Shown: positions 1 through 28,239 of the stretch, piece by piece | Layout of the letters: every line of letters begins with the position of its first letter | Position numbering within the stretch: the stretch's first letter is position 1 | Virus record (IMG/VR): IMGVR_UViG_3300036985_000578 | Span: 1 to 28,239 of that record | DNA from: a virus | Direction: 5' to 3' (one strand) | Length of the DNA: 28,239 nt | Program-made: the position numbers and the translations under genes | The notes under the pieces: model-generated | Database searches by the model: none | Told to the model about the DNA's origin: nothing | What the model saw: only the letters and a program-made list of their open reading frames with translations

Positions 1-28
1 CTAGTAGGGCATTGCTTAAATTTTTAAG

Positions 29-442
29 TTATTCATTTGCCACGCGTCTTTTAGGGTCAACACTCATGAAGCCATGATGCACTCTGCCCGCGTGTGGTAT
101 GATGTTGGTATAGCCTAGCTTAATCATCAAGCCTATGTCTAGGTGGACTGGTGGTGCAACTGGTGGTTCAACAAAGGGCTGTGTCTTATGTATCACCCAT
201 TGATAAGGTGCATCGTTCTTACGACTATAACCACTAGCCCATTGCCCACCTAACCTAGCATACCGTTCATGCCTACTTAAATAACCATCTTCAACCAATA
301 TGATTATGTGGTGGTTTAATCCGTTCTTCCTAAAGCCTGTCGCTTCTGCAATCCCGGCTAATGTTAATACATTATAATCACACGCATCCAGTATCGCATT
401 GCGTATGACTATTGATTGTTCCATCTTTGCTTTGCTTGTCAT
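29..442 (-). CDS. Predicted winged-helix-like DNA-binding protein
   Basis: The 137-residue product has an N-terminal region (about residues 10-60) that reads like a winged helix: a helix beginning IRNAILDAC, then LAGIAEATGF followed by LNHHIIILVEDGYL. This resembles the bacterial pattern in which a recognition helix precedes a wing and controls transcription or packaging. The C-terminal half is proline and histidine rich and I recognise nothing in it. The ATG at 442 follows GGGATAAGAC, a good ribosome site. It lies 3 bases after the HNH nuclease gene and is the last complete gene of the leftward operon before the window edge. A role in regulation or packaging (small-terminase-like) is only a guess from position. 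Confidence 0.5.
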   Translation of the reverse strand: MTSKAKMEQSIVIRNAILDACDYNVLTLAGIAEATGFRKNGLNHHIIILVEDGYLSRHERYARLGGQWASGYSRKNDAPYQWVIHKTQPFVEPPVAPPVHLDIGLMIKLGYTNIIPHAGRVHHGFMSVDPKRRVANE

Positions 443-445
443 GTC

Positions 446-859
446 TTATCCCACTATTCTATTGTAATCAGCATCCGTATAGGTATGCACTCCGTCTTGT
501 GTGTAATACAAGTATTGTCCGTGTGCTTCCATCTGTGTCTTTAGTGTATGACATGATGCACATAATGACTGAAACAGATTGCGTCTAAACTTAACATCGT
601 TCTGTCTATGTGGAAACACATGGTCTATATGTTCTGCTTGCACTATCTTACCTGCACATAAACAACCTGCACATAATGGCTTTTGACTTAACTGTGCAAT
701 TCTTTGTTTCTTCCATGCAGATGATGAATAAAGTTTGCTGTTAGCTTTACCCTTTTCTGTTATAGCACCACCATGTTTAACGCAGAATGTTGACCTGTTT
801 GTTTTAGATTCATGACATCCTAATTCTCTACATTCTTTGTTTAACGGTGCGTAAGGCAT
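446..859 (-). CDS. HNH endonuclease
   Basis: The 137-residue protein shows a clear HNH fold. It has two CxxC zinc knuckles (CAGC near residues 63-66 and CASC near 99-102) bracketing HIDH and a central RRN, with a final CH. An extra N-terminal Cys/His group (CRELGCHES, then CVKHGG) may bind a second metal. HNH enzymes nick or cut DNA using one divalent metal. In tailed phages, free HNH proteins next to terminase genes often assist cos cleavage or packaging, so packaging genes may follow beyond the left edge. The start codon overlaps the stop of the upstream gene (TAATG), which suggests translational coupling. Confidence 0.88.
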   Translation of the reverse strand: MPYAPLNKECRELGCHESKTNRSTFCVKHGGAITEKGKANSKLYSSSAWKKQRIAQLSQKPLCAGCLCAGKIVQAEHIDHVFPHRQNDVKFRRNLFQSLCASCHTLKTQMEAHGQYLYYTQDGVHTYTDADYNRIVG

Positions 860-1092
860 TAGTCGTTAATGACAGACTTCGGTGTTACTACATCCTTAAC
901 TGTTTTTGTGCCGCTTTCAACTGGAAACTTTGAAGCCAACTTGCCTAATACAACATATTCAGCCGTATCAGGCGTTGCCTTTTGAAATGCCGTCAATATG
1001 TCTTTAGGGTCTAAATTGCCGTAACTTGCAACTTCCCTGTCTAAATCACCATAACTTGCCGCCAATGTTTCTACTGCTGTTTTTACATTCAT
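859..1092 (-). CDS. Small acidic orphan protein
   Basis: This 77-residue protein matches no family I know. It contains a short internal repeat: ASYGDLD near residue 12 recurs as ASYGNLD near residue 22. The C-terminus is rich in K, V and T. The ATG at 1092 is preceded by AAGGGGAACATT, a good ribosome site, and the stop overlaps the start of the HNH gene. It is therefore very probably translated as part of the replication/recombination operon, but nothing in it shows its job. Confidence 0.65.
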   Translation of the reverse strand: MNVKTAVETLAASYGDLDREVASYGNLDPKDILTAFQKATPDTAEYVVLGKLASKFPVESGTKTVKDVVTPKSVIND

Positions 1093-1102
1093 AATGTTCC
1101 CC

Positions 1103-1489
1103 TTACTTTAAAAATGTTAGTTTATAAATGGTGCTGTTAATTAGATTCATAATGCTGTCAATTTCGTTTTGCAATTCGCTATCGTTGCCAATGACATTAC
1201 GGTTGATTGTTACATAAGCAGACAAACTGGTTAATTCCAATAAACCTGTTGATGCTGGCTTTGCATATTCAACTGGGTATTGCACTAAACCATGTTTGCC
1301 TTGATACGATTCAATTAAACCATCTGTCAATTCAACCAATTCTTCATAAAACGAACCTAATGCGCTGTGTTCGCTAAAACTTTTTGATTGCAAGTGCAAT
1401 ATATGTGTGTTGGTTGCCGCGTGTAATAGCGTTATAAAGAACGAACCAATGGTTGCTTGTGCTTCATTAATAGTAAATGTTTGTTTCAT
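1103..1489 (-). CDS. DUF5856-like (possible Dps/ferritin-like) protein
   Basis: The 128-residue product is mostly helical. It carries the segment LLHAATNTHILHLQ near residues 21-34, then EHSALGSFYEEL and IESYQGKHGL. This spacing of H, E and Q residues resembles DUF5856 proteins of large tailed phages, which are sometimes described as Dps- or ferritin-like. The true function is not established and I cannot confirm metal ligands. The ATG at 1489 follows AAAAGGTGAAAT and overlaps the stop of the upstream Ref-like nuclease gene (ATGA), so the two are coupled. The family call rests on remembered motifs, not on a search. Confidence 0.6.
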   Translation of the reverse strand: MKQTFTINEAQATIGSFFITLLHAATNTHILHLQSKSFSEHSALGSFYEELVELTDGLIESYQGKHGLVQYPVEYAKPASTGLLELTSLSAYVTINRNVIGNDSELQNEIDSIMNLINSTIYKLTFLK

Positions 1490-1776
1490 ATTTCACCTTT
1501 TAAAATCTTAGTTGTATGTTCTAACAATTCTGTTTCTGTTCCATACTTTGCTTCAAATGTTTTTTGTCCTGCGTGTAATGCTGTTCCGTGACCACCATTT
1601 TGGTGATGATTTGGGCATAATGGTATCGCTAACAAATAATGACTGCGTTGCGCCATGCCTACACCATGTCTAATATGATGAATATGCGGTAAAGTATAAC
1701 CTAAACCTTGACGATGACAAACTATACAACCTATCTGACTTAACTTATCGTAATGCTGTCTTTCTGCCTTTGTCAT
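1486..1776 (-). CDS. Ref-like HNH nuclease (RecA-dependent family)
   Basis: From the ATG at 1776 the protein has 96 residues. It has CIVC near residues 17-20, then HIHHIRHG, GMAQRSH, IPLCPNHHQ, GHGTALHAG and a C-terminal KYGTETELLE. This is the pattern of the phage P1 Ref family, an HNH-fold nuclease that cuts DNA at RecA-made displacement loops. The frame is open to a TTG at 1830, but only the ATG at 1776 has a ribosome site (AGGA nine bases upstream), so I chose it. This still leaves a 32-base overlap with the upstream helix-turn-helix gene. A role in recombination alongside the NinB-like neighbour is inferred. Confidence 0.82.
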   Translation of the reverse strand: MTKAERQHYDKLSQIGCIVCHRQGLGYTLPHIHHIRHGVGMAQRSHYLLAIPLCPNHHQNGGHGTALHAGQKTFEAKYGTETELLEHTTKILKGEI

Positions 1777-1927
1777 TAATTCTTGTCCTATATGTGCAAA
1801 TATCCCTTGCCGTTGATACTCCACATCCAAATCGTTTAGCTAATGTTTGATAGCCAATCACATAAGCCAAATGCTGTTTACGCATATCAATTACTTGGGC
1901 AGTTGTTAATTTGGCTTTATGGTGCAT
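1745..1927 (-). CDS. Small helix-turn-helix protein
   Basis: The 60-residue product contains a recognisable helix-turn-helix. LTTAQVIDMRKQHL is followed by YQTLAKRFGCGVSTARDICTYRTR, which fits the pattern where a helix, a GVS-type turn and a recognition helix contact DNA. Such small HTH proteins or domains often accompany phage HNH enzymes. The ATG at 1927 sits one base after the upstream NinB-like stop, so translation is probably by re-initiation, since no strong ribosome site is visible. The 3' end overlaps the Ref-like gene in another frame. It may be a real separate gene or the remnant of a domain once fused to the nuclease. Confidence 0.6.
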   Translation of the reverse strand: MHHKAKLTTAQVIDMRKQHLAYVIGYQTLAKRFGCGVSTARDICTYRTRINDKGRKTALR

Positions 1928-1928
1928 A

Positions 1929-2234
1929 TTAGTCTTGCAACCATATATCGTGTTCTGCGGCCCATCTTTCTACACGCGTCATAAAATCGTTTAATTCAGC
2001 AACATTGCAATCAGCAGTTGATTTTAATTCAGTAATTACTTTGCCATTTGATGTTCTATATTCATTATAACCCAACCACCTATCCTTAAACATTACTTTC
2101 CACCAATGATGATTATGATATAAACCATCACTAGCAGGCACATTAGCGGCTATTTCGGTAAACAATAAATGCAGTCTGTTGTTTTGCGGTAATGACCGCT
2201 TAGGTTCTTGCCCACATTCTTTACACTTTGCCAT
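1929..2234 (-). CDS. NinB/Orf-like recombination mediator
   Basis: The 101-residue product begins with a single CxxC (CKEC) and then RSLPQNNRLHLLF, the signature of the lambda NinB/Orf family. This is followed by WWKVMFKDRWLG, an STAD motif and a final ERWAAEHDIW helix. Lambda NinB binds single-stranded DNA and can replace the host RecFOR loading step. The protein is shorter than lambda NinB (about 146 residues) because its N-terminal half is reduced to the Cys-containing leader. The neighbouring Ref-like and PD-(D/E)XK-type genes support a recombination role. Assignment is by motif recognition only. Confidence 0.75.
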   Translation of the reverse strand: MAKCKECGQEPKRSLPQNNRLHLLFTEIAANVPASDGLYHNHHWWKVMFKDRWLGYNEYRTSNGKVITELKSTADCNVAELNDFMTRVERWAAEHDIWLQD

Positions 2235-2403
2235 TGTTCAATTCTTCCGCTTTATCTTTGGCATCTTTTGCGCTGTCAAAGTAACCATGATTGATGTTTT
2301 TATTAGATAGTCCAAATTTAATTGTCCCATCGGCTTTGTAATACTTAGCAATAAACCATTCAGCAGATTTAATGCAATAATTGTCTAGTTTTACCCATTT
2401 CAT
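2221..2403 (-). CDS. Small conserved-looking phage protein
   Basis: This 60-residue product has many aromatic and lysine residues. The central YYKADGTIKFGL and the later GYFDSAKDAKDKAEEL suggest a short beta-sheet followed by a helix, as in small modifier proteins. I do not recognise a family. The ATG at 2403 overlaps the stop of the upstream nuclease-like gene (ATGA), and the gene's own end overlaps the NinB-like start by 14 bases. Such tight overlap on both sides supports a genuine coding sequence. Confidence 0.6.
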   Translation of the reverse strand: MKWVKLDNYCIKSAEWFIAKYYKADGTIKFGLSNKNINHGYFDSAKDAKDKAEELNNGKV

Positions 2404-2780
2404 TTTATGTATTTGTCTTTTAATTTATTAACAACATCGTTTAATTTTTCACCGCTATTTATATCAACCCATTTCTTTTCCCATCTAATTTTAGTTAAAG
2501 TTGTATTGCCTAAATCAATGTCTTCACCTTTAGGCGTGTTATGACTTGTTACCAATACTGTTGATATTCTGCCTGTTTCATGAATAGCATCGCATATTCG
2601 TTCTAATGCTAATCGCTGACCTAATGGCATTTGTGCGTCTAAATACTTTGTTTCAATAATAATAAACAATCTATCATTAAATTCAATAAACGCATCAAAA
2701 TCTGTTGGTGCTAATTTGCCATGTGTCATGCTTGCAAAACTAACTATTTGACTAAAGTGTTCGCGATTTTTTATAGTCAT
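2400..2780 (-). CDS. PD-(D/E)XK nuclease-like protein
   Basis: The 126-residue protein has PTDFDAFIEF (residues 25-34) followed by IIIETKY (residues 40-46). This is the D...ExK arrangement of the PD-(D/E)XK nuclease fold, with D27 or D29, E43 and K45 as likely metal and catalytic residues. It ends in a lysine-rich helix. At this length it is probably a compact Holliday-junction-resolvase- or VSR-like enzyme, but the substrate cannot be read from the sequence. It sits between helicase-loader-like and NinB-like genes and is joined to both by ATGA overlaps, which fits a replication/recombination role. Confidence 0.65.
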   Translation of the reverse strand: MTIKNREHFSQIVSFASMTHGKLAPTDFDAFIEFNDRLFIIIETKYLDAQMPLGQRLALERICDAIHETGRISTVLVTSHNTPKGEDIDLGNTTLTKIRWEKKWVDINSGEKLNDVVNKLKDKYIK

Positions 2781-3193
2781 TTTAAAGTCATCGCTTCTTG
2801 TGCATACTTTAGACTAATTTCTGGAAAATTTTTAGGGTTTTCAATAATGCGCGTAGCCCATGCGCGATAGTTAGTTTTAGGCTTTAATTTTTTTGCCACA
2901 AATGTGGTTAATTCTTGAATATGCTTTTTGTTTTCTTCGTAATTAACTGGCGATGGCAATGCAAAGTAAACATCTTCACGCGGTTTGCATAAAGCAATAA
3001 TGTCAGCAGGCTGTGGCAGTTTGTTTGGCGTGTCGGTCCACACATCAAGTGCTTTTGATACAACGCTAAATTCAAAGCGTTCTAACTTATGCCACCATAT
3101 ACGCAACATCTCTTTTTCAGGTGCTTGTTTATTGTATATGGCAAATACTGCAACAATCATGTCTTTAAATGCTAATTTGTCTTTGTCTATCAT
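2777..3193 (-). CDS. Replicative helicase loader-like protein
   Basis: The 138-residue product starts with a helical domain (FKDMIVAVFAIY, MLRIWWHKLERFEF, VVSKALDVWTD, LPQPADIIALC). This matches the phage G39P / helicase loader-inhibitor pattern that delivers DnaB-type helicase to an origin. The C-terminal part, with basic KKLKPKTNYRAWATRII, would be the helicase-contacting or DNA-contacting region. The ATG at 3193 follows AAGGAAACTAT, one of the extended ribosome-site motifs seen across this genome. No helicase gene is seen in the window, so the host helicase may be recruited to the candidate origin at 5196-5439. The assignment is structural analogy. Confidence 0.65.
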   Translation of the reverse strand: MIDKDKLAFKDMIVAVFAIYNKQAPEKEMLRIWWHKLERFEFSVVSKALDVWTDTPNKLPQPADIIALCKPREDVYFALPSPVNYEENKKHIQELTTFVAKKLKPKTNYRAWATRIIENPKNFPEISLKYAQEAMTLK

Positions 3194-3202
3194 ATAGTTT
3201 CC

Positions 3203-3919
3203 TTAAAATGGGTTTATATCAACAACGGGCTGTTCGTCTTGCCATCTGCCTTGATTCAAATAGGTTGCAGGATTAGGAATATACTGACCATCATTTCTTT
3301 GCCATTGGTCTGATTCTTTTTGCCATGTAAGTGCAGGCATTACATCATCAATTCTTGCTTTAACCTTTACCCATGATTTATATGCCGCATCTTTACCCAC
3401 CTTCTTAGGATATGCTTGCCAAAACTCACCAAACCCATTATCAAGCGATTTATCGCGCATAGATGTTTTCTTATCTATGTTATCTAATCTAATCTTATCT
3501 GGTCTGATGATTGGTGATGGCGTCATGACGCAGTCATGATGTTCAGTATTGATTGCCGTATCATACCGTTGCTTAATGTCTTGAATGATTGACCGCATCT
3601 GTGGATTGCTTGTTGCTGAACTCATCAAACGCTTTGCAACTTTTAAACAAGTAATCTTACCATCGTTATTTTCAAACAAGCCAAGTGCAATAAAACGCTT
3701 CATCATTTCTTCAACTCTTTGCGGTGTTGAACTTGTGTTTCTTGCAATTACTCTAGCATCATGCTTTATTTCAAATGTAATGTTGTCTGATGATGTTTTA
3801 CCAACAATCAATTCAATGCAATACCAATAAAGCCCGTATCCTTCAAGTCCATAATCAAGCAGAACTTCTTGCAATTTTTCATCAAGATTGGCATTTGAAT
3901 CATGTCTAAACCATTCCAT
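3203..3919 (-). CDS. Replisome organiser / replication initiator-like protein
   Basis: The 238-residue protein opens with WFRHDSNANLDEKLQ and LDYGLEGYGLYWYCIELI. This is the DUF4373 / Lin1244-type winged-helix start seen in phage replication-initiation proteins. A linker rich in T, P and D (residues about 130-165) leads to a C-terminal domain with FWQAYPKKVGKDAAYKSW and YIPNPATYLNQGRW, the DnaT/DnaD-like partner region of many phage O-type proteins. It would bind the origin and pass the helicase loader (next gene) to DNA. It lies about 1.2 kb from the DnaA-box cluster. The ATG at 3919 follows AAAAGGAAAAGTC. Confidence 0.75.
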   Translation of the reverse strand: MEWFRHDSNANLDEKLQEVLLDYGLEGYGLYWYCIELIVGKTSSDNITFEIKHDARVIARNTSSTPQRVEEMMKRFIALGLFENNDGKITCLKVAKRLMSSATSNPQMRSIIQDIKQRYDTAINTEHHDCVMTPSPIIRPDKIRLDNIDKKTSMRDKSLDNGFGEFWQAYPKKVGKDAAYKSWVKVKARIDDVMPALTWQKESDQWQRNDGQYIPNPATYLNQGRWQDEQPVVDINPF

Positions 3920-3930
3920 GACTTTTCCTT

Positions 3931-5067
3931 TTAAAATAAATCGTAAGTTAAAATTAAATCATTCATTGTTTTTGTTTCACATTCTTTGTATTCAAAACTT
4001 GCAGTTTCTCTGTTCATGGATGTTTTACCTTTCATGACACCTTTGCTTTCACCAACTTTACCAAGTTTTCTTGTTAGTTTCCAAAAGGGTTCTCTGCCAA
4101 GACTTTTGATAAAACTCAATGCGCCTGTTGTTATAAGAACTCTAAAATCTTCTTTATAGTAAATTTCAGATATTTCATTTAACAATTTCTTACCTATGCC
4201 AATTCCTTGAAAGTCAGGCAACACAACCATTCTGTGTATTTTTTTAAAATTAGCAACTTTAGGATGTGGAAAATGATTTACAGCAACAAAAGCAATTGGA
4301 TATCCCAAATAATCTAACGAATAGCAATCGCTTCCAGACTGAATATCATGCGTCAAATAATGATAGTTTTGAAATATCTTCCATTCATCAATTTTTGCTG
4401 TTCGCAATTTAAACTCAATTGCTGGTCGTTGCCAAAGCAACCCCCTTGAAAATTTCTTTTCGTTTGTATCAAAAATCCAATCTGGTCTTAGCCATTCTTT
4501 TATATCTGAATGACATGACACAGCAATAAATTTGTAATTATTTTTTCTGATGAAATCACTAACTGCTAATGATGTAATTTTTGCAACATCACGGTCAACA
4601 ACGCTTGTAAATTCATCAAAGATAACAGTTTGCTTGTTCTCTAACAAAAGTCGCGCTAAGTCAACCCGCATTTTTTGACCATTGGATAATAGATGATATG
4701 GCTTCAGCCAATTTAATGGGCTTGAAAAACCAACTTTGGTTAATGATTCAATTATTTTGTCAGATGACAAATCATCATTAAAATTGTCAACGATTGATTT
4801 TTTATCGTTCCAATAATGTTCTTTAAATAAATAAAAATCTTTAAACTTATCTTTAGCAATTGTTGTTTTTCCTGTCCCACTTTGACCAACAATTAAGCCT
4901 ATGTTCCAGTCAAAATCAACATCAAAATTTGCTATAAATTCGTCTTTTATTTCATTAAAGTTTATGTCATACATTTTGCATATGTAATCGTTTCTTTCTG
5001 TTTTTTCAAATGCAGTTGACTTTTTTATTACTGTGTTTTCTTCCTGACTTTCAAATAAATTTGACAT
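3931..5067 (-). CDS. ABC-type ATPase fused to GNAT acetyltransferase
   Basis: From ATG 5067 the product has 378 residues. Residues about 45-200 form an ABC ATPase: Walker A GQSGTGKTT (61-69), signature-like LSNGQ (127-131), Walker B TVIFDEF (147-153) and an H-loop His near 186. No membrane segment is seen, so it is not a transporter. Residues about 210-378 form a GNAT domain with NYHYL (234-238) and the acetyl-CoA loop FQGIGIG (286-292). The architecture resembles COG2401; the YHYL-type GNAT is reminiscent of Mu Mom-like base modifiers, but function is unknown. An upstream ATG at 5082 is in frame, but GGGAAACT before 5067 matches the genome's ribosome-site motif. It directly follows the structured RNA. 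Confidence 0.85.
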   Translation of the reverse strand: MSNLFESQEENTVIKKSTAFEKTERNDYICKMYDINFNEIKDEFIANFDVDFDWNIGLIVGQSGTGKTTIAKDKFKDFYLFKEHYWNDKKSIVDNFNDDLSSDKIIESLTKVGFSSPLNWLKPYHLLSNGQKMRVDLARLLLENKQTVIFDEFTSVVDRDVAKITSLAVSDFIRKNNYKFIAVSCHSDIKEWLRPDWIFDTNEKKFSRGLLWQRPAIEFKLRTAKIDEWKIFQNYHYLTHDIQSGSDCYSLDYLGYPIAFVAVNHFPHPKVANFKKIHRMVVLPDFQGIGIGKKLLNEISEIYYKEDFRVLITTGALSFIKSLGREPFWKLTRKLGKVGESKGVMKGKTSMNRETASFEYKECETKTMNDLILTYDLF

Positions 5068-5082
5068 ATATAAGTTTCCCAT

Positions 5083-5195
5083 AAAAAAAGGGCTTCAACT
5101 ACTAACTCCACTTTTTTAAGGTGGTTGGTGGAACGGTCTTAGCAACCGCCAGTTAGTATGTGAAGCCCTGCTAAATTAATCGCCACCACGCGATT
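5083..5195 (-). ncRNA. Highly structured leader or small RNA ending in a U7 terminator
   Basis: On the minus strand a predicted transcript starting near 5194 would begin with hairpin ATCGC/GCGAT (5194-5190 with 5183-5179). A nested structure follows. The outer stem is 9 bp (5161-5169 with 5089-5097) and the second stem is 8 bp (5151-5158 with 5100-5107). They enclose a CGGT/ACCG hairpin with a 7-base loop (5134-5148) and a CCAC/GTGG hairpin (5108-5124). Seven U follow directly (5089-5083). GGTTG at 5123-5127 can instead pair with CAACC at 5143-5147, so two folds are possible. It may be a stand-alone RNA like lambda OOP, or an attenuator for the ATPase-GNAT gene. It matches no RNA family I know. 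Confidence 0.6.
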
Positions 5196-5200
5196 TGTGA

Positions 5201-5229
5201 ATAATAATTTATTAAAAATAACTTTGCAA
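5201..5229 (-). promoter_or_regulatory. Leftward sigma70 promoter inside the origin region
   Basis: The minus strand has TTGCAA (5229-5224), exactly 17 bases, then TATTAT (5206-5201). The hexamers are identical to those of the rightward promoter at 6039-6067. The start would be near 5194, just upstream of the structured RNA. The -10 box overlaps a perfect DnaA box (5196-5204), so DnaA binding could block it. Confidence 0.7.
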
Positions 5230-5323
5230 GCGTTTTATTTATAATCATTTTTAGTCAAAAATTGTTGTTTTATCGTTTTAATTGTCTTCACCAATGCGTT
5301 TTTTAAGCGTTTTGGCGCGTTTT
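5230..5323 (+). repeat. GCGTTTT short direct repeats (iteron-like)
   Basis: GCGTTTT occurs at 5230-5236, 5296-5302, 5307-5313 and 5317-5323. The last three are spaced 11 and 10 bases, so they face the same side of the helix. They lie in AT-rich DNA beside the DnaA boxes and could be sites for the phage replisome organiser or part of an unwinding element. Confidence 0.5.
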
Positions 5324-5441
5324 AATCATCGTTTATATGGCAGTATTAGCGGCTTGTGAATAACCTGTGCATAAAACTGCTTAAATCTGTGCATAGATTG
5401 TGCATAACTTTTTGTCGTAAACCCACAAACTGTGTATAACT

Positions 5442-5786
5442 TTACGGGTTTAAATAAGCATTAATAGCATTTTTTGCATCATCAAATCCAAAGCATACAA
5501 CAGCAGGATACCCCATTAATGTTGCCGCGCCCATAAATTCTTTTTGACTATCAGTAACCCGACCGCCTTTAACTTTCATTTCAATCCATAATCCATGATA
5601 GCCATTTTTAGGTATCATTAAAAATAAATCGGGAACGCCAGCCAATACACCTTCTTTTTTTAACTTAACCGCTGTCCCTATATTACGAACGCCGCCGTTG
5701 GGTATTGCAAACAAATAATTAGCGTATTGTTTATACTGAAGTCTAAACCAAATTATTACGGCTACTTGTTCTTGATGTTCACTCAT
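5442..5786 (-). CDS. VRR-NUC domain nuclease
   Basis: The 114-residue product is a single compact VRR-NUC domain. It has SEHQEQ at the start, FAIPNGGVR (26-34), GVPDLFL (50-56), LWIEMK (66-71) and Q81. D53, E69 and K71 form the PD-(D/E)XK-type active site. Stand-alone VRR-NUC proteins are common in phages and act on structured DNA such as junctions, cutting at branch points during recombination. The start overlaps the stop of the 59-residue HTH gene (ATGA). The stop abuts the last DnaA box, so transcription of this gene runs straight into the candidate origin. Confidence 0.9.
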   Translation of the reverse strand: MSEHQEQVAVIIWFRLQYKQYANYLFAIPNGGVRNIGTAVKLKKEGVLAGVPDLFLMIPKNGYHGLWIEMKVKGGRVTDSQKEFMGAATLMGYPAVVCFGFDDAKNAINAYLNP

Positions 5787-5962
5787 TCTGCAATTTGTTT
5801 AAAGTAAACATACAGCAAATCAACAAGACTGCATTTTGCATCTTTGCCAATAGCAATTTGATTTAGCAAATATCTGCTAATTTTTATTTCGCGCACTAAT
5901 GCGCTTATGTTTAACTTAGGGTCGTTTAATTTTCGTTGAACATACTTTAGATTAGATTCCAT
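5783..5962 (-). CDS. 59-residue helix-turn-helix regulator
   Basis: This small gene encodes 59 residues. The central NISALVREIKISRYLLNQI reads as a helix-turn-helix (helix 2 ISALVREI, helix 3 RYLLNQI), followed by two short helices. The N-terminal KYVQRKLNDPKL is the usual lead-in of such phage proteins. The ATG at 5962 follows AAAGGAGTAATT, the best ribosome site in the window, and the stop overlaps the VRR-NUC start. As first gene of the leftward operon, lying between divergent promoters, it is a candidate Cro-like switch acting on those promoters. No operator is proven. Confidence 0.75.
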   Translation of the reverse strand: MESNLKYVQRKLNDPKLNISALVREIKISRYLLNQIAIGKDAKCSLVDLLYVYFKQIAE

Positions 5963-5982
5963 AATTACTCCTTTAAAATTGC

Positions 5983-6011
5983 ATTGTATATCTATTTTAA
6001 CTTTTTGTAAA
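5983..6011 (-). promoter_or_regulatory. Leftward early promoter
   Basis: The minus strand has TTTACA (6011-6006), 17 bases, then TACAAT (5988-5983). The start would be near 5976, only about 14 bases before the HTH gene ATG. It is divergent from the rightward promoter at 6039. Confidence 0.65.
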
Positions 6012-6037
6012 ATAATTTAAAAATAATTAAAATAATT
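6011..6037. repeat. AATAATT repeat array between divergent promoters
   Basis: AATAATT occurs at 6011-6017, 6022-6028 and 6031-6037. Further copies lie at 6781-6787 and 6791-6797, just upstream of the second rightward promoter. One more lies at 5203-5209, in the origin promoter. They may be UP elements for RNA polymerase or operators for the HTH protein. Confidence 0.4.
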
Positions 6038-6038
6038 C

Positions 6039-6067
6039 TTGCAATATATTTAAAAGTATTTTATTAT
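6039..6067 (+). promoter_or_regulatory. Rightward early promoter 1
   Basis: TTGCAA (6039-6044), 17 bases, then TATTAT (6062-6067), preceded by A/T tracts. The predicted start near 6074 coincides with a hairpin GTGCT/AGCAC (6074-6078 with 6084-6088), followed by a tandem GGAAACTAAA leader. Confidence 0.75.
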
Positions 6068-6112
6068 GAAGTTGTGCTGATTTAGCACTAACGGAAACTA
6101 AAGGAAACTAAA

Positions 6113-6502
6113 ATGTTTAAATTTAATGATGGCGGTAGGGCAAATGCAGGATATAAAGGCAATGCAGGTGATTGTGTTGTTAGGGCAATAACAATAGCAA
6201 CAAATAGTGATTATAAAGAAATGTATAAAAGAATGGCTTCTGCAAGTAAAGAACGCGGTGGCGCAAAAACAGCAAGAAATGGTGTGCATAGGGATGTGTA
6301 TGAACCCATATTAAAACAATTTGGATTTGTGTGGCAACCAGCCCCAAAGTTTGTAGGCAGAAAAGCAAGAACATACGATATGCCTAAAGGAATTGTTATA
6401 GCAAGGCAAGCGCATCATTTAGTTGCTGTTATTGATGGTGTTGCAAACGATAGTTGGAATTGCACCAATAAAATGGTGTATGGTTATTGGGCAAAAATAT
6501 AA
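6113..6502 (+). CDS. Cysteine-peptidase-like early protein
   Basis: The 129-residue protein resembles a family of phage proteins with a papain-like layout. AGDCVVRAI places a Cys at residue 21 at the start of a helix. HHLVAVIDG follows with H101/H102 at a strand start, then D113/N116 and a final VYGYW. A Cys-His-Asn/Asp triad is therefore possible, but activity is not shown and the target is unknown. It is the first gene after rightward promoter 1, so it is expressed at once on infection, a common place for anti-host or anti-defence proteins. The ATG at 6113 follows AAAGGAAACTAAA. Confidence 0.6.
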   Translation: MFKFNDGGRANAGYKGNAGDCVVRAITIATNSDYKEMYKRMASASKERGGAKTARNGVHRDVYEPILKQFGFVWQPAPKFVGRKARTYDMPKGIVIARQAHHLVAVIDGVANDSWNCTNKMVYGYWAKI

Positions 6503-6507
6503 ACCAT

Positions 6508-6525
6508 TAGGGGCGCAAGCCCCTA
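6508..6525 (+). other. Intercistronic hairpin with GCAA tetraloop
   Basis: TAGGGGC (6508-6514) pairs with GCCCCTA (6519-6525) around the GNRA loop GCAA. No U-run follows, and 12 bases later comes the next gene's AAAGGAAACT site, so mRNA processing or protection seems likelier than termination. Confidence 0.6.
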
Positions 6526-6548
6526 TTTAGGAATTAAAGGAAACTATT

Positions 6549-6770
6549 ATGAGTAAAGTTTTGCAAAGATTAATTGAAAGCAACCCCGATGTTTATAGTT
6601 TTATGCTTGATAAGGTTGCTGGCGAACCTTATGAAATTTTGTTAGAAGCCGGCTATTCTGTTGATGGTCATCATTCAGTTTCGGGCGACACCGTTAAAGA
6701 TGTTTTGATTGAAACTTTATTTATTCAAAAATGCAACGATGATTGTGTTTGTCAAACTGACAGTTGGTAA
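6549..6770 (+). CDS. Small early orphan protein
   Basis: This 73-residue acidic product has no family I recognise. It contains an N-terminal helix (VLQRLIESNPDVYSFML) and ends with a short Cys cluster (KCNDDCVCQ), which could bind a metal or form a disulfide. The ATG at 6549 has the extended site AAAGGAAACTATT. It lies between a GNRA hairpin and the second rightward promoter, so it may be the last gene of a short first transcript. Confidence 0.6.
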   Translation: MSKVLQRLIESNPDVYSFMLDKVAGEPYEILLEAGYSVDGHHSVSGDTVKDVLIETLFIQKCNDDCVCQTDSW

Positions 6771-6808
6771 ATTATTTAAAAATAATTTAAAATAATTGTA
6801 AAAAGTCC

Positions 6809-6837
6809 TTGCATTAATTTTAAAGTGTATGTATTAT
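6809..6837 (+). promoter_or_regulatory. Rightward early promoter 2 (copy of promoter 1)
   Basis: TTGCAT (6809-6814), 17 bases, then TATTAT (6832-6837). Upstream A/T tracts, the bases after the -10 (GAA.TTGTG) and the leader ACGGAAACTAAAGGAAACT all match promoter 1, so the two regions look duplicated. A possible hairpin TTTGTG/CACAAA (6841-6846 with 6858-6863) lies at the start. Confidence 0.75.
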
Positions 6838-6886
6838 GAATTTGTGGTTAGACAACACACAAACGGAAACTAAAGGAAACTTAAAA

Positions 6887-7114
6887 ATGACACTAGCAAT
6901 CGCAAAAATCCAAAACAAAAAATCTTACTTAAAATTCGGTGCGCCTGTTATCGCGTGGCAATTAGTAACATTTGTCAACGGCACTAAAGGTGCTTACCTT
7001 AATAACGAATTGATGCCGCTAACCTTGGCTGTTAAATTACATGAAGTTACTGACAGCGTTTACACAATGACTTCAATCTTGCACAAACACGCAGAATTTA
7101 AAACACTTAACTAA
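6887..7114 (+). CDS. Small early orphan protein
   Basis: From ATG 6887 the product has 75 residues. It reads as mainly beta: YLKFGAPVIAW, QLVTFVNGTKGAYLNN, then a short helix and VYTMTSILHKH. I recognise no family. An in-frame ATG at 6836 lies inside the -10 box of promoter 2 and is rejected. The ATG at 6887 follows AAAGGAAACTTAAAA. It is the first gene after promoter 2 and so is expressed early, perhaps strongly. Confidence 0.7.
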   Translation: MTLAIAKIQNKKSYLKFGAPVIAWQLVTFVNGTKGAYLNNELMPLTLAVKLHEVTDSVYTMTSILHKHAEFKTLN

Positions 7115-7121
7115 ACTAAAC

Positions 7122-7135
7122 GGGGCGAAAGCCCC
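7122..7135 (+). other. Intercistronic hairpin with GAAA tetraloop
   Basis: GGGGC (7122-7126) pairs with GCCCC (7131-7135) around GAAA, the classic stable GNRA loop. No U-run follows. It sits between the stop at 7114 and the next AAGGAAACT ribosome site, as at 6508 and 9468. Confidence 0.6.
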
Positions 7136-7159
7136 AACTTGGACACTAAGGAAACTAAA

Positions 7160-7318
7160 ATGAAACAAGCAAAATTAAATTGTAAATACTTTTCTCATTT
7201 GCCTAATGAATTAATCCAAATTTTACAAAATCGCGGTAGCGGTTTGTTTTTAGTGCGCTTTAAAAATGGAGAAACTTCAGTAATTGGTAAATCATCATTT
7301 GCATTAATTTTTAACTAA
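7160..7318 (+). CDS. 52-residue early orphan protein
   Basis: This short gene encodes 52 residues, with LPNELIQILQ followed by GSGLFLVRFKNGETSVIG, which looks like one helix and a beta hairpin. The ATG at 7160 follows TAAGGAAACTAAA, identical to the site of the next gene, and the stop is 10 bases before the next ATG. Regular spacing and the shared site support it being real. No function can be given. Confidence 0.65.
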   Translation: MKQAKLNCKYFSHLPNELIQILQNRGSGLFLVRFKNGETSVIGKSSFALIFN

Positions 7319-7328
7319 GGAAACTAAA

Positions 7329-7634
7329 ATGACTAAAATAAAATATGTGCGCCCTGTTTTTGATGATGATTTTTCTGAAGATATTCCTGCCAATATCGCC
7401 GACCTTGTTGAACAATATCTAATTAATTCCCCAAACTTATCTGACTACATTGAAGAAACTGATTTAATCAGCGACCAAGTGCTTGTCATTCTTTACGATG
7501 CCAATGACGATAAGTTGGGTCGTATCCGCGATTTATACAACAAACGCATCCGCGACATTGCAGATTATGTTGAAGAAAATTATGACTGCGATGGTTTTGC
7601 GCGTTGGATGCTTCAAGAAGTGAAGGATTGGTAA
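7329..7634 (+). CDS. Acidic early orphan protein
   Basis: The 101-residue product is very acidic, with runs such as FDDDFSEDIP near the start and VEENYDCDG near the end. A helical region (LGRIRDLYNKRIRDIADYV) occupies the second half. Acidic small proteins made early by phages often act as DNA mimics or host-protein inhibitors, but nothing here proves that. The ATG at 7329 follows TAAGGAAACTAAA. It is tightly packed with both neighbours. Confidence 0.65.
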   Translation: MTKIKYVRPVFDDDFSEDIPANIADLVEQYLINSPNLSDYIEETDLISDQVLVILYDANDDKLGRIRDLYNKRIRDIADYVEENYDCDGFARWMLQEVKDW

Positions 7635-7636
7635 TC

Positions 7637-7762
7637 ATGAAAGACTACAAAAATCTAGTTGTAAAATCTGAAACAAACTGGCTTCACATTGTTGTTGAAA
7701 CAGTTTGCTTTGTCGGTAGCATATTAGCAACAGGCTTGTTGCTTTGCTTGTTGTCTGTTTAA
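7637..7762 (+). CDS. 41-residue single-pass membrane protein
   Basis: The short product has a polar start (MKDYKNLVVKSETNW) and one hydrophobic stretch, ETVCFVGSILATGLLLCLL, long enough to cross the inner membrane. No charged residue lies in the stretch. The ATG at 7637 is two bases after the preceding stop, so translation is probably coupled to the upstream gene. Small membrane proteins in early phage operons can exclude superinfecting phage or disturb host physiology; which, if either, is unknown. Confidence 0.55.
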   Translation: MKDYKNLVVKSETNWLHIVVETVCFVGSILATGLLLCLLSV

Positions 7763-7778
7763 AATTAAAGGATAAGAT

Positions 7779-8303
7779 ATGACTTATGCAAAATTAAGGG
7801 CAATCAATGTCAATGCCCAAACTGAAAAGAAAGGCAACCTAACCTACTTGTCATGGACTTGGGCGGTTGATGAATTACTGCAAGCAGATGAAACTGCTAC
7901 ATGGGATTTTCCTGAACCAAAATACTACGGCGAAACCATGATGGTGTTTTGCAATGTAACTGCATTTGGAAAGACAATGAAAATGCAACTGCCTGTTATG
8001 GACAATCGTAACAACGCTATTGTCAATCCTGACAGTCGTAAAATTAGCGATGCCACTATGCGATGCCTTGCCAAATGTATTGCTTGCTTTGGAATTGGTT
8101 TATACATCTACGCTGGTTCGGATTTGCCGCAACTTGATGCTGAAGAATATGTTGCAAAATTGACTGTTTGCGCTACTTTAGATGAATTGCAAAAAGCGTA
8201 TTTAAGTATTGTGCCTTTGTTTAAATCTGACGCAGAATCACTTGCTGTTATTACTAAAACCAAAGACCTTATGAAAGTCAAACTTACAAAGGATGTCAAA
8301 TGA
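7779..8303 (+). CDS. Sak/DUF1071-type single-strand annealing protein
   Basis: The 174-residue protein begins LRAINVNAQTEKKGNLTYLSW and WAVDELLQ, the hallmark of the DUF1071 / Sak-type annealase family. These proteins form rings on single-stranded DNA and pair complementary strands. The core continues with VTAFGKTMKMQLPVMD and ISDATMRCLAKCIACFGIGLYIYAG. The C-terminal tail is lysine rich. It works with the YqaJ-type exonuclease two genes downstream and the SSB-like protein after that, a standard phage recombination trio. The ATG at 7779 follows AAAGGATAAGAT. The stop overlaps the next start (ATGA). Confidence 0.85.
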   Translation: MTYAKLRAINVNAQTEKKGNLTYLSWTWAVDELLQADETATWDFPEPKYYGETMMVFCNVTAFGKTMKMQLPVMDNRNNAIVNPDSRKISDATMRCLAKCIACFGIGLYIYAGSDLPQLDAEEYVAKLTVCATLDELQKAYLSIVPLFKSDAESLAVITKTKDLMKVKLTKDVK

Positions 8304-8443
8304 TTATTGCCAGTCTTTATAAATTGCCGCCACCAAGTCAAAGTTTAGTTGAATTGCGCGAAAAGAAAATTGCTAAATGCAAAAAAATGATGGGCGATAA
8401 ATACTTGCTTGCTAAATCAATACAAAGAAAGGATGCAAAATGA
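8300..8443 (+). CDS. 47-residue basic linker protein between annealase and exonuclease
   Basis: This very short gene encodes 47 residues: a proline-containing start (YKLPPPSQS) and a lysine-rich helix (LVELREKKIAKCKKMM). It overlaps the annealase stop and the exonuclease start by ATGA junctions on both sides, and its upstream AAAGGATGTCAA is a good ribosome site. Such perfect coupling suggests a real product or a translational relay. The basic helix might contact DNA, but no family is recognised. Confidence 0.65.
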   Translation: MIIASLYKLPPPSQSLVELREKKIAKCKKMMGDKYLLAKSIQRKDAK

Positions 8444-9063
8444 ACGAAATCCAAGGGTCTGATTCTTGGTTTGCCGCTAGACTAGGCAAAGTAACTGCAA
8501 GCAAAATAACGGATGTATTAGCAACAGTAAAAACAGGTGAAGCAATAACGCGCCGCAACTATCGTATGCAACTGGTCTGCGAACGCTTAACTGGTCGCAA
8601 AGCAGAAACATACACGAATGTTCACATGGAACGCGGTAACGCGTTAGAACCTCTTGCAAGGGCTTCCTATGAACTAAGAAAAGATGTTATGGTTGATGAA
8701 GTTGGCTTTGTTCAGCATCCAACTATTGAAATGTCAGGTGCAAGCCCAGATGGATTAGTTAATGGCGGAAGCATTGAAATCAAATGTCCTACGCCAGCCA
8801 ATCATCTTGAAACAATGCTACGCGGAACGGCACCCAGTCAATACTTTGCACAAATGCAATGGCAAATGGCTTGCTTGGGCGATGCTTATAAATATGTGGA
8901 CTTTGTGTCTTATTGTCCTGATGTAGGTGAAGATTTGGAATTGTTCATTGTTCGTGTTCCACGCGATGATGAATATATTGCAGAAACAGAAAAGGCTGTT
9001 ATTGCTTTTCTAAATGAAGTGTTGGAAACATTTAATCAATTAAAGGAAATGAAATGGCTATAA
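8440..9063 (+). CDS. YqaJ-type recombination exonuclease
   Basis: The 207-residue protein is a lambda-exonuclease-family (YqaJ) nuclease. It opens with GSDSWFAARLGKVTAS, then carries ERGNALEP (65-71), GASPDG (100-105, D104), SIEIKCP (111-117, E113 and K115) and QYFAQMQWQM (134-143). These are the acidic, lysine and glutamine residues of the two-metal active site. It degrades one strand of duplex DNA to expose the strand on which the Sak-type annealase acts. The length is usual for the family. The ATG at 8440 follows AAAGGATGCAAA. Confidence 0.9.
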   Translation: MNEIQGSDSWFAARLGKVTASKITDVLATVKTGEAITRRNYRMQLVCERLTGRKAETYTNVHMERGNALEPLARASYELRKDVMVDEVGFVQHPTIEMSGASPDGLVNGGSIEIKCPTPANHLETMLRGTAPSQYFAQMQWQMACLGDAYKYVDFVSYCPDVGEDLELFIVRVPRDDEYIAETEKAVIAFLNEVLETFNQLKEMKWL

Positions 9064-9320
9064 CTCATGAAGTAATTTCACGCGGTGAAACTTATAAAGA
9101 TAAAGAAGGAAATGATAAAACTCGTTGGATTAGATGCGGTGTTGTAATGGATACCAAGTCAGGCGGTCAAGCAATTCATATTGAAAGTCTACCAGTTAAT
9201 TTTGATGGTTGGTTAATGATGAAAGAACCATTGCCAAAAGACAATCAAAAGTCTTACAGCAAATCAGGTTCAGTCAATGAAAAACCAATTGATGAAATTG
9301 ACAGCGACTTACCATTTTAA
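9054..9320 (+). CDS. Short SSB-like protein with acidic tip
   Basis: The 88-residue product has a beta-rich core (THEVISRGETYKDKEGN, TRWIRCGVVMDTKSG, AIHIESLPV, GWLMMKEPL), a flexible Ser/Lys linker, and ends DEIDSDLPF. That acidic tip closing in PF is typical of bacterial and phage single-strand DNA-binding proteins, where it recruits partner enzymes. The core is shorter than an OB fold in host SSB (about 110 residues). It follows the recombination pair and overlaps the exonuclease end by 10 bases. The ATG at 9054 follows AAAGGAAATGAA. Confidence 0.65.
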   Translation: MAITHEVISRGETYKDKEGNDKTRWIRCGVVMDTKSGGQAIHIESLPVNFDGWLMMKEPLPKDNQKSYSKSGSVNEKPIDEIDSDLPF

Positions 9321-9324
9321 TGTT

Positions 9325-9462
9325 ATGAAAATATCTTTTATGAACGGATGGAAAGACTTTCCGCAACATTGGCTTAAATATATATTTTTGCCGTTTGGTT
9401 GGAATTTTAATCCTGCATTTAAAAGCATTTCATTTTTTGGTTTTGTGATATTTTTTTATTAA
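9325..9462 (+). CDS. 45-residue hydrophobic orphan protein
   Basis: From ATG 9325 the product is 45 residues, very aromatic (FPQHWLKYIFLPFGWNF) and ending in a hydrophobic FFGFVIFFY. It could be a small membrane protein. There is no convincing ribosome site, and the frame overlaps the 3' end of the SSB-like gene if extended upstream, so translation would rely on coupling. I keep it with low confidence because the gap is otherwise empty. Confidence 0.35.
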   Translation: MKISFMNGWKDFPQHWLKYIFLPFGWNFNPAFKSISFFGFVIFFY

Positions 9463-9467
9463 CTAAC

Positions 9468-9483
9468 AAGGGCGCAAGCCCTT
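9468..9483 (+). other. Intercistronic hairpin with GCAA tetraloop
   Basis: AAGGGC (9468-9473) pairs with GCCCTT (9478-9483) around GCAA. It is the third such GNRA hairpin in this operon and again sits immediately before an AAGGAAACT ribosome site. Confidence 0.6.
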
Positions 9484-9495
9484 TAAGGAAACTTT

Positions 9496-9669
9496 ATGTT
9501 TATTACTGAAGAACAGTTTGACGAAACTATTGAACGCGCATTTACACGCGGCATGGAATTTCAAAAAAAGAATCAACAAGATTTAGAAAAAGTTTGGTTT
9601 GATATTGGATATAATGCGGGTTTAAAAGTTGCTAAACTTAATCAAAGGTGGGATTATGAGTTGCTATAA
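9496..9669 (+). CDS. 57-residue early orphan protein
   Basis: The short product is helical and charged: TEEQFDETIERAFTRGMEFQ, then QQDLEKVWFDIGYNAGLKVA. Alternating charges suggest a small coiled or two-helix protein. The ATG at 9496 has the extended site AAGGAAACTTT. The end overlaps the next gene by 14 bases in another frame. I recognise no family. Confidence 0.55.
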   Translation: MFITEEQFDETIERAFTRGMEFQKKNQQDLEKVWFDIGYNAGLKVAKLNQRWDYELL

Positions 9670-9868
9670 AAATTGTCGTCAAGGGCGCGATTGTGATTGC
9701 CCTAGAAATAACAACAAAGATGTGGTTGTTGCCGTTCTATTTATGGTGGTAATAGTTTCTATTTGTTGTTTAGTTATTAAACTTTTAAATGGAAACACGG
9801 GACAAGACTGCGCTGTTGAAGTGCAGTTTAAAGACAGTAAAGCAACTTATATAGGGCAAAGCATATGA
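9656..9868 (+). CDS. Small Cys-rich single-pass membrane protein
   Basis: From ATG 9656 (after AAAGGTGGGATT) the product has 70 residues. The N-terminus has a Cys motif, CYKNCRQGRDCDCP, then one membrane segment (VVVAVLFMVVIVSICCLVIKLL) and a polar tail. The CxxxC...CxC head before a membrane helix is seen in small proteins of Gram-negative phages and may bind a metal or form disulfides. The start is inside the previous gene and the stop overlaps the next ATG. Function is unknown. Confidence 0.65.
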   Translation: MSCYKNCRQGRDCDCPRNNNKDVVVAVLFMVVIVSICCLVIKLLNGNTGQDCAVEVQFKDSKATYIGQSI

Positions 9869-10038
9869 AAAAAATACTTAATTATTTAACCGCAAAAGAT
9901 TATACTTTTATTGATGTGTTGGGCAATTCAATAATTGGCGCGCTTGTTTATAATGGCAGTTTGTGGTGGCTTTTATTAATTATTCCAATTGCTTTAATTA
10001 ACGCTGTTTTAAGAAAATTAAATTGTAGAATTTTATGA
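9865..10038 (+). CDS. 57-residue small membrane protein
   Basis: The product has a polar N-terminus (KKILNYLTAKDYTF) and two hydrophobic stretches, VLGNSIIGALVY and LWWLLLIIPIALINAVL, consistent with a hairpin in the inner membrane. It overlaps both neighbours by ATGA, so it is translated as part of the chain of small genes. No family is recognised. A holin-like or exclusion role is possible, but the usual lysis genes lie elsewhere in the window. Confidence 0.55.
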   Translation: MKKILNYLTAKDYTFIDVLGNSIIGALVYNGSLWWLLLIIPIALINAVLRKLNCRIL

Positions 10039-10283
10039 GTAAAAACGATATAACTGGCGATGCAATTATTAGCAAAGTAAGCAATACTTATGCAGACAAA
10101 TACGATGCTATATTTCGCAATAAAGATTTAGCCAAATGTGCTGGTCAAGCCCCAGACGGAACGATGATTTGTGGTTACAGACAACAATGCAAACGATATG
10201 TTATGTCTGCAAGTGAACATCAATTATGGACTGAATTTTGGAAAGGTGGCGATGACTGCGCCAGTTATATATCAATCATTTAA
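10035..10283 (+). CDS. Small Cys-containing orphan protein
   Basis: The 82-residue product has four Cys: CAGQAPDGTMICGYRQQC, then DDCASY near the end. The pattern suggests a small zinc or disulfide-held domain, similar to short phage proteins found beside recombination genes. It is the last gene of the rightward operon, and its stop overlaps the end of the oppositely transcribed phosphoesterase gene by 8 bases. No family name can be given. Confidence 0.6.
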   Translation: MSKNDITGDAIISKVSNTYADKYDAIFRNKDLAKCAGQAPDGTMICGYRQQCKRYVMSASEHQLWTEFWKGGDDCASYISII

Positions 10284-11436
10284 GCATATCGCTATTGATT
10301 GTTAATCTTGAAACTTCGCCAAACCGCTTGTCGTAAGTAATAACTTTTGCATCGCGACCTGATAGCCATCCTCCACGCGCTGAATAAGCATCGGCAGGTG
10401 CAAGTGTTCTATGTTGTTCAATAATCATTAATCCATTTTCTTTAACATCAATATGGTGCATATGTCCCATATGTGCAAACGCATATTTTGTGCGACCAAA
10501 AATTTCTCTAAACTGTCCTGCAAACACTTCGCTGACATTGCTTACTTTTCGTTTATGACCATGATGAAAAAATAACGCAACCTTGCCAAATTCAAATGCG
10601 TTATATGGATTAGGCGACCTATCTACCGAAACACGCGGTTCATTTTCATACATAACACTAAACCATTCACGCAACCAAATCTGACTGACTGGGTCATGAT
10701 TTGCGTCTGCCATTATTATGTGCAAGTTTTGATGCTTTTGTAGCAACATATCTACAATCGTTCGCAGTATGCGTATTGATGAACGAACTAATTTTGAAAA
10801 TCTGCTGTCAACATCAAGCAAATGTTTTGATGCTGGCGTTACTGCATCCATTCCATCAAAGTGTAAAAAGTCAGACAGTTGGGCAAAGATGGCTTGATTG
10901 GCGTGTGGCGATTGTTGAATGGCTTGTGCAAACCATTTAATAATTAATTCTTCAGCAATTTTTAAATCCCAATCTTCCCCACTTGTTTCTTCATGCCATG
11001 CCAACATTCCCATATGATAGTCGGTAATGACATAACAATTTAAAAGATTGTCATTGCCTAAAGGTGGCGGTTCAGTCATTGAAACGCGAGGAATTGTTTC
11101 TTTTAATGCTTCAATCGTTTCCAGCATGATGACTTGCATTTTGTCATCATCAAGACGCGTTTTAACCCATTGCCCACTTGCTTTTCCTTCGGCATTATAA
11201 TAGGTTGAAATTCCACGAACGACAAAAGGTTCCGGTGCAATTCTTGTCATGTCATGTTCAGGAGAATATCCGCGACTTGCGGCTTTGCGTCTTAATCTTT
11301 CAAGCCCTGATTGAATTGTGCCTGCAGAAATCTGTAATCTATCTGCGGCTTTTCTTAATGAACCATATTTATTTATTGCATCAATAAACTCATTCTGTCT
11401 AATCGTTCCAAACTGTTTTAAATCTTCATCAATCAT
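10276..11436 (-). CDS. HTH-metallophosphoesterase fusion
   Basis: The 386-residue protein has an N-terminal helix-turn-helix (residues 10-50: FIDAINKYGSLRKAADRL, ISAGTIQSGLERL) and a calcineurin-like phosphoesterase domain. Its metal motifs are in order: D139-x-H141, D189, NHD (246-248), HGH (292-294) and HMGHMHH (322-328). Proteins of this plan are found in many phages and are often mislabelled as oxidoreductases. The substrate is unknown, with DNA or RNA ends or cyclic nucleotides possible. It follows the spanin-like genes with an ATGA overlap and closes the late operon. The expected glycine before NHD is Ala here. Confidence 0.82.
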   Translation of the reverse strand: MIDEDLKQFGTIRQNEFIDAINKYGSLRKAADRLQISAGTIQSGLERLRRKAASRGYSPEHDMTRIAPEPFVVRGISTYYNAEGKASGQWVKTRLDDDKMQVIMLETIEALKETIPRVSMTEPPPLGNDNLLNCYVITDYHMGMLAWHEETSGEDWDLKIAEELIIKWFAQAIQQSPHANQAIFAQLSDFLHFDGMDAVTPASKHLLDVDSRFSKLVRSSIRILRTIVDMLLQKHQNLHIIMADANHDPVSQIWLREWFSVMYENEPRVSVDRSPNPYNAFEFGKVALFFHHGHKRKVSNVSEVFAGQFREIFGRTKYAFAHMGHMHHIDVKENGLMIIEQHRTLAPADAYSARGGWLSGRDAKVITYDKRFGEVSRLTINSDMLK

Positions 11437-11615
11437 TGGCGTTCCAATTCTAGGATATATTCGCCAAGTTTGGCGGCGTTGTCTTTAGTCAGACAAATGC
11501 CACCATCAATTTGTTTTTGAATCTGAAGTGTTGGTTTGGTCGGTTTTATTGGTATCTGTTGACACGCTGTTAAAATGACCAGCAAACCAATCGGCAGGAT
11601 TTTTAAGCAATTCAT
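11433..11615 (-). CDS. Rz1-like outer-membrane spanin lipoprotein
   Basis: From ATG 11615 the product is 60 residues with a lipoprotein signal (CLKILPIGLLVILTAC, lipobox LTAC, acylated Cys at residue 18). The short mature part, rich in P, K and Q, ends in a helix (LGEYILELERQ). Rz1-like proteins sit in the outer membrane and join an inner-membrane spanin to fuse the membranes at lysis. The ATG follows AAAGGAATCGTG; a GTG at 11618 is the only alternative. The gene starts inside the preceding gene in another frame, as is usual for Rz/Rz1 pairs. Confidence 0.78.
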   Translation of the reverse strand: MNCLKILPIGLLVILTACQQIPIKPTKPTLQIQKQIDGGICLTKDNAAKLGEYILELERQ

Positions 11616-11709
11616 CACGATTCCTTTGCGCTTTTAATTGTTCGCGCTGAACCGCCCATTTAACGAATAGCGTTAAAAGACGGTCAATAATGTCAATTAT
11701 CTTTGACAT
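11506..11709 (-). CDS. Rz-like inner spanin candidate
   Basis: The 67-residue product starts with a hydrophobic/amphipathic helix (IIDIIDRLLTLFVKWAV). A charged helix follows (REQLKAQRNRDELLKN), then PADWFAGHFN and a Ser/Thr/Asn tail. The NPADWF motif after a charged helix recurs in lysis proteins of Gram-negative phages next to Rz1. The shortness and weak membrane segment make it unlike classic lambda Rz (153 residues). About 110 bases are shared with the lipoprotein gene in another frame. ATG 11709 directly abuts the stop of the holin-like gene. Confidence 0.6.
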   Translation of the reverse strand: MSKIIDIIDRLLTLFVKWAVQREQLKAQRNRDELLKNPADWFAGHFNSVSTDTNKTDQTNTSDSKTN

Positions 11710-11880
11710 TTAGGGTTTATCTTTAGTAAAAACACCCAATAAGCCCATTAACGCTAATCCTGCGCTTACCACAGCGTTTGTTTGTTCAGGTGATATAGTT
11801 ACACCAATTGCTGTTAATAATGCGGTTAAACCACGCCATGTTGATGCTTCTTTTAGTCTTTGAATCAAATATGCTTTCAT
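11710..11880 (-). CDS. Holin-like small membrane protein
   Basis: The 56-residue product has a basic N-terminus (KAYLIQRLKEASTWRG), a hydrophobic stretch LTALLTAIGVTI, a short polar turn (SPEQTNA), a second stretch VVSAGLALMGLLGVF and a charged end KDKP. Two membrane spans with this RGLTALLTA beginning resemble small holins that open the inner membrane for the endolysin. It overlaps the endolysin stop (ATGA) and abuts the spanin-like gene. Confidence 0.72.
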   Translation of the reverse strand: MKAYLIQRLKEASTWRGLTALLTAIGVTISPEQTNAVVSAGLALMGLLGVFTKDKP

Positions 11881-12293
11881 AATGTCTTCCCCTTTTGAAA
11901 ATCAGTTAAACTTAATCCACCTGTGAATTGACAATGTGCCGTTTCTTTAAACTTACCACTCCATGCACCAGCCCATTCCAAACCAAGTGATTCAGCAATG
12001 CGCCCGCACTTAGCAAACAAACCCGAATCATTCCACACACACTTGCCGCCAACAATAGGCACAAAATCAAAAGCAACCCGATAATTGTGAAAAGATTGTC
12101 CAGCTTTGGCATTGGTAACGATATTGCCTTTAGTCGTGCGCCCTTGTGCATATAAAGCCGTTTGCGATTCTAAATCGCGGTATGTGCTAGTAATAATAAC
12201 ATCAATGCCAACCGCATCGCAGGCTGTAATAAATTGTTCACATAAAACCTTAACCTTTGGATGCAAATCTTCTATCTTGCGACTGTTAATCAT
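11877..12293 (-). CDS. Peptidase M15-type endolysin
   Basis: The 138-residue protein is a VanY/M15C-type zinc peptidase. SFHNYRVAFDF (67-77) supplies ligands H69 and D76, and AHCQF (119-123) supplies H120. The N-terminus carries VIITSTYRD and a QTALYAQGR loop typical of the family. Such enzymes, like the T5 and A500 endolysins, cut L-Ala-D-Glu or D-Ala bonds of the cell-wall peptide. No signal peptide is present, so it needs the holin-like partner to reach the wall. Both ends overlap neighbours by ATGA. Confidence 0.9.
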   Translation of the reverse strand: MINSRKIEDLHPKVKVLCEQFITACDAVGIDVIITSTYRDLESQTALYAQGRTTKGNIVTNAKAGQSFHNYRVAFDFVPIVGGKCVWNDSGLFAKCGRIAESLGLEWAGAWSGKFKETAHCQFTGGLSLTDFQKGKTL

Positions 12294-12520
12294 GGTCTGC
12301 GTTTTTCCAATATATCAAATAGTCGGGCAATCATGTCTTTCAATTCTTTAACATCTTGCCTGTAATCATCTTTAGCAACATATTCTTTTGGCAATTCTTC
12401 ACGCAATTTTGCCAAATCTGATTTTAAATCTTTAACAGCTGCCCATAATTCGCGTAAAAACCAACCAAGGATTAACCCTGCGGATGAAAATAAAAGGTTA
12501 AGTAATGATTGGGTGTCCAT
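12290..12520 (-). CDS. XhlA-like membrane and coiled-coil lysis accessory protein
   Basis: The 76-residue product has one membrane helix near the start (LLNLLFSSAGLILGWFL), followed by a long charged coiled coil (LWAAVKDLKSDLAKLREEL, DVKELKDMIARLFDILEKRR). This resembles XhlA/haemolysin-type proteins that assist holin function. Other phages have similar proteins as tail or lysis accessories, so the role is inferred. It overlaps the endolysin start and follows the fibre gene by seven bases. Confidence 0.65.
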   Translation of the reverse strand: MDTQSLLNLLFSSAGLILGWFLRELWAAVKDLKSDLAKLREELPKEYVAKDDYRQDVKELKDMIARLFDILEKRRP

Positions 12521-12527
12521 AATAATC

Positions 12528-14432
12528 CTAGTCTTTAGTTGCTATGATTGCATCAACATAACTTACCGCTAAATTGATTGCCGTTCCTGTAAACGCGCCA
12601 CTTGTATGATTATGGGCTGTTCCAGTAAATGTGCCGCCACTTGTATGGCTATGCGCGTCTTGCGTATGGTTGTGGCTTGTGCCTGTAAATGTTTGCGCTG
12701 TTACGCTTGGTGAACCTGAAATGCTTGGTGCACCTGTTAATCCATGCGTGTGCGATGTGCCACCACCAGTTGATGATGTTGATGGTGTTGCGGAAGCCGA
12801 TGCCCCACTTGACTTTGCTATATTATTCCCTTTTTGGTCGCCGCCAATAGAATAAGTATGGCTATGACTAGGAATTTGTGTTGTTGCTAATGTTGTTGCG
12901 CCAACCGCAAATGTTCCTGCCCCTACCGCTAAAGTGCCTGCGCCTACTGTTACGGATATTGAACCGCCTGCTGTTGTTGCTTGATTAGTTGCTGTTGCGG
13001 CTGAAGTTGCCCCAACCGTTCCTGTCGCAGTTGTTGAACCTGTTGCCGCTACGCTACCGCTAACTGCTTGGCTTGCAAACGCTGTTGTAAACGCTACTGA
13101 ACCGCCTGAACCTGCCGTTCCGCTAACAATCCTTAATGCTTTGTTGTCATGCGTTGTTGATTTAGTCCAGCCAGTTGGCGCGGATGTTTGTATAAATAAC
13201 ATTGCTGTGCCAGCAGGAAACGCGCTTGGGCTTGCGCCATTTGATGCGGCTGTTAAACGCCCTTTTGCATCTACCGTAATGCTTGCATAAGTATATGAAC
13301 CTGCGGTAACGGCTGTGTCATTTAATGAAATGACAGGTGTTGCGCCACCAGTTGATGAAATGGGGCTTGTGCCTGTAACGCTTGTAACTGTGCCTGCGTT
13401 TGTTGCCGCAATGGTTATTGAACCTGCGCCATTAGTAACGCTAATGCCTGTGCCTGCTGTTATGTTGGCATTTTCCCATACACCTGCAACCGCATCATAA
13501 ATCAGCGTGTTGCCCGATGCAGGGCTTGTAATTAGCACATTATGTAATTCGTCTAATTCCCAACCATTGTTAATGTTTACGAACACTTCACCGCTTGATG
13601 CGTTTACTTTAATAACCCAACCAAGGGCAACAGTATGTGCTGGCGCGGATGGGCGCGTGGCTGTAAATTGACCTGCGGTTTGGGATAAATAGATTGGTGC
13701 GCCTGCTGTAAATGCGCTTGTGTTAATGCCGCGAACAAAGCCAAAAGTTGTAACAAATCCTTCTGCGCCATTGGCAATATCTTCAGTTGCAATGCCTAAT
13801 GTTGGTGCTGATAAGGCTTCGCTGTCTGCGTCTGCTAATGAAACGCTTGGGCGTTGTCCTTGTGCGCCTGATACGGCAACAACAGAACCGTTAGTAATGG
13901 TTGAACCTGTGCCATTGTAAACAAGTGCCACATTTTCTTGACCAACTTGCAAAGTAACATCTGCATCAAGATTGATGCTTGGCGTTTTGTTTCCATCATC
14001 CCAATACATTGCGCCCGTTGCCGTTGGAACGGTTGGCGTTATATCAAATTGAACGCTGTTTGTGTTTACAATGTTTCCTGTATCGTCTAGCGTTACAGTT
14101 GAATTTTGAATTATCTTACCTGTTGTGCCATCAAATCTAGTAATGGCATTGTCAGTTGATGATGCCGCGCCTGTTACATCGCCTGAACCACCGCTACCAT
14201 TAACCCAATTAGTGCCGTTATAAGATAGGCTTTGACCGCTTGATGGTGTGGTTATAACTACATCGCCAAGGGCTGACAATAAACCAGCCCCGACTTGAAC
14301 AACGGATGTGCCGTTATTGATGTAAATCTTTTTGTCCGCCATGTTTACACCTAATTCACCCGAAACTAATTCGGATGTGTTAGGCACTTTGCTTGCGGTG
14401 TTACTGCGTTTTGGTTTTATCGTGTTAGCCAT
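12528..14432 (-). CDS. Large tail-fibre protein with HxH tip
   Basis: The 634-residue protein begins MANTIKPKRSNTASKVP and GELGVNMADKKIYINNG, the usual start of phage fibre proteins attached to the tail. The middle is Ser/Thr/Gly/Ala-rich beta repeats (GDVTGAASSTDNAITRF, NDTAVTAGSYTYASITVDAKGRL). From about residue 405 a collar/tip domain appears (PAGTAMLFIQTSAPTGW). It ends with a histidine series: SHSHTY, SHTHG, SHNHT, HSHT, HNHT. HxH pairs bind metal in fibre tips such as T4 gp37. The C-terminal half is similar to the 158-residue protein at 17777. It is the largest fibre gene and probably determines host range. Confidence 0.8.
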   Translation of the reverse strand: MANTIKPKRSNTASKVPNTSELVSGELGVNMADKKIYINNGTSVVQVGAGLLSALGDVVITTPSSGQSLSYNGTNWVNGSGGSGDVTGAASSTDNAITRFDGTTGKIIQNSTVTLDDTGNIVNTNSVQFDITPTVPTATGAMYWDDGNKTPSINLDADVTLQVGQENVALVYNGTGSTITNGSVVAVSGAQGQRPSVSLADADSEALSAPTLGIATEDIANGAEGFVTTFGFVRGINTSAFTAGAPIYLSQTAGQFTATRPSAPAHTVALGWVIKVNASSGEVFVNINNGWELDELHNVLITSPASGNTLIYDAVAGVWENANITAGTGISVTNGAGSITIAATNAGTVTSVTGTSPISSTGGATPVISLNDTAVTAGSYTYASITVDAKGRLTAASNGASPSAFPAGTAMLFIQTSAPTGWTKSTTHDNKALRIVSGTAGSGGSVAFTTAFASQAVSGSVAATGSTTATGTVGATSAATATNQATTAGGSISVTVGAGTLAVGAGTFAVGATTLATTQIPSHSHTYSIGGDQKGNNIAKSSGASASATPSTSSTGGGTSHTHGLTGAPSISGSPSVTAQTFTGTSHNHTQDAHSHTSGGTFTGTAHNHTSGAFTGTAINLAVSYVDAIIATKD

Positions 14433-14472
14433 TTGGCATCCCTTTGTTTGCTATATAGCAGGGTTAATTAAA

Positions 14473-15672
14473 TTAGAATGTGCCGCCGTCAATAGTAATG
14501 CCATCAAAGGTTGTTAGGTTAGTTAATGAACCACCTGTAACCGCAATGTTGTTTGCATTTTGCGTGGACATTGTGCCAAGACCACTAACTTGCGTGTTGG
14601 CAATAGCAATCGCTTGTGCTGACAAAGCAGTTAATTGACCTTGTGCATTTACGGTTGCAGATAATGTGTTGCTTGCAGAACCATAAGAACCAGCAGTAAC
14701 GGCAGTATTAGTAATGCTAAATGTGCCGCCTGTTAGCGTTAAACCTGTGCCTGCGGTATATGTGCCTGCACCACTAAACTGAACAAAGTTAATTGGCGTT
14801 GTGCCAAGTGTGCCGCCAGCCTGTGCAGTTGAAACCCAACCTGTATCGGCTTGCGTTGTGCCACCTTCAATAAATGTAAATGCGTTTGGCACTTCAGCCC
14901 AAGCATCCATATCAAGTGCGCGTGTCCATGCACCTGCGGCAACTAAATAAATACCGTTGTTTTGTGCGGCAGTTTGATTTTTAACCAACACCCTGTCGCC
15001 TGCAATAACAGCCACACCGTCAATAGTTTGTGTGCCTGATAAGGTAATGTTTGCAGTTGTAGCCGCAACGCATGATGCTTTAGGGTCTAAGCCTTGTGCA
15101 ACGCTATCAACATATTGTTTAGTAGCCGCGTCTTGCGCTGATACAGGGTCAGCAAGACCAGTAATTTTAAAGCCACCAAAAGCGTAATCAGCAGTTGGAA
15201 CGGTTAAGTTGTTAATGTTTGCTGTTGTTGCGGCAGTAACTAAACCTTTGCCGTTTACAGTAACGCGCATGAATTGACCAACATTGCTGTTTACAGTTGC
15301 AAGCGTTAAGGCTTGGCTGTAATTGGCTGTGCCATCAAATGTGCCTGACGCAGTTGCGTCGCCTGTTAAAGCGATTGTTCGGGCTGTTTGCAATGCGGTT
15401 GCTGTGCCAGCATTGCCGCTTACTGAACCAGTAATGGTGTTGCTAAATGTTTTTGTGCCACCAACAGTTTGATTGGTTGATGTATCAACAAATGCGCCGT
15501 TACCTGCAATAGCAATAATGCTAGTTGCTGAACCGCCGCTACCGCCTGTGCCTGTGCCGTAATAAAGTATATTGGATGCTTCGTTAAAGGCTAATTCCGC
15601 ATTTTCCAATGTTGTTGGTGCGCCTGCGCCACCACTACTTGCCCTGCGTTTGATTCGTATTGTATTTGCCAT
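14473..15672 (-). CDS. Tail-fibre protein
   Basis: The 399-residue product shares the start pattern MANTIRIKRRASS with the 634-residue fibre, followed by TLENAELAFNEASNILYYG. A glycine-rich linker leads to beta repeats (GTATALQTARTIALTGDA, DAATKQYVDSVAQGL, LVAAGAWTRALDMDAW) and a late TNTAVTAGSYGSASNTL that matches the larger fibre. It ends in DGITIDGGTF. DAATKQYVD is a widespread phage fibre motif for trimeric stalks. It lacks the HxH tip, so it may be a shaft or a second fibre whose tip is the neighbouring protein. Confidence 0.78.
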   Translation of the reverse strand: MANTIRIKRRASSGGAGAPTTLENAELAFNEASNILYYGTGTGGSGGSATSIIAIAGNGAFVDTSTNQTVGGTKTFSNTITGSVSGNAGTATALQTARTIALTGDATASGTFDGTANYSQALTLATVNSNVGQFMRVTVNGKGLVTAATTANINNLTVPTADYAFGGFKITGLADPVSAQDAATKQYVDSVAQGLDPKASCVAATTANITLSGTQTIDGVAVIAGDRVLVKNQTAAQNNGIYLVAAGAWTRALDMDAWAEVPNAFTFIEGGTTQADTGWVSTAQAGGTLGTTPINFVQFSGAGTYTAGTGLTLTGGTFSITNTAVTAGSYGSASNTLSATVNAQGQLTALSAQAIAIANTQVSGLGTMSTQNANNIAVTGGSLTNLTTFDGITIDGGTF

Positions 15673-15685
15673 GATAATTCCTTAA

Positions 15686-15979
15686 TTAAAAATTGCCGCC
15701 ATCGCTTATTTCAGTTTGATTAACATTGTTCCATTGATTAGTGCCAAACATAACTACATCGCGTGGCTGTATGCTTGACATAACAACGGGATAACCGCCT
15801 ATATAATCACCACCATCACGCCCTGCAACCCCACGATTGATTTGAACAATCTGATTAGGTGTGGGTATAACTTCAAGATTGATGTTATTGCCACCTGATA
15901 CATTGACGGATAGGTTGTTTGCGTTTTCAACCGTTACATTGGTGTTGCTAGGAACGGTCTGAACATTTAATGTTGCCAT
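15686..15979 (-). CDS. Small tail-associated protein
   Basis: The 97-residue product is Asn, Val and Gly rich (TNVTVENANNLSVNVSGG), with a collagen-like fragment RGVAGRDGGD in the middle. Its end, EISDGGNF, is similar to the DGGTF end of the 399-residue fibre gene downstream. This suggests a common short C-terminal motif, perhaps for chain assembly. It lies between two tail genes with short gaps, so a structural role is very likely, though no family is known. Confidence 0.6.
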   Translation of the reverse strand: MATLNVQTVPSNTNVTVENANNLSVNVSGGNNINLEVIPTPNQIVQINRGVAGRDGGDYIGGYPVVMSSIQPRDVVMFGTNQWNNVNQTEISDGGNF

Positions 15980-15987
15980 AAGCCCCC

Positions 15988-16482
15988 CTAAACTTTAACG
16001 ATTGCGTCTGAACGCACAATGAATAGTAAAAAGATAATGTTATCTTCGGCAGGAATTGAACCGCCGCCGCTTGATGGGAAACTTATTTTAATGCGCCCTG
16101 AAAAGCCTGCACCGTTTACGCTATCAATGGCAAGGCTTGGGTCGCTTGCAACAGCAAGCCATGATGTATCATCAATGATTAAAGTAAACGAACCAGCCGT
16201 GTCATTACGGTTGGCTATGGTCAATGGTATGGCTGTGGGTGTGGGTGTGTAATCGCCAATGTCAAATGAAAGCCCATAACGGGAATCTTGCACATTGGTT
16301 AGTGTTCTGCGGATAATTTGCGCGTCTATGGTTGCGCCAGTTAAACTAACAGGTGAAACGCCATCTTCAGCCGTTAGCGTTAAATTCCAAAATGTCTTTT
16401 GTTGATAGACTAATTCGCCTGTGATACATGGGTTGTCAAACCCACTAACTTGGGTAATGCTATTTTTGTTAAATACTGCCAT
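15988..16482 (-). CDS. Baseplate/tail attachment-like protein
   Basis: The 164-residue protein has a short polar lead, then QQKTFWNLTLTAEDG, SLTGATIDAQIIRR, FTLIIDDTSW and FSGRIKISFPSSGGG. This order of strands resembles the N-terminal domain of BppU-type and related tail proteins that anchor receptor-binding parts. It is the first gene after the possible late promoter near 16540. The ATG at 16482 follows GTAGGGGAAAAAC. The assignment is structural analogy and moderate only. Confidence 0.5.
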   Translation of the reverse strand: MAVFNKNSITQVSGFDNPCITGELVYQQKTFWNLTLTAEDGVSPVSLTGATIDAQIIRRTLTNVQDSRYGLSFDIGDYTPTPTAIPLTIANRNDTAGSFTLIIDDTSWLAVASDPSLAIDSVNGAGFSGRIKISFPSSGGGSIPAEDNIIFLLFIVRSDAIVKV

Positions 16483-16502
16483 GTTTTTCCCCTACAAGGT
16501 AA

Positions 16503-16534
16503 TGACGCGCCGATGCCCTCACCGAAACGCGGTC
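16503..16534 (-). promoter_or_regulatory. Structured 5' leader hairpin
   Basis: The minus strand has an inner hairpin CGGUG-AGGG-CAUCG enclosed by a GAC...GUC / GCG...CGC stem with one bulge. It lies between the possible promoter at 16537-16565 and the ATG at 16482. No U-run follows, so it would be a leader fold, not a terminator. Confidence 0.4.
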
Positions 16535-16536
16535 TT

Positions 16537-16565
16537 ATATTATCTTATAAGTTAAAGCATTGTAA
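16537..16565 (-). promoter_or_regulatory. Possible internal late promoter
   Basis: The minus strand reads TTACAA (16565-16560), 17 bases, then TAATAT (16542-16537). It lies in the only larger gap (90 bases) of the late operon, upstream of the tail-fibre and lysis genes. The hexamers are weaker than those of the early promoters. Confidence 0.4.
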
Positions 16566-16572
16566 TCTAATT

Positions 16573-16968
16573 TTAGTTTAAAGGGTATCGTTTTTGATAC
16601 CGCCAATTTTTTTTATGAAATTGAACAGCAGTTTTTCCATCTATTACATAAAGTTTTTTAAAACCAAACATTTTTGCTATTTTTAATGATTTGTAATTGT
16701 CATTTTCTATTTTTGCATTAAGTAAATCTTTTAATTTTAAAAATTCGCTAAATGAATATCCTATTGCTTGAATAACTGTTGGGCAATGTGTGTAAAATTC
16801 CATTACTAATTCATTTGGATGATGTTCAAATAAATAAGCCCCACCAATACATTTGTCATTATCCCAATAACCTACTATACATAAAGCATTTAATGTTCCA
16901 TGTTTAGGCATGGATTTTTTAACCATATTTATTTCATCATAAGTTTTGGCTAATTTTCCAACAATCAT
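16573..16968 (-). CDS. Small GNAT-like protein
   Basis: From ATG 16968 (ATGA overlap with the upstream gene) the product has 131 residues. The order TLNALCIVGYWDNDKCIGGAYLFEHHP, LVMEFYTHCP, a central helix region LKDLLNAKIENDN, then IAKMFGFKKLYVIDG looks like a GNAT acyltransferase. The usual QGxGxG/A loop is not clear, so activity is uncertain. The gene is AT-rich compared with its neighbours and may be a recent addition. Similar small acetyltransferase-like genes sit among tail genes of aquatic phages. The open frame extends to a TTG at 16989, which lacks a ribosome site. Confidence 0.6.
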   Translation of the reverse strand: MIVGKLAKTYDEINMVKKSMPKHGTLNALCIVGYWDNDKCIGGAYLFEHHPNELVMEFYTHCPTVIQAIGYSFSEFLKLKDLLNAKIENDNYKSLKIAKMFGFKKLYVIDGKTAVQFHKKNWRYQKRYPLN

Positions 16969-17432
16969 TCTAGTGGTGGAACAGGCCAAGGGATATTATC
17001 AATATTGCTTGGGTTTACCAATGCAGGCAAATCCCTTAATTCTTGCCGATAAGTAACCCAACCTTGCAACCATGCTGAATCATGCAAAGCAATAACATCT
17101 GGTAGTTGTGTGTAATCAGTTGCAACAAGCCGTTTATCTCTTTCAATAATCATCATTTGATATTTTATTTCATAAGGAACTGGCTGTGGTGCTGGTGGAT
17201 TATGTTCTTCGTCATACGCTACCTGCCAAGCCGCCATAGCATTATCAGCCCATTGCGGCAGAACAGTAATGTTTTCATTAGGCGTGCCATCATCAAATTC
17301 AATCCATCCAGTATTGTCATCAAAATACTGTAAAGCATGAACATTAGATGGCGTTCCATCCCATGTTAAAGGTTGATAACATAAGCCGTTTTCATAAACT
17401 GCCCCGTCTATTGGAATAATAGTTAGTCGCAT
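16965..17432 (-). CDS. Tail-fibre assembly chaperone-like protein (Phage_tail_APC/XkdW type)
   Basis: The 155-residue protein ends with DKRLVATDYTQLPDVIAL, AWLQGWVTYRQELRDLP and IDNIPWPVPP. This is the C-terminal signature of tail-assembly-chaperone-like proteins (Phage_tail_APC and XkdW families) that are usually encoded next to fibre genes. The N-terminal half (LTIIPIDGAVYENGLCYQPLTWDGTP) contains an aromatic beta domain whose role is not clear. It precedes the small GNAT gene with an ATGA overlap, and GAGGGGTAGAAA is its ribosome site. Confidence 0.72.
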   Translation of the reverse strand: MRLTIIPIDGAVYENGLCYQPLTWDGTPSNVHALQYFDDNTGWIEFDDGTPNENITVLPQWADNAMAAWQVAYDEEHNPPAPQPVPYEIKYQMMIIERDKRLVATDYTQLPDVIALHDSAWLQGWVTYRQELRDLPALVNPSNIDNIPWPVPPLE

Positions 17433-17435
17433 TTT

Positions 17436-17753
17436 CTACCCCTCAATTAAATTTTTATTTGCCGTTGCAATTAAAACTTGTGTATTCATTTCGTTTGATT
17501 TAACCATTTCATTTCTAAATGATTCTACTGCCGCACCTGTTTCACGATTTACTTTGCTATTTTCAATCATCAATATCGGCAACCATGCAAATGAACAATC
17601 ATTATTATTTGCAATTTCCCCTGTTTGTGGATTCATTCCTTGAACCGTTACCCAAAAACGACACGCTACTAATTCACCATCTACGATTGCGCCATCTTCA
17701 ACACAAGGTTTGCCACCTATCATTGGGCAAATTATTTTTGCATTTTTAGCCAT
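17436..17753 (-). CDS. Conserved-looking orphan in the tail-fibre region
   Basis: The 105-residue product has a Cys-containing N-terminus: ICPMIGGKPCVEDGAI, then ELVACRFWVTVQG and DCSFAWLPILMIENS. A C-terminal helix (AAVESFRNEMVKSNEMNTQVL) follows. The CRFW and four spaced Cys suggest a small metal-binding or disulfide domain. I have seen this kind of protein as a hypothetical in tail regions but know no function. The ATG at 17753 follows AAAAGGACAAGATAAA. Confidence 0.6.
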   Translation of the reverse strand: MAKNAKIICPMIGGKPCVEDGAIVDGELVACRFWVTVQGMNPQTGEIANNNDCSFAWLPILMIENSKVNRETGAAVESFRNEMVKSNEMNTQVLIATANKNLIEG

Positions 17754-17776
17754 TTTATCTTGTCCTTTTATATTAT

Positions 17777-18253
17777 TTAATTTTTTGTTGCAATTATAAA
17801 ATCATAGTATTTTATATTGTTTGAAAGTGAATGGCTATGTGCGCCACCGCCACCAGTTAATGATGTTGATGGTGTTGCAATAACTGCCGCCGCTGTTGCC
17901 CTTGCGATATTATTTCCCTTTTGGTCGCCTGCAATAGAATAGGTATGGTCATGGCTAGGAATATCCGCTATTGCCAAAGTGTAAGCCCCTGTTGAACCGC
18001 TACTATTCCATGTGCTAAATGCGGATGAACCCCCACTTGAAACTGTGCCTGTTACCAATCGCAAAATTGAATCATTGATTGCGGCTGTTGTATCTTTTGT
18101 CCACCCAGTTGGTGCGGCTGTCTGATTAAAAGACATTCGCGTTCCTGTTGGGAATCCAAGTGAAGTTGTATTGTATAAACCAGTTGATGCGTCAAGTTGC
18201 CCCGATGTATTTACAAAATTTGCTAACTGACCTAAATTAAATGCTTGTGTCAT
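17777..18253 (-). CDS. Tail collar/tip-like protein, paralogue of the large fibre tip
   Basis: The 158-residue protein has TRMSFNQTAAPTGWTKDTT, the tip-domain start of many phage fibres. Then IPSHDHTYSIAGDQKGNNIA and GGGAHSHSL lead to the end YYDFIIATKN. Residues about 40-158 match the C-terminal domain of the 634-residue fibre (same SH.HTYSI.GDQKGNNIA core and IIATK end) but lack most HxH repeats and the long shaft. It may be a second tip or a fibre cap. The ATG at 18253 follows GGGGATAAA. Confidence 0.75.
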   Translation of the reverse strand: MTQAFNLGQLANFVNTSGQLDASTGLYNTTSLGFPTGTRMSFNQTAAPTGWTKDTTAAINDSILRLVTGTVSSGGSSAFSTWNSSGSTGAYTLAIADIPSHDHTYSIAGDQKGNNIARATAAAVIATPSTSLTGGGGAHSHSLSNNIKYYDFIIATKN

Positions 18254-18261
18254 TTTATCCC

Positions 18262-21200
18262 CTATGCCGCGCCGACTGATGTAAATGTTTGTTGTTGCAT
18301 AACACTAGAACCGTTTGTATTTGTCGTTAATGTGTAATTGCTTGTGCCTATTGTGTAATCCGTTCCTTGTCGCATTAAAGCCCCGTTAATATATAAAGCA
18401 AATGATAAAGGATTAAAGTTGAATGAATATGTTACTACACCGCTAGAAGCATAAGCAACAACATTTGAAATTGTGCCTGTTGGCGTTGTTAAATTGTTTG
18501 CGCTAAATTGAATCATTGTCATTTTTCCTGTTGCATTTGCAGGAAAATTTGTTATTGAATTAGTTGAAATATCGTAATCTTGTTCATTAAATACTGTTCC
18601 ATTTAAAAATAACAATTCATATCCGCTATGCACATTCCATGTTGTTGGCGTGTAACTTCCAGCGTTTGTTAAATTAAATGACCAACGGCTAAATACACGA
18701 TAAGAACTACCTGAAGCCCTGTATTGATAAATAGTTGCGCCTGCTGTTACAGTAACGCTTGTTGAAAATGTAATGGTGCGCGTTGTGTAATTTACGCCTG
18801 TTACTGTGTATTGCGTTGGCGTTCCCGTATTAGCAAAAGTAATTTTGTCGCCTACATCAATTAACTGCCAAGGCATTGTTACGCTATCCCAAACAACCGT
18901 ATTGGTTGATGATGATGCAACGATTAAATTGATTGTGGTGTAAGTATTTGCCGCCGCTACCGCCCGCATTGAAATGCAAGTAATCACATCGTTTAAATCT
19001 GCACCTACGCTTAATGTGAATGTGGTGCTTGTTTCAGTATATTCGCTTGTATCAAGTAACAACCCATTTTGAAAAATTAAATCTTGCCCTGTAATATAAC
19101 CAGCCTGCCTTGCCGTTGGTGTAAATACAGTTTGACCGCTTGTTGCTGTAAACGATTGCTGATTAAAGTAAAAATTATCAGGTGGCGCAAATCCAACAAT
19201 GCGCCCATAAATATCAACTGTTATTGTTGCGGCTGAACTTGTGTATTGTGCCGCCCCATCAGGGAATGTTAAAAATTCTGCCAATGATGCAACCAGTTGT
19301 CCGTCAGGTGTGTTTTGAACAGCAATTTGACCTGCACTTGCCGATGGCATCCCTGTGATAATTGTTTGCCCTGTTGCCCTATCTAAATCAATACTATTTG
19401 TTCCGTCAGGTAATGCTGACCAAATCCTAAAATCAAATTGACTTGCTGTTGTTGGCACAAATGCGCCACCACTACCTGCCACATTTGTTCCACCAGCATA
19501 GGTGGCAAAATCCGTATCAAACCCAAACTTGCGATTTTGATAATTTATATATGCCAAGTAAATGTTAGTGCCAAAAGCAGGGTCAGCTAAATACCATTTA
19601 TAATCGCTTGCCGTATTTGATGGGGTGCTTGATGCTTGATTATATAAGCCAAAGTAAGTTTTATTTCGTGGGTTAAATGAAAATCCTGTTCCTGTAATGC
19701 TTGTGGCATAAGCAATTGATAGATATTGTTCTGTATATTGAAAGGTTGTTGGTCGCCATTGCAACACGCTTGAAGCCAATGAAAAATTACTTGATGCAAT
19801 ACTATTAACCATGCGGCTAAAGAAATACCAATTACCAGCAGGAATGTTAAATAATTGAACGGCAGGCATTAAAACACTTTGACCATAAGGATTGCCATTA
19901 GAATTTATTTCCGTTGTTCCAGCCAATATCAGTTGTGTAGATGTTGGAAATTGAAATGCGCTATACCAAACTTCGGCATATTGTGTAATGCCTGCGGTTG
20001 AACTTGTAACCATTACGCTAAATGCAGGGTTGGCGGCACTTGGTAAAATGTTTGTTATGTATGGTGGTGGGACTACGCCAAAAGTAATTGGTGAACCAAT
20101 ACCTGTGTTTGGTGCTGGTATAAATTGCGTTACATTTACATCATCATAAACCGCACCATTAAATTCCATTAAACTTAATGTTGCTGTAACTTGACCGCTT
20201 TCATTAAATTTTTGCGTTACTTTACCTATACGGAATTGTTTTGCAACCCATCCATAATTAGAATTAGTAACAGTAACAATGTCGCCAGCGTCTAATTGCA
20301 AGCCTGTGTAATCAATATCCACTTGAACTTGTAAATCTTCACGCGCCGCTTCCAAAAAGCGATTGGCTAAATACTGTGCTTGAACATCGTTGTTACACAA
20401 AATAAGACTAACGGATTGTTTGTTTACAGGTTCATTTGGAAATAGCAATGCAGGGTTAATAACTGCCAAATCAAATGACGCGCTGTTAAAACTATCTTGT
20501 GAAGTTTTGTCAGGAAACTTAACTTCAATAATGTTAAATGAATTTGATAAATCAATAGGGCTAATTGAAATGGCAGACACCATATTGCTGTCGTTTATAT
20601 CCATAGCAATGGTATTAGTTGGCGTTTGAACAATAACGCCCCATAGCGATGTAATTTCAGAATAACGAATTAAACAATCGCAACAATCAGCCATTGCCTG
20701 TATGTTATTCATTATTTTAGCGGCAGTATCAATCGTGCCATTAAACTTAAATCTAGGTTGTGTTGATGTGCCGCCAGTATATGTTGTGTAAGTAATAGAC
20801 GCGTTAGAATAAGTATTTAAAGCAGTTATGCTTGTATTGTCAATGTTTGCAACATCTATTGCCGCACCATATCGTTCGCTAGTTAAATAATCTTTGATGC
20901 AATCGCCTGCGGAATTGCGTGGATTGTTTATTTGGAATCGTGTTTGATTTAATGAAACAAGGTTGCGCGATTGACTGTATTTCAAATGCACAATGGCAAA
21001 CGCACAATTTGACATTAACTTAGTATTATCCCAAGTGTAAACAAGCCCACTTGTTTGCATTATGCTTATTGCGCTTGAAGTGCTGTTAGTTGGATTATAA
21101 GAACCATTGCGATATAAATATATATCCATGTAGCCTGACACATCTTGTGTAAGCCCTGTGCTTTCATCTAACAGACCTGTAACTTTATAAGTTTGACCAG

Positions 21201-21636
21201 CCGTTGTGCTAAACACACATTTTTTACCGCCCCAATATACATCGCCAAAAGTAAACACATCGGGGGTGTTGCCGTTTTCGCTATTAGTAACTTCGCTTAA
21301 TGCCATAACCCAATACAAATCTTGGTTGTCTTGACTAATAGACATATCAACAATTATGCCGCCAACCCATGCTGAACCATAAACAACAGGCAATTTGTTA
21401 TCGCCAGCAGGCGGCACTTGCTGACGGTTTCCAACATTAGGTTCTGTTTGTTGATTAGGGATATTTGGCGCAAAGATTTTTGAAATAATCATGGTTGCAA
21501 CCATGTTAATTGCAAAAGCAACAATCATTCCAGTTGTTGTTGCGGCAAAAGCCGTTGTTAAAATAAGCGATGCAACCGCAAATGCAGGCATTGAATAGGT
21601 AAACCAAATTATAAAAAGCAGTAAAAATTTAATCAT
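18262..21636 (-). CDS. J-like tail tip / host-specificity protein
   Basis: The 1124-residue protein is the largest gene product. Its start is strongly hydrophobic (residues 1-55, MIKFLLLFIIWF and later GMIVAFAINMVATMIIS). A tail-tip core follows (LPVVYGSAWVGGIIVDMS, RYGAAIDVANIDN, DIVTVTNSNYGWVAKQFRIGKV) like that of lambda J-family proteins, then fibronectin-like and fibre-like domains. Such proteins sit at the tail end, touch the cell receptor and guide DNA entry. Lambda J does not begin with membrane-like segments; a fused I/K-like hydrophobic part may explain them. It overlaps the GNAT stop by ATGA and ends just before the tip-like gene. Confidence 0.8.
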   Translation of the reverse strand: MIKFLLLFIIWFTYSMPAFAVASLILTTAFAATTTGMIVAFAINMVATMIISKIFAPNIPNQQTEPNVGNRQQVPPAGDNKLPVVYGSAWVGGIIVDMSISQDNQDLYWVMALSEVTNSENGNTPDVFTFGDVYWGGKKCVFSTTAGQTYKVTGLLDESTGLTQDVSGYMDIYLYRNGSYNPTNSTSSAISIMQTSGLVYTWDNTKLMSNCAFAIVHLKYSQSRNLVSLNQTRFQINNPRNSAGDCIKDYLTSERYGAAIDVANIDNTSITALNTYSNASITYTTYTGGTSTQPRFKFNGTIDTAAKIMNNIQAMADCCDCLIRYSEITSLWGVIVQTPTNTIAMDINDSNMVSAISISPIDLSNSFNIIEVKFPDKTSQDSFNSASFDLAVINPALLFPNEPVNKQSVSLILCNNDVQAQYLANRFLEAAREDLQVQVDIDYTGLQLDAGDIVTVTNSNYGWVAKQFRIGKVTQKFNESGQVTATLSLMEFNGAVYDDVNVTQFIPAPNTGIGSPITFGVVPPPYITNILPSAANPAFSVMVTSSTAGITQYAEVWYSAFQFPTSTQLILAGTTEINSNGNPYGQSVLMPAVQLFNIPAGNWYFFSRMVNSIASSNFSLASSVLQWRPTTFQYTEQYLSIAYATSITGTGFSFNPRNKTYFGLYNQASSTPSNTASDYKWYLADPAFGTNIYLAYINYQNRKFGFDTDFATYAGGTNVAGSGGAFVPTTASQFDFRIWSALPDGTNSIDLDRATGQTIITGMPSASAGQIAVQNTPDGQLVASLAEFLTFPDGAAQYTSSAATITVDIYGRIVGFAPPDNFYFNQQSFTATSGQTVFTPTARQAGYITGQDLIFQNGLLLDTSEYTETSTTFTLSVGADLNDVITCISMRAVAAANTYTTINLIVASSSTNTVVWDSVTMPWQLIDVGDKITFANTGTPTQYTVTGVNYTTRTITFSTSVTVTAGATIYQYRASGSSYRVFSRWSFNLTNAGSYTPTTWNVHSGYELLFLNGTVFNEQDYDISTNSITNFPANATGKMTMIQFSANNLTTPTGTISNVVAYASSGVVTYSFNFNPLSFALYINGALMRQGTDYTIGTSNYTLTTNTNGSSVMQQQTFTSVGAA

Positions 21637-22067
21637 TGCAACCAGCCTTCTTCTATTTTAGTAAACCCAAATTTTTCATATTTAATGTCAGGGCTAGTAA
21701 TCATCTTATTCATAGTAAACAATTTAATCCTGCCTTCATCTTTTAACTTTTTAGCGTGTAAAACATACGCGCTTAGAAGCCGATACCCAACGCTTGTGTT
21801 TCTATTTTCAGGTTTAACATACCAAGCCAATTCATATAAAGCAAAGGTTTTGTCGCACCATATTGTTGGTTGAATAACACCAATAATCATGCCAACATTT
21901 TCTTCAATATATATTACGCCTTGACCTGCAATCAAACTATCTAACAAGCGGCTTATATATTCAACATTGTTTAAATCTTTATATTGCTGAATAGGGCTTT
22001 CATCCCTAAACATTCGCATCAAATCCATGATGCCGTCTTTATCAAACTTGTTGGCAAGCCTTATCAT
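21633..22067 (-). CDS. GNAT N-acetyltransferase in the tail operon
   Basis: The 144-residue protein begins MIRLANKFDKDGIMDLMRMF, a typical GNAT first strand and helix. GVIYIEENVGMIIGVIQP (motif D region), ALYELAWYVKPENRNTSVGYRLL (motif A, acetyl-CoA loop R-N-x-x-x-G-x) and YEKFGFTKIEEGW (motif B) follow. The target is unknown. It is locked between two tail genes by ATGA overlaps, so its synthesis is tied to tail assembly; it may modify tail or host surface molecules. It is distinct from the other GNAT proteins near 16573 and 3931. Confidence 0.8.
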   Translation of the reverse strand: MIRLANKFDKDGIMDLMRMFRDESPIQQYKDLNNVEYISRLLDSLIAGQGVIYIEENVGMIIGVIQPTIWCDKTFALYELAWYVKPENRNTSVGYRLLSAYVLHAKKLKDEGRIKLFTMNKMITSPDIKYEKFGFTKIEEGWLQ

Positions 22068-22693
22068 GTTTTATATGCTTTTGGGTCTGCGTCTTTACCA
22101 AAAAAGTAATTGATTGATTGTATGAAATTTACACGATTCATTGATGTATCGCCAGCATTAAAAAATTGCCAAGCATTGTTATTGGTATAACGCCCTGCCG
22201 TTCTGTTTTGCAGAATAATTTGTATGCTTGATGCGCTAACATTTATTGTGCCAACAAACAAACGCAATTCTTCCATCCATTGTTCGCTAATTGCAAATGA
22301 ATTTATATAACCAGTAAAAAACTTATATAGTCCATTTTCGCCACCAGTTGTAATCAACGCATTGTTTGTGTTAAAAAACCCATGCCACATTTCAATCTTT
22401 GAACCTTTAATGTTTTGCCCTAGCACCCAGCCAAGCAATGCTGTATCAATACCAACAAGCGTAACCGATGTTTCGTTAGCAGTTGATTTAATGTCGCGCT
22501 GAACATCGCCAATTTGAACTAATGCTGATAAGCCGTTAAATGTTTGCGGCGTGCCGCCAAGCGTTACAGTTATGGCATAAGGGGCTGTTGAAAATAAAGA
22601 CACCGTTGTTACGCCAGCAACTACCGTTGTAACGCGCACAAAGTCTGCTAGACGAATGTTATTTGTATTTTGTAAGGGAACTATGTTTTCCAT
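22064..22693 (-). CDS. Distal tail protein
   Basis: The 209-residue protein contains LADFVRVTTVVAGVTTVSL, FNGLSALVQIGDVQRDIKST, KIEMWHGFF and YKFFTGYINSFAISEQWMEELR, then NRTAGRYTNNNAW. The pattern of strands ending in TGYI.... resembles phage tail-hub N-terminal domains such as DUF2163-type proteins that link tape measure and tip. It lies between the 231-residue tail gene and the GNAT. No catalytic residue is recognised; a lysin domain is not visible. Confidence 0.6.
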   Translation of the reverse strand: MENIVPLQNTNNIRLADFVRVTTVVAGVTTVSLFSTAPYAITVTLGGTPQTFNGLSALVQIGDVQRDIKSTANETSVTLVGIDTALLGWVLGQNIKGSKIEMWHGFFNTNNALITTGGENGLYKFFTGYINSFAISEQWMEELRLFVGTINVSASSIQIILQNRTAGRYTNNNAWQFFNAGDTSMNRVNFIQSINYFFGKDADPKAYKT

Positions 22694-23388
22694 TATAAAA
22701 CCGCCTCAAACGCTTTAAAAGTGCCGTTCCATGCAATAAAACTGTCATTGGTCATTGGCACTAATGTATAAGTTGGATATTCACGCAAGATAACGCAAAA
22801 GGTTGTGCCTGTAAATGTGCCGCCACCTAAAGCAATGGTCGTTCCATATTGACCAATTACACATTGAACAGGGCTTGTTAGCGTTGCAATTAAATTACGG
22901 TGAACAGGAATGTTTACAGTTGAACCGCTACCACGCAACACATCGGCAGTTGCAATATAGGCATAACGACCTACTTGACAGAAATCACCTGTTCTAACAA
23001 TGACCGTGCTTGATGTAATACTCCCACCAATCGCTGGCAATGCACCTAGAACAAGCGTTTTATTTGCGCTTGATGTTTGCCATAGACAAGAACTTATTTG
23101 TGCGCTAGAAAGCTGTCCTTGATAAGCAATGTAATTAATCCATCCTGTTGAACCAAAGTTTAAGTATTGTTCTGTTGCTTTATCGGCTTCACGCAATGCG
23201 CTTAACAATGTTCGGTTTTGACTATAAAGCAAATATGACATTGGCTTCATTTCAAAACCAAAAGGCTGAACGGTAAGAATTTCAGATGTGCTTATGCGCT
23301 GGTTGCGTGATACTACTTGCCCAATAAAACGCTGGTCATTAATCCCAACGCTTTCTGCCACCGATAAAATTGTATTTAATGTTGTCAT
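22693..23388 (-). CDS. Tail protein following the tape measure
   Basis: The 231-residue product begins with ILSVAESVGI, followed by FGFEMKPMSYLLYSQNRTLLSALREADKATEQYLNFG and several beta-rich stretches. The position directly after the tape measure fits a distal tail or tail-tip ring protein (lambda M/L or Dit-like place). I do not recognise the family by name. The stop overlaps the next start by one base, and the gap to the tape-measure stop is six bases. Confidence 0.6.
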   Translation of the reverse strand: MTTLNTILSVAESVGINDQRFIGQVVSRNQRISTSEILTVQPFGFEMKPMSYLLYSQNRTLLSALREADKATEQYLNFGSTGWINYIAYQGQLSSAQISSCLWQTSSANKTLVLGALPAIGGSITSSTVIVRTGDFCQVGRYAYIATADVLRGSGSTVNIPVHRNLIATLTSPVQCVIGQYGTTIALGGGTFTGTTFCVILREYPTYTLVPMTNDSFIAWNGTFKAFEAVL

Positions 23389-23394
23389 ATTATT

Positions 23395-25452
23395 CTACCT
23401 TGACTGTGGCAAGCCGCGTTGTGCTGATTGATTAGCGGCAAATATAGCGTTCTTGTTTTTAGAAATAAATTGAACACCGCTTTGCGTGTCAATCGCGTTC
23501 ATGTTTTGTATTACCGTTCCATTATAAACTGTTTGCGGTTGCCCGCCCATCATTGATGATAATTGATTGTTTGGGATAATTGTGCCTGCTGTTCTTGGAA
23601 CAAATAATTCTGCGCCGCGTTCGCCAACTAAACTTGGAACGCCAACAGGCGGTGAACCACCATCAGCAAAACCAAGCAACCCAAGCAATCCGCCACCATT
23701 GGCAAAATCTGTTGAACTGCTGGTTAAACTAAAACCACCGCCTCCGCCAAGCAATCCAAATATGCCACTCATTTGCGATTGCAATTGAAGTTTTAACAAA
23801 CTTTTAATCATGTCTGAAATTAAACTGCCGAATGAAAGTTTGCCTGTTTCAACAAATCTATCTAATGCAGAACTCATACCATTAAACATTGTGCTAAATG
23901 CTTCAGCGCCTAACGCCGCGCTATCTTGCGACCTTTCAACAAAGTTATTGTATGCTTTGTTCCAACCTGCTTGAAAAGTGTTTTGCGCCCGCGTATTGGC
24001 CTCTTCTGCTTGAATGTTATTTATGCTTGCAATAGCAAAATCATAAATCTGTTGGTCAGTTTCTAAACCTTTTTCTTTTTTATCCAAAATGGCTTTTTGC
24101 AAATCATAATAACGCAAAGCCAATTGAACTTGCGTATCACTTTCACCTGCCATTAATTTGGTTAGATTTAGTCTTTCGGTAGCAATTTCAAGATTTTTAA
24201 TTTCAAGTTTGTTTGCTTCACGCGCATCGTGTTTAAGTCTGCCTTTTGCCAATTCTTCTTCCATTGACAATTTTTTATAATCTGCTTCTTGTTGTGCTAA
24301 ATCTCTTGCTTTGGCGGCATCAATTAAACGGTCTTTTAATTGTTTATTTGTAATCTTGTCATAATCGCCACCTTTTTGAAATTCAAGAGTAACTTTTTCG
24401 GCTTCAGTTTTTACAACAGCAAGACCTTCTGCTTCAAAATTAAGTTGTCTTACTTGTTTTTCTAATGCGGCAGTTTGACTTTCAATTTCTTTTGTTAATT
24501 TTTCTTGCGCGGCTTTTGCTTCATCGCTATAAACTGTTCTGTTAATTGCTGGCGTTCCTTGTTTTGCTGGAACATTAGCCATGTTTAAACCATAACCTGG
24601 TGCATTTGAATCAACAGTTGGTTTAACGCCAAGCAACCCTTTTACTTTTGACGCTTCATATGTTGCAAGCATATCTGCGCCTTTAAACAATCCTTTAAAA
24701 GAAAGATTATCAAGAATTGTATATAAGTTAATTATTCCTTGAAGATTAGTTGCAACAGTTTGAGTTGCAATAGCTAAATTTAACATTGGCTTTCCAAGAT
24801 TATCAGCCATTGCTGTTTTCATTTTAAAACTTGTTTTATCAAAAACATCCATTGCTTTATTTATGTCTGTAATTGATTCTGCATTTTCATCAAAACTGCC
24901 TTTTGATTTTTTTAATTCATCGGCAAATGCTTTTATGTCAGTTTTGACAAAACTTTTACCAAAGTATTGCAATTTAATGGCATTTCGTTCAGTCGCATCG
25001 CCTATGTTGTCAAGACCATCAACCATTTTCATAAACAAATCGGTATTGCTTAAATGTTCTAAATCATCGCGAGTAATACCAATTGTTTTTAAAAGTTTTC
25101 TTTGTGCTTTGTCATCACCTTCAATGGCTTTTTCAATGCCTTGTGTAAACTTTGCAAGCATTTTTGCGGCATCTTCACTTTTGCCACCACTTAATTGCAA
25201 AGCATTTGAAACTTCAAGAATAGTGCCAACTGCCATTTCATTGGTTTGCGCAATGTCGGCTATTTCGTCTGCAAAAGTTACTGCACTTTTTGCGCTACTA
25301 AGCAATTCATACCCTAAAGCGGCAATGCCTAATTTTGATGCAAGTGCTGAAGTGTTAAATCCGCCAAGTTTATTTTGTGCAAGACCAAGCCCTGAATTAA
25401 ATTCAGCAGAATCCAATCCTAAAACAACACCCAATCTTGATATAACTGCCAT
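23395..25452 (-). CDS. Tail length tape-measure protein
   Basis: The 685-residue protein has long helical stretches and hydrophobic N-terminal helices (about 30-60). A coiled-coil middle (about 320-490) carries repeated charged helices such as QKGGDYDKITNKQLKDRLID. A C-terminal lambda-H-type domain follows (GAEAFSTMFNGMSSALDRF, LSFGSLISDMIKSLLKLQLQ), then a Gly-rich segment, ADGGSPPVGVPSLVGERG and VPRTAGTIIP. The latter motifs are typical of lambda-like tape measures. At about 1.5 angstrom per residue the tail would be near 100 nm, which marks a siphovirus. Confidence 0.92.
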   Translation of the reverse strand: MAVISRLGVVLGLDSAEFNSGLGLAQNKLGGFNTSALASKLGIAALGYELLSSAKSAVTFADEIADIAQTNEMAVGTILEVSNALQLSGGKSEDAAKMLAKFTQGIEKAIEGDDKAQRKLLKTIGITRDDLEHLSNTDLFMKMVDGLDNIGDATERNAIKLQYFGKSFVKTDIKAFADELKKSKGSFDENAESITDINKAMDVFDKTSFKMKTAMADNLGKPMLNLAIATQTVATNLQGIINLYTILDNLSFKGLFKGADMLATYEASKVKGLLGVKPTVDSNAPGYGLNMANVPAKQGTPAINRTVYSDEAKAAQEKLTKEIESQTAALEKQVRQLNFEAEGLAVVKTEAEKVTLEFQKGGDYDKITNKQLKDRLIDAAKARDLAQQEADYKKLSMEEELAKGRLKHDAREANKLEIKNLEIATERLNLTKLMAGESDTQVQLALRYYDLQKAILDKKEKGLETDQQIYDFAIASINNIQAEEANTRAQNTFQAGWNKAYNNFVERSQDSAALGAEAFSTMFNGMSSALDRFVETGKLSFGSLISDMIKSLLKLQLQSQMSGIFGLLGGGGGFSLTSSSTDFANGGGLLGLLGFADGGSPPVGVPSLVGERGAELFVPRTAGTIIPNNQLSSMMGGQPQTVYNGTVIQNMNAIDTQSGVQFISKNKNAIFAANQSAQRGLPQSR

Positions 25453-25454
25453 GA

Positions 25455-25787
25455 TTATTCCTTTTTAAACTTGCCCATATTAAAACCTTGCGCTTGCGTC
25501 ATAAATGTCAACAATGATTCATTAGGGTCTGCTGTTTGTTCAGCAAACATATAATCATATGTGTTTCCTAATATACTTTTTAATTCATACGCGGTGGAAT
25601 TTGGGCTTCTAAGATAATTAAATACCCCTGCCGTTAAACTTCCAAGCGTTTGCAACAGACCATAATTACCTATTGCGCCATCAACATACATAATGGTAAT
25701 TTCGTTCATTGTTGCTTCATCTAATTCGGCAATGCTGTCTTGCGTGTGTCCGTTGAAAATCATTGCCGCTTTCACTTGCGTTCGCAA
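25455..25787 (-). CDS. Tail-assembly chaperone, downstream (GT-type) part
   Basis: The 110-residue frame includes EATMNEITIMYVDGAIGNYG, LGSLTAGVFNYL and a polar end LLTFMTQAQGFNMGKFKKE. It overlaps no other gene and sits between the upstream chaperone and the tape measure, the place of the lambda T segment. It has no ATG at its start: the 25787 codon is TTG, and the first ATG is at 25763. It is therefore probably expressed as a frameshift extension of the 153-residue upstream protein (see the finding near 25800). Such fusion proteins load the tape measure during tail assembly. Confidence 0.62.
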   Translation of the reverse strand: MRTQVKAAMIFNGHTQDSIAELDEATMNEITIMYVDGAIGNYGLLQTLGSLTAGVFNYLRSPNSTAYELKSILGNTYDYMFAEQTADPNESLLTFMTQAQGFNMGKFKKE

Positions 25788-25795
25788 CGAACCTG

Positions 25796-26257
25796 TTACT
25801 TTGCATGAATTTCTTTATAATCAGGACTAATAACTTCATGAATTTTATCAACCAATGCTAATTGAATTGCAAACGGATATTCTTCTTCAACATCTGCATA
25901 TTCCAAATCAGCTAATGATTCACCATTTTCAGGAATTAAAAATTTAATATATTCAACAATTCTATATTGAATAACAGTTTTGTTTCTTGCCGTTTCTTTT
26001 AAAGAACGACCATTTATCATACCTGTTTTTTCAACTTCTTCTTTTTCTTCTTTAGACAATAACAACAACAGTTGTTGATATGTTTTTTCAACATCATCTT
26101 CATTTGGATTTTTAAAGTATTCATAAATAACTTCCATTTCTTTTACTGTTGGGACACGAACTTTTGCTGTGTAATCGCCCATAGTAAATTTACGAGTTAA
26201 AATTGAAAGTTTATTTTCTTGATATTTAGCGCCTAATGCTTGTGATATTTTACTCAT
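25796..26257 (-). CDS. Tail-assembly chaperone, upstream (G-type) part
   Basis: The 153-residue product carries LTRKFTMGDYTAKVRVPTVKEMEVIYEYFKNPNE, then EKTYQQLLLLLSKEEKEEVEK and VIQYRIVEYIKFLIPE, ending in HEVISPDYKEIHAK. Its place before the tape measure and its acidic/hydrophobic mix fit the lambda G family, which guides tape-measure folding together with a frameshifted longer form. The ATG at 26257 follows AAAAGGATAAAAC. It is not a membrane protein. Confidence 0.65.
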   Translation of the reverse strand: MSKISQALGAKYQENKLSILTRKFTMGDYTAKVRVPTVKEMEVIYEYFKNPNEDDVEKTYQQLLLLLSKEEKEEVEKTGMINGRSLKETARNKTVIQYRIVEYIKFLIPENGESLADLEYADVEEEYPFAIQLALVDKIHEVISPDYKEIHAK

Positions 26258-26260
26258 GTT

Positions 26261-26845
26261 TTATCCTTTTTTTGTTTTGTTATAATTCTTCAATGCGTAT
26301 TCGCGCATCTTTTGATTTAATGTAATTTTTAATAATTCAACAACATCTTTTGTATTGTTTTCTAACGCACCTCTAAGAAATGGTTTTGCTGGTCGTCTTG
26401 CTGTTCCAAACTCATTGGCTACTGCACGGGCATCATAAAAAATTCCTCTATTTTCATAAAACTTTTTTGCGGCTTTTTTATAAGATTTTTTATTAGATAT
26501 ACTATTGCCTTCTGCATGATATTGGGCATGAAATTTCTTTTTAACTGCCCTAGGAATTGGTTTTGTTATTACATACGCAACAACAGAATCAGTCGTTGTA
26601 ACATATTGCGATTTTCTATCTTTTGAAGATGGGCGTCTTCCTGTTATAACTAATGAATTTTCTAATAAATGCGATTCATCAGACCTTGCCCTTTCTTTAG
26701 CGGCAGACAATACAGGTTGCATTGCCATTTTTACTGCTGGAATTAAAACTTTTGACTTTGCATTTTTATCGCCAAATTGTTCAGAAAATTCATTTAGCGC
26801 ATCAAGCGTTTCTTTTAATCCAGTAAGTTGAAATTTTGTTTCCAT
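26261..26845 (-). CDS. HK97 gp10-like head-tail/tail-completion protein
   Basis: The 194-residue basic protein begins TKFQLTGLKETLDALNEF. Strand and loop parts follow (LLENSLVITGRRPSSKDR, SVVAYVITKPIPRAVKKKF), then NEFGTARRPAKPFLRGALENN, the classic C-terminal signature of HK97 gp10-type proteins. These cap the tail or join it to the head. Its place between the major tail proteins and the chaperones is a little later than in HK97, where it precedes the major tail gene. Start and stop overlap or touch neighbours. Confidence 0.8.
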   Translation of the reverse strand: METKFQLTGLKETLDALNEFSEQFGDKNAKSKVLIPAVKMAMQPVLSAAKERARSDESHLLENSLVITGRRPSSKDRKSQYVTTTDSVVAYVITKPIPRAVKKKFHAQYHAEGNSISNKKSYKKAAKKFYENRGIFYDARAVANEFGTARRPAKPFLRGALENNTKDVVELLKITLNQKMREYALKNYNKTKKG

Positions 26846-27069
26846 TATTTCACCTTGATAAAACCTTGATAGATTGCATCGTTTAATTCTTTGACATATC
26901 CAACCACTTCTTGTGGCGACATTTTATCAGCATGATGCTTTGCAATTTCATGAACCAAGTTTATGCCAGTAACGCGCTGTTCAGAAAATCCGAACCAATC
27001 TTTTTTATCGCTTGCCATTTTCATAACAAGAAAGCCTAGCAAATCACTATTTGAATTTATTTCTGTCAT
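26845..27069 (-). CDS. Small tail-region orphan
   Basis: The 74-residue product has a helix (LLGFLVMKMASDKKDW), a middle GINLVHEIAKHHADKM and an ending YVKELNDAIYQGFIKVK. I recognise no family. The ATG at 27069 follows AAAGGATAAGAT, an identical ribosome site to that of the annealase gene at 7779, and the stop overlaps the gp10-like start. It comes after the hairpin at 27085-27110. Confidence 0.55.
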   Translation of the reverse strand: MTEINSNSDLLGFLVMKMASDKKDWFGFSEQRVTGINLVHEIAKHHADKMSPQEVVGYVKELNDAIYQGFIKVK

Positions 27070-27084
27070 ATCTTATCCTTTAAA

Positions 27085-27110
27085 AGCCCTGCAAGTTTCC
27101 AAGCAGGGCT
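27085..27110 (-). terminator. Hairpin after the second major tail gene
   Basis: On the minus strand AGCCCTGC pairs with GCAGGGCT (8 bp) around a 10-base loop, followed by TTTTAAAGG. It may be a weak terminator reducing expression of downstream tail genes relative to the abundant major tail proteins. Confidence 0.55.
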
Positions 27111-27117
27111 AACATCT

Positions 27118-27636
27118 TTATGAATTTGACCAGCCGTATTGATTACCGCGTGGATGTATAGTAAATAAACACTTGGCTTCAGCACCTACCGCTGAATCAA
27201 TTTGAAAGTTGCCTACGCGCCCGTTAAAAGCATAAGCAACAGTATTTGTGCCATCATAAGCAGAAACAACAAATGTTCTGTCAACTGTGCCATTGTATGC
27301 GTCTGCGCGTATTTGTAGCAACGCTGTGTCAGATGGGTTCCAAGCGGCTGTAATAGACATTGAAGTTGGTGCGTTTTGAACTGGTATTTTATCCCCTTGA
27401 CGACTGCCTGCAACGCCAAATGATGCAACCGCGTCATCTGCGCCAAATGCTGGAACACCTTCAACTGGAACTGCCACACCAGCCGCACCTGTGCCACCTG
27501 CCGCTGTACCAACGATTGTTGCAACTTGCGCTGTCCATATTGCGAGATTTGCTGTTGTAAATGCTGTTGGCGTTGCCGCTGACTGCATCCATAATGCGGC
27601 TGAAAAGCCAGGTAAAACTTTGTTTGGTAAAGCCAT
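27118..27636 (-). CDS. Major tail protein-like, copy 2
   Basis: The 172-residue protein starts MALPNKVLPGFSAALWMQ. It shares a long core with copy 1, from GADDAVASFGVAGSRQGD through SITAAWNPSD, DAYNGTVDRTF, YAFNGRVGNF and the end HPRGNQYGWSN. The layout of beta strands and the abundance fit a tail-tube protein that polymerises around the tape measure. Family identity is inferred from position and composition. The insert after residue 20 (TAAGGTGAAGVAV) differs from copy 1. The ATG at 27636 follows GGGGATATAAC. Confidence 0.68.
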   Translation of the reverse strand: MALPNKVLPGFSAALWMQSAATPTAFTTANLAIWTAQVATIVGTAAGGTGAAGVAVPVEGVPAFGADDAVASFGVAGSRQGDKIPVQNAPTSMSITAAWNPSDTALLQIRADAYNGTVDRTFVVSAYDGTNTVAYAFNGRVGNFQIDSAVGAEAKCLFTIHPRGNQYGWSNS

Positions 27637-27651
27637 GTTATATCCCCTTAA

Positions 27652-28146
27652 TTAAGCGTTGTTAGACCAACCGTATTGGTTGCCACGCGGATGAATGGTG
27701 AACATACATTTCGCTTCAGCACCAACGGCAGAATCAATTTGAAAATTACCCACGCGACCATTGAACGCATAGTAAACAATGCCTGTTCCATCGGTAGCGG
27801 CAATAACAAAGGTGCGGTCAACTGTGCCATTGTAAGCATCGCCACGAATTAACAATAAGTTTGCGTCAGATGGATTCCATGCCGCAGTAATTGACATGGA
27901 TGTTGGCGCGTTTTGCACCGGTATTTTGTCGCCTTGGCGTGAACCAGCAACACCAAATGAAGCAACAGCATCGTCAGCACCAAACGCAGGAATGTTTTCT
28001 ACTGGAACAGCATTGCCTGAAATTGCAATTGGTGAAACGCTTGCTACTAATGAAAGTTGCGCTACTGTCAACGGTGTTGGCGTTGTTGTTGGTTGCATAT
28101 ATAGGGTTGCACTAAAACCCGGTAACACTTTATTTGGTAATGCCAT
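27652..28146 (-). CDS. Major tail protein-like, copy 1
   Basis: The 164-residue protein is a paralogue of copy 2 and lies 15 bases upstream of it. The middle and end are nearly identical, while residues about 20-52 (TTTPTPLTVAQLSLVASV) and a few surface positions (AATDGTGIVYYAF against SAYDGTNTVAYAF) differ. Two tube proteins could form a mixed tube, a distinct terminal ring or a longer decorated version. The ATG at 28146 follows AAAAGGAATTTTAATC. Confidence 0.68.
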   Translation of the reverse strand: MALPNKVLPGFSATLYMQPTTTPTPLTVAQLSLVASVSPIAISGNAVPVENIPAFGADDAVASFGVAGSRQGDKIPVQNAPTSMSITAAWNPSDANLLLIRGDAYNGTVDRTFVIAATDGTGIVYYAFNGRVGNFQIDSAVGAEAKCMFTIHPRGNQYGWSNNA

Positions 28147-28186
28147 GATTAAAATTCCTTTTAAATAGTTAAAAATTTCTGTCTTA

Positions 28187-28239
28187 TTATGCTGGAATGT
28201 CTAATGTGCAATCCAAAAATACATTAAACAAATCAATTT
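28187..28239 (-). CDS. 3' end of a structural gene (partial)
   Basis: Only the last codons are visible. The frame ends ...IDLFNVFLDCTLDIPA and stops with two stop codons (TAA TAA). Position upstream of the major tail genes suggests a head-tail joining or tail-terminator protein, but that is inference. The start lies outside the window. Confidence 0.5.
   Translation of the reverse strand, partial: IDLFNVFLDCTLDIPA

Follow-up and report, generated by a model that had tools for sequence, protein, structure and literature searches.

The DNA analysed here (the window) is a viral contig of 28.2 kb that carries a promoter-led structured RNA, spanning about 5195 to 5083 on the minus strand. Immediately downstream on the same strand lie a gene for an ABC-ATPase/GNAT fusion and a replication initiator-like gene. 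The ATPase-GNAT gene has a second in-frame ATG at 5082, on the minus strand of the window. The features are listed below, with positions in the window; A2 is the alignment of relatives used throughout.

5224 to 5229, minus strand: -35 hexamer TTGCAA of the RNA promoter (sequence; positional conservation in relatives)
5201 to 5206, minus strand: -10 hexamer TATTAT after a 17-bp spacer; predicted start at about 5195-5194, the foot of H0
5084 to 5196, minus strand: whole RNA element, as aligned in A2
5179 to 5194, minus strand: 5' hairpin H0, stem 5194-5191/5182-5179, 8-nt loop CGTGGTGG (folding, covariation)
5183 to 5188, minus strand: PK1 5' strand TGGTGG, inside the H0 loop, partner 5131-5126 (covariation)
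5169 to 5174, minus strand: PK2 5' strand TTAGCA, abutting P1, partner the P3 loop at 5144-5139 (covariation, loop swaps)
5161 to 5168, minus strand: P1 5' strand, basal stem of the terminator, partner 5097-5090 (covariation)
5151 to 5158, minus strand: P2 5' strand, partner 5107-5100 (covariation)
5133 to 5149, minus strand: hairpin P3, arms 5149-5145/5137-5133 (covariation)
5139 to 5144, minus strand: PK2 3' strand TGCTAA, the P3 loop (covariation, loop swaps)
5126 to 5131, minus strand: PK1 3' strand CCACCA, the P3-P4 linker (covariation)
5108 to 5124, minus strand: hairpin P4, arms 5124-5121/5111-5108, with a loop that varies among relatives (covariation)
5100 to 5107, minus strand: P2 3' strand (covariation)
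5090 to 5097, minus strand: P1 3' strand (covariation)
5083 to 5089, minus strand: U7 tract, an intrinsic terminator together with P1 (sequence)
3931 to 5067, minus strand: ABC-ATPase/GNAT fusion (phrog_11143), first downstream gene, SD-like GGGAA at 5079-5075
3203 to 3919, minus strand: replication initiator-like gene (Lin1244_N), second here and usually first in relatives

The first-pass annotation had described a TTGCAA-17-TATTAT promoter followed by an RNA with a 5' hairpin, nested stems of 9 and 8 bp, two inner hairpins and a U7 tail, and all of these parts are present on the minus strand. The 90-nt core folded at -34.7 kcal/mol (z -4.8), and 0 of 200 shuffled sequences were equally stable. 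The promoter match was 9/12 and a scan found 2 sites against 2.0 per shuffled region; judged by itself, this match is no better than chance. It is credible because most homologues have a -35/-10 pair at an equal distance from the RNA. A terminator scan did not report the terminator of the RNA, because its branched apex is larger than the loop allowed.

Pattern scans of viral loci, from which only matches with the full anatomy were kept and one false match (L350) was removed, yielded at least 215 distinct elements in at least 308 loci. A covariance model of the RNA element (R1, with rough E-values) recovered the window element at 5085-5196 (94 bits, E roughly 8e-24) as well as elements in the viral loci searched, with two copies each in L485 and L517. 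R1 also matched the complete phage record MW202462 and a Burkholderiales genome contig of 37 kb (G067), neither of which had been fetched by the pattern scans. The G067 element was the single one obtained from R1 searches of order-wide and class-wide genome samples, and host assignment is based on this one contig. An R1 search of 398 genomes from another group found no element, a pattern scan of genome contigs gave no true element among the matches listed, and the plasmids searched gave no match. Across a phage collection of 50,697 records, searched at blastn sensitivity, the element occurred only in the metagenome-derived MW202462 and MW202544; matches in phages of Klebsiella, Vibrio and Bacillus were dismissed as short and due to chance.

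The RNA had been said to match no known family, and this held: with Rfam 15 there was no match at the gathering threshold anywhere in the window, the best match of a relaxed search of the window had an E of 0.25 and lay on the opposite strand, and no family matched the element in 10 diverse loci. No description of the element was found in the literature with the terms tried. The RNA family is large and previously undescribed, and it comes mostly from uncultured phages.

Alignment A2 comprises 70 diverse members, in which 39 pairs were counted across H0, PK1, PK2, P1-P2, P3 and P4. The family was gathered partly with sequence patterns, and the key pairings were never forced to covary. Over the 39 pairs, 98.6% of cells can form, and two-sided changes were found in 33/39 (n=70). 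Two-sided change cells numbered 559 against 130 in shuffles, and the covariation score was 0.618 against 0.19 in shuffled and 0.07-0.11 in slid alignments; the shuffles ignore relatedness. Every stem was supported by covariation over these homologues, including both outer stems.

Comparison also revealed two conserved pseudoknots that the first reading had missed. In PK1 (5188-5183/5131-5126 in the window), the H0 loop CUUGGYGG pairs with the P3-P4 linker CCRCCAA; 98.4% of its cells are paired in A2, and 4/7 pairs are altered on both sides. PK1 covaries as a whole, with six or more forms, among them UUGGCGG/CCGCCAA, UUGGUGG/CCACCAA, UUGGCAG/CUGCCAA, UUGGAGG/CCUCCAA, UUGACGG/CCGUCAA and UUGGUCG/CGACCAA. 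Several of these forms were recovered by scans that left PK1 unconstrained, and the last was also present in G067, which was found by the model search of genomes. In PK2 (5174-5169/5144-5139), which also covaries, the strand preceding P1 pairs with the P3 loop. There are 51 distinct P3 loops. The P3 loop pairs with the upstream strand of the same member over 5 bp or more in 97% of members, and in 21% after P3 loops were swapped between members. The alternative pairing proposed initially, 5123-5127 with 5143-5147, is not conserved and is impossible in most members of A2.

PK2 and P1 both covary and they abut, with a spacer of 0 nt in nearly all members of A2. P1 was the stronger in 70/70 members (median duplex -13.4 against -4.1 kcal/mol for PK2), as would be expected of a transient antiterminator that must be stabilised.

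Three further details of the structure were noted. A single mismatch position separates P1 from P2, and on inspection of A2 columns 42-43/107-108 its bases vary (A.G, U.U, A.C, C.C). Upstream of the elements of L059:3337 and L062 the promoter is more distant and an extra small hairpin, CGAATGAAAGTTCG, lies ahead of H0. A P4 resembling lambda boxB was considered and dropped: its CUUAAAAA loop had been imposed by the first pattern, and in freer scans the P4 loop was variable and often GNRA.

The layout of the transcription unit was constant across relatives. For the best sigma70-like pair, a -10 box placed 14-24 nt ahead of the H0 loop was seen in 88% of members; among shuffled upstream sequences the share was 27%. 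This fixed position predicts a transcription start at about the foot of H0. The U-tract was 5-9 nt long in all members but one. A same-strand ORF started within 20 nt of the U-tract in 205/205 judged elements (median 11 nt), against about 26% of random positions by the same loose rule; 10 elements were left unjudged, their ORF being short or truncated where the contig stops. About 11 nt is too little for another promoter to fit, so expression of the first gene would have to pass through the terminator. The element is thereby placed, as attenuators and riboswitches are, as a cis-acting 5' leader with an intrinsic terminator ahead of the first gene. A same-strand gene also ended within 500 nt upstream of the element in 166/198 relatives (median gap 19 nt), so the operon could additionally be transcribed from further upstream.

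A conserved promoter starting at H0 and a strong terminator delimit an RNA of about 110 nt, as expected of a small RNA that acts in trans, whether like OOP or as a decoy for a protein, and whose adjacency to the operon would be incidental. Against this, expression of the operon requires passing a terminator that always lies within 20 nt of a same-strand gene. Furthermore, there is no conserved unpaired seed, the conserved positions being mostly in helices, and the two copies in L485 differ in sequence and stand at two operon heads. We consider a trans-acting role improbable. The likeness to lambda OOP drawn in the first-pass annotation extends to a short terminated RNA next to replication genes, but the evidence does not support an antisense RNA of the OOP type. 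OOP RNA is antisense to cII, whereas the element lies on the operon's own strand, about 11 nt ahead of the first gene, and no opposite-strand ORF of at least 60 aa was found at 5083-5196 in the window.

The RNA had further been placed inside the origin. This stood locally, since the 600 nt preceding it in the window contain 6 DnaA-box-like sites, but not for most relatives, which were near background (mean 0.71 sites against 0.55 expected; 198 relatives). The cluster, TGTGNATAA at 5355-5439, is common only to the window and close relatives such as L401, L422 and L349. An origin-linked RNA, that is a replication primer or copy-number RNA, would suit the cluster directly upstream in the window; given its confinement to so few relatives, we regard such a function as very unlikely indeed.

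Comparison of the loci showed that the genes headed by the element are diverse. The first genes form 28 clusters, of which initiators are the commonest (107/201 in one linked cluster); other first genes, with examples identified by Pfam, encode HNH and GIY-YIG nucleases, ParB-like proteins, a methylase, a helicase and the ATPase-GNAT protein. The proposal that the RNA controls the ATPase-GNAT gene was thus too narrow, and close homologues of that gene lack the RNA. Relatives of the ATPase-GNAT protein were found in 36 viral loci, and the RNA lay directly upstream only in L001 and L002 (93% identity), where both strands of several stems had changed together. In L003-L005 (86% identity) and the other relatives shown, the sequence upstream of the gene was different, and searches of the whole records of eleven relatives without the upstream RNA, some of them fragments, found none. 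The gene appears mobile, occurring in some loci together with the RNA and in others lacking it. Genes for HNH and GIY-YIG nucleases are repeatedly found inserted precisely at the junction of the RNA and the replication initiator.

A near-universal partner gene was sought in 64 longer element-bearing contigs, and none was found besides the initiator superfamily, which occurred in 55/64 at a median of 16 nt downstream. The longer contigs often also have, roughly 1.2 kb away on the other side of the element, a divergent recombination module. The prevalence of the initiator, usually immediately downstream, would fit autogenous control, in which the initiator or another early phage protein binds the leader and traps the terminator or the pseudoknot fold. 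However, a constant RNA core goes with very diverse initiators (Lin1244, DUF1376 and others), and other genes often intervene between the RNA and the initiator. Autogenous control accordingly has, in our judgement, a low probability.

We propose, with a probability of roughly 0.6, that the element is a cis-acting promoter-proximal attenuator that heads the replication operon and adopts either a pseudoknotted fold that permits read-through or a terminator. Transcription would begin at the foot of H0, which would fold first and be followed by P3. PK1 would then form between the H0 loop and the P3-P4 linker, and PK2 between the P3 loop and the strand ahead of P1. If this pseudoknot fold persisted, it would keep the P1 5' strand from its partner, the basal stem beside the U-tract would stay open, and polymerase would read into the gene starting about 11 nt later. 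If PK2 yielded, P1 would close on P2 and transcription would stop at the U-tract, so that only the RNA of about 110 nt would be made. PK2 would thus serve as antiterminator, with PK1 as its support, and P1 as terminator. PK2 and P1 should be mutually exclusive, judging from A-form geometry. In a closed 19-bp P1-P2 helix the start of P1 would lie about 50 A from the junction that bears P3, and PK2 would need about 15 A; with no spacer, both could not hold at once. The direction of the switch, with the PK2 fold permitting read-through, is what we infer from this arrangement. The initial suggestion of a possible switch, and that of a discrete RNA running from promoter to terminator, have both gained support from the comparative evidence.

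Since PK2 is weaker than P1, the pseudoknot fold would have to form first and be stabilised. Polymerase or a Nus factor, a phage protein such as the initiator, and a small molecule are candidate stabilisers or signals. A precedent is the fluoride riboswitch, in which an early-forming pseudoknot and the base of an intrinsic terminator are in competition (PMC11077080). That riboswitch and similar ones resemble the element in this respect; the fluoride riboswitch differs from it in sequence and in the order of helices. In such riboswitches the pseudoknot and terminator share bases, whereas in the element exclusion would follow from geometry.

In lambda, both nutR/tR1 and PR'-6S RNA-tR', which is under Q control, combine a promoter, a short leader, a terminator and a long operon. 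The place on the map is comparable too, lying between an early regulator and replication gene O. The lambda elements use the Q or N proteins and simple sites, whereas ours is a pseudoknotted RNA.

The main rival of the attenuator is a processive antiterminator like the put RNAs of phage HK022, which antiterminate through the zinc-binding domain of polymerase beta' without a phage protein. Here the nascent pseudoknotted RNA would bind polymerase and override its own and later terminators. putL and putR are cis-acting nascent RNAs beside early promoters that let polymerase pass terminators, and they can be present at both divergent operons (PMC9378689). The element is likewise predicted to lie right after an early promoter, from the promoter-like pair fixed in 88% of members, and it sometimes occurs once per divergent operon: in L485 the copies at 2849-2958 (minus) and 3622-3727 (plus) each head one of two divergent operons. 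In MW202462 it heads leftward same-strand genes that begin with replication and continue into terminase, capsid, tail and lysis genes, so that the operon includes late genes, and such a reach would suit a processive antiterminator, as would the lack of a near-universal partner gene other than the initiator. Against this reading, an R1 search of HK022 up to E 10 found nothing, nor did a search of the lambda control region. Moreover, put is about 70 nt long with two stem-loops and has neither the conserved pseudoknots nor the terminal U-tract of the element, of which there is usually one copy per phage. We think a put-like mechanism unlikely, if less so than the other alternatives.

The attenuator may, more tentatively, represent a new class of phage RNA in a widespread group of uncultured phages, a self-sufficient double-pseudoknot switch next to the promoter that would decide transcription of a replication-plus-late operon. 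It might then sense the state of the host polymerase or a host metabolite with no phage protein. To our knowledge, very few systems, namely put and a handful of riboswitches, are known to control phage operons by RNA alone. The family is large, its covariation is unusually clear and extends to two pseudoknots, and it stands where the lytic programme is decided. The element offers a compact in vitro system for what a phage senses prior to commitment to replication, and R1 can be used to annotate such operon heads.

Two observations concern individual records. The two copies in L485, and likewise those in L517, differ in their PK1 and PK2 sequences, and an HNH-type gene follows each copy. At 33654-33896 of MW202462.1 an annotated hypothetical protein, UOF77143.1, overlaps the whole element on the opposite strand; this annotation is probably spurious.
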